Source: Opitutales bacterium | GTDB lineage: Bacteria; Verrucomicrobiota; Verrucomicrobiia; Opitutales; Seribacteraceae | Reading direction: 5' to 3' | Assembly (NCBI GenBank): GCA_029254745.1 | Contig: JAQWWZ010000003.1 | Span: 1 to 58,468 of the forward strand | Length of the DNA: 58,468 bases | In this document: positions 1 to 58,468 of the stretch, in pieces | Layout: each line of letters opens with the position of its first letter | How positions within the stretch are numbered: position 1 is the stretch's first letter | Translations under genes and position numbers: made by a program | The notes under the pieces: model-generated | Seen by the model: only the letters and a program-made list of their open reading frames with translations | Told to the model about the DNA's origin: nothing | Databases searched by the model: none

Positions 1-750
1 CATCGCAATGCAGGTAAGGAAAGGTGTCCCATCGTAGATACCTGGTGGCAAACAGAAACTGGAGGTATTTTAATCACTCCTCTTCCCGGAGCCACACCCC
101 TAAAACCTGGTTCGGCCAGTTTCCCATTTTTTGGGGTAAATCCAGTTATTCTCGATCCTCAGAGCGGCGAAGTGATCGAGGGAAATGGAGTTAGTGGCGT
201 TTTGGCAATAAAAGCCTCATGGCCTGGGCAAATGCGCTCAATTTATGGGGATCATAATCGGTTTGAGGATACCTATTTTGACCAATACAAGGGCTTTTAT
301 TTTACCGGTGACGGGTGTCGTCGTGATGAAGATGGGTATTACTGGATTACTGGCCGTGTCGATGATGTCATTAATGTATCCGGTCACCGTATGGGGACTG
401 CAGAAGTTGAAAGTGCTTTGGTCGCACACGAAGCAGTCGCTGAGTCTGCTGTGGTAGGTTTCCCCCACGATGTGAAAGGGGAAGGAATTTATGCCTATGT
501 AACCCTCAATGCAGGAGTTGAGTACTCCGAAGATTTGCGGGCAGATCTAAAGCAAAAGGTGCGGACAGTCATTGGTCCGATCGCCACCCCAGATGTGATT
601 CATTGGGCTCCAGCCCTTCCGAAGACAAGGTCGGGTAAAATCATGCGGAGGATTCTCAGAAAGATTGCCACGGACGAAACAGATCAGATTGGAGATGTTT
701 CCACGCTGGCCGACCCATCCGTTGTGGAGACCTTAATTGCGAATAGGTGA
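1..750 (+). CDS. acs: acetyl-CoA synthetase, C-terminal part
   Basis: AMP-forming acetyl-CoA synthetase, which activates acetate to acetyl-CoA in the cytoplasm. The frame is open from the first base, so the gene begins upstream of the window and about 249 C-terminal residues are visible. The first visible residues carry the adenylate-forming motif TWWQTETGG. The C-terminal domain has [13 protein letters not shown] (the hinge region) and [11 protein letters not shown], whose lysine in SGK is the catalytic residue that is reversibly acetylated in this family. The ending [12 protein letters not shown] is typical of Acs. The next gene, ilvE, starts about 60 nt downstream on the same strand. A GTG at 172 is internal and is not a start. 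Confidence 0.95.
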
Positions 751-811
751 ATAAAAGTTATTCTTGGTACTCGCCAAAGGGCCAAAAATTGTTCATGAGA
801 AGAAAGAAAGC

Positions 812-1678
812 ATGAAAATTTACTTGAATGGGGAACTCGTAGACAAAGAGAATGCTAAAATCTCTGTCTTTGATCACGGTCTTTTGTACGGAGACGGGGT
901 ATTTGAAGGTATTCGACTTTACGATGGGTGTGTTTACAAGTTAAACGAACATCTTGAGCGCCTGGAGTTTTCCGCCAAAGCCATTCTGTTAGATTTACCT
1001 ATGGATCGTAAGGGATTTGCTGAGGCAGTTTGCGAGACCTGCCGCCGAAATAATCTAAAAAATGGTTATGTGCGTTTGGTGGTTACCCGCGGGGCGGGTC
1101 ACCTTGGACTGACCCCAGACGGTTGTGGGCCACCAAGTGTCATTATCATCGCCGATGAGATACAACTTTATCCTCAAGAACTTTATGAGAACGGGCTGAA
1201 AATTATCTCCGTTGCGACCCGAAGAATTAACGCATCGGCCTTACCTCCTGCTGTTAAAAGCCTAAATTATCTTAACAACATACTTGCCAAAATTGAAGCA
1301 AAGCGAGTTGGTTTTCAAGAAGCTTTAATGTTAAACGACAAGGGAGAGATAGCGGAGTGTACAGGAGATAATGTGTTTATTTTGAGTAAAGGTACTATTT
1401 TTACGCCTCCCTTAGATTCTGGCTCTTTGCGCGGCATAACCCGTGCCGCTGTTATGGACTTAGCTACCGAGCTTGGATTTGAAGTAAAAGAACAGGCTTT
1501 AACAAGGTATGACCTTTGGACCGCAGAGGAATGTTTCCTTACCGGTACCGCAGCTGAAGTCATTCCTTGTGTGGAAGTAGACCATCGTGTGATTGGGTCG
1601 GGGAAACCAGGAGAGGTAACGCAAGCTCTGATCGGGAAGTTTCGTGAGAGAGTTAAAAGCGATGGTGTTTTTCTCTAG
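812..1678 (+). CDS. ilvE: branched-chain amino acid aminotransferase (class IV, PLP)
   Basis: A fold-type IV PLP aminotransferase of 288 residues that interconverts valine, leucine and isoleucine with their 2-oxo acids. The N-terminus MKIYLNGELV and the motif FDHGLLYGDGVFEGIR are characteristic. The Schiff-base lysine is K149 in VKSLNYLNN, followed by the cofactor-phosphate region GEIAECTGDNVF. I chose ATG 812 over the upstream in-frame TTG at 764 because homology begins there and a purine-rich stretch (agaaagaaag) precedes it. D-alanine aminotransferase and aminodeoxychorismate lyase share the fold, but the motif set and length fit IlvE best. Confidence 0.9.
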   Translation: MKIYLNGELVDKENAKISVFDHGLLYGDGVFEGIRLYDGCVYKLNEHLERLEFSAKAILLDLPMDRKGFAEAVCETCRRNNLKNGYVRLVVTRGAGHLGLTPDGCGPPSVIIIADEIQLYPQELYENGLKIISVATRRINASALPPAVKSLNYLNNILAKIEAKRVGFQEALMLNDKGEIAECTGDNVFILSKGTIFTPPLDSGSLRGITRAAVMDLATELGFEVKEQALTRYDLWTAEECFLTGTAAEVIPCVEVDHRVIGSGKPGEVTQALIGKFRERVKSDGVFL

Positions 1679-1776
1679 GAACCTTAAAAATGTGCCTACA
1701 AGGACCTCATTCTTGCAGTTGGCGCGTCATCTGCGTTGTGATTTTATAACTTACACTTTATGTTTTTAATTGTTTT

Positions 1777-2271
1777 ATGAAATGTCACCAATGCGATAAA
1801 CAAGCTACTGTACATCTGACCCAAATTTTGAACGGGCAAATGCACAAGATGGATCTGTGCGAAAGTTGTGCACAGGCCAAGGGCGTGACCAATCCAGAAA
1901 ATTTATCGATTGGTAATTTGATGGAGAATGCTTCCGATGTTCCTGAAGGTTCAGATTCTCCTATGACATGTGAAAGTTGTGGGACAACCCATAGCGAATT
2001 CAAGAAAGGGGGGAGGCTCGGTTGTGAAGCGTGTTACCATGTGTTTCGCCCTGTCCTAGACCCGCTTCTTGACGGTATGCACGCTGGCAATAAACACTTA
2101 GGTAAGATACCTGCCGGCTCAAAGTCTCGTGTCCAATTTGAACAGTCTATCAGTCAATTGCGTTCGCAATTACAGGGGGCAATTGAAGAAGAAAATTACG
2201 AAGACGCTGCTCGGATACGAGACCAATTAAAGGAGCTTGAAAGTAAGGAACAGGCGAATGTGGAAGGGTAG
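1777..2271 (+). CDS. mcsA: McsA-like zinc-finger / UVR-motif protein
   Basis: A 164-residue protein with four CxxC pairs (CHQC at 3-6, CESC near 28, CESC near 66 and CEAC near 86), expected to bind two zincs. The C-terminal coiled UVR motif (near 140-160) contains NYEDAARIRDQLKELE. This is the layout of McsA, the activator and adaptor of the McsB arginine kinase in Firmicutes. It sits 5 nt before mcsB and at the head of an mcsA-mcsB-clpC block. No ctsR repressor gene precedes it; ilvE does. The start has no Shine-Dalgarno sequence, only an AT-rich leader. Confidence 0.88.
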   Translation: MKCHQCDKQATVHLTQILNGQMHKMDLCESCAQAKGVTNPENLSIGNLMENASDVPEGSDSPMTCESCGTTHSEFKKGGRLGCEACYHVFRPVLDPLLDGMHAGNKHLGKIPAGSKSRVQFEQSISQLRSQLQGAIEEENYEDAARIRDQLKELESKEQANVEG

Positions 2272-2276
2272 GCTGT

Positions 2277-3344
2277 ATGTTTAATGATATATTAAATGAT
2301 GATTTTTCCTCAGCCAAGGGGCCAAAAGCAATACCTGTTACCCTCAGTACCCGTATCAGACTAGCCCGAAATCTTCGAGAGTTTCCTTTTCCTGGTCGTG
2401 CCGAAACGTCACAACGGCGTGCCGTTTTGACCAAGTGTATGGAAGCAATGCACGACATTAAAGACTTGGATAGTTCTTATGCTGTTGAAGTGGATGATCT
2501 TAGTGAATTAGAGCGCCAGATTTTGGTTGAAAAACACTTAATTAGCCGTGAACTCTCGGATATGGATGAGGCATCGGGCATTATCTTGTCTAAAGATCGC
2601 AATTGCTGCATTATGATCAACGAAGAAGATCATTTGCGCATCCAAGTTCTTCAACCAGGATTGAATTTTAGCAAGGTATGGAAGAGGGTGGATGCCCTAG
2701 ATTCCAATATAGAGTCTGAAGTTTCCTATGCTTATGACGGAGATCTTGGCTTTCTTACTGCCTGTCCAACTAATCTTGGCACGGGTATGAGGGCATCGGT
2801 TATGATGCACCTACCAGGCTTGGTGATGTCCAAGAATATGGATAAAGTCGTAAATGCGGTAAACCAACTCGGCTTTGCTGTACGAGGACTTTTTGGAGAG
2901 GGATCGGATGCGAGCGGTAGTATATTTCAAATATCTAATCAACAAACCCTGGGGGAGTCTGAAAGTGCGATTATTGAACGCCTTGATAAGACTTTGCAAA
3001 ACTTGGTCAGGCAAGAAGAGTTTGCCCGGAAAAAGTTGCTTCAGGATGATGGCCGTCGCCTTATTGATAAAATCAGTCGAGCGATTGGATCTCTCAAATC
3101 CTGTCATTTAATTCAAAGTGCCGAGGCTATGGATTTGCTTTCGCTTATTCGCCTAGCCGCGGATTTTAAGATGTTGCCTGACTCCTATCGTTCAACCGCT
3201 GATCGTATGTTTATCGAAATTCAGCCAGGGCATGTGCAACTGGCTGCTGGTAAACCAGTAGAACCAGACGACCGCGATTATCTAAGAGCTTCTCTCTTAC
3301 GCCAAAAATTTGCAAAAGCCCCTTTTATCAAAACTGACGGCTAA
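2277..3344 (+). CDS. mcsB: protein arginine kinase
   Basis: A phosphagen-kinase-fold enzyme of 355 residues that phosphorylates arginines on proteins and so tags them for ClpC-dependent degradation. Visible features are the ATP-binding STRIRLARNL near 24-33, the EED segment near 116-118, and the catalytic-loop cysteine C163 in TACPTNLGTGMRAS. Near the C-terminus is RDYLRA (333-338), matching the RDxxRA phosphoarginine-sensing motif that separates McsB from creatine and arginine kinases acting on free guanidino compounds. It starts 5 nt after mcsA, so the two are probably translationally coupled, and clpC follows 36 nt downstream. Confidence 0.93.
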   Translation: MFNDILNDDFSSAKGPKAIPVTLSTRIRLARNLREFPFPGRAETSQRRAVLTKCMEAMHDIKDLDSSYAVEVDDLSELERQILVEKHLISRELSDMDEASGIILSKDRNCCIMINEEDHLRIQVLQPGLNFSKVWKRVDALDSNIESEVSYAYDGDLGFLTACPTNLGTGMRASVMMHLPGLVMSKNMDKVVNAVNQLGFAVRGLFGEGSDASGSIFQISNQQTLGESESAIIERLDKTLQNLVRQEEFARKKLLQDDGRRLIDKISRAIGSLKSCHLIQSAEAMDLLSLIRLAADFKMLPDSYRSTADRMFIEIQPGHVQLAAGKPVEPDDRDYLRASLLRQKFAKAPFIKTDG

Positions 3345-3380
3345 GTTGACTTTAATTCCACAACTATTATATAATTTATT

Positions 3381-5915
3381 ATGTCCGAACCAATGAGTAA
3401 TTTTACGCCTCGCGCTCAACAGGTTCTTGCCCTTGCGCGAAAAGAAGCTGATCGTTTTCACCACAATTATGTTGGGACTGAGCATTTATTACTCGGTTTA
3501 ATAAACCTAGGACAAGGCGTTGCAGTCAATGTGCTCCAGAAAATGGGCCTAGACCTAGACACGGTTAGACAGGCAGTCGATGAACAGGTAGGGTTGGGCC
3601 CAGAAGCGAAGCCATCCGGTAATGTTCCTTACACCCCACGGGTCAAGAAAGTGTTAGCTCTAGCTGGAAAAGAAGCAAAAAGCTTGAACCACAGTTATGT
3701 CGGCACCGAACATATCCTGCTAGGATTGCTCCGTGAAGGTGAAGGTGTAGCCGCTCGGGTTTTAAAATCATTAGATGTTGATGCAGACCGTTGTCGTAAT
3801 GAAATTTTATCCGAATTGGATCCAAATTTTTCATCATCTGAAGAAACTGAATCTTCGGTTGTGGGCGGTGGTGAAAGCGAAGAAAAAATAAAAGATTTAA
3901 AAACCCCTGCACTCAAGGCTTTTGGTCGTGACCTCACGGAAATTGCTAAGAATGGTGAAATGGATCCTGTTGTCGGTCGCGAACAAGAAATTCGTCGCAT
4001 GACCCAAGTCCTTTGTCGCCGCACAAAAAATAACCCAGTTCTCATTGGTGAAGCAGGCGTTGGAAAAACTGCAATCGTTGAGGGACTTGCCCAACAGATC
4101 GCCTCTGGCATGGTTCCAGAAAATTTAGTCGATAAAAGAGTGGTGACTCTTGACCTTGCTTTAATGGTTGCTGGCACAAAATATCGTGGTCAATTCGAAG
4201 AGCGAATTAAGGCGGTGATGGACGAGCTCAAAAAAGCCAAAAACATTATCATTTTTATCGATGAACTTCATACCATTGTGGGTGCCGGAGCTGCTGAAGG
4301 TGCGATGGATGCATCCAATATATTCAAACCAGCATTGAGCCGTGGTGAGTTGCAATGTATCGGCGCTACAACGCTTGCGGAGTACAGGAAATACATTGAA
4401 AAAGATTCAGCCTTAGACCGAAGGTTCCAATCTGTTAAGGTAGAAGCTCCCTCTGTGGATGATACCATTTTGATACTCAAAGGAATACGTCCAAAATATG
4501 AAGAGCATCACAATGTACACTTTACTGACAAGTCCTTAGAATCTGCTGCTAAACTTACCGATAGGTATGTTACAGGTAAGCATCTTCCTGATAAAGCGAT
4601 CGATGCAATCGATGAAGCTGGTGCACGAAGTCGTATGGAGTCATTAAAGCGTCCTCCAGAGATTGAGGACCTATCGGATGAAATAAAGGAAGTTTGTATG
4701 GTTAAAGAGTCTGCAATCTCAGACCAAAACTTTGAAGAAGCTGCTGAAGCCCGGGATAAAGAAAAGAAGCTCCGTGCCAAAAGAGACCGTGTGCTTGAAG
4801 ATTGGAAAAAGTCCCGGGATGAGACCAAAGCAGAAGTAAATGAGGATGACATGTTACAAGTTGTTGCGGACTGGACAGGGATTCCTTTAAGTCGCATGGA
4901 AGCCAAAGAATCTAAAAAGCTTCTCCAACTCGAAAAAGAATTACGAGGCCAAGTGATTGGACAGGACTTCGCTACTGAAGTTATTGCCAAAGCTCTTCGT
5001 CGTTCGAGAGCGGATTTAAAAGATCCGAAACGCCCGATTGGCTCTTTCATGTTTCTCGGACCAACTGGTGTGGGTAAGACTCACCTAGCAAAAGTTTTAG
5101 CTGAACGTATTTTTGGAGATCAAGACTCCCTTATCCAAATAGACATGTCCGAATATATGGAGAAACATGCTGTTTCCCGTATGATTGGCTCCCCCCCGGG
5201 TTATGTTGGGTACGAAGAGGGAGGACAGTTGACTGAAGCGATACGCCGTAAACCTTACGCGGTTATTTTGTTTGATGAAATTGAAAAAGCCCATCCAGAC
5301 GTAGCTCAAATATTATTACAAATTTTAGAAGATGGTCGACTTACTGACAGCCTTGGCAGGAAAGTTGATTTCAGAAATACTATTTTGATTATGACCTCCA
5401 ATGTAGGAGCCCACATTTTGCAGAAAAATACCTCCATGGGATTTTCTATGAGAGATGCGGATCAAGATTTTGATAATACAAAAGATAAAATACTGGATGA
5501 AGCAAAAAAATCTTTCAAACCTGAGTTCTTAAATCGTTTGACAGAGATTGTTATATTCAAGCCACTTGCGAAAGAGAGTATGTATTCCATTGTTGAACTT
5601 GAATTGAAGAAAGTTTCTGATCGCCTGATTGAGAAAAAGCTCAAGCTCGATGTTACAGACGAGGCCAAAGAATTCCTCATTGAGAAAGGATACGACCAGA
5701 AGTTTGGTGCCCGGCCCTTACGAAGAGCTGTCGAAAAGTATTTGGAAGATAATTTAGCTGAAGCACTTCTTGCGGGAAACCTTCGCAAAAATAAGCCCAT
5801 CAAAGTCCTTGTTGACAAAGACGATAACATTGGGCTTCGCTTCGAACAGGCAAAAGGGAAAGAAAAATTGACTATATCTTCCTCGTCAGAAGAAGATAAG
5901 CCTGTAAAAGATTAA
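3381..5915 (+). CDS. clpC: ClpC AAA+ protease ATPase
   Basis: A Hsp100 unfoldase of 844 residues that feeds proteins to ClpP. Two N-terminal Clp repeats each carry GTEH, with E34 and E110 corresponding to the two glutamates that bind phosphoarginine in Bacillus ClpC. AAA1 has Walker A GEAGVGKT and Walker [10 protein letters not shown] short middle domain with a UVR-like segment (residues about 430-475) marks ClpC rather than ClpB. AAA2 has GPTGVGKTH and [11 protein letters not shown]. The tripeptide MGF near 680 occupies the ClpP-docking loop position. The start is ATG 3381 or 3393; neither has a Shine-Dalgarno sequence. Confidence 0.96.
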
Positions 5916-5968
5916 TCTATTTGTATTCTTTGATCGCCACATCGGCGATACATTGTATGGTGTCGGTC

Positions 5969-6373
5969 ATGCAAAATTCCTTGATTCTTCTTAAACCTGA
6001 TTGTTTGGACAACAAAATTGCCGGCCAGGTAATCACTCGTTTCGAAAATAACGGATATTCACTTGTAGCTAGCAAGATGATACAACTAGATGATGCTTTA
6101 CTGAAAGAGCATTACTCTCATGTGGCTCATTTGCCCTTTTTTCCAGAGATTGCATCATTTATGAGTGCACGGCCTGTACTCGCCCTCATTCTTGAAGGGG
6201 AAAATGTCATTCAAGGAGTTCGTGATTTATTAGGACCAACAGATTCAACGATCGCACCTGCAGGTACAATTCGTGGTGACTTAGGTACCGACCGAATGCG
6301 CAATGTTGCTCATGCATCAGACAGTATTGAGTCTGCAGCAGCTGAAATAGAGCGCTTTTTCGGCTCGAAATAA
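5969..6373 (+). CDS. ndk: nucleoside diphosphate kinase
   Basis: A 134-residue enzyme that transfers the gamma-phosphate from ATP to other NDPs through a phosphohistidine. The N-terminus MQNSLILLKPD matches the NDK start, and the active-site histidine is H115 in NVAHASDS; the usual glycine after the histidine is alanine here. The nucleotide-binding segment is GPTDSTIAPAGTIRGDLG. I chose ATG 5969, where family homology begins; in-frame TTG 5921 and ATG 5957 would add an unconserved extension. It converges on ispF, with only 8 nt between the two stop codons. Confidence 0.93.
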   Translation: MQNSLILLKPDCLDNKIAGQVITRFENNGYSLVASKMIQLDDALLKEHYSHVAHLPFFPEIASFMSARPVLALILEGENVIQGVRDLLGPTDSTIAPAGTIRGDLGTDRMRNVAHASDSIESAAAEIERFFGSK

Positions 6374-6381
6374 ACTATTTC

Positions 6382-6879
6382 TTACCCCACTCTGGATTTC
6401 TCCAGCAAAATTACGGCGAAGCAGGCAATGGCTTCTTCGCGACCAACGGGTCCGAGAGTTTCATTTGTTGTTGCTTTAATTCCTACGCAAGCTTCCGAAA
6501 TCGACAGACTTGCCGCTAGTTTTTGTTTCATTTTCTTGATGTAGGGTCCAATCTTCGGCTTCTGTGCCACAATAGTTAAGTCAATGTTTGCAATTTCGTA
6601 TCCTGCTCGGATGCATTCTTGTTTAGACTTGAGTAAGATAATATTTGAATCCAAGTCTTTATTTGCCGGGTCAGTGTCCGCGAAGTAGTGCCCGATATCC
6701 GGCAGTGCCAAAGCTCCAAAAATTGAATCCGCTAGGGCATGAATTACGCAATCAGCATCTGAATGCCCTAATAATCCCTTAGTGTGTGGAATATCGATAC
6801 CTCCCAATATTAATTTTCGGCCTTCTACCAATCGATGAAGGTCATACCCATGTCCAATGCGTATTTGTGGATTAATCAT
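6382..6879 (-). CDS. ispF: 2-C-methyl-D-erythritol 2,4-cyclodiphosphate synthase
   Basis: The fifth step of the MEP isoprenoid pathway. The N-terminus RIGHGYDLHR supplies the zinc-binding Asp/His pair, and GLLGHSDADC, DIGHYFADTDP and KATTNETLGPVGR are IspF signatures. From ATG 6879 the protein has 165 residues, close to the family norm. An in-frame TTG at 6900 would add seven unconserved residues. The start overlaps the end of ispD by 8 nt, so the pair is translationally coupled. Confidence 0.95.
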   Translation of the reverse strand: MINPQIRIGHGYDLHRLVEGRKLILGGIDIPHTKGLLGHSDADCVIHALADSIFGALALPDIGHYFADTDPANKDLDSNIILLKSKQECIRAGYEIANIDLTIVAQKPKIGPYIKKMKQKLAASLSISEACVGIKATTNETLGPVGREEAIACFAVILLEKSRVG

Positions 6880-7591
6880 TTTTTTGAAGAAGGTATTCAA
6901 TTAGGTTGAGATCGTCCGCTTTTGTGATCTTAGGATTTGGATATTCAAGCTGTAAAAAGGCAGTCTTTTTCTCTAGTAATTCGAGGGCGGCTATTTCATC
7001 CGTGATAAAGATTTCCCTTTTGTTTGCCTCTTGTAAAGCTTTAACGAGCCAGTCTTTTCTGGCTGCTTGCGGTGTTTCCATAAGCCATAATCGGTTTCGA
7101 TCTAATGTCTTGGTGCTTTGTGGTGTATTGGCATTAGTATTTCGAGATGCACACTCCCTAACCGTATCCTGCATGGGACGACAAGCAACAATAGCACCTT
7201 TTTTTTCGACTTCTTTGGTGATTGCAGAGATTGTTACACTACGAATCATAGGTCTGGCACAATCATGAACTTGGACAAATTTACACTCTTTTGGCAAAGC
7301 CAGTAAACCATTAAGAACTGAGTCCTTTCTTTCTTTACCACCTTGGATCATGATGGGAGAAAAAGTGGGAATTATATGTTTCTGAGCGAGGTTTAACTCC
7401 GCTAGCAAAGCTTGCTTTTGTACTTCGTCACGGTAGACAATGACCAGTGAAGAAATTTCTTTGCTTGCTAGATATGCATCACAACACAATCGAAATGCAT
7501 TGGTGTGTAAAATCGGGTGTAGTAATTTATCCTGAACATTGTTTTTCATTCTTCGACCACTACCCCCCGCTACTAGAATTGCACCATGCAT
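6872..7591 (-). CDS. ispD: 2-C-methyl-D-erythritol 4-phosphate cytidylyltransferase
   Basis: The third step of the MEP pathway, joining CTP to MEP. The CTP-binding N-terminus reads GAILVAGGSGRRM. VQVHDCARPMI and the C-terminal FITDEIAALE fit IspD (239 residues). I chose ATG 7591 rather than the TTG at 7600 because the conserved nucleotidyltransferase start lies at MHGAILVAGG. It lies between pyrF upstream (22 nt from the preferred start) and ispF downstream (8-nt overlap), forming a pyrF-ispD-ispF unit. Confidence 0.93.
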   Translation of the reverse strand: MHGAILVAGGSGRRMKNNVQDKLLHPILHTNAFRLCCDAYLASKEISSLVIVYRDEVQKQALLAELNLAQKHIIPTFSPIMIQGGKERKDSVLNGLLALPKECKFVQVHDCARPMIRSVTISAITKEVEKKGAIVACRPMQDTVRECASRNTNANTPQSTKTLDRNRLWLMETPQAARKDWLVKALQEANKREIFITDEIAALELLEKKTAFLQLEYPNPKITKADDLNLIEYLLQKND

Positions 7592-7613
7592 GGTAATCAA
7601 ACGATATAGTAAA

Positions 7614-8321
7614 CTATTTAAGTTCTAATTGGATCGCTGCAAGGGCTTCCGCAGGATCTGAAGCAGAAAGAATAGGTCTACCGATGACTAGATAATTAGC
7701 GCCAGCATTTTTGGCATTTTTTGGAGTCATAATTCTTTTCTGGTCACCCTTGGCGGAACCTGTAGGGCGAATCCCAGGAGTAACCAATTGTATATCTGGT
7801 CCCAAGCTCTCTCGCAACACTGGGAGCTCGAGTGGAGAGCATACAACCCCGCCAATACCCGAACTTTCTGCCAAGCATGCTAGACGGTTTACTTGTTCTT
7901 CTACCATCGATGAAACCCCGACGGAGTGTAAGTTTTCCTGGTTCATCGAAGTTAACACAGTTACCCCAAGGAGTGTAGTTTCTGGCATCCTGTTCTTCGC
8001 GGTTTCTGCGCATAATGTTAGGGCCTCTGGCCCTGCACAGGTATGAAGGGTAAGCATTTTGATTGGAAGTACGGAAAGGCTCTCAATTGCCTTGGACATG
8101 GTATTGGGGATGTCATGTAATTTTAGATCTAGAAATACATTGATCTCTTTCTGGACACATCGATCAATGATCCCGGGGCCGTCTCGCAGGTAGCTTTGTA
8201 GACCAATTTTTACCCATCTTAATTGGCTTCCGACCTGATCTAAAATGGTATCAGCTTCTGCACGATTTTCTACATCTAAGGCTAGGATTACTTCGGTTTT
8301 TGAATGATTCACAATTCCCAA
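7614..8321 (-). CDS. pyrF: orotidine 5'-phosphate decarboxylase
   Basis: The last step of UMP synthesis, a TIM-barrel decarboxylase. It has EVILALD at the start, the catalytic FLDLKLHDIPNT (DxKxxD), and the phosphate-binding VTPGIRPTG and YLVIGRPI. The frame opens at TTG 8321; GTG 8312 is an alternative, and there is no in-frame ATG near the homology start, so the first residues are uncertain. It heads the minus-strand pyrF-ispD-ispF unit and is divergent from ispE across a 75-nt gap that should hold both promoters. Confidence 0.94.
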   Translation of the reverse strand: MGIVNHSKTEVILALDVENRAEADTILDQVGSQLRWVKIGLQSYLRDGPGIIDRCVQKEINVFLDLKLHDIPNTMSKAIESLSVLPIKMLTLHTCAGPEALTLCAETAKNRMPETTLLGVTVLTSMNQENLHSVGVSSMVEEQVNRLACLAESSGIGGVVCSPLELPVLRESLGPDIQLVTPGIRPTGSAKGDQKRIMTPKNAKNAGANYLVIGRPILSASDPAEALAAIQLELK

Positions 8322-8396
8322 TCATGTAGGATTGGGAGAACGAGCCAAATCTATTCTTTCTCGTCCTTGTTCGATTTATCTTATTTAATTTGATCC

Positions 8397-9296
8397 ATGG
8401 GTTTAATTAACGTGATTCAACGAGTAAGTGTACCGGCACCTGCCAAGATTAATTTGTTTTTAGCTGTTATTGGAAAGCGAACCGATGGATTTCATGACCT
8501 TGTCTCGGTGATGGCTAAACTCGACCTAGCTGATCTGGTTACGATCGACAGAGTTGATAAAAAAAACCATATTTCTTGTGCTTGTAATGGGACTGATCGC
8601 TTGGATGGTGTAAAGAACCTTGCTGAAGATGCGGTGCAAGCTTGGCGGACTTTTACAGGAATAAAGGATGGCCTTCATTTGACGATTCAAAAAGAAATTC
8701 CGATTGAGGCAGGACTTGGAGGTGGAAGTTCAGATGCAGTGGCTACTCTCTTAGGGTTGAATGGAATGATGAAAAATCCTTTAAGCCACCAGGAATTAAT
8801 CGAACTGTCTGCAAAAGTAGGATCAGACTGTCCGAGTTTTTTGATTCCCGGGCTTTGCGTGGTGCAAGGAAGAGGAGAGAGGGTTCGAGCTGTTTCTCCT
8901 CCTTTAGACAAAGAAATGCAGGGTAAATCAGTGATGCTTTTTAAACCTCCCTTGGGTTTTTCAACGGCTGATATATTCGGTGCTTTTGGAAGAAGAAAGA
9001 AATTTTCAGAAGCAGAGAAAGTTCAGGAAAAGTTAAGTAATTGGGAATCACAAAAGCTTTCAACCGATCAATTTTTATCCAATGACTTAGAATCTCCTAT
9101 TTGGGAGAAGCACCTTTATATTCCTTCATTATTTCGGTGTATCGAGGAAGAATTTGGCTTGTTTCCACGATTGTCAGGGAGTGGTTCATGTTGTTTTTGT
9201 ATAGGAACTGAAAATACGCCTTGGTTGAAGGTTAAAAAAGTAATCCGGCTTGCATGGGGAGATGAGGCTTTCGTCGAGCAAGTTCAGATTATCTAA
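8397..9296 (+). CDS. ispE: 4-diphosphocytidyl-2-C-methyl-D-erythritol kinase
   Basis: A GHMP-family kinase of 299 residues performing the fourth step of the MEP pathway. The substrate motif PAPAKINLFL is near the N-terminus, and the ATP-binding glycine loop is PIEAGLGGGSSDA. The third GHMP motif is in LSGSGSCCFCI near the C-terminus. Together with divergently transcribed ispD and ispF it puts three consecutive MEP-pathway steps within 3 kb. The leader is AT-rich without a Shine-Dalgarno sequence. Confidence 0.94.
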   Translation: MGLINVIQRVSVPAPAKINLFLAVIGKRTDGFHDLVSVMAKLDLADLVTIDRVDKKNHISCACNGTDRLDGVKNLAEDAVQAWRTFTGIKDGLHLTIQKEIPIEAGLGGGSSDAVATLLGLNGMMKNPLSHQELIELSAKVGSDCPSFLIPGLCVVQGRGERVRAVSPPLDKEMQGKSVMLFKPPLGFSTADIFGAFGRRKKFSEAEKVQEKLSNWESQKLSTDQFLSNDLESPIWEKHLYIPSLFRCIEEEFGLFPRLSGSGSCCFCIGTENTPWLKVKKVIRLAWGDEAFVEQVQII

Positions 9297-9363
9297 GGTT
9301 TGAAAGAAAGAATTTGTTTCCCCAACCAGCAAGATTCCTACATAGTAGATCCTATCCTTTTAA

Positions 9364-11139
9364 ATGAAACCGCAAAACACCAACGAACAAAAAGAAGAAA
9401 TTATCTTCTACGGCTTACCTGCTTCCCCTGGTGTATCTCATGGCCCTGCCTTTAGGTTCCTGCATAGCAATGTGGAGGTCTTACAATATCAGGTCGAAGA
9501 AAGTGACCATGAATCAGAAATAGAGAGGTTCAAGGAAGCTCTCAAAATTACCCAATCGCAAATTCGTCAAATTCGGGAGGATGTGGCTAAAAATTTAAGC
9601 GAAAAAGAAGCCTCAATTTTTGATGCTCACCTCTTAGTTCTCGAAGACAAAGCCCTTATTGACGATGTCGTAAACGAGGTTCAAAATAGTGGAGATAATG
9701 TGGAGCAGTGTGTTGACCGAGTCACGCGCAAGTACATGGATTTCTTTAATAAATTAGAAGACGAGTACCTGCGTGAGCGTTCTTCTGATCTTAAAGACAT
9801 CTCAAAACGGTTACTCCGTAATTTGGTTGGTGCAACCGCAGCAGGGACTGCTTTTCTTGATGAACCTAAGGTTTTAGTGTCTGAAGACTTAAGCCCTTCC
9901 GATACAGCCTCCTTGGATAGGTCCAAAATTCTTGGTATAGCCACAGACACGGGGGGGATGACAAGTCACGCAGTGATTATGGCTCGTGCCAGCAGTGTGC
10001 CTGCAGTTGTCGGATTGCGTGGGCTTACAGATCGGATAAAAGATGGGGATTATTTGCTCATCGATGGTTTTGATGGGGTCGCCATTATTAACCCTAAAGA
10101 GTCGACCTTATTCCGATACGGAAAAGTAAATGTTAGGCGTAAAAAAATAGAGAATCTCTTGGTCGAAGAATCAAAGCTACCGGCTCAAACCAAGGATTTA
10201 CAGGCAATTAATCTTTTAGCCAATGCTGATTCTCAAGAGGAAGTTGAGCTCGGGCTTCAGCATGATTGCCAAGGAATTGGGCTATTTAGAACAGAATCTA
10301 TTTTTCTTCGAAAAAATCAAATTCCTAGTGAGGATGAGCAATACGAAGAGTATGCAAAAATTGTCGATGCAGCCCAAGGCCGGTTTGTAACCATTCGCAC
10401 TCTTGATATTGGAGGAGACAAGGTTCTAAGCGGTATATCTAATACAGATGAACAAAATCCATTTATGGGTTTTCGGGCGATCAGGTATTGCCTTCGCAAT
10501 CCTGATGTTTTCCTTGACCAGCTTCGGGCTATTCTTCGTGCCAGTGCCCATGGACCTATTCGATTAATGTTTCCTATGATTAGTGGAATTGGAGAAGTTA
10601 TCCGGGCAAAGGAATTTTTAACTACGGCGAAAAAGCAGCTAAAAGAAAATGGCGAGGTATTTGATGATGGCATCAAGGTTGGCTGTATGATTGAAACTCC
10701 TTCCGCTGTTATGATTGCGGATATGCTTGCCGATGAAGTTGACTTTTTCAGTGTTGGGACCAACGACCTTGTTCAGTACCTACTGGCTGTCGATCGAGTA
10801 AATAATCAGATAGCTTACTTGTATGAACCTCATCATCCCGCGGTTATTCGTTCCCTAAAGGTAATATTTGATGCGGGAAAGAAGAAAAACATACCTGTAG
10901 CGGTATGTGGGGAAATTGCTGGGGATCCTCATTTCCTTCCCTTGCTTCTCGGGTTAGGAGTGGGTTCTATTAGTGCCAGTTCGCCACTATTGCCCGAGCT
11001 AAAGTTTTTTGCTCGAAGGTTTTCCATGAAGGAGGCTATCGAGTTTTCTCAAAAATTATTTCTCATGAGAAGGCCTTATGAAATAAAAGAGGCCATGAAT
11101 ACTTTTCACGAAGAACGAGTCGCTAAAATTATTGCCTAG
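9364..11139 (+). CDS. ptsI: phosphoenolpyruvate-protein phosphotransferase (PTS Enzyme I)
   Basis: Enzyme I of the phosphotransferase system, 591 residues. It takes phosphate from PEP onto H202 in GGMTSHAVIMA and passes it to HPr. The PEP-binding barrel shows GIGLFRTESIFL, VGTNDLVQYLLAVDR and the conserved cysteine in PVAVCGEIAGD. There is no N-terminal GAF domain, so this is the ordinary EI and not the nitrogen-type EI-Ntr. The HPr gene is not cotranscribed: it faces ptsI with two nucleotides between the stop codons. No sugar-specific EII gene is in the window. Confidence 0.95.
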   Translation: MKPQNTNEQKEEIIFYGLPASPGVSHGPAFRFLHSNVEVLQYQVEESDHESEIERFKEALKITQSQIRQIREDVAKNLSEKEASIFDAHLLVLEDKALIDDVVNEVQNSGDNVEQCVDRVTRKYMDFFNKLEDEYLRERSSDLKDISKRLLRNLVGATAAGTAFLDEPKVLVSEDLSPSDTASLDRSKILGIATDTGGMTSHAVIMARASSVPAVVGLRGLTDRIKDGDYLLIDGFDGVAIINPKESTLFRYGKVNVRRKKIENLLVEESKLPAQTKDLQAINLLANADSQEEVELGLQHDCQGIGLFRTESIFLRKNQIPSEDEQYEEYAKIVDAAQGRFVTIRTLDIGGDKVLSGISNTDEQNPFMGFRAIRYCLRNPDVFLDQLRAILRASAHGPIRLMFPMISGIGEVIRAKEFLTTAKKQLKENGEVFDDGIKVGCMIETPSAVMIADMLADEVDFFSVGTNDLVQYLLAVDRVNNQIAYLYEPHHPAVIRSLKVIFDAGKKKNIPVAVCGEIAGDPHFLPLLLGLGVGSISASSPLLPELKFFARRFSMKEAIEFSQKLFLMRRPYEIKEAMNTFHEERVAKIIA

Positions 11140-11141
11140 AT

Positions 11142-11408
11142 TTACTCGTCTTGAAATTTGGAAGTGAAAAGTTCACTCATTTCGCTCTCAAAATTATTTG
11201 CAATTTCCTGCTCACATTCAAATTTGAGATTGGTTCCTCTTGCTGCCGCGAGCATCATGAGTCCCATTATACTTTTAGCGTTCACCCTTTCATCTTCTTT
11301 GGTTACCCAAATTTCTCCTGAGAAACGAGAGGCAATACGGACAATCATAGCAGCAGGGCGGGCATGTACGCCCATTTTGTTGGAAACTTGGAGCACAAAT
11401 TCGTACAT
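11142..11408 (-). CDS. ptsH: HPr phosphocarrier protein
   Basis: An 88-residue PTS phosphocarrier. Starting at ATG 11408 puts the phosphorylatable histidine exactly at position 15 (GVHARPAA) and the regulatory serine at position 46 (AKSIMGLMMLAA). That canonical numbering is why I prefer this start to the in-frame ATG 11441, which would add 11 residues. Ser46 in this context is the target of HPr kinase/phosphorylase, so regulatory HPr is plausible; no HPrK gene is visible here. It follows pgpA on the same strand and converges tightly on ptsI. Confidence 0.93.
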   Translation of the reverse strand: MYEFVLQVSNKMGVHARPAAMIVRIASRFSGEIWVTKEDERVNAKSIMGLMMLAAARGTNLKFECEQEIANNFESEMSELFTSKFQDE

Positions 11409-11465
11409 CTTTCTACCTTCGCTTTCTCTTGAATCGCTCATCTAATATTTGATAACAGAGAGTTT

Positions 11466-11966
11466 TTAAAAAAAAGACAAAGGAAAAGTTTGGAAAAGGC
11501 CGAGTATCACAGCACTTATTAAAGCCGCGGCAAAATCGTCGATCATTACACCCCAACCCTTTGGCAGGTCTTGCAATTTACTAATACCTAACGGTTTAAT
11601 AATATCAAAAAAGCGAAAGAGGACGAAACCAATGGTAAGCCAAGAGTAAAAATAAATATCGCTCTGGTGCAGGTATGCTTCATCCAAAAAAAGAAAAATA
11701 AAGGGCATTACGCTAAATTCATCCCAGATAACTTCACTTGGATCTGATTTGTTCATGATCTTTTCGGCCCGAGAGCATAGCGGGACCCCAAGTAAAAGAA
11801 GAGGGATGAATCCTAAGACAACAGAAGTTATAGAATAGTGAAAATATCCCGTAAGTATTCCAAATACAAGGAGCCCAACAAATGAACCCATAGTGCCAGG
11901 GGCTGGAAACTTTCTTCCTATCGGCCCGAGAGTGGCAAAGTTTAAAATGAAAAAATCTCGCATCAA
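11466..11966 (-). CDS. pgpA: phosphatidylglycerophosphatase A
   Basis: An integral membrane phosphatase of 166 residues that converts phosphatidylglycerol phosphate to phosphatidylglycerol. The family motifs are KFPAPGTMGSFVG near the start, DPSEVIWDEF in the middle, and FRFFDIIKPLGI plus LPKGWGVMIDDFAAA near the end, among about four hydrophobic segments. Its start overlaps the pgsA stop by 4 nt (ATGA), so the two successive steps of phosphatidylglycerol synthesis are coupled. Confidence 0.93.
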   Translation of the reverse strand: MMRDFFILNFATLGPIGRKFPAPGTMGSFVGLLVFGILTGYFHYSITSVVLGFIPLLLLGVPLCSRAEKIMNKSDPSEVIWDEFSVMPFIFLFLDEAYLHQSDIYFYSWLTIGFVLFRFFDIIKPLGISKLQDLPKGWGVMIDDFAAALISAVILGLFQTFPLSFF

Positions 11967-12571
11967 TCTTCGTCTAAAAAGTAACGCCAGTATTTTCCCA
12001 TGTAAAGAACGCCAGATACTACGGTAATAAAGGACGCAAGGACGAGGGTAAGTAGAGACGCAGAATCAAGAAGCCTGAGTAGTTGCTGGTGCTGATCAGT
12101 TGCCAGTAAGGGCAATAGGTCAACTTCCAAAGCTAGTTTTCCCAGGGTAAGGGAAATACAGGTTAATTGAATGACTGTCTTGATCTTACCAATTTTTTCG
12201 GCGGCAAGTGTTTTTCCTTTGCCAGCTGCAACGAGACGGAGGCCGGTGATAAGAAGTTCTCTGGATAAAATTAGTAATATAGGGAAAAGGGTCCATATGG
12301 GAAGGGCACCTAAAGCCAAGAGGCTGGTAAACATCCCCAAAGTTAGAACTTTATCAGCTAAGGCATCCATGAATTTTCCAAATTCAGAAACTTGACCAAA
12401 TTTACGAGCCAACCACCCATCCAGCCAATCAGTCAACGCTGCAAAAAGAAACAACCCTAGGGCTAAAGTATGTGACCATTCAAAGGATAATTCAGGCATT
12501 GGGTACAACAAGCCAATAATTATCAGCATTAATGGAATCCTCGACAAGGTAAGTAGGTTGGGTAAATTCAT
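11963..12571 (-). CDS. pgsA: CDP-diacylglycerol-glycerol-3-phosphate 3-phosphatidyltransferase
   Basis: A 202-residue membrane enzyme that makes phosphatidylglycerol phosphate from CDP-diacylglycerol and glycerol-3-phosphate. The CDP-alcohol phosphotransferase signature (D-x2-D-G-x2-A-R-x8-G-x3-D-x3-D) is complete, from DWLDGWLARK to FMDALADK. It begins MNLPNLLTLSRIPL, typical of PgsA. It heads the pgsA-pgpA-HPr operon and is divergent from coaD across about 100 nt. Confidence 0.93.
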   Translation of the reverse strand: MNLPNLLTLSRIPLMLIIIGLLYPMPELSFEWSHTLALGLFLFAALTDWLDGWLARKFGQVSEFGKFMDALADKVLTLGMFTSLLALGALPIWTLFPILLILSRELLITGLRLVAAGKGKTLAAEKIGKIKTVIQLTCISLTLGKLALEVDLLPLLATDQHQQLLRLLDSASLLTLVLASFITVVSGVLYMGKYWRYFLDED

Positions 12572-12671
12572 CTAATACCTTCCCTTAACCTTTTATCTGC
12601 CACATTGCAATCTCAAGCAAGAATGCCTTGAGGGTGGACGTATTTAAATGGAGTGATAAGGTGAATAGGTT

Positions 12672-13163
12672 ATGGTAGTCGCTTTATACCCAGGTACATT
12701 TGATCCGGTTACAAATGGTCACTTGGATGTTCTGACAAGAGCATCTAGGTTGTTTGACCAAGTTGTGGTTGCTGTTTCTGCTGGCAATGCCGGTAAAGAC
12801 ACCGCTTTCAGTCTTGCCATGAGGGTTTCCCTTTTGGAAGAAAACATATCTTCCTTTAAGAATGTGACCGTCGAACCTTTCAAGGGTCTGCTTGTGGACT
12901 ATGCCATCGCCAAAAAAGCCAAGGTTTTAATTCGTGGACTCAGAGCTGTTTCCGACTTCGAGTATGAATTTCAAATGGCTCAGATGAATCGGCATCTGGA
13001 TCCTGATCTGGAAACTATTTTCCTGATGCCAAACGAAAAGTACTTCTTCACCAGTTCTCAATTAATCAAGCAAGTTCATTTATATGGAGACCGAGAAACG
13101 AGGTTAGTGCCAGAAAATGTACTGGTTGCACTTCGACAGCTTTCCAAAACAAGGAGCGTCTAG
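12672..13163 (+). CDS. coaD: phosphopantetheine adenylyltransferase
   Basis: The penultimate step of coenzyme A synthesis, 163 residues. It has [15 protein letters not shown] (the nucleotidyltransferase TxGH-type motif, here TNGH) and the C-terminal [11 protein letters not shown] (variant of the ISSTxVK motif). [16 protein letters not shown] is the hallmark CoaD segment. A purine-rich AAGGTGAAT precedes the ATG, one of the few good Shine-Dalgarno-like leaders in the window. The MFS transporter gene starts 9 nt downstream. Confidence 0.95.
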
Positions 13164-13172
13164 AATTACTGC

Positions 13173-14522
13173 ATGAATACAGAGATAGAACAATCAAACC
13201 GAAGAAAACGATCCACTTTTGCTGTAGTTTTTCTGACCATTTTTTTAGACATGGTTGGCTTTTCAGTACTTTTTCCACTTTTCCCTTCGATGCTTGACCA
13301 TTACTTAAGTCGAGAAGCAGTTCTGGGTGGTGGCATGGTTACAGATTTTGTAACGACCATGAAGTCTTTTTCTTTTGAAGGATTTGCACCTGAAAGTTCA
13401 TTTCGGTTTGAAACCGTAATATTTGGGGGGGCACTTGGATCGCTTTATGCTTTATTGCAATTCTTTTTCGCTCCAGTTTGGGGGAGGTTGTCAGATCGTA
13501 TTGGGCGCCGACCTATTTTAATTTATACCTTGGGTGGAACTGCTTTGGGTTATGCGTTATGGATTTTTGCTGGAGATTTCTGGGTGTTAGTTCTTTCAAG
13601 GATTTTGGGCGGAATGGCTGGTGGGAATTTATCGGTGGCAACTGCAGCAATTGCAGATGTTACATCCCGCGAGTCACGATCTAAAGGCATGGCTTTAGTC
13701 GGTATTGCATTTGGGCTTGGTTTTATCTTAGGACCTGCCTTAGGGGGATTTGCTTCTACTTGGGTTTTAGCGGAAACAAGTGATGCAACTTTTGGTCTGA
13801 ACCCATTTTCTGCAGCCGCATTAATCAGTCTGTGCCTTGCCCTTATTAATTGGGCTTGGGTGATTACTAGGTTTAAGGAAACTTTAAGTGTAGAAAAAAG
13901 AAACCTGGATGGGCAACCGAAACCAGCAATTTTCCAACTCGGTAAAATTGCAAATCAAAATGTCCGAAATACCTGCCTTGTTTATTTGCTGTATATGATT
14001 TCATTTAGCGGCATGGAATTTACTCTTACTTTTCTGGCTGTTGAGAGATTTAATTATGATCCAATGAGTTTAGGTAAAATGTTTTTACTTATTGGCCTTA
14101 CTTTAATATTTGTTCAGGGATTCTTTGTTCGTCGCTTTGTTGGGAAAATTGGCGAGAAGAATATGGCAATGCTGGGAATTATTTTAGGTTTCATATCATT
14201 TGTCATTATTTCCCAATCCTTTGAGACTAATATTTTTTACAGTGGCTTGTTTTTAATGTCTGCTGGCGTTGCACTAATTAGTCCTACACTTACGGCACTT
14301 ACATCCCTACATTCTGGCGAAGGTGATCAGGGCTTTCACCTTGGCGTATTCAGGTCATCGGGCTCGATGGCTCGTGCCTGTGGTCCTATGCTTGCTGGTT
14401 TTGCATACTTTGCATATGGGTCGAAGGTTGCCTATTTGCTCGGGGCAATGATTCTAATACTTCCCCTTGTGATCATGTTTAGAATTGCTAAACCAAGCCA
14501 TGAAAATACTGCAATTTCATGA
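13173..14522 (+). CDS. MFS transporter, TetA/DHA1-like
   Basis: A major facilitator protein of 449 residues with about 12 hydrophobic segments. The first segment is DMVGFSVLFPLFPSML, and motif A (GRLSDRIGRRPIL) follows TM2. The closest families I can name are the drug:H+ antiporter-1/tetracycline-type exporters. The stretch between TM1 and TM2 is unusually long (about 45 residues). The substrate cannot be read from sequence. It lies 9 nt after coaD and may be cotranscribed, without an obvious functional link. Confidence 0.85.
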   Translation: MNTEIEQSNRRKRSTFAVVFLTIFLDMVGFSVLFPLFPSMLDHYLSREAVLGGGMVTDFVTTMKSFSFEGFAPESSFRFETVIFGGALGSLYALLQFFFAPVWGRLSDRIGRRPILIYTLGGTALGYALWIFAGDFWVLVLSRILGGMAGGNLSVATAAIADVTSRESRSKGMALVGIAFGLGFILGPALGGFASTWVLAETSDATFGLNPFSAAALISLCLALINWAWVITRFKETLSVEKRNLDGQPKPAIFQLGKIANQNVRNTCLVYLLYMISFSGMEFTLTFLAVERFNYDPMSLGKMFLLIGLTLIFVQGFFVRRFVGKIGEKNMAMLGIILGFISFVIISQSFETNIFYSGLFLMSAGVALISPTLTALTSLHSGEGDQGFHLGVFRSSGSMARACGPMLAGFAYFAYGSKVAYLLGAMILILPLVIMFRIAKPSHENTAIS

Positions 14523-14620
14523 CCACAAAGCTTTTCACTCGCCAAATCTCATACAACTATTAGGATTATGGTTCTAAAAACTTATACTTGCTTAACAATT
14601 ATTTAGACCCCCATTACTGA

Positions 14621-16510
14621 ATGAATCCCGAAGTTATCGACCAATTGGTCGAAAAAGATCCATCACTTGAATCATCACGCCCTGCCTTAGAGGCAATGAA
14701 GGAAGGTGCATGTTGCATCCATCGTAGTTGGGGTTTTGGCCAAATTACTGGCTTTGATCACGACCGTGGCATGGTACTCATCGATTTCGAAGAGGAAGAT
14801 CGAAAAAGTCATGCCATGGACCCCATCTTTTGTATCGGCAAATTAGAAGTATTAGCTGAAGACCACATACTTTCAAAACATCGTGCTAATCCAGCCGAAA
14901 TTGAAACCATAGCGAAAAAAGAACCAGTTGAACTTGTTGTTGAGATCTTATCCACATGCGAAGATGGTTGTGCGCAGGCTCGAGAAATTGAGAGGATTAT
15001 GGCGTTTCTTCTCGGTCCAGCTAAAGGTAAGAAATGGTGGACAGCCACGAAGAAATTGTTGGTCAAAGATCCTCGTGTCGCCGTTCCCAACAAGAAAATT
15101 GAGCCTTATGTTCTTCGTGATGAGCCAGTTAAGCCTGAGCAAGAAATTCTACAGGACTTTTTTGATGAAAAAAGATCAAAACATAAAATTATACTTGCGG
15201 AGAAACTTTTTGATTTAGCGGCTGAAAAAGAAGACCTACAAGCAGACCTGCCGCAAGTGTTAAACGAGTTGACTGTTGCTATCATGGAAGCCCGAAATCT
15301 TAGCCAAGCGGATCGCTTGTATGGTATTTGGGTTCGAAACAACCTTGCAAGAGATGTTGAGGAAGATGTCGAAAAATTAGAGCCTACATCCGCTTCTATT
15401 TTGGAGGAATGTAAAGACGACCTATCTGGTTTGGCAGATCAAATGCCAACCAAGTTTCACCGTAGATTCCTTGATCTGGTCACTCGTGTGTACGAGGGGG
15501 ACTGGAAGACCTTAGTCGTAACTCTCTTACAAAATACCGCATTTAAATTTTCTGGAGAATGTGCTCATTTTCTCGTTGATCAAGAAGAGCCCAAGCTTCT
15601 TATATCTTCCCTCAATAAAGCATTGGATGAACAGACGCTGAAAGCCCCTGTTTTACTTTGGATTCTTAAATTTCGTGAACTTTCCAAGTTCAAAGAAATT
15701 CTAAGCCCTTTGATTAATCCTCGCCTGTTAACAGCAGTTTTTTCTGCCATTGACTATGAGTCTTTGCAGAATGCAACAACCCGTCGTATTCCGCTTGCAG
15801 AAATTTTATCAGATGACCGGGAATTATTGCCTATTATTTTATCGAAAGGGTCGACTGAAAATGCAAAAGACCTTGCTCAAGCTCTGCTCCTGAATCCAGG
15901 CTTTGAGGATTTAAGTAAGCGATCCTTGCTTGCCCGTTTTATCAAACGACACCCTGAAATTCAGAGCATGATTGATGGTGATGGTTCTCGTACAGGTTCT
16001 TCGGGTGCATCTACATCAGTCACCGATGATAGTTTGATCGTCTCTCAGGGAAGTTATGACCAAAAAATGTCAGATTTGGATCTGTTAAATAAAGAAAAAA
16101 TTCCGGCAAATTCACAAGCTATTGAAGCAGCCCGAGAACTTGGTGATTTGAGAGAGAATGCAGAGTACCAGATGGCTAAGGACGAGCAAAAACTGCTGCT
16201 TGCCCGACAATCTGAATTGCAAACAGATCTGATGAGAGCGAAACCTGCAGACTTTACTGATGCTCCAAAAGATAAGGTGGGCATCGGTTCAATCGTTAAC
16301 TTGATCGATTCCAAATCCGGCAACAATCAAAAATATGTAATCCTCGGTGCCTGGGATAGTGATCCTGATAATAATATTCTTTCCTATCTTACTCCTCTTG
16401 GGCAAAGACTGCTTGGTAAAAAGAAGGGCGAATCCGTTGAGACAGAAGTGCAGGGTAATGTACAAAGCTGGAAAATTGAAAGTCTTAGTCGTTGGGTAGA
16501 TTCCCAGTAG
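14621..16510 (+). CDS. greA: long GreA-type transcription elongation factor
   Basis: A 629-residue protein whose last ~150 residues (from about 478) are a GreA/GreB factor: a coiled coil with GDLRENAEYQMAKDE, keeping the tip Asp and Glu that coordinate catalytic Mg in the RNA polymerase channel, then the FKBP-like domain with VGIGSIVNLID and SYLTPLGQRLLGKKKG. The ~475 residues before it are mostly helical and begin with a small beta-rich stretch (CCIHRSWGFGQITGFD). Ordinary GreA has about 158 residues; Chlamydia carry a similarly long GreA, so this is probably a PVC-lineage form. It should rescue backtracked polymerase; the role of the extension is unknown to me. Confidence 0.88.
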   Translation: MNPEVIDQLVEKDPSLESSRPALEAMKEGACCIHRSWGFGQITGFDHDRGMVLIDFEEEDRKSHAMDPIFCIGKLEVLAEDHILSKHRANPAEIETIAKKEPVELVVEILSTCEDGCAQAREIERIMAFLLGPAKGKKWWTATKKLLVKDPRVAVPNKKIEPYVLRDEPVKPEQEILQDFFDEKRSKHKIILAEKLFDLAAEKEDLQADLPQVLNELTVAIMEARNLSQADRLYGIWVRNNLARDVEEDVEKLEPTSASILEECKDDLSGLADQMPTKFHRRFLDLVTRVYEGDWKTLVVTLLQNTAFKFSGECAHFLVDQEEPKLLISSLNKALDEQTLKAPVLLWILKFRELSKFKEILSPLINPRLLTAVFSAIDYESLQNATTRRIPLAEILSDDRELLPIILSKGSTENAKDLAQALLLNPGFEDLSKRSLLARFIKRHPEIQSMIDGDGSRTGSSGASTSVTDDSLIVSQGSYDQKMSDLDLLNKEKIPANSQAIEAARELGDLRENAEYQMAKDEQKLLLARQSELQTDLMRAKPADFTDAPKDKVGIGSIVNLIDSKSGNNQKYVILGAWDSDPDNNILSYLTPLGQRLLGKKKGESVETEVQGNVQSWKIESLSRWVDSQ

Positions 16511-16603
16511 CTCTTTTACGTTCGTCTGCTGTAGGCTATTTTCATAGTCTCATATTTTATTTGCAAACTCCATGGCTAGATTGGATTCTCATCTGATATT
16601 GCC

Positions 16604-17530
16604 ATGAAGATTACGGAAATATTACAGCTTCTCTCAGATAGCACGCGTTTGCGAATGCTTCGCCTGCTTGCAAAGGAAGAGCTTTCAGTTGCTGAATTGC
16701 AGGAGATTCTAGAGATGGGTCAGTCTAGAATCTCTTCTCACCTTTCTTTACTTCGTCGAAACCGTATGGTCATAGACCGAAAAGATGGGAAAAAGACTTA
16801 TTACACCTTGAGCTTAGACAAATCTTCTAAATTTAATATCGTTCGTTTAGCCCTTTCAGAAGATTCAGAAGAAGATTTTTGGGAAGGAGATCAGTCTGGT
16901 TTACTTCGCGTGTTAGAGCGTAGACGCAGGGAAAGTGAAAAGTATTTTGATGAAGTCGCAGAACGATTAGGTAAACATTATGTGCCAGGCAGATCATGGG
17001 AGTCCATCGGTCATTTTCTTCTGCAGCTTGTTCCATACATCACCATTGTAGACTTAGGTGCAGGGGAGGGGATGATTTCTCAGCTCTTGGCAGAAAATGC
17101 CAAGAAAGTATATTGTGTCGATAATTCGAAAAGTATGGTGCGAGTTGGCACAGAGTTAGCGAAAAAGAAAAACTTTTCAAATTTAGAATACAAACTTGGC
17201 GATATTGAAAAGGTTCCACTAAATGATAATAGTGTTGATCTTGCATTGATGAGCCAGTCACTGCATCATGCACAGCATCCAGAACTTGCTCTATCCGAAG
17301 CATTTAGAATATTAAAACCTAAAGGAAAGCTGATTGTTCTGGATCTAAAAAAACATCAATTTGAGAAAGCTCGAGATTCTTACGGGGACTTATGGCTGGG
17401 TTTTGGTGAAAATGAGCTTTATCGAATGATAAAAAAAGCAGGTTTCAAGCGCACAAAAGTTGAGACAATTGCAAAGGAGTCGAATGAACCTTTTTTTGAA
17501 ACCATCCTTGGGATGGGGCAATGTCCTTAG
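16604..17530 (+). CDS. ArsR-family regulator fused to SAM methyltransferase
   Basis: A 308-residue two-domain protein. Residues 1-75 are a winged helix of the ArsR type (LLSDSTRLRMLRLL, then recognition-helix region MGQSRISSHLSLLRR). Residues from about 145 form a class I methyltransferase with the SAM loop VDLGAGEGM and a downstream LALMSQSLHH. The arrangement is known in several bacteria, some of which use it in methionine/SAM-cycle control, but the target is not visible here. The ArsR metal-binding ELCVC motif is absent (SVAELQEIL in its place). Its stop overlaps the convergent RND pump stop by 4 nt. Confidence 0.85.
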   Translation: MKITEILQLLSDSTRLRMLRLLAKEELSVAELQEILEMGQSRISSHLSLLRRNRMVIDRKDGKKTYYTLSLDKSSKFNIVRLALSEDSEEDFWEGDQSGLLRVLERRRRESEKYFDEVAERLGKHYVPGRSWESIGHFLLQLVPYITIVDLGAGEGMISQLLAENAKKVYCVDNSKSMVRVGTELAKKKNFSNLEYKLGDIEKVPLNDNSVDLALMSQSLHHAQHPELALSEAFRILKPKGKLIVLDLKKHQFEKARDSYGDLWLGFGENELYRMIKKAGFKRTKVETIAKESNEPFFETILGMGQCP

Positions 17531-20500
17531 TTACTCGCTTTTTGAAAGCTTTTTAGATTTTCATTTCTTCCATACCCTAAAAATCGAAGTACTTTTCGGG
17601 TAAGATTTTTAAAGTCTTCTAAAATCAGATACAGACAGGGCACCATAAGTAAGGTGATGAAGGTTGCAAATAGGACACCAAAGCCAATGGCGATAGCCAT
17701 AGGCTTTAAAAACTGAGCCTGTAGGCTACGTTCGTATAAAATCGGAAGCAGTCCGACAAATGTAGTCAGAGAAGTTAGGAGAATGGCCCGAAAACGTGCC
17801 ATGCCTGCTAATCGTGCCGCTTCAAGAATCGAAGTTTCTTGGGCCCTTTTATTTACATAATGGACAAGAACAAGGCTGTCATTTATGACGACCCCAGTTA
17901 GAGCAACAAGTCCAAAATGAGATAATTGGCTTAAGGGCAACCCAAATAAGTAGTGTCCCAGTACTGCCCCGATTAGTCCAAAAGGAATTACGGACATTAT
18001 CAAGAAAGGTTGTAGGTATGAACGAAAGGGTATGGCAAGCAAAGCATAGATTACAAATAAAGATATGCCTCCAGCCTGAGCTAGCCCGGAATCACTCTCT
18101 TCTTGTTCTTTTTTTTCCCCAACGAATGAAAAGCGAAGATTGGGGAATTCCGTTCTTAATGCCGGTATAAAATGTTGATATAGGTCTTTCTCGATGAGTG
18201 GAATTTGAGCAATTACCTTGTCTGCTGAAGTTTGCACATTTATTATCCTCGAACGGTTCATACGTTTGATGGTGGGGTACCCTTTTCCTAGTTCAATGGA
18301 AGCTACTTCCTCTAACGGAGCTTCTACTCCATCGGGGGTTCGTACACGAAGACTGGTAAGTGCAGTGAGTGTTTTACGGTCAGCTAGAGGATACCTTAGC
18401 ATCACTTTGACCTCATCGCGTTCCCTTTGAATACGCTGGATTTCTTGGCCGTAGTAAGCTTGCCTTACCTGCCTTCCCAAATCTGATTGAGTTAGACCAA
18501 GAGAGCGTCCGTTGTCTGTAAGCTTGATTTTCATTTCCCTTTTCCCTCCAGAATAAGTGTCGGAAATGTCAAATAGACCTTGGTAAGTTCCAAGTTTGGC
18601 TTTTAGCTTTGCGGCTGCTTTACTCATGTCATCAAGGTTAAAGCCTGCTATTTCAACATCAATAGCTGTTCTGCTTCCACCAGCGGCCACATCTCCAAAA
18701 TATAATTCTTTAAGACCTGGTAGTGGACCAATCCGTTGGCGCCAAAGAGCAGAAATCTGAGGAGCTGTTCGGGTGCGTTCTTCAGACTTTATAAGTTCGA
18801 CACTTATTTCACCCAAATTTGAGCCTGAAACAATATTAGCAGAACTTTTAGGACCACCGGAAAAAGGCTGGGCTCCCATAGTTTTCATAATGTGCATGAA
18901 GGGGTTGGGTTCGCCTTCAGATTCAAGGAAATCTACCACCGCGACTCTTGCATTTTCGATTTCCTCTAGTGCTTTTTCGGTAGTGGCAGCAGGTACTCCA
19001 TCCTGCATGGAAATTTTTACCGATATGTAATCTGATGGAACAGGGGGGACGCCACGAATGCTCGGAACATGACCACCAATAATTAATCCCATAGTTAGGG
19101 CAAAAAGCCCAAGGAATAAACTAAGGGTTAAATAGCGCCACTCGAGACACTTTTGTAGGAATGGTTGGTATGTTTTTTCAATGAATACTTCCAACCCTTT
19201 TGAGATTTTATTTTGGAAGCGGGCCAACCAATTTTTTGGAAGTTTGTCAAAGCGGCAAAGACTTAAATGGTAGGGGAGAATAAATTTTGACTCAATCAGT
19301 GAGAAGAAAAGAGCGGGAATGACCACTAAGGGTATATCTTTCATGAGTTTGCCAAGCCAACCTGGCAGGAAAAGCATCGGGACGAATGCAACCATACTTG
19401 TAAGAATGGCAAATGTTACAGGCATCGCTACCAAATGAGTCCCTTTGATGGAAGCCTGCAAAGAATTTTCACCTTTCGATCCCAGAGTGTATACTGACTC
19501 GCCAACGACAATGGCATCATCGACTAAAATTCCTAAAACAACAATAAATGCAAAGAGTGAAACCAAATTAATTGATGCCCCCACCAGACCCATGGTGGCG
19601 AAAGCACCCATAAATGAGATAGGTAGTCCCAGTGCAACCCATACTGCCAGGGAAGGGCGAAGGAAGAGAGATAGAACCAAGAAAACAAGCACCAAGCCTT
19701 GTAGTGCATTACGGATCATCATTTCCAGCCTCCCTTGGAGATAATAGGAAGAGTCCTGCCATATGGTCATATTTATTCCTTCGGGAAGATTGGTTGAAAT
19801 ATCATTTACATAAGCATTTACTTTTTCGGAGATATCCAATGGACTTTGCTTTCCAACTCGAAATATCCGTAGAGTGACAGCCGGCTCATCTGTGAATCGG
19901 GTGTACAGGGCTTTATCCTCGAAACCATCTTTTATCTCGGCCAGTTCGCCCAAACTTAAGTGAGAGCCATTTGAAGATGTAAGGATCTGCATGTTTTTAA
20001 ACTGCTTTCCATTATGAGCCTTTCCCATTGAACGAAGAAGTGTTTCTCCAGAAGAGGTACGGGCAACTCCTCCAGGAATGTCGACCGAATTACTTTTTAT
20101 AGCCCGCGACACTTCGTCGAAGCTCATTCCGTATTCTCGTAATGCATTTTCTGATATTTCAATCCCGATTTCAGGTTTACGGATTCCAGCGATTTCAACC
20201 TGAGTAATGCCGGACAAGTTGGTTAAATCATCAAGCGTTTTATCGGCTAATTTGCGAAGAGATTTTTCATCACAGTTACCATGTATAGCCAATGCTAAAA
20301 CCCGACGTTTTTGAGTTGCGACTTCTACCATTGGTTTTTCCGCTTCTTCCGGAAAATTCAAGATCGAATCCACCCGAACTTTTATCTCATCTGCAAGTAG
20401 TTTGGCATCTTTTCCTCGGCTGACTTGTACGCTGACCACCCCAAGGTTTTCACGGGCAAAAGATGTCATCTCTTTGATGCCATCAAGGTCCCAAATCTTT

Positions 20501-20700
20501 TCTTCAACTTGCTTACATATGCCATCCTCAACTTCTAGAGGGGCGGCTCCAGGATAAGCCACAGATATGGTAACCAAGTCCAAGTCGAATTCAGGAAAAA
20601 GTTCCATCTTAAGTGCTCGGATGGAGAAAAAACCGGAAATAACAATAATTCCCATGAGGAGGTTGGCCGCAACCCCGTTTCTTGCAAACCAAGCAATCAT
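17527..20700 (-). CDS. RND efflux pump inner-membrane transporter
   Basis: A resistance-nodulation-division transporter of 1057 residues, with the usual two repeats of TM segments and large periplasmic loops. The proton-relay pair is D394-D395 in VVLGILVDDAIVVGE, and the N-terminal FPEFDLDLVTISVAYPGAAP is typical of the AcrB/HAE1 branch. Heavy-metal signature residues are not evident, so organic compounds are the more likely substrates. It is the last gene of a three-gene operon and overlaps the adaptor gene by 4 nt (ATGA). Confidence 0.93.
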   Translation of the reverse strand: MIAWFARNGVAANLLMGIIVISGFFSIRALKMELFPEFDLDLVTISVAYPGAAPLEVEDGICKQVEEKIWDLDGIKEMTSFARENLGVVSVQVSRGKDAKLLADEIKVRVDSILNFPEEAEKPMVEVATQKRRVLALAIHGNCDEKSLRKLADKTLDDLTNLSGITQVEIAGIRKPEIGIEISENALREYGMSFDEVSRAIKSNSVDIPGGVARTSSGETLLRSMGKAHNGKQFKNMQILTSSNGSHLSLGELAEIKDGFEDKALYTRFTDEPAVTLRIFRVGKQSPLDISEKVNAYVNDISTNLPEGINMTIWQDSSYYLQGRLEMMIRNALQGLVLVFLVLSLFLRPSLAVWVALGLPISFMGAFATMGLVGASINLVSLFAFIVVLGILVDDAIVVGESVYTLGSKGENSLQASIKGTHLVAMPVTFAILTSMVAFVPMLFLPGWLGKLMKDIPLVVIPALFFSLIESKFILPYHLSLCRFDKLPKNWLARFQNKISKGLEVFIEKTYQPFLQKCLEWRYLTLSLFLGLFALTMGLIIGGHVPSIRGVPPVPSDYISVKISMQDGVPAATTEKALEEIENARVAVVDFLESEGEPNPFMHIMKTMGAQPFSGGPKSSANIVSGSNLGEISVELIKSEERTRTAPQISALWRQRIGPLPGLKELYFGDVAAGGSRTAIDVEIAGFNLDDMSKAAAKLKAKLGTYQGLFDISDTYSGGKREMKIKLTDNGRSLGLTQSDLGRQVRQAYYGQEIQRIQRERDEVKVMLRYPLADRKTLTALTSLRVRTPDGVEAPLEEVASIELGKGYPTIKRMNRSRIINVQTSADKVIAQIPLIEKDLYQHFIPALRTEFPNLRFSFVGEKKEQEESDSGLAQAGGISLFVIYALLAIPFRSYLQPFLIMSVIPFGLIGAVLGHYLFGLPLSQLSHFGLVALTGVVINDSLVLVHYVNKRAQETSILEAARLAGMARFRAILLTSLTTFVGLLPILYERSLQAQFLKPMAIAIGFGVLFATFITLLMVPCLYLILEDFKNLTRKVLRFLGYGRNENLKSFQKASN

Positions 20701-21902
20701 TGAGCAGTTTGGTTCCTATCCGGCATTGAGTTCACAAGTTGAACCATCATGCCGTTGGCAATAATTTCTATCGGCGTGATACAAACATTTTCGCCGTCTA
20801 CTAAACCAGCACTGACCCATGCTTCTTTTCCTGAGCGATAAATAGTATCAACTTGTTTAACTTGAAGACGGTTTTCATTATCTACAACAAGGATAGTATT
20901 TTGGGTGCGGAAAGCAGAGTCAGGAATGACAAATACATCTCTGGTTGCCCCGTGCAATTTTACATTTACGAATTGACCGACAGAAAGGGGTTCATTGACT
21001 TTTCTCCGTGAAAATGGGTTGGCGAAACAATTGTTTACCAAGGCCACCAACTTAGTGAGCCTGGTTTGTGAGTCAATGACACCTTCAGATCTTGCAAGTT
21101 TCCCAAGATGGATGATGTCACCTTGTTTGTTAAGAATTTCTATTTCCACTGAGAATTCATCTGCACTACCGAAACCGTCGGTAAAGCCGAGGAAGTTCAT
21201 TTCTGATTGGCTTAGGGACAGATAAATCTCTGCTGAATTTAGAGCATAAATTTGAGCCAATGCCGAAGGAGAACCTGATCCAACTTGCTGGCCTATATCA
21301 ACCATTGTTTTCAAAATTCTCCCTTGAAATGGTGCCTGAACTGAAGCTCTTTTAAGATTCTGCTTGGCCTGAAGTAATTTTGCTTTGGCTGCACTCGCTT
21401 CTGCTTGGGCTTTTTCAATTTGTGGGATTCTTTTAACAAGTTCTGACGCAAGGGCCCAGTCACGGTTACCCCACTCAATTTTAGCTTGTTTTGCTAGTTC
21501 AATTTCTTGGGTGCGCTGGAGATTGGCCCGACTTACACTGGCATTGGCTTCAGCCAAGGTAGCCATCAGATTGGTATCTTCAATCCGAAGCAATAAATCA
21601 CCTTTCTTAAAAAAACCACCTGAACGAAATGATTTGGCGGAAGATTTTTCGTTTGGAAAGGGGGCAATATCTTGAATTATTCCAGGGACTTCAGCTATAA
21701 GTGTGGTCAGCGTTTGTGGTCTTACTGTACCGAAAGTGCTGATACTCGATCGTAGCTTAACTTTCTTAACTTTAAGGGTTTCAACGAAGGGAATTTGCCG
21801 TTTCACTTCTTTTGCTTTGGGTACAGGTCGCATGGTGATCAATGTTCGAGTAGCGAACAATAAAACGCCCAAAACAATCACGGGTAGAATAATTTTTTTC
21901 AT
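20697..21902 (-). CDS. RND efflux periplasmic adaptor (membrane fusion protein)
   Basis: A 401-residue membrane fusion protein that bridges the RND pump and the outer-membrane channel. An N-terminal hydrophobic anchor (about residues 3-18) is followed by a split lipoyl/barrel-sandwich domain (VPGIIQDI ... FFKKGDLLLRIED, later VQAPFQGRIL), a long alpha-helical hairpin between them, and a beta-barrel domain. Translational coupling is strong: its start overlaps the TolC-like gene and its stop overlaps the RND gene, both by 4 nt. Confidence 0.92.
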   Translation of the reverse strand: MKKIILPVIVLGVLLFATRTLITMRPVPKAKEVKRQIPFVETLKVKKVKLRSSISTFGTVRPQTLTTLIAEVPGIIQDIAPFPNEKSSAKSFRSGGFFKKGDLLLRIEDTNLMATLAEANASVSRANLQRTQEIELAKQAKIEWGNRDWALASELVKRIPQIEKAQAEASAAKAKLLQAKQNLKRASVQAPFQGRILKTMVDIGQQVGSGSPSALAQIYALNSAEIYLSLSQSEMNFLGFTDGFGSADEFSVEIEILNKQGDIIHLGKLARSEGVIDSQTRLTKLVALVNNCFANPFSRRKVNEPLSVGQFVNVKLHGATRDVFVIPDSAFRTQNTILVVDNENRLQVKQVDTIYRSGKEAWVSAGLVDGENVCITPIEIIANGMMVQLVNSMPDRNQTAQ

Positions 21903-23323
21903 GGTTCAATTTGGAGGGCAGGAATACCCAAGCCTAGAAAGAGATTTGTGCGGTTGATAGCACGCTCCTTGCGAATGTTCAAGAGACTACTTTTGGAGTC
22001 AAAAAATCTTCGTTGAGAATCCAAAGCGTCAAAAATTTCTTGTAAACCACTTTGATACCGGTCCCAACTAATTTGGGCAGCTGATTCCGCGGCTCTTGTA
22101 GCTGTTTCTAAATAAGTTTCTTCGGCCCGTAATCTACTTTCATTAAAAAGGAGATCCTCCACTTCAGTGAAAGCACGCAGTGCCACCGCCCGATAATTTG
22201 CAAACGATGCCTGTTTTAGAGCATCCGCTCTGCGAATTTGAGCCTTGAGACGTCCACCTTGGAATAGAGGTTGGGTCAGGGATCCACCAAGTTCCCATGT
22301 TTGGAATTGATTATCGAGCAAATCCTCAAAATTTTCCGCCCGACTGCCAGGACCACCGGAGATTGATAGGGAAGGAAGGAGGCTTAAGCGGGCAGCAGAG
22401 AGATCAAAGCCAGAGGCTTCAAGTTGGAGACGGGAGGAAAGAATGTCGGGTCTGTTTTCCAAGGCTGTAGAGGGGGTGGATGGAAGTGCCAAAGAATTTA
22501 GCTTGGGTAAAAGAGGGGAAGCATTCAAATCCAATGTGCCGTCTGGGTACATTCCTAAAAGTGCTTCGAGTTTTCGAACAGATTTACTTAAAATCCTAAG
22601 GCGCATAGAGTTTGACGCCTGTGCACTTGCAAAAGCACTTGTGGCTAAATCATTTTCGAGAGAGGTAGCTAAGCCATTTTTAAAACGATTTGACACAAAA
22701 TTTTGATTAGTGCCGAAAATGTCCATAGTTTGGCGAGAAAGTTTAGTTTGTTGTCGGTTTTCAGCTACCTCGAACCATGTTTTCGATACCTGTCCAGCGA
22801 TGGATAATCTGGCACCCTCATAGTCTTGGGACGCCATTTCAAAATACTTTTTGGCAGATTCTTTTTGTGACTTTAATTTACCCCACAAATCAATTTCCCA
22901 GCTCAAATTCAGACCTGCACTAAAACTGCTGCTAGTAAACGATGTATTCCCATTTGGTAGATTGAAACCAATTAAATTTGCTTTGCTACGGCTGCCAGAA
23001 ACTCCAAGATTGGCATTTGGGGTGAGGTTTGCACCAACGATTACAGCCTCTTCACCGCGAGCGAGGGTTTGCTCTGCTTGAGATATAAGCTGTGGGTTAC
23101 TTCTCCAAGCTGTTCGGATTGCTTCGGTAAGCCGAGGGTCATCAAAGGAATCGGCCCAGTAAATTTTCTCTTGTGCATCGCTAGTATTTGTATCCCAAGA
23201 CGCCCACTTTTCTGGAATATCTTCGAATGGCTTGAAACTCTTTGAGTCAGGTTTGTGGGACACACAACTAACGAAAAAAAAGAAGAAGGAAAGGGAGGGA
23301 AGTAGTACTAAGAATTTTCTCAT
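21899..23323 (-). CDS. TolC-like outer-membrane efflux lipoprotein (NodT type)
   Basis: A 474-residue outer-membrane channel protein. The N-terminus is a lipoprotein signal with lipobox FVSC, so C20 is the predicted acylated residue. Two repeats of TolC-type helices are present (LNLSWEIDLWGKL in the first; GSLTQPLFQGGRLKAQIRRAD in the second). It is first in the operon outer-membrane factor, adaptor, RND pump, so all three parts of the exporter are cotranscribed. The promoter should lie in 23324-23400. Confidence 0.92.
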   Translation of the reverse strand: MRKFLVLLPSLSFFFFFVSCVSHKPDSKSFKPFEDIPEKWASWDTNTSDAQEKIYWADSFDDPRLTEAIRTAWRSNPQLISQAEQTLARGEEAVIVGANLTPNANLGVSGSRSKANLIGFNLPNGNTSFTSSSFSAGLNLSWEIDLWGKLKSQKESAKKYFEMASQDYEGARLSIAGQVSKTWFEVAENRQQTKLSRQTMDIFGTNQNFVSNRFKNGLATSLENDLATSAFASAQASNSMRLRILSKSVRKLEALLGMYPDGTLDLNASPLLPKLNSLALPSTPSTALENRPDILSSRLQLEASGFDLSAARLSLLPSLSISGGPGSRAENFEDLLDNQFQTWELGGSLTQPLFQGGRLKAQIRRADALKQASFANYRAVALRAFTEVEDLLFNESRLRAEETYLETATRAAESAAQISWDRYQSGLQEIFDALDSQRRFFDSKSSLLNIRKERAINRTNLFLGLGIPALQIEP

Positions 23324-23656
23324 TCGCTAATGTTTATAGTACAAGCATATAATAATCTGATCCAGAGCGTTTGGTTTGTTTGTTTTGCGGATACTTCATT
23401 CAAAAATCGATTGTATTAAACATTTGTCTTAAATTTACAAGCCTAGGCAACACATTTGTTTACTCAATTTGGTATTGGCAAATTCATTCACTAAGAAAAG
23501 AGATTTAAGTTTCTGCATATATGAATATCGCACCTTTTTTATGAAATCACCCAAATTGCTACAGGCATCACCTGCTTTGGCATTGACAAAATCAAAAAAT
23601 TTCGGTTTTTTTAATCTTTTTTCGCATTTTCCCTTTACACTTTACGAAGTACAGAA
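23324..23656. promoter_or_regulatory. intergenic region between efflux operon and rpsP
   Basis: A 333-nt AT-rich gap between two divergent operons. It should contain the promoters of the efflux operon (left) and rpsP (right). A perfect TTGACA lies at 23583-23588, but no convincing -10 sits 16-18 nt downstream, so I do not call a definite promoter. A 63-codon open frame from TTG 23469 into rpsP lacks any recognisable content. No hairpin followed by a T tract was seen. Confidence 0.4.
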
Positions 23657-24214
23657 ATGATCAAGATTCGCTTGCAAAGACACGGTGCTCGTCATGCACC
23701 ATTTTATCGCATGGTAGTCGCACCATCAACATCACGCCGTGACGGGAGATTTATTGAAGTCCTCGGTACTTACAACCCCCAAGCTCATGCTCAATCTGAA
23801 GAGCTTAAATTGAAAATGGAGCGGGTTGACCATTGGTTACAAGTTGGTGCTCAACCAACAGATACAGCTAAAAGTTTAATCAAACAAGGCCGATTAAGCC
23901 CTGAAGAGTGGCTTGATCGTGCAGAAAAGAACACAAAATCGAAAGCTGAGCGGATCAAACGCAAAAACGCTCCTGTGGTTGAAGAGACTGCCCCGGTCGT
24001 GGAAGCTAAATCTGAGGATTCACCTGCTGAATCGAGCGCAGATGTCGATGCCAAAGTAGAAACTAAGGAGGAAACTGCTCCTGATTCTACGAAAGAAGAG
24101 GCAGCAGCAACCGAATCTAAAACAGAAGGAAAACCGAACGCTGAAGCGTCTAAGGAAGAACCTAAAGAGAAGCTTGCTGAGGAACCCAAGGACAAAAAGG
24201 AGTCAGAGGCATAA
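23657..24214 (+). CDS. rpsP: ribosomal protein bS16 with long acidic tail
   Basis: Residues 1-82 are a normal bS16 (MIKIRLQRHGARHAPFYRMV ... GTYNPQ ... WLQVGAQPTDTAK). From about residue 95 to 185 the protein continues as a low-complexity tail of Glu, Lys, Ala, Ser and Asp that roughly doubles its length. Such tails occur in other phyla in milder form; this one is unusually long. It begins the rpsP-trmD-rplS operon. The start has no Shine-Dalgarno sequence. Confidence 0.95.
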   Translation: MIKIRLQRHGARHAPFYRMVVAPSTSRRDGRFIEVLGTYNPQAHAQSEELKLKMERVDHWLQVGAQPTDTAKSLIKQGRLSPEEWLDRAEKNTKSKAERIKRKNAPVVEETAPVVEAKSEDSPAESSADVDAKVETKEETAPDSTKEEAAATESKTEGKPNAEASKEEPKEKLAEEPKDKKESEA

Positions 24215-24261
24215 GGATTCTTTCGCCTCTTTCTGCCTTATCATGTATTTAATTGGTGCCC

Positions 24262-24975
24262 ATGATTCGTATGATGAGCCCAGCTTTGCGTTTCGACGTT
24301 CTTTCGCTTTTCCCAAAATCCATTGACGGTTTTGCGGAAGAAAGTATTTTAGGAAAAGCCGTTGCCCAAGGCTTGATTGAGATTAATTCCCTTGATTTGC
24401 GTCGGTGGGCAGATGGCAAGCATCGAGAAACCGACGACCGCCCTTTTGGTGGTGGTGCGGGAATGGTTCTCAAACCACAACCAATCTTTGATGCACTTGA
24501 GGATATTTCTACTGATCATACCCAAGTCATTTATGCAACTCCAGACGGGGAGCCTTTTACTGCTGAAATGGCCAAAGAATTATCTCTCGAATCACATCTT
24601 GTTTTTCTCAGCGGTCACTACGAAGGTATTGATCAGCGGGTCAGGGATCATGTCGTGCACCGTGAAGTAAGCATTGGCGATTATGTTATAACCAATGGTA
24701 CATTAGCATCAGCCGTTATGATCGATGCGATTTCTCGCCATATTCCCGGTGTCTTGGGTGATCCTGAATCTTTAGAGAATGAATCCTTTGAATCCAACCA
24801 ACTTTCTCACCCACAATACACTCGCCCCAATGACTTCAGGGGGATGAAAGTACCTGAGATATTACTCTCGGGGAACCATGAAGAAATTTCTAAATGGCGG
24901 GAAAAAGAACGAATTGCCAAAACGGAGCGAATCCGACCAGATTTATTAAATGCTAATACAAAAGTTAACAAATAA
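24262..24975 (+). CDS. trmD: tRNA (guanine-37 N1)-methyltransferase
   Basis: A SPOUT-family methyltransferase that puts m1G at tRNA position 37 and prevents +1 frameshifting. Landmarks are RFDVLSLFP near the start, RPFGGGAGMVLKPQP, and the trefoil-knot segments LSGHYEGIDQRV and YVITNGTLASAVMIDA. I chose ATG 24262 over TTG 24253; ATG 24274 is also possible since family homology starts at about FDVL. It lies between rpsP and rplS; rimM, usually next to trmD, is absent. Confidence 0.94.
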   Translation: MIRMMSPALRFDVLSLFPKSIDGFAEESILGKAVAQGLIEINSLDLRRWADGKHRETDDRPFGGGAGMVLKPQPIFDALEDISTDHTQVIYATPDGEPFTAEMAKELSLESHLVFLSGHYEGIDQRVRDHVVHREVSIGDYVITNGTLASAVMIDAISRHIPGVLGDPESLENESFESNQLSHPQYTRPNDFRGMKVPEILLSGNHEEISKWREKERIAKTERIRPDLLNANTKVNK

Positions 24976-24980
24976 GAATT

Positions 24981-25355
24981 ATGAACAACCAATTACTTGA
25001 CGAAGTTACTAAAGAATATCTCAAAGAACGCGAACCTTTCAAGGTCGGAGATGGTGTAAATGTACATGTTCGAGTTCGTGAAGGTGAGAAAGAAAGAATT
25101 CAAATTTTTAAAGGTATCGTGATTGCCCGTAAAGGTTCTGGCATTCATGAAACCTTCACTGTTCGCCGAATTGCTTCTGGTGTTGGTGTTGAAAGAGTTT
25201 TTCCAGTTCATTCCCCACTTGTTGATAAGGTAGAAATCGACCGAGAAAGTGTTACCATGAGATCTCGCTTGTATTATTTGCGTGACCGAATCGGTAAAGA
25301 AGCTGTAAAGGTCAAAGAAAAACGCTTGTACGAAGCTAAAAGAAAAGGGAAATAA
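24981..25355 (+). CDS. rplS: ribosomal protein bL19
   Basis: A 124-residue large-subunit protein at the 30S-50S interface. FKVGDGVNVHVRVREGEKER, IQIFKGIVIARKGSG and FTVRRIASGVGVERVFP are diagnostic. It follows trmD after 5 nt and ends the ribosomal/tRNA-modification operon. The Lys-rich C-terminal end is slightly longer than in Escherichia coli. Confidence 0.96.
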   Translation: MNNQLLDEVTKEYLKEREPFKVGDGVNVHVRVREGEKERIQIFKGIVIARKGSGIHETFTVRRIASGVGVERVFPVHSPLVDKVEIDRESVTMRSRLYYLRDRIGKEAVKVKEKRLYEAKRKGK

Positions 25356-25366
25356 CCGACTTTTTT

Positions 25367-25384
25367 CCCCATTTAATTATGGGG
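25367..25384. terminator. short hairpin between convergent rplS and glycosyltransferase
   Basis: A CCCCAT/ATGGGG inverted repeat with a 6-nt loop lies between two convergent genes. A run of six T precedes it on the plus strand, but neither strand has a clear T tract immediately after the stem, so termination activity is uncertain. Confidence 0.35.
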
Positions 25385-25391
25385 CTGTACT

Positions 25392-26828
25392 TTAACTAGT
25401 ACGTAAAAGATTTAGCCGCAGAGGAGACAGAAACTCAGTGAGAAGTTTTTCGCCTTCTGCATAGTGTATTTTATCACTCTCACCATCCAAGATTTGTTTG
25501 TAAATTGTAAGTAGGTTGTTTCCGTACGCTAGTGTAGAAAATTGTGTCAATACTGCCGCATTATTCTTTTCGATAGCCTTTATGCTAGGAACCTTTAGGG
25601 GTATTTGTTTATTTATTTGATCTAACAAAGCCGGAGATCTTTTGAGCTTTAGAAGTATTTGCCTTTGAAGGTTTTCATCAAGCCTGCCGAAATCAACATT
25701 TCCTTTTTGTACAATAGAATGATAAGCCTGTTCAACACTATCAATGGGCAAAGGTTTGGCATAGCTTGAGTAAAACTCTTGGAGTGCAAGACGGATTACT
25801 TCTTTTAGCCTTGCGGGCTCATCCAGTAGGTCAATGCTCACATCACACCTCTCATAAAGATTCTGAAGTTCAATCCCGAGGTTTGTGAAGTCAGAGGTGA
25901 TTTCTGGCAGGTTCCGACCACAAAGTCCTTTCCCAAATGTCCATGGTTCAAGGAAACCGAGACCAAATCCCTCGGCTACACTCGTTGTAATAATAGCCTT
26001 TGCGTGATTCACCATTTGTGGAAAGGATAAGACTGAATTCTCACTAAGACCGAAAGTAAGGTTTAGGTTTTCCTTTGCCGCAAAATCTATCCACTTATTA
26101 TATTCATTTTTAAAGTTTGGATTGGTAGGACCAAGACTATTGGCAAAGTGTTTTTCAGGATGAACCATTGATAGGAGTGCTAGTTCTCCTAAGTTTTTCC
26201 TCCGGACCGCCCGTACAGGATATAGAAATAGATTTTCAGGTAAATCTGGGCAAATTTTTCCGTCTGTTTGATTACTCTCAACAGGAATAGCATTCGCTAG
26301 CAGATGAGCTTTGCTCGGTAAACCTGCCAACATGAGTTTAAGAAAGGAAAGATCACGGTGATTAAGGGCAGCGTAGTGAATTCTTTCAGAACTAGGATAA
26401 GTGGACGGGTAGCAACTCCGAAGGCAAGTAAAATTCCCCGGTCTACCATCCTCTGCGAAATCATGCGGTTGAAGCAGCATGGAAGCTCCTTTTTCTGCCA
26501 ATAAGCTGATTGCCAAAGGGAGTGCCGGATTTTTACCAAGAGAGTGGTTATGGATGTGCCAAATATCCGGGCTTGATCCGAGGCTTTCTCTGGCAGCAGT
26601 TTCCATTCTTTCTGCTAGGATACTTGGAGAAATTGCTTCTCCTGGAAGGGCATAGTCCAAGCCATTTACAACTCGGATATTTTTTATTGATTCACCAGGA
26701 TAAGCCCGACCGCTAAGCACTACAGACTCAATGGCCATATCAGCAGATTCCCAAGCTTGGAGGGTGTTCTCAATCACACGCGTAACTCCACCGGGTTGAA
26801 GGTGGTAATGAACAATTGCAACTTTCAT
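25392..26828 (-). CDS. GT4-like glycosyltransferase
   Basis: A 478-residue GT-B glycosyltransferase. The N-terminus VAIVHYHLQPGGVTRVIE is a typical acceptor-side glycine loop, and EGFGLGFLE in the C-terminal half is the EX7E motif of GT4-type retaining enzymes. A further ~100 residues at the C-terminus match nothing I recognise. It lies 27 nt behind gpgS on the same strand, so it probably works on glucosylglycerate or a related glycoside. Donor and acceptor cannot be read from sequence. Confidence 0.75.
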   Translation of the reverse strand: MKVAIVHYHLQPGGVTRVIENTLQAWESADMAIESVVLSGRAYPGESIKNIRVVNGLDYALPGEAISPSILAERMETAARESLGSSPDIWHIHNHSLGKNPALPLAISLLAEKGASMLLQPHDFAEDGRPGNFTCLRSCYPSTYPSSERIHYAALNHRDLSFLKLMLAGLPSKAHLLANAIPVESNQTDGKICPDLPENLFLYPVRAVRRKNLGELALLSMVHPEKHFANSLGPTNPNFKNEYNKWIDFAAKENLNLTFGLSENSVLSFPQMVNHAKAIITTSVAEGFGLGFLEPWTFGKGLCGRNLPEITSDFTNLGIELQNLYERCDVSIDLLDEPARLKEVIRLALQEFYSSYAKPLPIDSVEQAYHSIVQKGNVDFGRLDENLQRQILLKLKRSPALLDQINKQIPLKVPSIKAIEKNNAAVLTQFSTLAYGNNLLTIYKQILDGESDKIHYAEGEKLLTEFLSPLRLNLLRTS

Positions 26829-26855
26829 CCGAGGTGACCGGTTGCGTATCTCGTT

Positions 26856-27830
26856 TTACTGGTTGCGGTTTAAGTAGCCTTGTATTTCGATCATTGGCGG
26901 TCTTTCTTCTTCTATTACTTCTTGGGCAATTTGGCTATATACCCCGTCTTCAACTTCAAACCTGCGATAAAAAGTTTCCAGATCGGGTAATTTGTCAATT
27001 TTTCCCTGAGCATGAAGGCGGTTAAAAAAAGTTTGTAGTATACCGAAACTCATTTTACCCAATGCATTGGTGGTCTGATTACGGTGAACCCTTCGGTCAA
27101 GATCAGTTTGGGCAAAAGCCTCTAACCCAAATGTATCATAGAGGTCAAGCAGGTGGGAAGTTTCCACCCCATAGCCGATAGGGAAGGGAATATTTTCCAG
27201 GACTTCTCTGCGGGCCGCATATTCTCCGGACAAGGGTTGAACAATATTTGTAAGTTCCGGATAAAAGAGAGAAAACAGCGGTCGAATCAAAATTTCTGTC
27301 ACTCTGCCACCACCACTTGAGCGCAACCCAGATGAGTAATTGAGAGGACGGTCATAGAAGGCCTTTACATAATGAACTTCCTCTCTTCGAATAAGAGGGG
27401 CCACCAAACCGTAAACGAAGCGGGGGTGAATATTTGAAATATCTGCATCCACATAACAAATGATGTCACCTTTTAGTTGATGTATGGCTTTCCACAGGTT
27501 TTCTCCTTTGCCCCGCTTATTGCCAACTTCAGGCAAAATATCAGAAGCTAAGTAGACATCGGCTCCAAAATTACTGGCAACTTCTAAGGTTTTGTCGGTT
27601 GAGCCCGAATCGATCACTGCAAATTCGTCGATAAGTGGATAGCGTTCCATCAATTCCGAACGAAGGATTAATACTTCCTTCCCAATGGTTTTCTCTTCGT
27701 TCAGGGTAGGTATGCAAAGGGAAATTTTTAATCCTTTCTTTTCTTTCTCCTCCACTAGTTTTAAGATATCCCAAAACTCTCCGTGATGGAAAGTATTGTG
27801 ATCTAGCCATTTTTGATTGTTACCAGTCAT
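26856..27830 (-). CDS. gpgS: glucosyl-3-phosphoglycerate synthase
   Basis: A GT-A fold enzyme of 324 residues, family GT81. It transfers glucose from an NDP-glucose to 3-phosphoglycerate, the committed step to glucosylglycerate. The sequence shows ISLCIPTLNEEKTIG (nucleotide binding), VIDSGSTDKT, GKGENLWKA, the metal-binding YVDADIS (D128, D130), and the acceptor region PLSGEYAARREVLE followed by GYGVETSHLLD. ATG 27830 overlaps the preceding stop as ATGA. An in-frame start at 27839 is possible but less attractive. The solute protects against salt, heat or nitrogen limitation in known producers. Confidence 0.9.
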   Translation of the reverse strand: MTGNNQKWLDHNTFHHGEFWDILKLVEEKEKKGLKISLCIPTLNEEKTIGKEVLILRSELMERYPLIDEFAVIDSGSTDKTLEVASNFGADVYLASDILPEVGNKRGKGENLWKAIHQLKGDIICYVDADISNIHPRFVYGLVAPLIRREEVHYVKAFYDRPLNYSSGLRSSGGGRVTEILIRPLFSLFYPELTNIVQPLSGEYAARREVLENIPFPIGYGVETSHLLDLYDTFGLEAFAQTDLDRRVHRNQTTNALGKMSFGILQTFFNRLHAQGKIDKLPDLETFYRRFEVEDGVYSQIAQEVIEEERPPMIEIQGYLNRNQ

Positions 27831-29020
27831 GATTCGCAAAGTCCTTGGTCAATTGCCCGCAGCAATGTGATCATTTGAGCCATTCCTGAATATAGGGGCT
27901 CAAGCTTTATGCTTTCATTAGCTTCCCGTACATTTTCAGCAGAGGTGAGGCCCAATGTAACACCTGGGTGTCCGGCTAAGATAATAGAGTTTAAATCTCC
28001 TGTGCTTGGATCGACCGCTGGGGTAACGCCTGCCTCGCTCATTATACTTCGAGTTGTTTTGACAAGTGGGTGGGTGAATGGAATGCCGCAGTTTTTTCTT
28101 TTAGCGACAACTTCCATCATTACATGAATGCCAGTTTCCATCGAGTATTGCTCACATAGCTCATTTACCTGGGTTTCCATTTCGTGTACCACTTCATCGT
28201 CTTCACTGGAAATTTCAAAACGCAAACTTCCACTTCGGGGAGAAGTGTTGAAACTCGAACCAGAATGCATTTCCCCAAATACCATTTTTGTTTTTGGCTC
28301 TTTGGGTACTGGAATTTCCATGACCTGACTGACAAAGCGGGTAAGATGTGAAATGGCACCCGCGGCCCCGAAGCGATGCCAGTCATAATTACTGGGTAAT
28401 CTGAGATTTATTTGCCCTCGTAAAGCACCAAGCCCAGAGTAACTGAGTCTGCCTTGCTCGGCGCCCTCCACACAGATACCAGCCCGTATTGGACGCTGTT
28501 TGGTTTCAAGGAAGCCTCGAGAACCCTCAAGGTTTGCAATCCCAAGACTCTTGGTGTTAATCAATAATAATAAATCATCCTTTAAGTGTACCCCAAGCTT
28601 TTCGAGTAAATTGGGAAGGCCGACAACAGCCGCCATTCCAATGGCATTGTCTGCAATTCCTGGTCCCGTTATATAATCTGATCCAACATTCAGTACATGG
28701 CGCACATCCGAGCCAAATACTGAATCTGCATGGGCCATTACCAGAATTGAGGACGAACCTTCACTTCCGGGAAGAATTCCGGACGCGTTCCCTAAATCAT
28801 CAATTTCTGGATCATCGAGTCCATTCTCACGGAAGCGGTCGAGTGCAAGCCTTACTCGATCCTCTTCGCCAAAAGTCGGAGATGGTATTTCTCCTAACAA
28901 AACCGCATCGGTTAAGTAAGTTTCTCGATTTTCCCGTAACCCCTCAATTAGTGAGGGCATATCTTTAAGTAAAGATTCTAAGGCCGCATCCTTAGTATTT
29001 GTTTCAATAGTCATTACCAT
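27827..29020 (-). CDS. M20-family peptidase homologue with altered active site
   Basis: A 397-residue protein with the M20/M25/M40 metallopeptidase fold. The first metal ligands are present (MAHADSVFG, H97 and D99; IADNAIG, D124; VEGA, E185), as is the lid-domain histidine H214. The acidic pair that normally follows (VGEE-type motif, with the catalytic glutamate) is replaced by TKSLG at 156-160. The final ligand histidine (as in NVHTxxE) is arginine in NVREANES. It may therefore be inactive as a peptidase or have changed chemistry. I chose ATG 29020 (or 29014), since the longer frame to 29137 would run almost to the divergent gene's start. It overlaps gpgS by 4 nt. Confidence 0.78.
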   Translation of the reverse strand: MVMTIETNTKDAALESLLKDMPSLIEGLRENRETYLTDAVLLGEIPSPTFGEEDRVRLALDRFRENGLDDPEIDDLGNASGILPGSEGSSSILVMAHADSVFGSDVRHVLNVGSDYITGPGIADNAIGMAAVVGLPNLLEKLGVHLKDDLLLLINTKSLGIANLEGSRGFLETKQRPIRAGICVEGAEQGRLSYSGLGALRGQINLRLPSNYDWHRFGAAGAISHLTRFVSQVMEIPVPKEPKTKMVFGEMHSGSSFNTSPRSGSLRFEISSEDDEVVHEMETQVNELCEQYSMETGIHVMMEVVAKRKNCGIPFTHPLVKTTRSIMSEAGVTPAVDPSTGDLNSIILAGHPGVTLGLTSAENVREANESIKLEPLYSGMAQMITLLRAIDQGLCES

Positions 29021-29143
29021 CGGACTACGGAAATCCTGCCCAATATGCCACGTTAAACTTTTAAATCTTTTTTTATTGGTTGAAAAAAGGGCTCGTATCC
29101 TGCATGACCAAAAAGAGAAAAAAAACTTCTTCCTCATACAAAA

Positions 29144-30400
29144 ATGTCAAAGAATATTGGATTTATCTCAACTCGTTTTGCTGGTCAAGACGGTGTATCC
29201 CTTGAAAGTGCTAAATGGGCAGAAGTTCTTTGGGAGGATCGTCATGTCAGTTATTGGTATAGCGGAGAAAGTGATCGAGATCCTGATATTAGTTTTGTCG
29301 TACCTGAGGCTTATTTTGGTTTTTCGGAAAACCAGTGGATTAATGACAGAATATGGGGTGCAGGGCAAAGAGACCGGTTTGTTAGTGAGCGGATCCGTGC
29401 CTTGGTTGATTATTTGAAAAGTAGTCTCTACCGCTTTGTGGATAAATTCAGTATTGATATTCTTATCCCTCAAAATTGTTTGGCCATACCCATGCATCTC
29501 CCTTTGGGGATTGCGGTAACCGAATTTCTTTCGGAGACAGGCATACCCGCCATTGCTCATCACCATGATTTTTTCTGGGAGCGGACTCGGTTTTCAGTAA
29601 ATTCAGTTCCTGAATACCTAGATATGGCATTTCCGCCAAAACTTCCCAACATGAGGGATGTAGTCATCAACCAAGAGGCCCAAGAGCAACTTGCACTCCG
29701 AAAAGGTTCCTCTTCTTTGGTCATTCCAAATGTTTTTGATTTTGATAACCCACCAGACCAGTCGGATAGCTATGCTTCAGATGTTCGGTCTGAGCTTGGG
29801 CTTGCTGAAGATGACTTTTTTATTCTTCAACCAACACGGGTTGTTCCGCGCAAGGGAATTGAGCAGGCCATTAAGCTGGTCAGCTTACTGAAAGACCCCA
29901 AGTGCAAATTGGTTATTTCTCATGAAGCGGGTGATGAAGGGTATGAATACCTTGGTATGCTTGAGCAATTAGCTAAGGAAGAAAAAGTTGATATGAGAGT
30001 TGTAGCCCATCGGGTCGGTGAAGTTCGGCAGCGAGATTCTGAAGGCAGAAAGATTTACACACTTTGGGACCTATACCACCATGCAGATTTTGTGACTTAC
30101 CCAAGTACTTATGAAGGGTTTGGTAACGCTTTGCTTGAGGCTATTTATTTTCGTAAGCCTGTTCTCATTAATAGGTATTCTATTTTCGTGCGGGACATTG
30201 AACCCAAAGGCTTTCGCCTCCTTACAATGGATGGTTTTGTGACCCCAAGCATTGCCAAGCGGGTGGAACAAATTTTGCATGATTCCAAGTTGCGGCAGGA
30301 AATTGTGAATCACAACTACGAAGTGGCACGCCAATTTTATTCTTATTCCACGGTTCGGGGAAATCTTCGGGCATTCATTGCAAGTCTTACCGGATATTGA
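29144..30400 (+). CDS. GT4 glycosyltransferase, candidate mannosylglucosyl-3-phosphoglycerate synthase
   Basis: A 418-residue GT-B enzyme. It begins IGFISTRFAGQDGVSLESAK, and the C-terminal domain has LQPTRVVPRKGIEQAI and the EX7E motif in YEGFGNALLEA. The N-terminal pattern and the position next to gpgS and a glucosylglycerate-type phosphorylase suggest the MggA-like enzyme that adds mannose from GDP-mannose to glucosyl-3-phosphoglycerate. This assignment is inference from context and remembered family resemblance; another sugar or acceptor is possible. It is divergent from the M20-like/gpgS operon across about 123 nt and 3 nt before the GH13 gene. Confidence 0.7.
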   Translation: MSKNIGFISTRFAGQDGVSLESAKWAEVLWEDRHVSYWYSGESDRDPDISFVVPEAYFGFSENQWINDRIWGAGQRDRFVSERIRALVDYLKSSLYRFVDKFSIDILIPQNCLAIPMHLPLGIAVTEFLSETGIPAIAHHHDFFWERTRFSVNSVPEYLDMAFPPKLPNMRDVVINQEAQEQLALRKGSSSLVIPNVFDFDNPPDQSDSYASDVRSELGLAEDDFFILQPTRVVPRKGIEQAIKLVSLLKDPKCKLVISHEAGDEGYEYLGMLEQLAKEEKVDMRVVAHRVGEVRQRDSEGRKIYTLWDLYHHADFVTYPSTYEGFGNALLEAIYFRKPVLINRYSIFVRDIEPKGFRLLTMDGFVTPSIAKRVEQILHDSKLRQEIVNHNYEVARQFYSYSTVRGNLRAFIASLTGY

Positions 30401-30403
30401 TTT

Positions 30404-32164
30404 ATGCATACATCTTCTAATAATTCCGCTATCAAGCACATCTCCAGTGCCAAATTAAAAACCATTCGCCGGCGCCTTTCTGGGCTTTATGGAGTGGAGC
30501 AAGCAGATGCGCTTCTGGAACGATTTTATTTGATGATCGGTAGGTATGGTATTGGGGTGCAATCTAATCGAAAAACACAGGAGCTTACCCAACGGGATAC
30601 CATGCTGATTACATATGCTGATATGGTATCAACTGAAGGGGAGAGACCTCTTTCCACTTTACGTGAATTTTGTACTGCTCGCTTGAAAGGAGCCTTTTCA
30701 ACAGTGCATATCTTACCATTCTATCCCTGGACATCAGATGATGGGTTCTCGGTGGTTGATTATCGAAAAGTGGACCAAAGATATGGTTCGTGGGAAGATG
30801 TTTCCAAATTGTCAGAAGAATTTGATCTGATGTTTGACCTTGTTTTAAACCATTGCTCGTCCAAAAGCCCTTGGTTCAAAGAGTGGGTTTCCGGAGTAGA
30901 GCCTGGTCGCAATTACATCATGGAAGGTGATAGAAAAGCAGATCTGTCTTCGGTTGTACGTCCCCGAGCTACTCCTTTACTCACCCCATACCAAACCCGT
31001 GGAGGATCCCGGTTGGTTTGGACTACCTTCAGTGCAGACCAGGTGGACTTGGATTGGACAAGCCCAGACTTGCTCTTCGAATTTTTGGATATTATTGTTT
31101 ATTATGTATCCATCGGGTGCAGAATTCTTCGCTTGGATGCCGTAGCTTTTTTGTGGAAAAAAATTGGTACCAATTGTTTGCACCTGCCTGAAACTCATCA
31201 GGTCATTAAACTGATTCGAAATTTCTTGGAAGTTGTCGCACCAGAAGTGGTCATCCTTACCGAGACAAATGTACCTCATGAAGAAAATGTTTCCTACTTT
31301 GGAAAGGGGGATGAAGCGCATGCCGTTTATCAATTTTCACTTCCTCCACTCTTACTCCACGGTCTTCTTCGGGGTACGGCATCCAAGCTCACGGACTGGG
31401 CCTCCAATTTGGCTCCACCTCCTAAAGGTTGTCATTTTCTCAACTTCACAGCCAGTCATGACGGAATAGGAATGCGCCCTTTGGAAGGAATTTTACCTCA
31501 AGATGAAATTCTTGCTCTAGCGGAAGAAATAAGAAGCAAAGGGGGTTTTGTTTCGATGAGGAAAATGGAAGATGGGTCGGAAAGTCCTTATGAATTGAAT
31601 TCCACTTATTTGTCCGCCTTGGCTGATCCAGAAAATGAAAAACTTGGCCAAGCCCGCTTTCTCTGCTCGCAAGCCGTTGCCCTTTCAATGAAGGGAATAC
31701 CTGCCGTTTATTTCCACTCCTTGAGCGGAACCCCTAACAACCTAGCAGGAGTAAAAGAAACTGGCCAAAACCGTACGATAAATCGAAAAAAATGGGACCT
31801 GACAGAGTTGGAAGAGTTATTAGATGATACGGATTCCCTATCTGCTGATATTTTTGCATGGTATACACGCACATTACGATGCCGTGCTTCCTGTCCTGCA
31901 TTTCACCCAGATGCCCCCCAAAAAGTTTTAGATGCAGGCTCATCCGTTTTTGCCTTGGAAAGAAAGTCGGTTGATGGAACTCTTACCGTACTCTGTCTGT
32001 TTAATTTCACCCCACAAGATTTTAAACTTCAATCCATGGATACTCTAAATTTGAATTTTCCGGATGGTAAAGCACGAGATTTAATTGGTGGCGGCGAGGT
32101 TGAATGGGGGAAGGATTCTCTCTCGTTGCGCCCATTTCAAGCTCTTTGGTTATCTAGCAATTGA
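30404..32164 (+). CDS. GH13_18 phosphorylase, probably glucosylglycerate phosphorylase
   Basis: A 586-residue alpha-amylase-superfamily enzyme of the sucrose phosphorylase subfamily. It has LPFYPWTSDDGFSV, the nucleophile D245 in RILRLDAVAF, the acid/base E287 in ILTETNVPHEEN, and D353 in TASHDGIG. FHSLSGTPNNLAG followed by GQNRTINRKKW fits the glucosylglycerate phosphorylase branch better than sucrose phosphorylase. Predicted reaction: glucosylglycerate plus phosphate to glucose-1-phosphate plus glycerate. Its neighbours gpgS and the candidate mannosyltransferase support that substrate. Glucosylglycerol or sucrose remain alternatives. Confidence 0.83.
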   Translation: MHTSSNNSAIKHISSAKLKTIRRRLSGLYGVEQADALLERFYLMIGRYGIGVQSNRKTQELTQRDTMLITYADMVSTEGERPLSTLREFCTARLKGAFSTVHILPFYPWTSDDGFSVVDYRKVDQRYGSWEDVSKLSEEFDLMFDLVLNHCSSKSPWFKEWVSGVEPGRNYIMEGDRKADLSSVVRPRATPLLTPYQTRGGSRLVWTTFSADQVDLDWTSPDLLFEFLDIIVYYVSIGCRILRLDAVAFLWKKIGTNCLHLPETHQVIKLIRNFLEVVAPEVVILTETNVPHEENVSYFGKGDEAHAVYQFSLPPLLLHGLLRGTASKLTDWASNLAPPPKGCHFLNFTASHDGIGMRPLEGILPQDEILALAEEIRSKGGFVSMRKMEDGSESPYELNSTYLSALADPENEKLGQARFLCSQAVALSMKGIPAVYFHSLSGTPNNLAGVKETGQNRTINRKKWDLTELEELLDDTDSLSADIFAWYTRTLRCRASCPAFHPDAPQKVLDAGSSVFALERKSVDGTLTVLCLFNFTPQDFKLQSMDTLNLNFPDGKARDLIGGGEVEWGKDSLSLRPFQALWLSSN

Positions 32165-32877
32165 ACCTCCTTCTTCTCGATCAGCAGGTATCCTTTCTGC
32201 ACCTAGATAAAACAGATCCTAGGTCTAGGCATTTGGAGCGTGTTTTGAAAGTCAAACCAGGTGACTGTATTGATCTAGCAGTTCAAAATGGGCCCAAGGG
32301 AAAAGGGAGGGTTACTGATGCAAAAAATGGAAGTTTTACATTGGAAATTGAATGGCTTCCTCTTCACGCACCTGATTTTTATCCTATTTCTTTGGTCGTT
32401 GGCTTGGCCCGCCCCCAAACTTGTCGTAAAGTCTTGGATCAGGCCGCGTCGTTAGGGGTCCGTTCTTTTACTTTTTTTGGGGCTGACAAAGGGGAGATTT
32501 CTTATCGCCAAAGTAATTTATGGCGGGGTGATGAGTGGAAAAGAAAGATTCAAGAGGGAGTGGCCCAAGCCTTTGCTAGTTCGATTCCAACCTGTTCACT
32601 TCTTACCAATTTGGATGAAGCTTTAGAAAAAGAAAAGCCGGCCTTTGGTATTGCTCTCGATAATTATGAGGCGTCACAACCATTATCTGTTGCGAAGAGA
32701 GAGGAAGAGAAAGAATATGTACTCTGTGTTGGACCGGAGCGTGGATGGTCTGACCGGGAAAGAAAATTACTTCGAAAATATCAGTACGAACTTTTCCATT
32801 TAGGACCTCGTGTTCTTCGAGTAGAGACAGCTGTGGTCGCGGCCCTTGGTATGATTACTGAACCCTTTTGGGGTTAG
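32161..32877 (+). CDS. RsmE-family rRNA methyltransferase, divergent paralogue
   Basis: A 238-residue SPOUT methyltransferase related to RsmE, the 16S rRNA m3U1498 enzyme. The knot is recognisable in CVGPERGWSDRE and LGPRVLRVETAVVAALG. The middle region is divergent: the QSxR-type segment that normally precedes the knot reads QAFASS. A second, more canonical RsmE is encoded at 33545. It starts at TTG 32161, which overlaps the GH13 stop codon, and its last 23 nt overlap the convergent rsmD. Confidence 0.8.
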   Translation: MNLLLLDQQVSFLHLDKTDPRSRHLERVLKVKPGDCIDLAVQNGPKGKGRVTDAKNGSFTLEIEWLPLHAPDFYPISLVVGLARPQTCRKVLDQAASLGVRSFTFFGADKGEISYRQSNLWRGDEWKRKIQEGVAQAFASSIPTCSLLTNLDEALEKEKPAFGIALDNYEASQPLSVAKREEEKEYVLCVGPERGWSDRERKLLRKYQYELFHLGPRVLRVETAVVAALGMITEPFWG

Positions 32878-33448
32878 GTGATAAAAGGGGGGAGAAAAGC
32901 CGAAAACTTGGGGACCCTTTTTTCTCTTTCCCCAATACTTTAATTTTCTCCCATTGATTAAAGTCTGATTTAGCTTCCATCGGGCCTTCGTGAATAAGCC
33001 ATGAGTTTGCATGCACAAAGCCATTTGTTCTCAGAAGTTCAAAGATTGTTTCTCCGATTTTAGGAAAGTCAGGATACGGAGGGTCGAGAAAAATAAAATC
33101 GTATAAATCCTGTTTCTTTTTAAGGAAATCTATGGCATCCCAGCTTGTAAATGTGGCTGCTGTAGTATCGAGGCTTGCACTTTTTCGGACCTGCTCAAAA
33201 TTATATTTCAAGTCTTTATATATCTTTCGGTTATTTTCTACAAAATGTACCGATTTTGCTCCACGGCTCAAAGCTTCAAGGCCATAGGCACCAGATCCAG
33301 CAAATAAATCCAAGACTTTGGACTCTTGAATTCTGTGATGAAGAGAAGAAAATAATCTTTCCCTGTTTGCTTCCGTTGCCGGCCTAAGCAGACCTGACTT
33401 TGTCACCCGAAGGGGAATGCCCCGGGCTTTCCCACCGCTTATGCGCAT
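32855..33448 (-). CDS. rsmD: 16S rRNA (guanine-966 N2)-methyltransferase
   Basis: A class I methyltransferase of 197 residues. The start MRISGGKARGIPL, the SAM-binding VLDLFAGSGAYGLEALSRGA and the catalytic FLDPPYPD are hallmarks of RsmD, which modifies G966 in the 30S subunit. Its 3' end overlaps the convergent RsmE paralogue by 23 nt. It sits between two RsmE genes, forming an rRNA-modification patch. Confidence 0.93.
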   Translation of the reverse strand: MRISGGKARGIPLRVTKSGLLRPATEANRERLFSSLHHRIQESKVLDLFAGSGAYGLEALSRGAKSVHFVENNRKIYKDLKYNFEQVRKSASLDTTAATFTSWDAIDFLKKKQDLYDFIFLDPPYPDFPKIGETIFELLRTNGFVHANSWLIHEGPMEAKSDFNQWEKIKVLGKEKKGSPSFRLFSPLLSPNPKRVQ

Positions 33449-33544
33449 GGAGAAGAAAAATGGATAGATTTTACAAACATTCTATCCCTTGCATGGCCCG
33501 AGAGGGTTTGCCAAGCAAGCTTCTTTTTGTCTTGATGAAAATAT

Positions 33545-34282
33545 ATGGCCCGCAAATACAGAGCATTTTTAGATTTCCCTGATTCTTTTGAGGTCGGGGA
33601 TTTCTTAGAACTTGGAGATGAAGAAAGCATGCACTTGGCCCGTGTTTTACGGGTTGAGAAAGGTCATGAAATTGAAATTCTCAATGGGCAAGGTTTAATT
33701 GTCCAAGGCAGATGCGTGCAAGTTTTTCACCGGGCGGTTAAAGTAGAGGTTTTATCGGTTGAATCTTTGCCTATTGTTTTGCCAAAGATACACCTCGGGA
33801 TTGCTATGCCAAAAGGAGGGAAATGGGATGACTTACTTCGCCCATTAACCGAGTTGGGCGTTCAACGAATTACTCCCTTGCTTACAGACAGAACCGAAGT
33901 GAGGGCGGCTGTTGATAAGTTTGAATCTAAAAGAAAAAAATGGGCAAAGCAGCTTACAGAGGGTTGTAAGCAATCAGGGAACCCCTGGCTTCCTCAACTT
34001 GACCTGCCCGTTCGGTTTAAAGATTTTATACTAGATGCCAAGGCAAATACTGGATGCATTTGGATGGCATCATTAAGCCCAGGTACAGAAGAACTTTCGT
34101 TTTTACCAGATCACCTCGAAATAACATTACTGATAGGCCCCGAGGGTGGATGGACCAAAGAAGAAGAGCAGAATTTTGAGTCGCTTGGAGGAAAGAAGTT
34201 TTCCTTGGGGCCTTACGCTCTACGGGTTGAGAATGCGGCTATTAGTGCATTGGCAGTTGCACGCCATGCATATCTAAGTTAA
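33545..34282 (+). CDS. rsmE: 16S rRNA (uracil-1498 N3)-methyltransferase
   Basis: A 245-residue RsmE closer to the canonical form than the paralogue at 32161. It shows ESMHLARVLRVEKG in the N-terminal PUA-like domain, then AMPKGGKWDDLLRPLTELGV and a knot with LLIGPEGGWTKEEE and LGPYALRVENAAISAL; the usual LRxETA reads LRVENA. It lies 9 nt upstream of the vWA-like gene. The leader is AT-rich without a Shine-Dalgarno sequence. Confidence 0.92.
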   Translation: MARKYRAFLDFPDSFEVGDFLELGDEESMHLARVLRVEKGHEIEILNGQGLIVQGRCVQVFHRAVKVEVLSVESLPIVLPKIHLGIAMPKGGKWDDLLRPLTELGVQRITPLLTDRTEVRAAVDKFESKRKKWAKQLTEGCKQSGNPWLPQLDLPVRFKDFILDAKANTGCIWMASLSPGTEELSFLPDHLEITLLIGPEGGWTKEEEQNFESLGGKKFSLGPYALRVENAAISALAVARHAYLS

Positions 34283-34291
34283 TTAACACTC

Positions 34292-35767
34292 ATGCCAGAG
34301 TTATCAGGAGAACAAAAACTTCGTATCGTTCTGGAATCCATTATTAGAAAGGTTCCAAAAGAAGAGCAGTGTCAGAAATATGGAATTTCAGAGGAAGAGT
34401 TTTTGGGGTGGCAAGATCAACTGACCAAGAACGGTGGTCAAATTTTCGAACCAGGCTTTGGTAGTAAGACTACAAGCCGTCGTCCCCAGGTCATAAGGAA
34501 AATGGGTCCTGTGGCTAAAGTATTCTTAACGCTTAGCCTTTTCGCCAATATAGGATTGATCACTGTGGCGATAGTCTTGTCCTTAAATAACTCCAGTCAG
34601 CCACCCGAGGCACAGGTTCTTAGCAAAACAGTTGTTCCTTTAGATTCTCCACTCCATTCTGCTCAACCTGATACTGATTTTTCCTCACTTCAGCCAGCTA
34701 CCGCCGAAGTAGAAAAACCACTGGTTGAGCCCTTGGGGGAGATCAAAGACTTACTGGCAACTGGTTCCAATACTATGGGGCAGCAGAAAAATGAAGACCT
34801 GGAAACTCTTTTAGCCAAACCGATGGAATTACCGGTTCCTCAGGTTATTCCTCCTACGAATACTTTTATCGATGTTAGTTCTGAAGTGTCATTTTTGGAC
34901 AAGATTTATGAGGGCAGGCATGTTGTGTATATTCTTGATGTAGGGGATTATGTTCTAAAAGGGGAGGGAGCCGCTAAGAGGTTTGAGCAGATGAAAGATG
35001 CCGTGCTTTCTTCGATTGTTACCTTATCCCCCAACTCCTACTTTAATCTCGTGCTCTATTGGAACCTCAGAGAAACTTCCGCCTTGGGTAAAACCATTCT
35101 TAAAGCGAACCGGGATAATATTAAATATGCGATTGACTGGATATCCGGATTGGGCAGTTCGCTTGAAGATTTAAAAGAGAACCGTAACCAATTTGTGCCC
35201 AAGGAGTTATTATACTCCAAGCCTTTGCCTGGTGTAGTCGGTCCATGGTTTGGTCTTGGTGTAGGTATAACCTTTGATCCAGATTTAATCTTTATTCTTT
35301 CGGGAAATACCCCTGCATTTCCAATGGGTGCCGTTCCCAAATCTCATTTTAATGGTTTGGATTTGAGTCAGCGCTCTTTGCTTAACGGTTCTTCGGAAAC
35401 GCAGTTTGCTCAACCTGCTTCTCTCTTGAGTGGTCTTACTCGACAAACCGCACGGAAGTGGTTGGTGTCAATGGAACCTCCTGGGTCTTTACCCGAAAAT
35501 GTATTGGAAATTGAAAAGATTGCCATACGCCGTCTTGGTTTAAGTGAAGAATTTGCCCAAGCCCAGTCAAGTGTATCCATACCTTGGGAGAAAGTATTTG
35601 AGAATTTCCTGAGTAGTTTAGAGGTGAATTCTCAGATGATTCCTCAGACCAATTTTTTCCTTTGCATGCCACCCCACATTCGTTGGCCAAATGATCTTTT
35701 CAACACAGCCAGCGAGTTTGCCGAAAGTTCGAAGGGAGTGTTGATGGAGGATCCCAAATTTCCCTAG
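34292..35767 (+). CDS. membrane-anchored protein with HTH-like N-terminus and degenerate vWA-like domain
   Basis: A 491-residue protein I cannot assign to a named family. Residues 5-45 (KLRIVLESIIRK ... QCQKYGISEEEFLGWQDQL) resemble the helix-turn-helix of IS3-type transposase OrfA. A single TM helix is at about 75-98. A Pro/Gln/Glu-rich linker follows to about 195. From about 210 the sequence VVYILDVGDYVLKGEGAAKRFEQ resembles the first strand and helix of a von Willebrand A domain with the metal-site DxSxS changed to DVGDY. Predicted topology: HTH in the cytoplasm, vWA-like part in the periplasm. Function unknown. Confidence 0.6.
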   Translation: MPELSGEQKLRIVLESIIRKVPKEEQCQKYGISEEEFLGWQDQLTKNGGQIFEPGFGSKTTSRRPQVIRKMGPVAKVFLTLSLFANIGLITVAIVLSLNNSSQPPEAQVLSKTVVPLDSPLHSAQPDTDFSSLQPATAEVEKPLVEPLGEIKDLLATGSNTMGQQKNEDLETLLAKPMELPVPQVIPPTNTFIDVSSEVSFLDKIYEGRHVVYILDVGDYVLKGEGAAKRFEQMKDAVLSSIVTLSPNSYFNLVLYWNLRETSALGKTILKANRDNIKYAIDWISGLGSSLEDLKENRNQFVPKELLYSKPLPGVVGPWFGLGVGITFDPDLIFILSGNTPAFPMGAVPKSHFNGLDLSQRSLLNGSSETQFAQPASLLSGLTRQTARKWLVSMEPPGSLPENVLEIEKIAIRRLGLSEEFAQAQSSVSIPWEKVFENFLSSLEVNSQMIPQTNFFLCMPPHIRWPNDLFNTASEFAESSKGVLMEDPKFP

Positions 35768-35823
35768 TTTTTTTCTTTATCTCATTCCTCTTCCGGCTTT
35801 CGCCTCTGCGTAGTAACGAATAT

Positions 35824-37947
35824 ATGAATTTCAAAAGAGTTGGGCTCGCACTTTTAACTTTCTTAGCCTGTTTTAGTTTATCCCACGGTCAATTTGGATC
35901 TGCGGATTTAGTTTCTCTTTCGATCTCTTCCGAATGTGATGAGATCAAGCCTGGCGATTCCACTTCTCTGATGATTGAAGTCAAGGTGGAGCCAGGTTGG
36001 CATGCTTATTGGAAAACTGCGGGTCAGACGGGTTTCCCCACTTCTATTGCTTGGGATTTGCCCGAGGGAATCTCCCTGGGTGCCTTGCAGTTTCCTACGC
36101 CAAAGTACTATGAATTTCAAGGACTTGGGAGTTATGTGCACGAAAAGACTTTTGTTTTATTAGCTGAATTACAAGTGATGGAGGAGTGGAATGTTTCCCA
36201 GCCAGTTTCATTTACGGGTGAATTTTCTACCTTGGTATGTGATGAGGCAAATTGCATCCCTTTTCGCTCAGAACTCAAACTTACTTTACCAATTGGGAAA
36301 GTAACCAAAATAAATGGGCAAGCTTCTACAGTTCTTGCTGCAGCCAAATCTAAATTACCGGTATTTTTAGATAAAGAAAGCCTTACTTCTATTCACGCGA
36401 ATTCAGACTTTATTGATTTCTCCATTCAGAGTGCTCTTTTTGAAAACCGGGCCCCTCAAGATTTCTATTTTTTCCCTGAGGGAGAATTTTTTGAACATGG
36501 AACCCGTCAAAATTTTTCATGGGATGCCAATCTTTCCCGTCTTAGCTTGAGAATGAAGCGAAATGTAGAAGTTGCTGCTCCAAGCCGTTTACAAGGTGTG
36601 CTGGTACACCCTGAACTGGAAAGTGGTCTCAAGGTCGATCTAAGTTTAACGCAAGCGATTTATGGGCGTGATATCCCAAATCGAGCCCTTGCCACACCAG
36701 AAGGCCAAAGGCTTGATTCAGTGCAGGGATATCGATTGCTATGGTTTCTTTTAGCTTTCGTTCTTCTAGCTTTGGCGACATGGGTCTACGGAAAAACAAA
36801 TCAGCCCCATCATTCTAAGGAGAAGAAGGCAGCTGGGAAAGTGCTTGCGTTCCTTACCTTCCTCCTTGCTGTTTGGACAGGATACCCAAGCAAGGAAACC
36901 ACCCCGAATGGGCTTCAATGGCAAGTATGGTCACCAGAACTGGAAAGTAGATTGCGGGAAGAAGGGAAAGCAGTGTATGTCGATTTTACTGCCAAGTGGT
37001 GCCTGTCTTGCCAGGTAAATAAACGGGTATTTCAAACTCAAGATATAATCACTACTTTTGAAGAGAAGGGAATCACTCCTTTGCAAGCAGATTGGACGAA
37101 GCGTGGGGCGACTATCCTTACTGCCTTAAAGGCATACGGACGGGAAGGGGTACCCTTGAATATTTATTACCCTCCATCAAAAGAGGGTATTCCACTCCCA
37201 GAAATACTCAGCCAGGGAATCGTTCTTGAAGTGATTGATTCAGAAGAATCTTATCTTGTATCGGAAGCCAATGGTCTTTGGGCAATTCTTGGCTTTGCTC
37301 TGCTTGGAGGGATGATCCTTAATCTTATGCCCTGTGTCTTCCCCGTGATTGGTCTTAAGATCATGTCTTTTGTTAAGCAAGCCGGGGAAGATAGTCAAAG
37401 GGTCAAGCGACACGGCATGGTTTTTACCTTGGGTGTCTTGTTTTCATTCTGGGCTTTGCTTGGGGTGCTTCTTTTTTTGCGCGAAAGCTTGGAAGCAGAA
37501 CTAGGTTGGGGGTTTCAATTACAGGAACCTCTTTTTGTTTTTGCCCTTGCGGTTTTCTTATTCATTTTCGCTCTAAGCCTCAGTGGCGTGCTTGATATTG
37601 GAATGTCTTTGACTGGGATCGGGGCCAAGGTAACTCGTTCCAATGGCTACACCGGCTCTTTTTTTTCAGGTGTACTTGCGACCCTTGTGGCCACTCCTTG
37701 TATGGCGCCATTTCTTGGGGCTGCCGTGGGTGCTGCTCTGACGATGGACTGGGTAGGGGCTTACTTAGTCTTTAGTTTCATTGCCATTGGCTTGGCTTTG
37801 CCATACCTTGTATTGTCCTTCTTTCCCACTTGGATATCAAGGTTGCCGAAACCTGGTGAGTGGATGGATACTTTTAAGCAGTTTATGGCATTCCCTCTTT
37901 ATGCCACGGTTGCGTGGTTGCTCTGGACACTACAAAGCCTCCTGTAA
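35824..37947 (+). CDS. DsbD/ScsB-like thiol:disulfide reductase with permuted domains
   Basis: A 707-residue membrane reductase carrying electrons from the cytoplasm to periplasmic thiols. A signal peptide (about 1-22) is followed by a beta-rich N domain with cysteines in TLVCDEANC, two TM helices (about 300-350), a thioredoxin domain with WCLSC (C393, C396), and a multi-TM core with paired cysteines C504 (LMPCVFPVIG) and C626 (ATPCMAPFLG). In the usual ScsB/DsbD order the thioredoxin domain is C-terminal to the TM core; here it precedes it, and the protein ends right after the core (WLLWTLQSLL). All expected redox cysteines are present. Confidence 0.85.
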   Translation: MNFKRVGLALLTFLACFSLSHGQFGSADLVSLSISSECDEIKPGDSTSLMIEVKVEPGWHAYWKTAGQTGFPTSIAWDLPEGISLGALQFPTPKYYEFQGLGSYVHEKTFVLLAELQVMEEWNVSQPVSFTGEFSTLVCDEANCIPFRSELKLTLPIGKVTKINGQASTVLAAAKSKLPVFLDKESLTSIHANSDFIDFSIQSALFENRAPQDFYFFPEGEFFEHGTRQNFSWDANLSRLSLRMKRNVEVAAPSRLQGVLVHPELESGLKVDLSLTQAIYGRDIPNRALATPEGQRLDSVQGYRLLWFLLAFVLLALATWVYGKTNQPHHSKEKKAAGKVLAFLTFLLAVWTGYPSKETTPNGLQWQVWSPELESRLREEGKAVYVDFTAKWCLSCQVNKRVFQTQDIITTFEEKGITPLQADWTKRGATILTALKAYGREGVPLNIYYPPSKEGIPLPEILSQGIVLEVIDSEESYLVSEANGLWAILGFALLGGMILNLMPCVFPVIGLKIMSFVKQAGEDSQRVKRHGMVFTLGVLFSFWALLGVLLFLRESLEAELGWGFQLQEPLFVFALAVFLFIFALSLSGVLDIGMSLTGIGAKVTRSNGYTGSFFSGVLATLVATPCMAPFLGAAVGAALTMDWVGAYLVFSFIAIGLALPYLVLSFFPTWISRLPKPGEWMDTFKQFMAFPLYATVAWLLWTLQSLL

Positions 37948-37960
37948 ATAGGAGGCTTTG
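37933..37960. terminator. perfect hairpin across the dsbD-like stop codon
   Basis: An 11-bp perfect inverted repeat (arms 37933-37943 and 37950-37960) with a 6-nt loop that holds most of the TAA stop of the DsbD-like gene. It sits between that gene and the convergent PII gene ending at 37992. Neither side has a clear T tract, so it may be a bidirectional transcript-end or mRNA-stability hairpin rather than a classical intrinsic terminator. Confidence 0.55.
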
Positions 37961-37991
37961 TGATAAAAAATTAGGTATCTGAACTTCGAAT

Positions 37992-39763
<1,772 letters not shown>

Positions 39764-39861
39764 GGGCTGGATTTTTTTAGTTGTTTAAAATATGAGCACA
39801 TTCTTAAAGTTTTTCTGCAGAATCCGGCAAAAGCTTATAAAATGTTTACGATTCAATAGTA

Positions 39862-39877
39862 TGCAGGAATTAAGCCA
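39862..39877 (-). promoter_or_regulatory. sigma-54-like promoter of amtB (38357-39763)
   Basis: Read on the minus strand the 16-mer is TGGCTTAATTCCTGCA. It has GG and GC at the obligatory -24/-12 spacing and matches TGGC at the start and TGCA at the end of the sigma-54 consensus. The predicted transcription start is near 39850, giving an ~85-nt leader. It lies downstream of the terminator of the preceding operon. It is weaker than the match at 41860. Confidence 0.6.
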
Positions 39878-39940
39878 TGAATCATATTCATTATAAAAAT
39901 GAACAAAAATCATTCAAACGAATTCATGTTTTGAGAGACC

Positions 39941-39981
39941 CAAAGCAACAAAAAGGGCCCGATTCAAATGAATCGGGCCCT
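39941..39981 (-). terminator. intrinsic terminator after PII copy 2
   Basis: A perfect 12-bp GC-rich stem (39954-39965 with 39970-39981) and AAAT loop. On the minus strand the stem is followed by a T-rich run (TTTTGTTGCTTT), so this is a classical Rho-independent terminator of the 41798-40010 amt-PII operon. Confidence 0.9.
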
Positions 39982-40009
39982 CGTTGAATGTAAAACTAAG
40001 TAAGTTTAC

Positions 40010-40372
<363 letters not shown>

Positions 40373-40394
40373 TTAAGTCTGAAGGTTCCAGGAA

Positions 40395-41798
40395 TCAAGA
40401 ACTGTAAGCTTCTTGTCCATGCTCGCTAATATCGAGTCCGCGATCCTCTTCTTCCTCACTTACACGAACTCCCATAACTGCTTTTAATATGGAGAATACA
40501 ATGTAGGCAAAGATAAAGGCAAATGCACTTACAAGAAGCGCCCCTTTTAATTGAGTAGCGAAATCAAAACCATCGGCAAAGATTGCGGTGGCCACGGTGC
40601 CCCAGATACCACACACACCATGAACTGAGATTGCACCCACTGGGTCATCAATTTTAGCTTTGTCTAGGTAGATGATTGAGAAGACTACAATAATACCTGC
40701 AATGAATCCGATAGCTAAGGCACCTCCTACATCAATTACATCTGCGTTGGCAGTTATGCCGACGAGACCAGCAAGCAATCCATTTAACGCCATCGACAAG
40801 TCTGGTTTCTTAAGCATAAACCAGGATATGGAAATCGCTCCAAGTGCTCCAGCTGCTGCACCCAAGGTGGTGGTGGTGAATACAAGACCTAGTGTACTAG
40901 GCTCGGCAGAAAGTACGGATCCTCCATTGAAGCCGTACCATCCAAACATCAGAAGAAATACGCCAATGGCAGCAAGAGGGAAACTGTGTGCAGGGATTGG
41001 TTTAATACCATTTTCAGTGTATTTTCCCCTTCTTGGTCCCAAAACCAGCACACAGGCCAAGGCACCAAATCCACCAAAAGCGTGAACCACTGTAGACCCG
41101 GCAAAATCTTTAAAATCCATGCCAGCAAGAACACCACCACCCCAATGCCATGAACCAGCAATTGGATAAGCCACGCCTACAAAAAGAACGGCGAAAATCA
41201 TAAAAGAACTAAGTTTAACCCGTTCTGCTACCGCTCCGGACACAATCGTAGCACCGGTAGCTGCAAACATAGCCTGGAAGATAAAGTCTCCAAAGCCGGT
41301 CATGGCAAGCCCAAGGCCTCCATAACCCCAGGTGTTACCACCATCAGCATTAAGATCCCCGATCATACCACCCCAGCTGAACCATCCGTTAAATTCTCCC
41401 GGGTAGTGAGTGTTAAAACCAAAAAGAGCGTAGGTAATAACTCCAATGGATATAATAAATACATTTTTAAAGAGCACATTAACCACATTTTTTTGCTGGC
41501 ATAACCCTGATTCCAGTGTTGCGAATCCTAAATGCATTAGGAATACCAAAGCGGCTGCAATAACTGTCCAAAGCATAGAGGTTGTAAAGAAGTCGTAGGC
41601 TGGTGCGTATTCACCTTGTGCTTTGAGCAGTGCGTTGTAGTCATCAACGGGACCAGCCTCAGCTTCGACTGCTGCCGGTTCAGCGTGATCGTCAGCATGA
41701 GCTGGTAGGGAATAAGAAAGTAAAAGGGTGGCAGTAAGAAGTAAAAACTTCCAAGGGGCTGCACCCAAGACATTGTATTTTGTAAGTGTATAATTCAT
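40395..41798 (-). CDS. amt: ammonium transporter (Amt, cyanobacterial-like type)
   Basis: A 467-residue ammonium channel: signal peptide ending near AHA-DD (about residue 36), an acidic periplasmic stretch, then 11 TM helices. Pore histidines are in FAGSTVVHAFGGFGAL and ISVHGVCGIWGT. LGFATLESGLCQQKNVVNVL differs from the AmtB neighbour and resembles the Amt type of cyanobacteria and other phyla, so the two Amts are not a recent tandem duplication. The C-terminus GLDISEHG is the PII-contact tail. A near-perfect sigma-54 promoter precedes it. Confidence 0.93.
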   Translation of the reverse strand: MNYTLTKYNVLGAAPWKFLLLTATLLLSYSLPAHADDHAEPAAVEAEAGPVDDYNALLKAQGEYAPAYDFFTTSMLWTVIAAALVFLMHLGFATLESGLCQQKNVVNVLFKNVFIISIGVITYALFGFNTHYPGEFNGWFSWGGMIGDLNADGGNTWGYGGLGLAMTGFGDFIFQAMFAATGATIVSGAVAERVKLSSFMIFAVLFVGVAYPIAGSWHWGGGVLAGMDFKDFAGSTVVHAFGGFGALACVLVLGPRRGKYTENGIKPIPAHSFPLAAIGVFLLMFGWYGFNGGSVLSAEPSTLGLVFTTTTLGAAAGALGAISISWFMLKKPDLSMALNGLLAGLVGITANADVIDVGGALAIGFIAGIIVVFSIIYLDKAKIDDPVGAISVHGVCGIWGTVATAIFADGFDFATQLKGALLVSAFAFIFAYIVFSILKAVMGVRVSEEEEDRGLDISEHGQEAYSS

Positions 41799-41859
41799 TT
41801 TGTTACTTTTTGATTATCAATACTATAGTAAGTTTATAATTTAGGTTTGCGATGCAGGT

Positions 41860-41875
41860 TGCAAAAGCTGTGCCA
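41860..41875 (-). promoter_or_regulatory. sigma-54 promoter of the amt-PII operon (41798-40010)
   Basis: On the minus strand the 16-mer is TGGCACAGCTTTTGCA, matching the sigma-54 consensus TGGCAC-[AG]-N4-TTGCA at every specified position. The -12 GC is at 41861-41862, so transcription should start near 41850, about 50 nt before the amt ATG. Such promoters need an enhancer-binding protein such as NtrC, whose sites would be in the upstream region 41900-42200. Confidence 0.88.
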
Positions 41876-42020
41876 AAAAATAAAAAAGGTCAAAAATGAT
41901 CGAAAAAATAAAAAAGAATTATCATTTTTTCGAGTTATCCACTTTAATGACATCTTACTCCCGGTTGGTTGAGGTAACTGCACCCACCAAGGGCTGCTAG
42001 TCACCTGAAGGGATAAAGGT

Positions 42021-42147
42021 TGATCAGCTATGAAGACGAACAACTCAGCTAGTATTGGCTGATTTCTCGAAGAGGACTCCTTCTTGTTGTAACCGGACAA
42101 TGGATCAGCCTAAAGACTAACAACTGGTGTAGCAGGAAGGACTCCCT
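42021..42147 (-). repeat. two imperfect direct repeats with compensating hairpins
   Basis: Unit A (42021-42080) and unit B (42101-42147) share GATCAGC, then AAGAC-AACAACT, TAG and GGACTCC in the same order; B lacks ~20 nt found near the end of A. On the minus strand each unit has a small hairpin around a common GAGTCCT loop. Its 4-bp stem differs in both arms yet stays paired: CAGG/CCTG in B and GAAG/CTTC in A. That is the pattern of a conserved RNA structure, though two copies are weak statistics. Confidence 0.55.
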
Positions 42148-42256
42148 GTAAGGTCAAATGTAAGTATGTTGAAAACGATGTCCATGCAAAGCAGCTGGCT
42201 ATGCTTTTGCATGACAGGCCAATATCATCAGTGCGATATCCTAGGCGACAAGCGCC

Positions 42257-44041
42257 TTACCTGTTTTCTGCTGTCGATTTAACTTTGAGATCGCGAAGTT
42301 GGCGTTCAGTAACGGTCCCTGGGCTGTCGGTCATTAAGTCCTGTCCCTTTTGGGTCTTAGGAAAGGCAATGACATCTCGAATACTTTCCTTCTGGGCCAG
42401 AATGGTTACCAAGCGGTCGAGACCGAGAGCAATACCGCCGTGAGGTGGAGCTCCGTATTCGAAGGATTCGAGCATGTAACCAAATTGGCTTTTGACGATA
42501 TCTGCAGGAATATTAAGCACATCTTCAAAGATTTTCTTTTGGACATTTGGTTGGTGTATACGAATACTTCCACCCCCCAATTCGACTCCGTTAAGAACGA
42601 TGTCATAATGCTGCCCGCGTACCTTTTTCGGTTCAGATTCAAGTAACGGTAAATCCTCCTCAACCGGTGCAGTGAAGGGGTGGTGTGAGGCGACATAGCG
42701 ACCTTCCTCTTCCTCGAAATGCATCAGAGGAAAATCAATAACCCAGAGAAATTTCCACTCCTTGGGGTTGCGCAGTGCTTGGCCGCGTTTTTCTAGGAGA
42801 GTCGCAGCCTCAAGTCGAACACGCCCCAGGATGTTACAGGAACTTTCCCAAGCACCAGCTGCAAAAAAGACAATATCTCCATCTTTGACCTCAAGTTTAT
42901 TTTTGAGGGTTTCTTGCTCAGTATCCGACAAAAATTTTAGAATCGGGGATTTCCATTCGCCCCCTTCAGATTTGATGAAGGCGAGCCCTTTCGCTCCAAG
43001 GGACTTGGCGGTTTCTTCGAGGTGTTTAAGTTCACCCTGGGTGATATCAGCAAGTCCTTTAGCATTAAATGCTTTTACGCAGCCACCGGATTTTACGGTT
43101 CCAGCAAATACTTTAAAGTCAGATGAACGGAAGTCTTCGGAGAAATCATGAATTTCCATACCAAATCGCATATCAGGCTTATCGGAACCGAAGCGGTTCA
43201 TGGCTTCGTTAAAAGGCATGCGAAGGAAAGGCGTGGCAATTTCTTCGCCTAGAGTTTCTTTCCATACAGAGGAAAGAAGGCCTTCGATAAGGGCATACAT
43301 GTCTTCGCGGTCGATGAAGGACATTTCCAAATCGACCTGAGTAAATTCTGGCTGGCGGTCCGCCCGGAGATCTTCATCGCGGAAACAGCGGGCAAGTTGA
43401 TAGTAGCGTTCGATCCCGGCCACCATGAGCATTTGTTTGTACTGCTGGGGCGATTGTGGAAGAGCATAAAATTTTCCCTCATTTAAACGACTGGGAACTA
43501 GAAACTCACGGGCACCTTCCGGGGTGCTTTTAAAAAGCATGGGGGTTTCGATTTCGAGAAAGTCTTGTTTGTCAAAGTATTCCCGAATGGCCATGGACGC
43601 CCGGTGGCGAAGCTTTAAAGTATTTAAATTACTCTCACGTCGAAGGTCGAGGTAGCGATAGGTGAGACGAAGGTCTTCACCCACTTTATCTGCGGTTTCG
43701 TCCAGAGGGAAAGGAGGGGTCTTTGATTGGTTGTGTACGATGATTGAGCTGGCAAACAGCTCGATATCTCCGGTGTCCAGGTTGCTGTTTTCGGTGCCCT
43801 CATCACGGTTGCGAATTTCCCCTTTTACCTCAATCACACTTTCTGGTTTGAGCTTGGGGAACAGATCGGAGAGAGTTTGATTCTCAGGGTCGAGGACGAC
43901 TTGTGTCTTTCCCTCCCGATCGCGGAGGTCGAGGAAGAATACGCCCCCATGATCGCGTAGGGAATCAATCCATCCAATTAAAGTGGCGGGCGATCCGGCG
44001 TTTTCTTTGCGAAGTTGATTACAGTGATGGCTACGTTTCAT
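42257..44041 (-). CDS. aspS: aspartyl-tRNA synthetase
   Basis: A class II synthetase of 594 residues, the long bacterial type with a GAD insertion. Visible are the anticodon-binding OB domain (TLIGWIDSLRDHGGVFFLDLRD), motif 2 (RCFRDEDLRADRQPEFTQVD) and motif 3 (GIALGLDRLV). It begins MKRSHHCNQL. It is divergent from manC across 162 nt. It may be discriminating or non-discriminating; I cannot tell, and no gatCAB gene is in the window. Confidence 0.96.
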   Translation of the reverse strand: MKRSHHCNQLRKENAGSPATLIGWIDSLRDHGGVFFLDLRDREGKTQVVLDPENQTLSDLFPKLKPESVIEVKGEIRNRDEGTENSNLDTGDIELFASSIIVHNQSKTPPFPLDETADKVGEDLRLTYRYLDLRRESNLNTLKLRHRASMAIREYFDKQDFLEIETPMLFKSTPEGAREFLVPSRLNEGKFYALPQSPQQYKQMLMVAGIERYYQLARCFRDEDLRADRQPEFTQVDLEMSFIDREDMYALIEGLLSSVWKETLGEEIATPFLRMPFNEAMNRFGSDKPDMRFGMEIHDFSEDFRSSDFKVFAGTVKSGGCVKAFNAKGLADITQGELKHLEETAKSLGAKGLAFIKSEGGEWKSPILKFLSDTEQETLKNKLEVKDGDIVFFAAGAWESSCNILGRVRLEAATLLEKRGQALRNPKEWKFLWVIDFPLMHFEEEEGRYVASHHPFTAPVEEDLPLLESEPKKVRGQHYDIVLNGVELGGGSIRIHQPNVQKKIFEDVLNIPADIVKSQFGYMLESFEYGAPPHGGIALGLDRLVTILAQKESIRDVIAFPKTQKGQDLMTDSPGTVTERQLRDLKVKSTAENR

Positions 44042-44203
44042 GCCTAAATAATAAAACCTTTATCTCTTACCGAATCCATCCAACGATGGCAAGCGGGATG
44101 ACGGGGAGATCAGGGAATCAAGAAAGATGGTCTCTATAAATCAGGGGGAAGTAAACTTTTTGACTCGCTTTCATCTTCGCTTCCGCCATGGGTAGAGAGA
44201 GCG

Positions 44204-45286
44204 ATGAAAAATAGATATGTGGTAATCATGGCAGGTGGGCGCGGTGAGCGCTTCTGGCCCCAAAGCCGACTAAAACGCCCGAAGCATTTATTGCCAATAG
44301 TAGGGGATAGTGCGATGCTCGCACAGACCATTGCACGACTTGATGGATTAGTGCCTGCGGAAAGGGTTTTTGTTATCACCAATGCTGAGCAAAGAGATTC
44401 GGTGTTGGAAACCTGCCCAAGTTTGGTACCCGAACGGGTAATCGGAGAACCAGTCGGCCGAGATACTGCGGCAGCGGTGGGGTTGGCCGCATTATTGGTT
44501 GAGAAAGAGGACGAGGATGCAGCATTTGCTCTTTTACCCGCAGACCATGTAATTGAGGATGGGGCTGGTTTCCGATCTGTTCTATCCAGTGCCTTTGATG
44601 CTGCGGAAGCAGATGATTTGCTGGTAACAGTTGGGATAAAACCTAGCTTTCCGGCTACTGGTTATGGATACTTGCACTGTGGGGAAGAGGTCGTGAAAAT
44701 GACCAGTCGAGCCGTTTCAAAAGTCCAAAGATTTGTGGAAAAACCAAATCTCGATACCGCCAAGGATTATCTTGAAGACGGTCATTATTTTTGGAACGCC
44801 GGGATGTTTGTCTGGAGACCGAGTGTAATTCTTTCTGAGATCGATCGCTTAGTGCCCGACTTGTCCGCGGGCTTGCAGGAGTTACGCTCGTCCTGGGCAA
44901 AAACTTCAAATCTTACGGATGCAATGAGGGAAGTATATCCGAACTTAAAAAAGATTTCGATCGATTTTGCAGTGATGGAGCAAGCGAACCAAGTCGTGAT
45001 GTTGGAGTCAGATTTTGATTGGGACGATGTCGGAGAGTGGCCTGCAATTGCCCGCCATTATCCGGCTGATCAAAAAGGGAATGTGTTCAAAGGTGCAGGG
45101 GTTGCTATGGATGCTTCGAACAACTTAACCTTTGCCGAGCCTGGGCATTGTGTAACCTTACTTGGGGTGAAGGATTTAATCGTAGTCCAATCAGGGGATG
45201 CCACCATGGTATGCCACAAGGATTGTGCTCAGCAAGTCAAAGCTCTTGCGCAGGAGGTATCGGAGAAACATCCCCATCTTTCCTGA
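44204..45286 (+). CDS. manC: mannose-1-phosphate guanylyltransferase
   Basis: A 360-residue nucleotidyltransferase that makes GDP-mannose from mannose-1-phosphate and GTP. It has MAGGRGERFWPQSR and RPKHLLP (nucleotide and catalytic region), FALLPADHVI, VEKPNLDTA and FWNAGMFVW. The C-terminal isomerase domain of bifunctional ManC/AlgA is absent. GDP-mannose would serve cell-surface glycans and could feed the candidate mannosyltransferase at 29144, an inference from shared substrate only. Confidence 0.92.
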   Translation: MKNRYVVIMAGGRGERFWPQSRLKRPKHLLPIVGDSAMLAQTIARLDGLVPAERVFVITNAEQRDSVLETCPSLVPERVIGEPVGRDTAAAVGLAALLVEKEDEDAAFALLPADHVIEDGAGFRSVLSSAFDAAEADDLLVTVGIKPSFPATGYGYLHCGEEVVKMTSRAVSKVQRFVEKPNLDTAKDYLEDGHYFWNAGMFVWRPSVILSEIDRLVPDLSAGLQELRSSWAKTSNLTDAMREVYPNLKKISIDFAVMEQANQVVMLESDFDWDDVGEWPAIARHYPADQKGNVFKGAGVAMDASNNLTFAEPGHCVTLLGVKDLIVVQSGDATMVCHKDCAQQVKALAQEVSEKHPHLS

Positions 45287-45297
45287 TTTTTTTCTTC

Positions 45298-45735
45298 GTG
45301 CCAAACTATCTCGGAGTTGATTACGGAACCAAACGAATTGGACTGGCTTGGGCAGATGAGCTTGGTATTGCTTTACCGATCGGAGCGATTGCAGGAGTTG
45401 AATATAGTAGTCACTTGGAAGAGTTAAGGAAAGAAATTGAACAACGTGATATTGACGACTTAGTTGTAGGCTACCCCTTGCATATGGATGGAAAAGTGGG
45501 TAAGCGTGCGAAAGAAGTAGATCTATTCATTGACTGCCTAGAGAAAACCTTCTCATTGCCTGTACATCGGATAGATGAGCGCTTAACCAGTCTTGCGGTA
45601 GAGGAAGCGATAGGAAAAAAAGCCAAAACCAAAAAGGGAAAAGAAAGTGGTAAAGTAGATGCCGCCGCTGCTTGCCTCATCCTTAAAGATTTTCTAAGCC
45701 GCGGTTCCCGGGAGGGGATGCTTTCCTTTTCCTGA
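45298..45735 (+). CDS. ruvX: YqgF/RuvX-family RNase H-fold protein
   Basis: A 145-residue RNase H-fold protein implicated in pre-16S rRNA 5' processing. It has LGVDYGTKRIGLAWAD with the first acidic residue D8, VVGYPLHMDG, and VHRIDERLTS. I start it at GTG 45298, 11 nt after the manC stop; the open frame extends further into manC but without homology. truA begins 4 nt after its end. Confidence 0.88.
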   Translation: MPNYLGVDYGTKRIGLAWADELGIALPIGAIAGVEYSSHLEELRKEIEQRDIDDLVVGYPLHMDGKVGKRAKEVDLFIDCLEKTFSLPVHRIDERLTSLAVEEAIGKKAKTKKGKESGKVDAAAACLILKDFLSRGSREGMLSFS

Positions 45736-45739
45736 AATC

Positions 45740-46522
45740 ATGCCTCGAGGAACTCCAGATGGTAAGCCTCTCCGGTGGAAGTGTTTGTTGGCGTACGACG
45801 GCACTGGATTTGCGGGGTGGCAAAAACAACCTTCTGGGTTGGCGATTCAGGATAAGGTTGAAGAAGCTTTGGCACAAATTTTTGGAGCCAGAGTCCGGAC
45901 GATTGGCTCAGGGCGTACGGATGCTGGAGTTCATGCAAAAGGGCAAGTTTTTCACTTCGATGCTCCTTGGACCCATCCTATTTCATCTTTATTGCAAGCT
46001 TTGCGTACTCATTGCCCAACGGGAATATCTCCCCGGGCTATTTCCCATGTACCTAGTGATTTTCATGCCTTGCTTACTGCCCAGGGCAAAAGGTATTGTT
46101 ACCGGGCTTGTCAGGGATGGGCTCTGCCGGAGGTTGACCGCTTTGTTTATTCCCTGAAAGAAAAATCCGTTGATCTTGCCCTTATGCGGGAGGCAGCCAA
46201 AGCTTTTATTGGTGAGCATGATTTTTCTGCCTTCTCTGCAAGCCGAGGAGAAAAAGATAGGGGGGAGTCTAAAGTTCGGAAGGTGTGGAAGGTGAGCGTT
46301 GATGAACTTGACCAAGAGCTACAATTTATTGTCGAAGGCGGCGGGTTTCTTTACAAGATGGTAAGAGGTATGGTTGGAGCACTTCTCGATGTGGGATCAG
46401 GTAAACTCCTCCTTTCTGATATTCAAGAGATTTTAGAGTCCAAAAAACGCACTGGGCGTATTGTCAGTGCTCCGGCAAAAGGGTTGTGCCTTGAAGAAGT
46501 CTTTTATCATCCCTCGTTATGA
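45740..46522 (+). CDS. truA: tRNA pseudouridine(38-40) synthase
   Basis: A 260-residue TruA that isomerises uridines 38-40 in the anticodon arm. The catalytic aspartate is D61 in GSGRTDAGVHAKGQ. LAYDGTGFAGWQ, YCYRAC and LYKMVRGMVGALLDVG are diagnostic. It overlaps the comF-like gene by 4 nt (ATGA), so they are coupled, in a ruvX-truA-comF-accD-folC run. Confidence 0.95.
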   Translation: MPRGTPDGKPLRWKCLLAYDGTGFAGWQKQPSGLAIQDKVEEALAQIFGARVRTIGSGRTDAGVHAKGQVFHFDAPWTHPISSLLQALRTHCPTGISPRAISHVPSDFHALLTAQGKRYCYRACQGWALPEVDRFVYSLKEKSVDLALMREAAKAFIGEHDFSAFSASRGEKDRGESKVRKVWKVSVDELDQELQFIVEGGGFLYKMVRGMVGALLDVGSGKLLLSDIQEILESKKRTGRIVSAPAKGLCLEEVFYHPSL

Positions 46523-47256
46523 GTATCAAATTATTGAGGCGGATAAAGGATGAAGTAATGGATGTCTTTTTTCCTGGAGATTGTCCAGTCTGTGGGGAGC
46601 CGCCAAAGATGGACGAAGGATATTATGCCTGTAAAGTATGCCTTGATCAAATCGCGTGGGTTCGGGGGAGTGCCTGCAAGCTTTGTGGGATTGGTATGTA
46701 TGGTATCGAGTACCAAGGGCTTACCTGTTCCAACTGCAGAAAGCAGGAACACTTATTTAACCGGGGGAGATGTTTGTTTGTATTAGATGCAGTTGGAAAA
46801 AATATTATTCATGAGATCAAATATCATGGGGTAAAAGAAGTCTTGGATGATATTTCTCATTGGTTGGATCGCTGTCCCGGATATCGGGAGTTTCTAGAAG
46901 GGGCTCATTTGGTTCCAGTCCCGTTACACCGAAGAAGAGAATCAAAGCGTGGATATAATCAAAGCCTGTGGATTGCCAAGGCCTTAAAGAAAGACCTAGG
47001 GTCTGCAGTAGAAGTGGGAGACTTTATGAAACGAGTGCGCAATACTTCCACCCAGACCAAGTTGGAAAAAAAGGATCGACAAAAGAATGTGAAAAATGCT
47101 TTTGCACTAAAGCCCGGAGTTTGTTTGGATTCGATTTATAAAATCGTACTCATTGATGATGTTTTTACTACAGGAGCTACTCTTAATGCCTGCACACAGG
47201 CTTGGAATGATGTGGGTATCTCCCATGTTCAAATCGCCACTCTCGGCCACGGCTAA
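46519..47256 (+). CDS. ComF-family phosphoribosyltransferase-like protein
   Basis: A 245-residue protein with N-terminal zinc-ribbon cysteines (CPVC, CKVC, CKLC, CSNC) followed by a type I phosphoribosyltransferase domain with the PRPP motif KIVLIDDVFTTGATL. This is the ComF layout, involved in DNA uptake in naturally competent bacteria. Here the gene is embedded among housekeeping genes and no other competence gene is visible, so a role in uptake is not established. Confidence 0.88.
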   Translation: MSIKLLRRIKDEVMDVFFPGDCPVCGEPPKMDEGYYACKVCLDQIAWVRGSACKLCGIGMYGIEYQGLTCSNCRKQEHLFNRGRCLFVLDAVGKNIIHEIKYHGVKEVLDDISHWLDRCPGYREFLEGAHLVPVPLHRRRESKRGYNQSLWIAKALKKDLGSAVEVGDFMKRVRNTSTQTKLEKKDRQKNVKNAFALKPGVCLDSIYKIVLIDDVFTTGATLNACTQAWNDVGISHVQIATLGHG

Positions 47257-47275
47257 AACTTTAATTATTTAATTT

Positions 47276-48253
47276 ATGGCATTTTTTGGAAAACCGAAAT
47301 ACTCAACTGTTAGCGTTAAAGCCAAAGATGGGGTAGCGAAAGGCTTATGGACAAAATGTCCGGAATCCGGAGAAATGGTGTTTGCCAAGGAGTTGGAAAA
47401 AAACCTGATGGTGGTGCCGGCGAGTGATTACCATTTTCCTTTATCCGCTCCGAAGCGTATTGATTCGTTGGTCGATAAAGGCAGCTTTATCGAACATGAC
47501 GCAAACTTGACATCAGCTGACCCTTTAAACTTTAAGGGCTTAGCTGCATACAAAGACAAGCTCGTGCAAAATAAGAAGAAAACCAAGCTAAATGATGCGG
47601 TTGTTGCAGGCATGGCAAAGATGGGAGGCCTCCCTGTGAGCTTAGCGGTGATGGATTTTCGATTTCTCGGCGGAAGTATGGGCTCAGTAGTTGGGGAAAA
47701 AATTACCCGGGCAATCGAGCGTGGCCTTGAGCAAAAAGCTCCCGTCATCATCGTGTCTGCCTCCGGAGGTGCGAGGATGTATGAGGGTATTCTTAGCCTT
47801 ATGCAAATGGCGAAGACCAGTGCCGCGTTGGCTCGATTGTCGCAGGCAAAAATCCCTTATTTTTCAATTTTGACCAACCCCACAATGGCAGGAGTGATGG
47901 CCAGTTATGCAACTCTTGGAGATGTGATCATCGCCGAGCCAAAGGCATTGATCGGGTTTGCGGGCCGTCGGGTGATCAAGGAAACTACGCGAGCTGACTT
48001 ACCGGATGGTTTTCAAACTTCTGAATTTTTATTACATCGCGGGTTGATCGATCAAATTGTACATCGCCATGAAATGCGTGATAAATTGATTACCTTAATT
48101 GGGCACCTTGGCCACGCCTTACATACAAGTTTACCGAAGGCGAAGACACCGGTGAAAAAAGTAACTCCAACTCGATCTAGAGCGAAGAAAAAACCAGTGC
48201 AGGCAGTAAAAAAAACAACCACGGTTAGTAAAAAATCTCCCTCAAAAAAGTAA
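47276..48253 (+). CDS. accD: acetyl-CoA carboxylase carboxyltransferase beta subunit
   Basis: A 325-residue carboxyltransferase beta subunit making malonyl-CoA for fatty acid synthesis. The crotonase-fold core is intact ([49 protein letters not shown]). The N-terminal zinc ribbon is eroded: where the family has CPxC and CPxC, this protein has CPES and VPAS, leaving one cysteine (C28). The C-terminus adds a Lys/Pro/Thr-rich basic tail of about 40 residues. accA is not in the window. Confidence 0.93.
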
Positions 48254-48289
48254 TCGGATATCCATATTCCGTTTCCTTTCCGGAGCTCG

Positions 48290-49555
48290 GTGCCCACATC
48301 GATGAGTGAATTTTTGGATTATTTATACAAGCTCCGCAACCGCGGATCTGACTATGGTTTAGATAGAATACATTCTCTCGTTTGTGCTTTGGGTAACCCC
48401 CAGAATTCCTATCCTGTTATTCATGTAGCTGGCACGAATGGAAAGGGGTCTGTCTGTGCCATGCTTGCTTCGATGTACCAAGCAAATGGGTATAAGGTTG
48501 GTCTCTTTACCTCCCCGCACCTGATTGAACTAGGAGAGCGGATTCAAATAAATGGTGAAATTATGCCAATGACAGATATTGAGCGCTTCATTCGCTGCAT
48601 TCAACCGATTGCTGCGGATATGGAGAGCAAGAAAGCAGGTATGCACCCCACATTTTTTGAAGTTATGACCGCAGTCGCTTTTTCAAGATTTAAAGAAGAA
48701 TGTGTAGATCTAGTGATTTTAGAAACTGGATTGGGTGGTCGCCTGGATTCTACCAATGTGGTCATACCTGCGATATCCATTATTACCAGTATTTCTCTGG
48801 ATCATTGTGACCTGCTTGGCTCTACACTGGAAGAAATTGCAGAAGAAAAGGCTGGAATTATAAAAGCAGGAATCCCTGTAATAACTGGCTGGTTGCCTCC
48901 GGTTGCGATTTCTAGGATTGCTTCCATCGCTGCCAAGAAAAATGCTCCCCTGCATGAATTGAATATTGAAGCCAATCAATGTCCTAAAACAAATTTACAG
49001 GGATCATTTCAACGCAGAAATGCTGCACTTGCAGTTCATGCGGTGAACATACTAAACCCTCTTTTCCCAGTGGAGAAAAAGGACTGCCAAGAAGGGCTAC
49101 TCCATGTGAACTTGCCCGGACGTTGGCAAGTGCTACCAGGCAACCCCACTGTTGTATTGGATGCATGTCACAACCAAGGTGGTGTTCGTTCTTTATTGGA
49201 AAACCTAAAAACATTAAAAAAACCATTGATCGTCTGGGTCGCAGCTTTTGGTAGTGATCGAGCTAAGGAAGTTATGGAGGCGGTATCCCCCCTTGCTGAT
49301 CAAGTGGTTTTCTTTACTTCATCTGAGCCCAGGGCTTGTAGCTTTCAAGAAATGCTTGCGGTGACTTCCCCTTTATTTCATTCCAAAATGTCTCATGGAA
49401 ATTGGAATGATCTACAGGCAGAATTCAAAAAAATCGGTCTGCACAACAAAAAAGACCTGGTGGTAACTGGATCAATTTACCTCGTCGGCCATGTTTTGGC
49501 CTTTTTACAAAATATGTCAGGTGGTAATAACTCTGAACTCCAAGATATATTGTGA
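48290..49555 (+). CDS. folC: folylpolyglutamate/dihydrofolate synthase
   Basis: A 421-residue Mur-ligase-family enzyme adding glutamates to folates and probably also making dihydrofolate. It has the P-loop VAGTNGKGSVCAML, LFTSPHLIELGERI, the LETGLGGRLDSTN region and SLDHCDLLG. The start is GTG 48290 with a nearby GGAG, or ATG 48302, where homology begins (MSEFLDYLYKLRNRG). It ends the run that starts with manC. Confidence 0.92.
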   Translation: MPTSMSEFLDYLYKLRNRGSDYGLDRIHSLVCALGNPQNSYPVIHVAGTNGKGSVCAMLASMYQANGYKVGLFTSPHLIELGERIQINGEIMPMTDIERFIRCIQPIAADMESKKAGMHPTFFEVMTAVAFSRFKEECVDLVILETGLGGRLDSTNVVIPAISIITSISLDHCDLLGSTLEEIAEEKAGIIKAGIPVITGWLPPVAISRIASIAAKKNAPLHELNIEANQCPKTNLQGSFQRRNAALAVHAVNILNPLFPVEKKDCQEGLLHVNLPGRWQVLPGNPTVVLDACHNQGGVRSLLENLKTLKKPLIVWVAAFGSDRAKEVMEAVSPLADQVVFFTSSEPRACSFQEMLAVTSPLFHSKMSHGNWNDLQAEFKKIGLHNKKDLVVTGSIYLVGHVLAFLQNMSGGNNSELQDIL

Positions 49556-50119
49556 TTTTTTCGAGGTAGTAGAATTTAATTCTTTGCGTTTATTACAGGC
49601 AAAGACCTGCTTTTGAGTACAAAATGTATACACTTTTTAAGAGGTTAACTTTAGTGTATGAGTTAATTAAATGAGGTGAAATAGCAATTAAGCACACCTT
49701 TTTCTCCTTCAGATTTTTATATTTTTACCACGATGTAAGAACTGTGAATAAGTTTTGGATGAAATGAGGATATCTTCCAATAACTTTAACTTGGAAAATA
49801 AAAAAAAATCTTCATTTATATTTATTTCACATCTTGTCTTTCCCTAAATCGCACATAATACGAATTCTTTGCTAAACTTATTCACACTGCTAGATATAGG
49901 GGGCTACAAGCCTAATATACCCCACATATTGTGCCGTTGTTTATAAAAAATTCACCACATCTTCATTTTTTTCTTTTCTTTTCTCCCTTCATACTCACTA
50001 TAAAATTATACATTCGATGATAAGCGACATTCAACATTTTCATAAATCAAATAAAGAGCAATCAGCGTCAAAACTTCACCACTCGGGTGTCTTTTTTGCA
50101 CGATAAGGAAACAAACAAG
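49556..50119. promoter_or_regulatory. AT-rich intergenic region upstream of nrdB
   Basis: A 564-nt gap with no plausible gene. Its main content is the pair of NrdR-like boxes at 49887-49934 and the long leader (about 185-220 nt) from there to nrdB. The stretch 49730-49860 is almost entirely A/T. A weak CAGG/CCTG hairpin lies at about 49596-49609 behind folC. Confidence 0.6.
49887..49934 (+). promoter_or_regulatory. paired NrdR boxes upstream of nrdBA
   Basis: Two 16-mers whose cores CTAGATATAG (49890-49899) and CCACATATTG (49922-49931) match the NrdR core CWATATATWG at 9 and 8 of 10 positions. They are offset by 32 nt, three helical turns, as in known NrdR operators. A weak promoter TTGCTA (49869) with TAGATA (49891), 16 nt apart, overlaps the first box, which would explain repression when dNTP or ATP levels are high. 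The NrdR gene itself is not in the window. Confidence 0.75.
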
Positions 50120-51205
50120 ATGGATAAAACATACGAAATAGGCGGGAAAACCTTCGTTTTAAACGAAGAAAAGGCAATTCAGGCATTCCAAGAGAAAAAA
50201 GTAATTAATGGTCGGGATACGATGACATTTAACCTACTACCTCTTAAATACCAGTGGGCTTACGATCTTTACAGAAAAATGAAATCCAATCATTGGGAAC
50301 CCGAGGATGTACCAATGCAAAAAGACTTGGAGCAGTGGAAAAGCACCACTGAATTAAGTGATGCCGAGCGTTGGATTGTCATGATGGGGATAGGGTATTT
50401 TTCGGCTGCTGAAGGTATTGTGGGTGACAACATTCAGCATGTTGTCCGTGAGCTTGTAACCGCTCCGGAACTTAAACTAGTGCTTGGGCGCCATGCACAT
50501 GAAGAAAATATCCACGCAGACAGCTTGCTTTACATGATTAGTTCTTTGGGTATCAACCCTCATGAGTGTGAAGCTATGTTTGAGCAGGTTGATACCATCC
50601 GCCGGAAAAACGAATTTGTGACCAATGTATCCAAAGGTCTTCGTCGCGATCTTGATTTAACCATCACTGCCAATAAGCAAGAACTTGCCAAAAACATTTT
50701 TGTCTTTGGTCAATGCATGGAAGGTACCCAATTTTATGGCCTTTTTGGCATGATTTTAAGCCTTGCCCGTCAAAATAAATTCCCCGGTATCGGACAAATG
50801 TTTCGCTATACCCTTCGGGATGAGTCCAACCACATCGAATTATTTCGTAATCTCTTCCGTGTTCTTATTGATGAAAACCCAGATATTTGGACAGATGAAT
50901 TTAAAAGTCAGCTGGTTGACTTGATGAAGGAAGCCGTTGAACTTGAGAAAGAATTTATCCGTGATTGTCTCCCCGTTAACTCTGTGGGACTCAGCTCCGA
51001 AGAATTTTGTTCTTACATTGATTTTATCGCTGACCGTCGTTTGGTCGGTGTTGGGTTGGAAGTCTTACACCCTGGTCAGGAAAACCCATTTCCGTGGCTT
51101 GCGGAAATGATGGATGTAAAGAAGGAACAAAACTTCTTTGAGGGTCGGGTGACTGAATATCAAAAATCTTCCGCCTTGGCCGAAGCTTCAGACGACGAGT
51201 TATAA
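50120..51205 (+). CDS. nrdB: ribonucleotide reductase small subunit, class Ic-like
   Basis: A 361-residue R2 protein. Metal ligands are E98, E129, H132, E201, E235 and H238; glutamate (not aspartate) as first ligand is the class Ic pattern. The position of the radical tyrosine (E-x2-H-x3-Y) is leucine, L136, where Chlamydia has phenylalanine. Much of the rest also resembles Chlamydia NrdB (NPFPWLAEMMDVKKEQNFFE, RVTEYQ). A Mn/Fe cofactor is therefore expected. The start is ATG 50120, preceded by AAGGA; an upstream in-frame codon at 50087 would add 11 unconserved residues. nrdA follows after 64 nt. Confidence 0.94.
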   Translation: MDKTYEIGGKTFVLNEEKAIQAFQEKKVINGRDTMTFNLLPLKYQWAYDLYRKMKSNHWEPEDVPMQKDLEQWKSTTELSDAERWIVMMGIGYFSAAEGIVGDNIQHVVRELVTAPELKLVLGRHAHEENIHADSLLYMISSLGINPHECEAMFEQVDTIRRKNEFVTNVSKGLRRDLDLTITANKQELAKNIFVFGQCMEGTQFYGLFGMILSLARQNKFPGIGQMFRYTLRDESNHIELFRNLFRVLIDENPDIWTDEFKSQLVDLMKEAVELEKEFIRDCLPVNSVGLSSEEFCSYIDFIADRRLVGVGLEVLHPGQENPFPWLAEMMDVKKEQNFFEGRVTEYQKSSALAEASDDEL

Positions 51206-51269
51206 GACTTGTCATAGAAAATAAATTTTAAAACATAAACTAAACAATTTGGGTGGGAGTTAAAAACTG

Positions 51270-54200
51270 ATGCGTAACACGATATTCGAAGAAGATAAAT
51301 TATTAGTCCAAGCGGCGGAAACACCGCGTGAAAATAAGCCCCGTTTTGATTGGGCGAATGCCTTGGATGATAACCCTTTTGAGATACCGAAAGTACGTAT
51401 CACTGATGGCGCGGGTGACCGTGATTTCCACATCGCCGAGGTGGCTGAAGTGATCGGGGAGGCATTGACCAACCTGATGATTTCAAGGGAAGAAAATGAT
51501 ATATATACCCCAAAGAACCGGGAGCTCGTGGTGGAGTCTGCCCGGATCGTCGCAGACCGTTTGATTGAACGGATTGCAGAAGAGGAGGAAGGCGGCGCCC
51601 CCCGCCTCTCCTTCGACGAACTTCATCGTCTGATCGAAAAAGCCCTTGTGGAAAACGACGCGTACGATGTGGCGAAAAGCTTGGTGATTTCTCGTTCGGA
51701 CGATGGCGGGGGGGGAGAAGGAGATCTGAATATTCGAAACGGTGTTGATTCTTCTCTCATTCGACTAATCAGAAGAAGTGGGCAAGTGGTGCCGTGGAAT
51801 TCTTCAAAAATTGAAGTCGCTGTAAGAAAAGCATTTTTATCCCTACGCTTGGATTCTGCTCCGGCGGTTGAAATTGCGGCCAAGGTTACCCAAAACGCGA
51901 TTGGTACAGGGCAGGCATTCATCAACATCGAAGACATCCAGGATATTGTCCAAGAGGAGTTGATGCTCCAAAAATACTTTAAGGTAGCAGAGTCTTACAT
52001 TCTTTATCGGGCACGTCGTCGAATTGAGCGTGAATCCGGTGGTACCCATGATGAAGTCAAGCAAGACTCCATGATTGTGGTAATGAAAAAAGATGGGACT
52101 ACTTTTTTCTGGGATGGGATTGATCTAAAGAAACGAATATCCTTTGCATCCATCGGGCTCAATCTTTGTCTTAGCCCGGAAGAGATCGAAGAAAGTCTGC
52201 GTCGTTCCGTTTTCTCAGAGATCAGCGAAGAAGACCTGCGAAAAACCATCATCTTAAACTCCAAGACCTTAATTGAAAGAGATGGAGATTTTGCCAAGTT
52301 TTCCGCCCGAATCCTGTTATCTTATGTTTATGAAGAAGTCTTGGGTTGGAATATTTCAACCAACAGCATGGATGAGTTAAAAACTTTCCATTCCGAAGGC
52401 TTAAAAAAATATTTGAAGTATGGCGTGAAGATTAAGCGTCTCGATGCCAAGTTGCTCAAATTAAATATTGCCAAACTGGCTGATGCACTTGATCCATCTG
52501 CAGACCTTGACTTCGATTATCTGGGTATCCAAACTCTCTATGATCGTTACCTTGTTGTCGACAAGACCGGTGATACTCCCGTGCGCTTGGAAACACCCCA
52601 ACTCTTTTGGATGCGTGTGGCTATGGGTGTTTTTGCTCATGAGGACTCTCCAGAAGATCAAATCATTTCACTTTATAACCTTTACAAAAGCCGTCGTTTT
52701 TGTTCATCAACACCAACGCTTTTCAATTCGGGTACTCCACACTCTCAGTTGTCTTCCTGCTATCTTTACAAGGTGGATGACACCATTGAGTCAATCATGT
52801 ACCGAGGGATTGCTGAGAATGCTTTTCTGTCCAAGTGGGCTGGCGGGTTAGGTGGTAGCTGGACATCAGTCCGTGGAACCGGTAGTCACATAGCTGGTAC
52901 TAATGGGGAAAGCCAGGGAGTTATTCCATTCCTCAAAATGCACAATGACCAATTGTGTGCAGTCAATCAGGGCGGTAAGCGCAAAGGTTCAGGCTGTGCT
53001 TACCTCGAGTCGTGGCACTGTGATATTTTAGAGTTTTTAGAACTTCGTAAAAATACAGGGGATGACCGACGTCGTACCCATGATATGAACACAGCCAACT
53101 GGATACCTGACCTTTTTATGAAGCGCATGGAATCCCGGGGGAATTGGACCTTATTCCGAAGTAATGAGGTGGCCGACCTGCACGACCTTTACGGCCAGGC
53201 ATTTGAAGATAAATATGCTGAGTATGAAGCGAAAGCAGAAAAGGGAGAGATTTGGAGCCATGTTATGCCTGCGATTGATCTCTGGAAGCAAATGCTCAAA
53301 TTACTTTTTGAGACAGGTCATCCCTGGATAACCTTCAAAGATACATGCAATGTACGCAGCCCTCAGGATCATGTCGGGGTAATTCACAGTTCAAATCTTT
53401 GCACAGAAATTACATTAAATACTGGTGCTGATGAAACCGCAGTTTGCAACTTAGGTTCTGTGGTTTTAGATTCACACCTGAAAAAAGATGGTTCTTTGGA
53501 CCATGACAAGTTACGGGATACAATCCGCACTGCAGTCCGAGCCTTGGACAATGTGATCGATGTAAATTTTTATCCAACAGATGCAGCCAAGACATCAAAT
53601 ATGCGTCACCGTCCTATCGGGTTGGGCGTAATGGGGCTGCAGAATTCTCTGTTCACCAAAGATATATCTTTTACTTCTGAGGAAGCGGTTGAGTTCAATG
53701 ATGAATTTATGGAAGCGATTTGCTACTATGCATACGAGGCTTCCAGTGACCTAGCAGGTGAGCGTGGTACTTACTCCTCCTTTCAGGGATCCAAGTGGGA
53801 TCGTGGAATCTTGCCTCAGGATTCAATTGAAATGCTTGAAAAAGAACGGGGTCAAAAAATTGATGTGCCCAAAGAAGGCAGGATGGACTGGTCAGTTGTT
53901 CGTGACAAAATTGCCAAGCATGGCATGCGGAACAGTAATGTGATTGCGATTGCACCAACGGCTACAATTTCAAACATCATGGGATCCTCTCCCTGTATTG
54001 AGCCCACCTACAAAAACTTGTTTGTAAAAAGCAATTTATCGGGTGATTTCATGGTCTTGAACAGATATTTAGTCGAAGACTTGAAAAAGGAAAATCTTTG
54101 GAATAAGGATATGTCCGATCAGCTCAAATATTTTGATGGTGAGCTTGGTTCAATTCCTGAAGTCCCTGAGTGGATTAAGAAGAAATACCTGACTGCTTTT

Positions 54201-54536
54201 GATGTATCTTTTGAATATGTTATCAAAGCTGCGGCCCGTCGTCAGAAATGGATCGATCAGTCACAGTCGGTTAATTTATTCTTAGGTACACCTGATATCA
54301 AAGCGATGTCTCACATGTATCGGGCCGCCTGGAGGCAAGGGTTGAAGACTACATACTACCTGCGTACGCTGGGTGCTTCTAATATTGAAAAGGCAACGGT
54401 TACGATGAAACAGGCAGATCCAGAAAGTAATGTCTCCAGTGATCCATCCCCCAAAAAGGAATTTTCAGAAGCTGAGCAAAAAGCATGCAGTATCCAGGCT
54501 ATGTTAAATGGCGAAGAGTGCGAATCCTGTCAGTAA
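51270..54536 (+). CDS. nrdA: ribonucleotide reductase large subunit with three ATP-cone regions
   Basis: A 1088-residue class I R1. Three regions at the N-terminus (about 40-142, 163-251, 268-355) look like ATP-cones, the allosteric activity domain; the second (IRRSGQVVPWNSSKIEVAV) is the clearest. The catalytic core has SSCYLYKV, SNLCTEI (thiyl cysteine), TAVCNLGSV, the radical-relay tyrosines in TTYYLRTLG and the C-terminal redox pair in CESCQ. The start has GGGAG upstream, among the few good Shine-Dalgarno sequences here. Chlamydia NrdA is similarly long. Confidence 0.95.
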   Translation: MRNTIFEEDKLLVQAAETPRENKPRFDWANALDDNPFEIPKVRITDGAGDRDFHIAEVAEVIGEALTNLMISREENDIYTPKNRELVVESARIVADRLIERIAEEEEGGAPRLSFDELHRLIEKALVENDAYDVAKSLVISRSDDGGGGEGDLNIRNGVDSSLIRLIRRSGQVVPWNSSKIEVAVRKAFLSLRLDSAPAVEIAAKVTQNAIGTGQAFINIEDIQDIVQEELMLQKYFKVAESYILYRARRRIERESGGTHDEVKQDSMIVVMKKDGTTFFWDGIDLKKRISFASIGLNLCLSPEEIEESLRRSVFSEISEEDLRKTIILNSKTLIERDGDFAKFSARILLSYVYEEVLGWNISTNSMDELKTFHSEGLKKYLKYGVKIKRLDAKLLKLNIAKLADALDPSADLDFDYLGIQTLYDRYLVVDKTGDTPVRLETPQLFWMRVAMGVFAHEDSPEDQIISLYNLYKSRRFCSSTPTLFNSGTPHSQLSSCYLYKVDDTIESIMYRGIAENAFLSKWAGGLGGSWTSVRGTGSHIAGTNGESQGVIPFLKMHNDQLCAVNQGGKRKGSGCAYLESWHCDILEFLELRKNTGDDRRRTHDMNTANWIPDLFMKRMESRGNWTLFRSNEVADLHDLYGQAFEDKYAEYEAKAEKGEIWSHVMPAIDLWKQMLKLLFETGHPWITFKDTCNVRSPQDHVGVIHSSNLCTEITLNTGADETAVCNLGSVVLDSHLKKDGSLDHDKLRDTIRTAVRALDNVIDVNFYPTDAAKTSNMRHRPIGLGVMGLQNSLFTKDISFTSEEAVEFNDEFMEAICYYAYEASSDLAGERGTYSSFQGSKWDRGILPQDSIEMLEKERGQKIDVPKEGRMDWSVVRDKIAKHGMRNSNVIAIAPTATISNIMGSSPCIEPTYKNLFVKSNLSGDFMVLNRYLVEDLKKENLWNKDMSDQLKYFDGELGSIPEVPEWIKKKYLTAFDVSFEYVIKAAARRQKWIDQSQSVNLFLGTPDIKAMSHMYRAAWRQGLKTTYYLRTLGASNIEKATVTMKQADPESNVSSDPSPKKEFSEAEQKACSIQAMLNGEECESCQ

Positions 54537-54568
54537 AGCCATTCTTTCTCTCATCCTGTTAGGTTCTC

Positions 54569-55099
54569 ATGAAAGTTGAGGATCGTCTTATATCTTTCCT
54601 TTCTCAAAAGCCACGCTTCGAAGATTCTTGTTATGTGGCCGCTACCGCCACGATTATTGGTGATGTCAGAATAGGTAATCATTCCAGCATCTGGTATGGT
54701 TGTGTACTGCGTGGAGATATAAATTATATATCAATTGGTAAATGCACCAATTTACAGGACGGGGTCATTGGGCATTTAGCAGATGACTTTCCCTTAACAG
54801 TTGGAGACTTTGTCACGGTCGGGCACGGTGCTATTTTGCACGCCTGTACTATCGAAGATGAGTGCTTGATTGGGATGGGAGCCACAATTTTAGATGGGGC
54901 ACACATAGGTAAGCAATCAATAATTGCGGCTGGGACGGTGGTACCGATGGGTATGCAAGTCCCCCCAGGGTCTCTTGTTGCCGGTGTACCCGGCCAACTA
55001 AAGAAACCGCTATCTTTGGAAAAGCGGAATAGTTTACGTGGTTGGGCGGAAAAATATTTGGCCGTCAAAGAAGCCCACCGTCAGCTTGATAAAAAGTAA
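54569..55099 (+). CDS. gamma-class carbonic anhydrase-like hexapeptide protein
   Basis: A 176-residue left-handed beta-helix protein. Repeats run from IIGDVRIGNHSSIW to IIAAGTVVPMG, with the gamma-carbonic anhydrase metal histidines at H69 (VIGHL), H86 and H91 (TVGHGAILHAC), plus NLQD (Q63, D64) and LRGD. Zinc binding is therefore likely. Real carbonic anhydrase activity is often absent in such YrdA/PaaY-type proteins. It is 32 nt after nrdA and may be cotranscribed. Confidence 0.88.
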   Translation: MKVEDRLISFLSQKPRFEDSCYVAATATIIGDVRIGNHSSIWYGCVLRGDINYISIGKCTNLQDGVIGHLADDFPLTVGDFVTVGHGAILHACTIEDECLIGMGATILDGAHIGKQSIIAAGTVVPMGMQVPPGSLVAGVPGQLKKPLSLEKRNSLRGWAEKYLAVKEAHRQLDKK

Positions 55100-55116
55100 G
55101 GAGGAGGATTACTCCA

Positions 55117-55392
55117 TTACACCGCTTCGGCACTATCCATCCCGTATGCTTTGTACAGGTCGATAACCAAGCTAGACAGAGGAGGAAGAGGGTGCACATT
55201 GCCCCCAGATTCTGCACAGCAGGAAAGATAAGACCGAATAGCCTGTTCATTGGCACATTTCCCATCTTTTTGAAGAAGGGTTGACAGTGTAGCTCGTGCA
55301 GAGGTCCATTCATCCACATCGAATGCATAACTAATCATCATCTCTTCCCATTCTTTTTTCTCGGCCGAAGGTAAATTTTGTAACCAATCCAT
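55117..55392 (-). CDS. small hypothetical protein
   Basis: A 91-residue acidic protein, starting ATG 55392 (MDWLQNLPSAEKKEWEEMM). I recognise no family. It is predicted mostly helical with two cysteines (SCCAE) near residue 58. It lies convergent to the gamma-carbonic anhydrase gene, with an imperfect GTAAGGAG/CTCCATTAC hairpin at about 55096-55120 across both stop codons, and divergent from the CysJ-like gene. No membrane segment or signal peptide is seen. Codon use looks ordinary, so it is probably real but unassigned. Confidence 0.55.
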   Translation of the reverse strand: MDWLQNLPSAEKKEWEEMMISYAFDVDEWTSARATLSTLLQKDGKCANEQAIRSYLSCCAESGGNVHPLPPLSSLVIDLYKAYGMDSAEAV

Positions 55393-55508
55393 AAGAAATC
55401 ATCCCTATTGAGATGGGAATGAGGAAGCAACTTGATAATCTTTGTTCATTTCGCTTGGATTATAGAAAATCTTTTGTCAAAAGTAGTATAGCCTATCTTA
55501 TATTGCCT

Positions 55509-56645
55509 ATGTCCACTTCCACAGATCCAAACGCTCCCACCAAAGCCAACCCTTATGAATCTGAACTTTTGGTAAACAGATTGATGACAGAGGGATCGGA
55601 TAAAGAGACCCGGCATTTTGAGCTGTCCCTGAAGGCCAGTGGATTGGAGAACATGCCTGGTGATTCTCTCGAGGTTCTCCCAACAAACTGTGAAAAGGTG
55701 GTGAGTGATCTTCTTGGCGTGGTTGGGGTAACCGGGCTAGAAACTGTGAAGGTCGGGGATGAAAATCTTGTTTTAGAAGATGCCTTGATGAATCGTCTTG
55801 CGTGCACCGTGTTAAGTAAGATTCAGATCAAGAAATTTAATGAATTTGCCCAGTCCGATCACCTCGCTGATCTTTTACAAATCGCTAATAAAGATGCCTT
55901 GGTGGATTACATGTGGGGAAGGGAATTGATTGATTTATTTTCAGAATTCCCCCAGTCAGGGATCAGTGCTCAGGATTTTGTGGGATTACTTCGCCCCATG
56001 CCTCCAAGGTTATACTCCATTGCATCCAGTCTTTCTGCCCATGCAGAAGAAGTTCACCTTACGGTGGCGGTTGTACGCTATCAAGGGCAGGGGAAGCAAA
56101 GAAAAGGAGTATGTTCCTCTTACCTAGCCGAACGGGTAGGGCAGAGCATTCCTTGCTATGTACACCCCAATAAAAATTTTAAACTGCCCGAGGATTCCTC
56201 GACTCCCATCATTATGGTCGGTCCGGGTACTGGGATTGCCCCTTTCCGTGCCTTTGTGGAGGAGCGGCAGGCTATAGGTGCAACCGGTAAAAACTGGCTA
56301 TTTTTTGGAGATCGTAGCGAGAAAACTGATTATCTTTACCGTGAAGAGTGGGAATCGTACAAAAAAGATGGCGTACTAAACGAACTCGATTTAGCTTGGT
56401 CCCGAGACCAGACAGAGAAAGTCTATGTTCAGCACAAGATGCTCGAGAAAAAGCAGGAATTATGGAGCTGGCTCAATGATGGATCGGTATTTTATGTCTG
56501 TGGGGACGCATCCCGTATGGCCAAGGATGTGGATCAAGCTCTACGCACCATTGCTCAAGATGAAGGTGCGATGAACGAGGAGGAGGCAGCTGTTTGGGTC
56601 AAAGGACTGCAAAAAGAAAGACGTTATCTCAAGGATGTTTATTGA
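55509..56645 (+). CDS. CysJ-like NADPH-flavin reductase without FMN domain
   Basis: A 378-residue protein matching the FAD/NADPH half of sulfite reductase flavoprotein (CysJ). It has the FAD motifs RLYSIASS (from R167) and GVCSSYLAERV, the NADPH motifs MVGPGTGIAPFRAFVEER, FFGDRSEKTDYLY and VYVCGDASRMAKDV, and a C-terminal aromatic residue (KDVY). The N-terminal flavodoxin domain of full CysJ is missing, so it needs a separate electron carrier or feeds a siroheme reductase directly. I chose ATG 55509; the open frame begins at 55413 without homology. No sulfite reductase gene is in the window. Confidence 0.87.
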   Translation: MSTSTDPNAPTKANPYESELLVNRLMTEGSDKETRHFELSLKASGLENMPGDSLEVLPTNCEKVVSDLLGVVGVTGLETVKVGDENLVLEDALMNRLACTVLSKIQIKKFNEFAQSDHLADLLQIANKDALVDYMWGRELIDLFSEFPQSGISAQDFVGLLRPMPPRLYSIASSLSAHAEEVHLTVAVVRYQGQGKQRKGVCSSYLAERVGQSIPCYVHPNKNFKLPEDSSTPIIMVGPGTGIAPFRAFVEERQAIGATGKNWLFFGDRSEKTDYLYREEWESYKKDGVLNELDLAWSRDQTEKVYVQHKMLEKKQELWSWLNDGSVFYVCGDASRMAKDVDQALRTIAQDEGAMNEEEAAVWVKGLQKERRYLKDVY

Positions 56646-56910
56646 ACTTTTCTGAGTAACTCCATTGTTTACCCCGGGGTTTATAGCTCGTGGTATTTGC
56701 ACTAACACTGAAAATTGTGAAGAAATTTTAGGTAGTGAACTTCGTGATAATGTAGCTGGCCGAGTCGCTGACTTTTCTGCTTTCTCTTCATTACAGCGGA
56801 TTAAGCTAGGGTTACAGGTGCTTTCTTATCTCTTTCTCCACTCTTGTATTGCAAACTCGGTGTCCGTTCTGAATAAAACCTAGAACTGCTTCTTTGGACG
56901 GATTAATCTT
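56646..56910. other. intergenic region, nothing assigned
   Basis: A 265-nt gap between the CysJ-like gene and the convergent HspQ-like gene. A 72-codon frame from TTG 56665 has a short cysteine pair but no recognisable family, and I do not call it a gene. No strong hairpin with T tract was seen. Confidence 0.3.
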
Positions 56911-57333
56911 TTAAAGAATCGGTGGAGGTGGGGGCGTAAAGTCCGGTGGTGGAGAAGGAGGCGGTGCCTCCGGTGGGTTTCCTGGGTTCCATGGCACATT
57001 ATTACGTTTATACTTATTTTTTTGCTCATCATAGCCAGAAAAGAAAATATTGAGCATTCCGTGCACTATAGGTAATCCGGTTTGATCAAGGGATAGGTTG
57101 GACTCGGCCACATAGGTAACCTGTTGGTTACCGTCAACTAATACATGATACCAGGGTTGATGGCGCTCAGGTCGAGTCTGGTTACTTTTGTACCAATGTT
57201 CGGGTGCCTGGCAGGTGGAATCGTAATCTACAATGACACCCCGATAATTGTACATTTGGTGATTGATTATATCGCCTGTAGAAAATTTTGGAGAAATTTC
57301 TGTACTTGTATATCCATTGGCTAAGTTGATCAT
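56911..57333 (-). CDS. HspQ/YccV-like protein with proline-rich tail
   Basis: A 140-residue protein. Residues about 16-100 match the HspQ (YccV, hemimethylated-DNA-binding-like) fold: FSTGDIINHQMYNYRGVIVDYD, then HWY, QPWYHVLVDG and VTYVAESNL. The last ~25 residues are nearly all proline (PPEAPPPSPPPDFTPPPPP), an extension absent from the heat-shock protein HspQ. In Escherichia coli HspQ is an adaptor of Lon. Function here is inferred from the fold only. Confidence 0.8.
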   Translation of the reverse strand: MINLANGYTSTEISPKFSTGDIINHQMYNYRGVIVDYDSTCQAPEHWYKSNQTRPERHQPWYHVLVDGNQQVTYVAESNLSLDQTGLPIVHGMLNIFFSGYDEQKNKYKRNNVPWNPGNPPEAPPPSPPPDFTPPPPPIL

Positions 57334-57509
57334 ATTACTCCTAAACTTATCATGATTATTGAGATATGTACAAAATTGAAATTTTGCAAAATTAATTTCT
57401 CTTGGTGATGTAAAAATTTTAGAAGTTTTGAATATTTGTTTCTAATCAAATGATAACCATTTTCCATATTTACCTATTCTTTTTACATGAATAAATCTAG
57501 GCACAAAAA

Positions 57510-57535
57510 AGGGCCGTCCAAAAAATGGACGACCC
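57510..57535 (-). terminator. intrinsic terminator of the porin gene
   Basis: A stem with arms AGGGCCGTCCA and TGGACGACCCT (one mismatch) and a 4-nt A loop lies just past the porin stop at 57560. On the minus strand the stem is followed by a run of six T. It is a clear Rho-independent terminator. Confidence 0.88.
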
Positions 57536-57559
57536 TTGAAAAGTACTTTTTTTCTAAAG

Positions 57560-58468
57560 TTAGAAAGTAAAAGTAAGCTCAGCAGCTAAATAATCATAGT
57601 CTGCGGATGCGGCACCAGCAGTGTCAACATCAACCGCTGAATATTCAACAATGAGTCCTAAGCTGCTTGTGATAGCATAGTTAGGAGCAACTGTGAACTT
57701 TGAAACTTCTAAACCGGAGGTTGAATCATCGTCACTGTCTTGCCCGGAGTAACGAACAGTAGCACCAAGCTTGTCGGAAAAATCGTAGTCTACCAAGATT
57801 TGGTAAGCTTCAACATCTCCATTATCAGCAAGAGTAATGTTGTCGTTTGATGCTTCTTGCCACTCAGCGGCAATTAATGCCTTTCCGATCGTGTAAGAAG
57901 CATTTACATTAAGGTGAGTAGACTCGATGTCTAGAGGAGTATTATCACCTTCTTGGTTTACACGGTATCCAATGTTGGCGACAAGGTTGTCTACACCAGT
58001 GTAAGAAACAGCCAATTCGTAATTAAGACCTTCGTTGGCGTTTTTTAAATTATCTCCCACGGATTGATCAAGTGATAAATTAAAAGATAATGAATCAGTC
58101 GCGTAACCGAGTGCTATACCTTCCATAGAAAATGAATCAACATCGCCATAGTTAGCTGCTGCACCTGTTTCGTAAGCTCTTGAAAAGGTGTAGATGCCTG
58201 CTGGATCTTCGCCTTCTAAACCGAGCTTGGAACCATAACGGCCAAAAGTAACGGAAAGACCATTGTCCAAGGTATATGTGAAATGTGCTTGTTCAATGTT
58301 TACGCCTTCATTGCTTGTATCATCGATGTGAATTTCACCCGAAACATTACCGGCGTTCAAAAGGAAGTTGAGCTCAACTTCGTCAAGGCTAACATCTTGA
58401 CTGTCGTTGCTAGAGCTCCCTGTGAGGTGATCTTCACTGCGATCCTGCCAGGAACCGTCAATGAATCC
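57560..58468 (-). CDS. outer-membrane beta-barrel porin, C-terminal part
   Basis: At least 302 residues of a beta-barrel, open to the window's right edge, so the N-terminus and signal peptide are missing. It shows alternating amphipathic strands (HFTYTLDNGLSVTFGRYGSKLG; AVSYTGVDNLVANIGYR; ILVDYDFSDKLGATVRYSG) and ends with phenylalanine after LAAELTFTF, the outer-membrane insertion signal. The loops are rich in Asp, Glu and Asn. The family resembles general porins of PVC and related groups; the substrate is unknown. A TTG at 58360 is internal, not the start. Confidence 0.85.
   Translation of the reverse strand, partial: GFIDGSWQDRSEDHLTGSSSNDSQDVSLDEVELNFLLNAGNVSGEIHIDDTSNEGVNIEQAHFTYTLDNGLSVTFGRYGSKLGLEGEDPAGIYTFSRAYETGAAANYGDVDSFSMEGIALGYATDSLSFNLSLDQSVGDNLKNANEGLNYELAVSYTGVDNLVANIGYRVNQEGDNTPLDIESTHLNVNASYTIGKALIAAEWQEASNDNITLADNGDVEAYQILVDYDFSDKLGATVRYSGQDSDDDSTSGLEVSKFTVAPNYAITSSLGLIVEYSAVDVDTAGAASADYDYLAAELTFTF

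Follow-up and report, generated by a model that had tools for sequence, protein, structure and literature searches.

Module order of the 707-aa protein

The locus considered here raises the question of whether a disulfide reductase of the DsbD/ScsB class can be built with its thioredoxin domain ahead of its membrane core and, if so, how such a protein came about. It occupies positions 35824-37947 (+) of the window (the whole 58,468-nt stretch of Opitutales DNA that was analyzed) as an uninterrupted reading frame of 707 aa. Our analysis makes it highly probable that the product is a working inner-membrane DsbD/ScsB-class disulfide reductase (its activity being predicted from sequence), in which the three C-terminal modules are circularly permuted, B-C-A replacing A-B-C, while the N module keeps its place. 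Here N denotes the periplasmic module, A the CcdA-equivalent part (TM1-6), B the TM7-8 pair and C the thioredoxin; the canonical order is N-A-B-C, and that of the window protein is N-B-C-A. The features are listed below, with the basis of each assignment in brackets.

35824..37947 (+), permuted DsbD/ScsB-like reductase, 707 aa, N - TM7/8 - thioredoxin - TM1-6 (ORF, Pfam, HMM)
35824..35892 (+), probable Sec signal peptide, residues 1-23 (hydropathy and sequence)
35905..36297 (+), N1, DsbD_N domain, residues 28-158, with the C139/C144 pair at 36238-36255 (PF11412, match to nDsbD structure)
36313..36651 (+), N2, second ScsB-type N subdomain, residues 164-276 (6c29 alignment, HMM)
36721..36897 (+), module B, TM7-TM8 hairpin, residues 300-358, with a W-V-Y-G-K motif and a positive loop (aligned to canonical TM7/8)
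36907..37248 (+), module C, DsbD-gamma-type thioredoxin, residues 362-475, with WCLSC at 36997-37011 (PF13899, 1uc7 match)
37273..37944 (+), module A, six-helix CcdA-like core, residues 484-707, with C504 (37333-37335) and C626 (37699-37701) (PF02683)
37992..38330 (-), GlnK-type PII gene, convergent with the DsbD gene (named from sequence)
G000:C72 8301-8717; L002 1198-2055 (-), separate DsbD_N-only protein (sequence)

Three Pfam domains, each scoring above its curated cut-off, follow one another as DsbD_N (43-154), Thioredoxin_7 (366-451) and DsbD_TM (PF02683; 486-700, 59.7 bits against a cut-off of 27.1), and two TM helices (about 305-325 and 336-354) follow the N domain ahead of the thioredoxin. 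The order proposed in the initial annotation (N domain, two TM helices, thioredoxin, TM core at the end) is borne out by these domains and helix positions, as are, in the sequence itself, the WCLSC motif at 392-396, the core cysteines C504 and C626 and the end of the chain directly after TM6. Its statement that all cysteines are kept also holds, and extends to a pair in the N domain (C139/C144) that it had not named.

Compared with canonical relatives from the same taxonomic order, modules B and C are displaced as one block, in agreement with the domain permutation suggested earlier. The cut falls exactly at the border where the six-helix CcdA-like core meets TM7/8, helices that are specific to DsbD and absent from CcdA. 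Against the NCBIfam DsbD model, two canonical Opitutia proteins align in one stretch, the window protein and other permuted proteins in two. Beyond the earlier reading, the data support a rotation that involves three modules and leaves N in place, and relatives with the order N-C-A-B or with A-B inserted into N.

Distribution of the permuted proteins and other module orders

The search for the same order in related genomes, which the initial annotation had suggested, returned 26 N-B-C-A proteins by HMM, along with four B-C-A proteins lacking N, 29 N-C-A-B and 84 canonical N-A-B-C proteins (non-identical proteins over all loci sampled). All 26 N-B-C-A and four B-C-A proteins come from the GTDB family of the window (f1; marine Opitutales, Verrucomicrobiota) and from many independent assemblies, the B-C-A proteins belonging to genus g4. 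In public records the family appears under Opitutia/Opitutales, Verrucomicrobiota, mostly as marine bins; one N-B-C-A relative stems from a genome titled isolate AG-430-C07 assembly, which we take to be a single-cell genome. Matches at E <= 1e-30 were found in 34 of the 42 f1 genomes, including all 14 that are >=90% complete and <=5% contaminated. Identity among the 26 diverged N-B-C-A proteins goes down to about 44%, with the TM1 and TM4 cysteines and the WCxxC motif conserved in 30/30 N-B-C-A/B-C-A proteins and the N-domain cysteine pair in 26/26 N-B-C-A proteins. Among the matches listed, a contiguous thioredoxin-core match occurred in f1 and f19 only (class scan, 287 genomes; phylum scan, 145), and outside Verrucomicrobiota none was found in 61 genomes of one other phylum, a search of low sensitivity for distant proteins.

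Within f1, genus g3 carries an N-C-A-B protein at the locus shared with the N-B-C-A genes, beside the same convergent GlnK-Amt genes. The same order occurs at unrelated loci in Puniceicoccales from termite gut and in Opitutae from lakes (f19 and similar), habitats that we presume in part from isolate titles. Pfam confirmed the thioredoxin ahead of the core in five N-C-A-B proteins. Opitutia proteins of this order (L028/L029/L061, L030, L064-L083 and others) share all four modules and the forward position of the thioredoxin with the window protein and differ from it in that TM7/8 still follows the core and forms a free tail at the C-terminus. One contig assigned to a Polynucleobacter meluiroseus bin (L072) encodes a DsbD of the order N-C-A-B that falls within the lake Opitutae clade, and the contig is probably mis-binned.

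A further arrangement, N1-N2a-A-B-N2b-C, was found in L032 (f18; ORF from 1533, +) and L107 (ORF from 933, +), where A-B sits inside N2, with the first third of this subdomain before A and the remainder between B and C. An N2 profile built without these two proteins recognized the moved part at 22 and 21 bits and the front part weakly (9 and 7 bits); their N2 subdomain would need to be assembled from two chain segments. Several DsbD arrangements are found side by side within a single bacterial order, and one locus accommodates two of them.

The N module is less constrained than the others: N2 is absent in two g1 proteins, and N is entirely absent in genus g4. In the genome of the window, an IscA/HesB-like gene has as its neighbor the gene for a separate, secreted protein of 285 aa that is DsbD_N-only and carries a C-SQT-C pair, and similar proteins of 280-346 aa are present in most f1 genomes; as a guess, such a protein might act as output partner to the B-C-A proteins of g4, which lack N.

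Phylogenetic analysis and number of rearrangements

In a maximum-likelihood tree of the combined A and C modules, all permuted proteins of f1 form one group (100/99), within which the g3 N-C-A-B proteins stand beside the N-B-C-A/B-C-A group (100/93). The lake and termite N-C-A-B proteins form a separate group (100/96) adjoining f18. A single permutation event behind all permuted proteins, followed by rearrangement and transfer, appears unlikely compared with at least two events, albeit it deserves some weight: a tree constrained to hold all of them in one clade was rejected only weakly (p-AU 0.031), and the permuted rows lie close together in the tree of C alone. On the other hand, in the best tree canonical and f18 rows separate the f1 proteins from the lake/termite N-C-A-B group, a single clade of all N-C-A-B proteins was rejected (p-AU 0.0014), and the f1 and lake/termite groups have no shared synteny.

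Class assignment and predicted function

The features that distinguish DsbD and ScsB from their relatives were compared with the window protein one at a time. It has a periplasmic N domain with a cysteine pair (PF11412 above cut-off; C139/C144), whose region in the full-length model (residues 23-278) matches the N domain of P. mirabilis ScsB (6c29) with a Z score of 19.3; a core with one cysteine each in TM1 and TM4 (PF02683; C504, C626); and a thioredoxin domain with a CXXC motif (PF13899 above cut-off). With ScsB it has in common a periplasmic N domain in two parts and a cysteine pair in each of N, core and thioredoxin, and it differs in having the thioredoxin and TM7/8 ahead of TM1-6 and in ending at TM6. 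With DsbD of E. coli and Neisseria it shares the DsbD_TM core, the DsbD-gamma thioredoxin and the cysteine logic, and departs in its N-B-C-A order, which replaces that of an N domain, an eight-helix core and a C-terminal thioredoxin. The NCBIfam DsbD model (NF001419) gave 88.3 bits, below its cut-off of 330, and since canonical Opitutia proteins also fall short (93 and 80 bits), this score does not discriminate. CcdA, a six-helix core with two cysteines, corresponds to the last module of the window protein and has no N domain, TM7/8 or thioredoxin. The protein is not such a stand-alone core, as N and thioredoxin modules are encoded in the same ORF; CcdA has been described as the transmembrane part only (PMC4460558). 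Overall, the parts are all known and what appears to be new is their arrangement, the protein departing from the DsbD/ScsB order and agreeing with this class in the other discriminating features tested. We found no published description of a DsbD permutation in the open-access literature and no Pfam or NCBIfam model with the N-B-C-A order, so that a known large family of this order, which the initial annotation had named as grounds for rejecting its reading, appeared neither in these sources nor in our genome scans.

The DsbD_TM search of the window's genome (96.5% complete) gave a single match, so that no further DsbD of canonical order was found there. Since the cysteines are kept and this is the sole DsbD_TM protein of the genome, we infer that an ordinary DsbD/ScsB reductase is the best reading. 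In E. coli DsbD, electrons pass from cytoplasmic thioredoxin to the core, then to the thioredoxin domain and the N domain (PMC4460558); by analogy, they would run here from cytoplasmic thioredoxin through C504/C626, C393/C396 and C139/C144 to periplasmic substrates. We consider it rather improbable that the permuted form has instead taken on a changed job, such as a dedicated substrate or another direction of electron flow. The order is indeed fixed in three genera, the losses of N2 (two proteins) and of N (one genus) indicate an output end under change, and the separate secreted DsbD_N protein exists; the retention of every cysteine in the only DsbD_TM protein of the genome is nevertheless what a general role predicts.

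Predicted topology, structure models and the role of TM7/8

A rationale for an ordinary function in an altered order may lie in the anatomy of the modules, each of which would have both ends in the periplasm (six helices in A, two in B, none in C and N). Modules of this kind could be rejoined at any border without inverting a helix, so that topology would be preserved. The chain would begin with N in the periplasm, pass down and up through TM7-8, place the thioredoxin in the periplasm and finish with six helices that end in the periplasm. Mean net loop charges over 26 sequences (B hairpin +2.0, TM1-2 +0.8, TM5-6 +1.1, TM2-3 -2.5) fit a cytoplasmic location of the first three loops and a periplasmic one of TM2-3, while the about neutral TM3-4 loop in the same sequences counts against the positive-inside fit. 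The conserved property would be topology, in which module ends share one side of the membrane, and not chain order.

A model of B-C-A (residues 294-707) is a compact single unit (pLDDT 90.2, pTM 0.87); its 94-row alignment contains canonical fragments as separate rows, so that the docking of the thioredoxin on the core is tested in part. The full-length model is weaker (pLDDT 71.9, pTM 0.41), with residues 25-162 matching nDsbD structures. The best structural match of the modelled thioredoxin is DsbD-gamma (1uc7, 2fwh; Z about 12-13, 12.4-13.1 for 1uc7). For the TM core, no solved structure was found by profile or among the listed Foldseek/VIA matches, which covered the N and thioredoxin parts only.

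The TM7/8 tail of N-C-A-B proteins has about 63 residues with nothing behind it and keeps a W-x-x-G-R-W motif as in canonical proteins. The retention of TM7/8 even as a free C-terminal tail seems to point to a role beyond that of a tether or linker for the thioredoxin. This arrangement isolates a question about DsbD itself, namely the purpose of the two helices that CcdA lacks, and makes it directly testable, as TM7/8 in N-C-A-B no longer carries the thioredoxin and its motif is still kept. We tentatively propose, with confidence just short of even, that DsbD in Opitutia is assembled from a kit of three parts, the order of which was rotated at least three times (two separate thioredoxin-to-core joins and one further rotation at the same locus), with one insertion of the membrane block into N; that the transporter folds from permuted helices; and that TM7/8 takes part in the working of the transporter and is not a thioredoxin tether. 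It would represent a multi-pass membrane protein reshuffled repeatedly in nature with every reactive cysteine retained. Among multi-pass membrane proteins, natural circular permutation appears to be rare.

Origin of the permutation

An origin of B-C-A by fusion of different genes (e.g. of a TM7/8-thioredoxin piece with CcdA), as opposed to permutation of one gene, would have some precedent in the DsbD_N-only protein that exists besides the full-length gene and in the stand-alone CcdA-like cores known elsewhere; moreover, no tandem-duplicate intermediate such as N-B-C-A-B was present among the sampled ORFs. Such a fusion is nonetheless very unlikely. Trees of A alone and of C alone each recover the f1 group, joining N-B-C-A with the f1 N-C-A-B proteins (97 and 97), from which it follows that A and C have a common history and do not stem from a fusion of separate genes. 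In addition, N-B-C-A and f1 N-C-A-B occupy one locus, and four proteins end in WNLSAQL, resembling the start of the canonical A-B linker.

For permutation within one gene, the simplest path we infer would be a tandem duplication inside the gene with subsequent loss from both ends. N-B-C-A could derive from N-C-A-B, or both from a duplicated ancestor (e.g. N-B-C-A-B) that lost one B, the latter offering the simpler genetic route to the two orders. No room for a TM7/8 remnant was seen 3' of the DsbD stop, where 44 bases separate it from the convergent GlnK gene.

Integrity and genomic context of the locus

Misassembly (which the initial annotation had held out as a possible refutation), a frameshift join or a decaying pseudogene can be dismissed as an explanation of the odd order, even though most genomes are metagenome bins and one relative has a frame break in the gene, because the same order recurs at one conserved locus in 26 diverged proteins from independently assembled genomes (including AG-430-C07), nearly all free of stops and with invariant cysteines and core residues. 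The broken relative is a g2 N-B-C-A gene (G436:C8 93470-95522) split into two frames of 366 and 451 aa by a sequencing error or as a pseudogene. A canonical DsbD ORF (L125, from 4773, +) ends within the thioredoxin domain (at YIDYTAVW), probably through a frameshift.

The GlnK-type PII gene is the neighbor common to N-B-C-A and f1 N-C-A-B genes; it is an anchor of orthology and has no part in DsbD function. The genes upstream of DsbD differ between the g3 N-C-A-B and the N-B-C-A loci. A 491-aa ORF at 34292-35767 of the window, which has a TM helix and, at its N-terminus, a stretch resembling a helix-turn-helix, looked VWA-like, but Pfam gave just a weak, sub-threshold DUF1153 match; the genomes with N-B-C-A or B-C-A keep this ORF between RsmE and DsbD, and g3 does not. 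Downstream, positions 37992-41798 hold a tandem of two GlnK-Amt pairs that is conserved across family f1.
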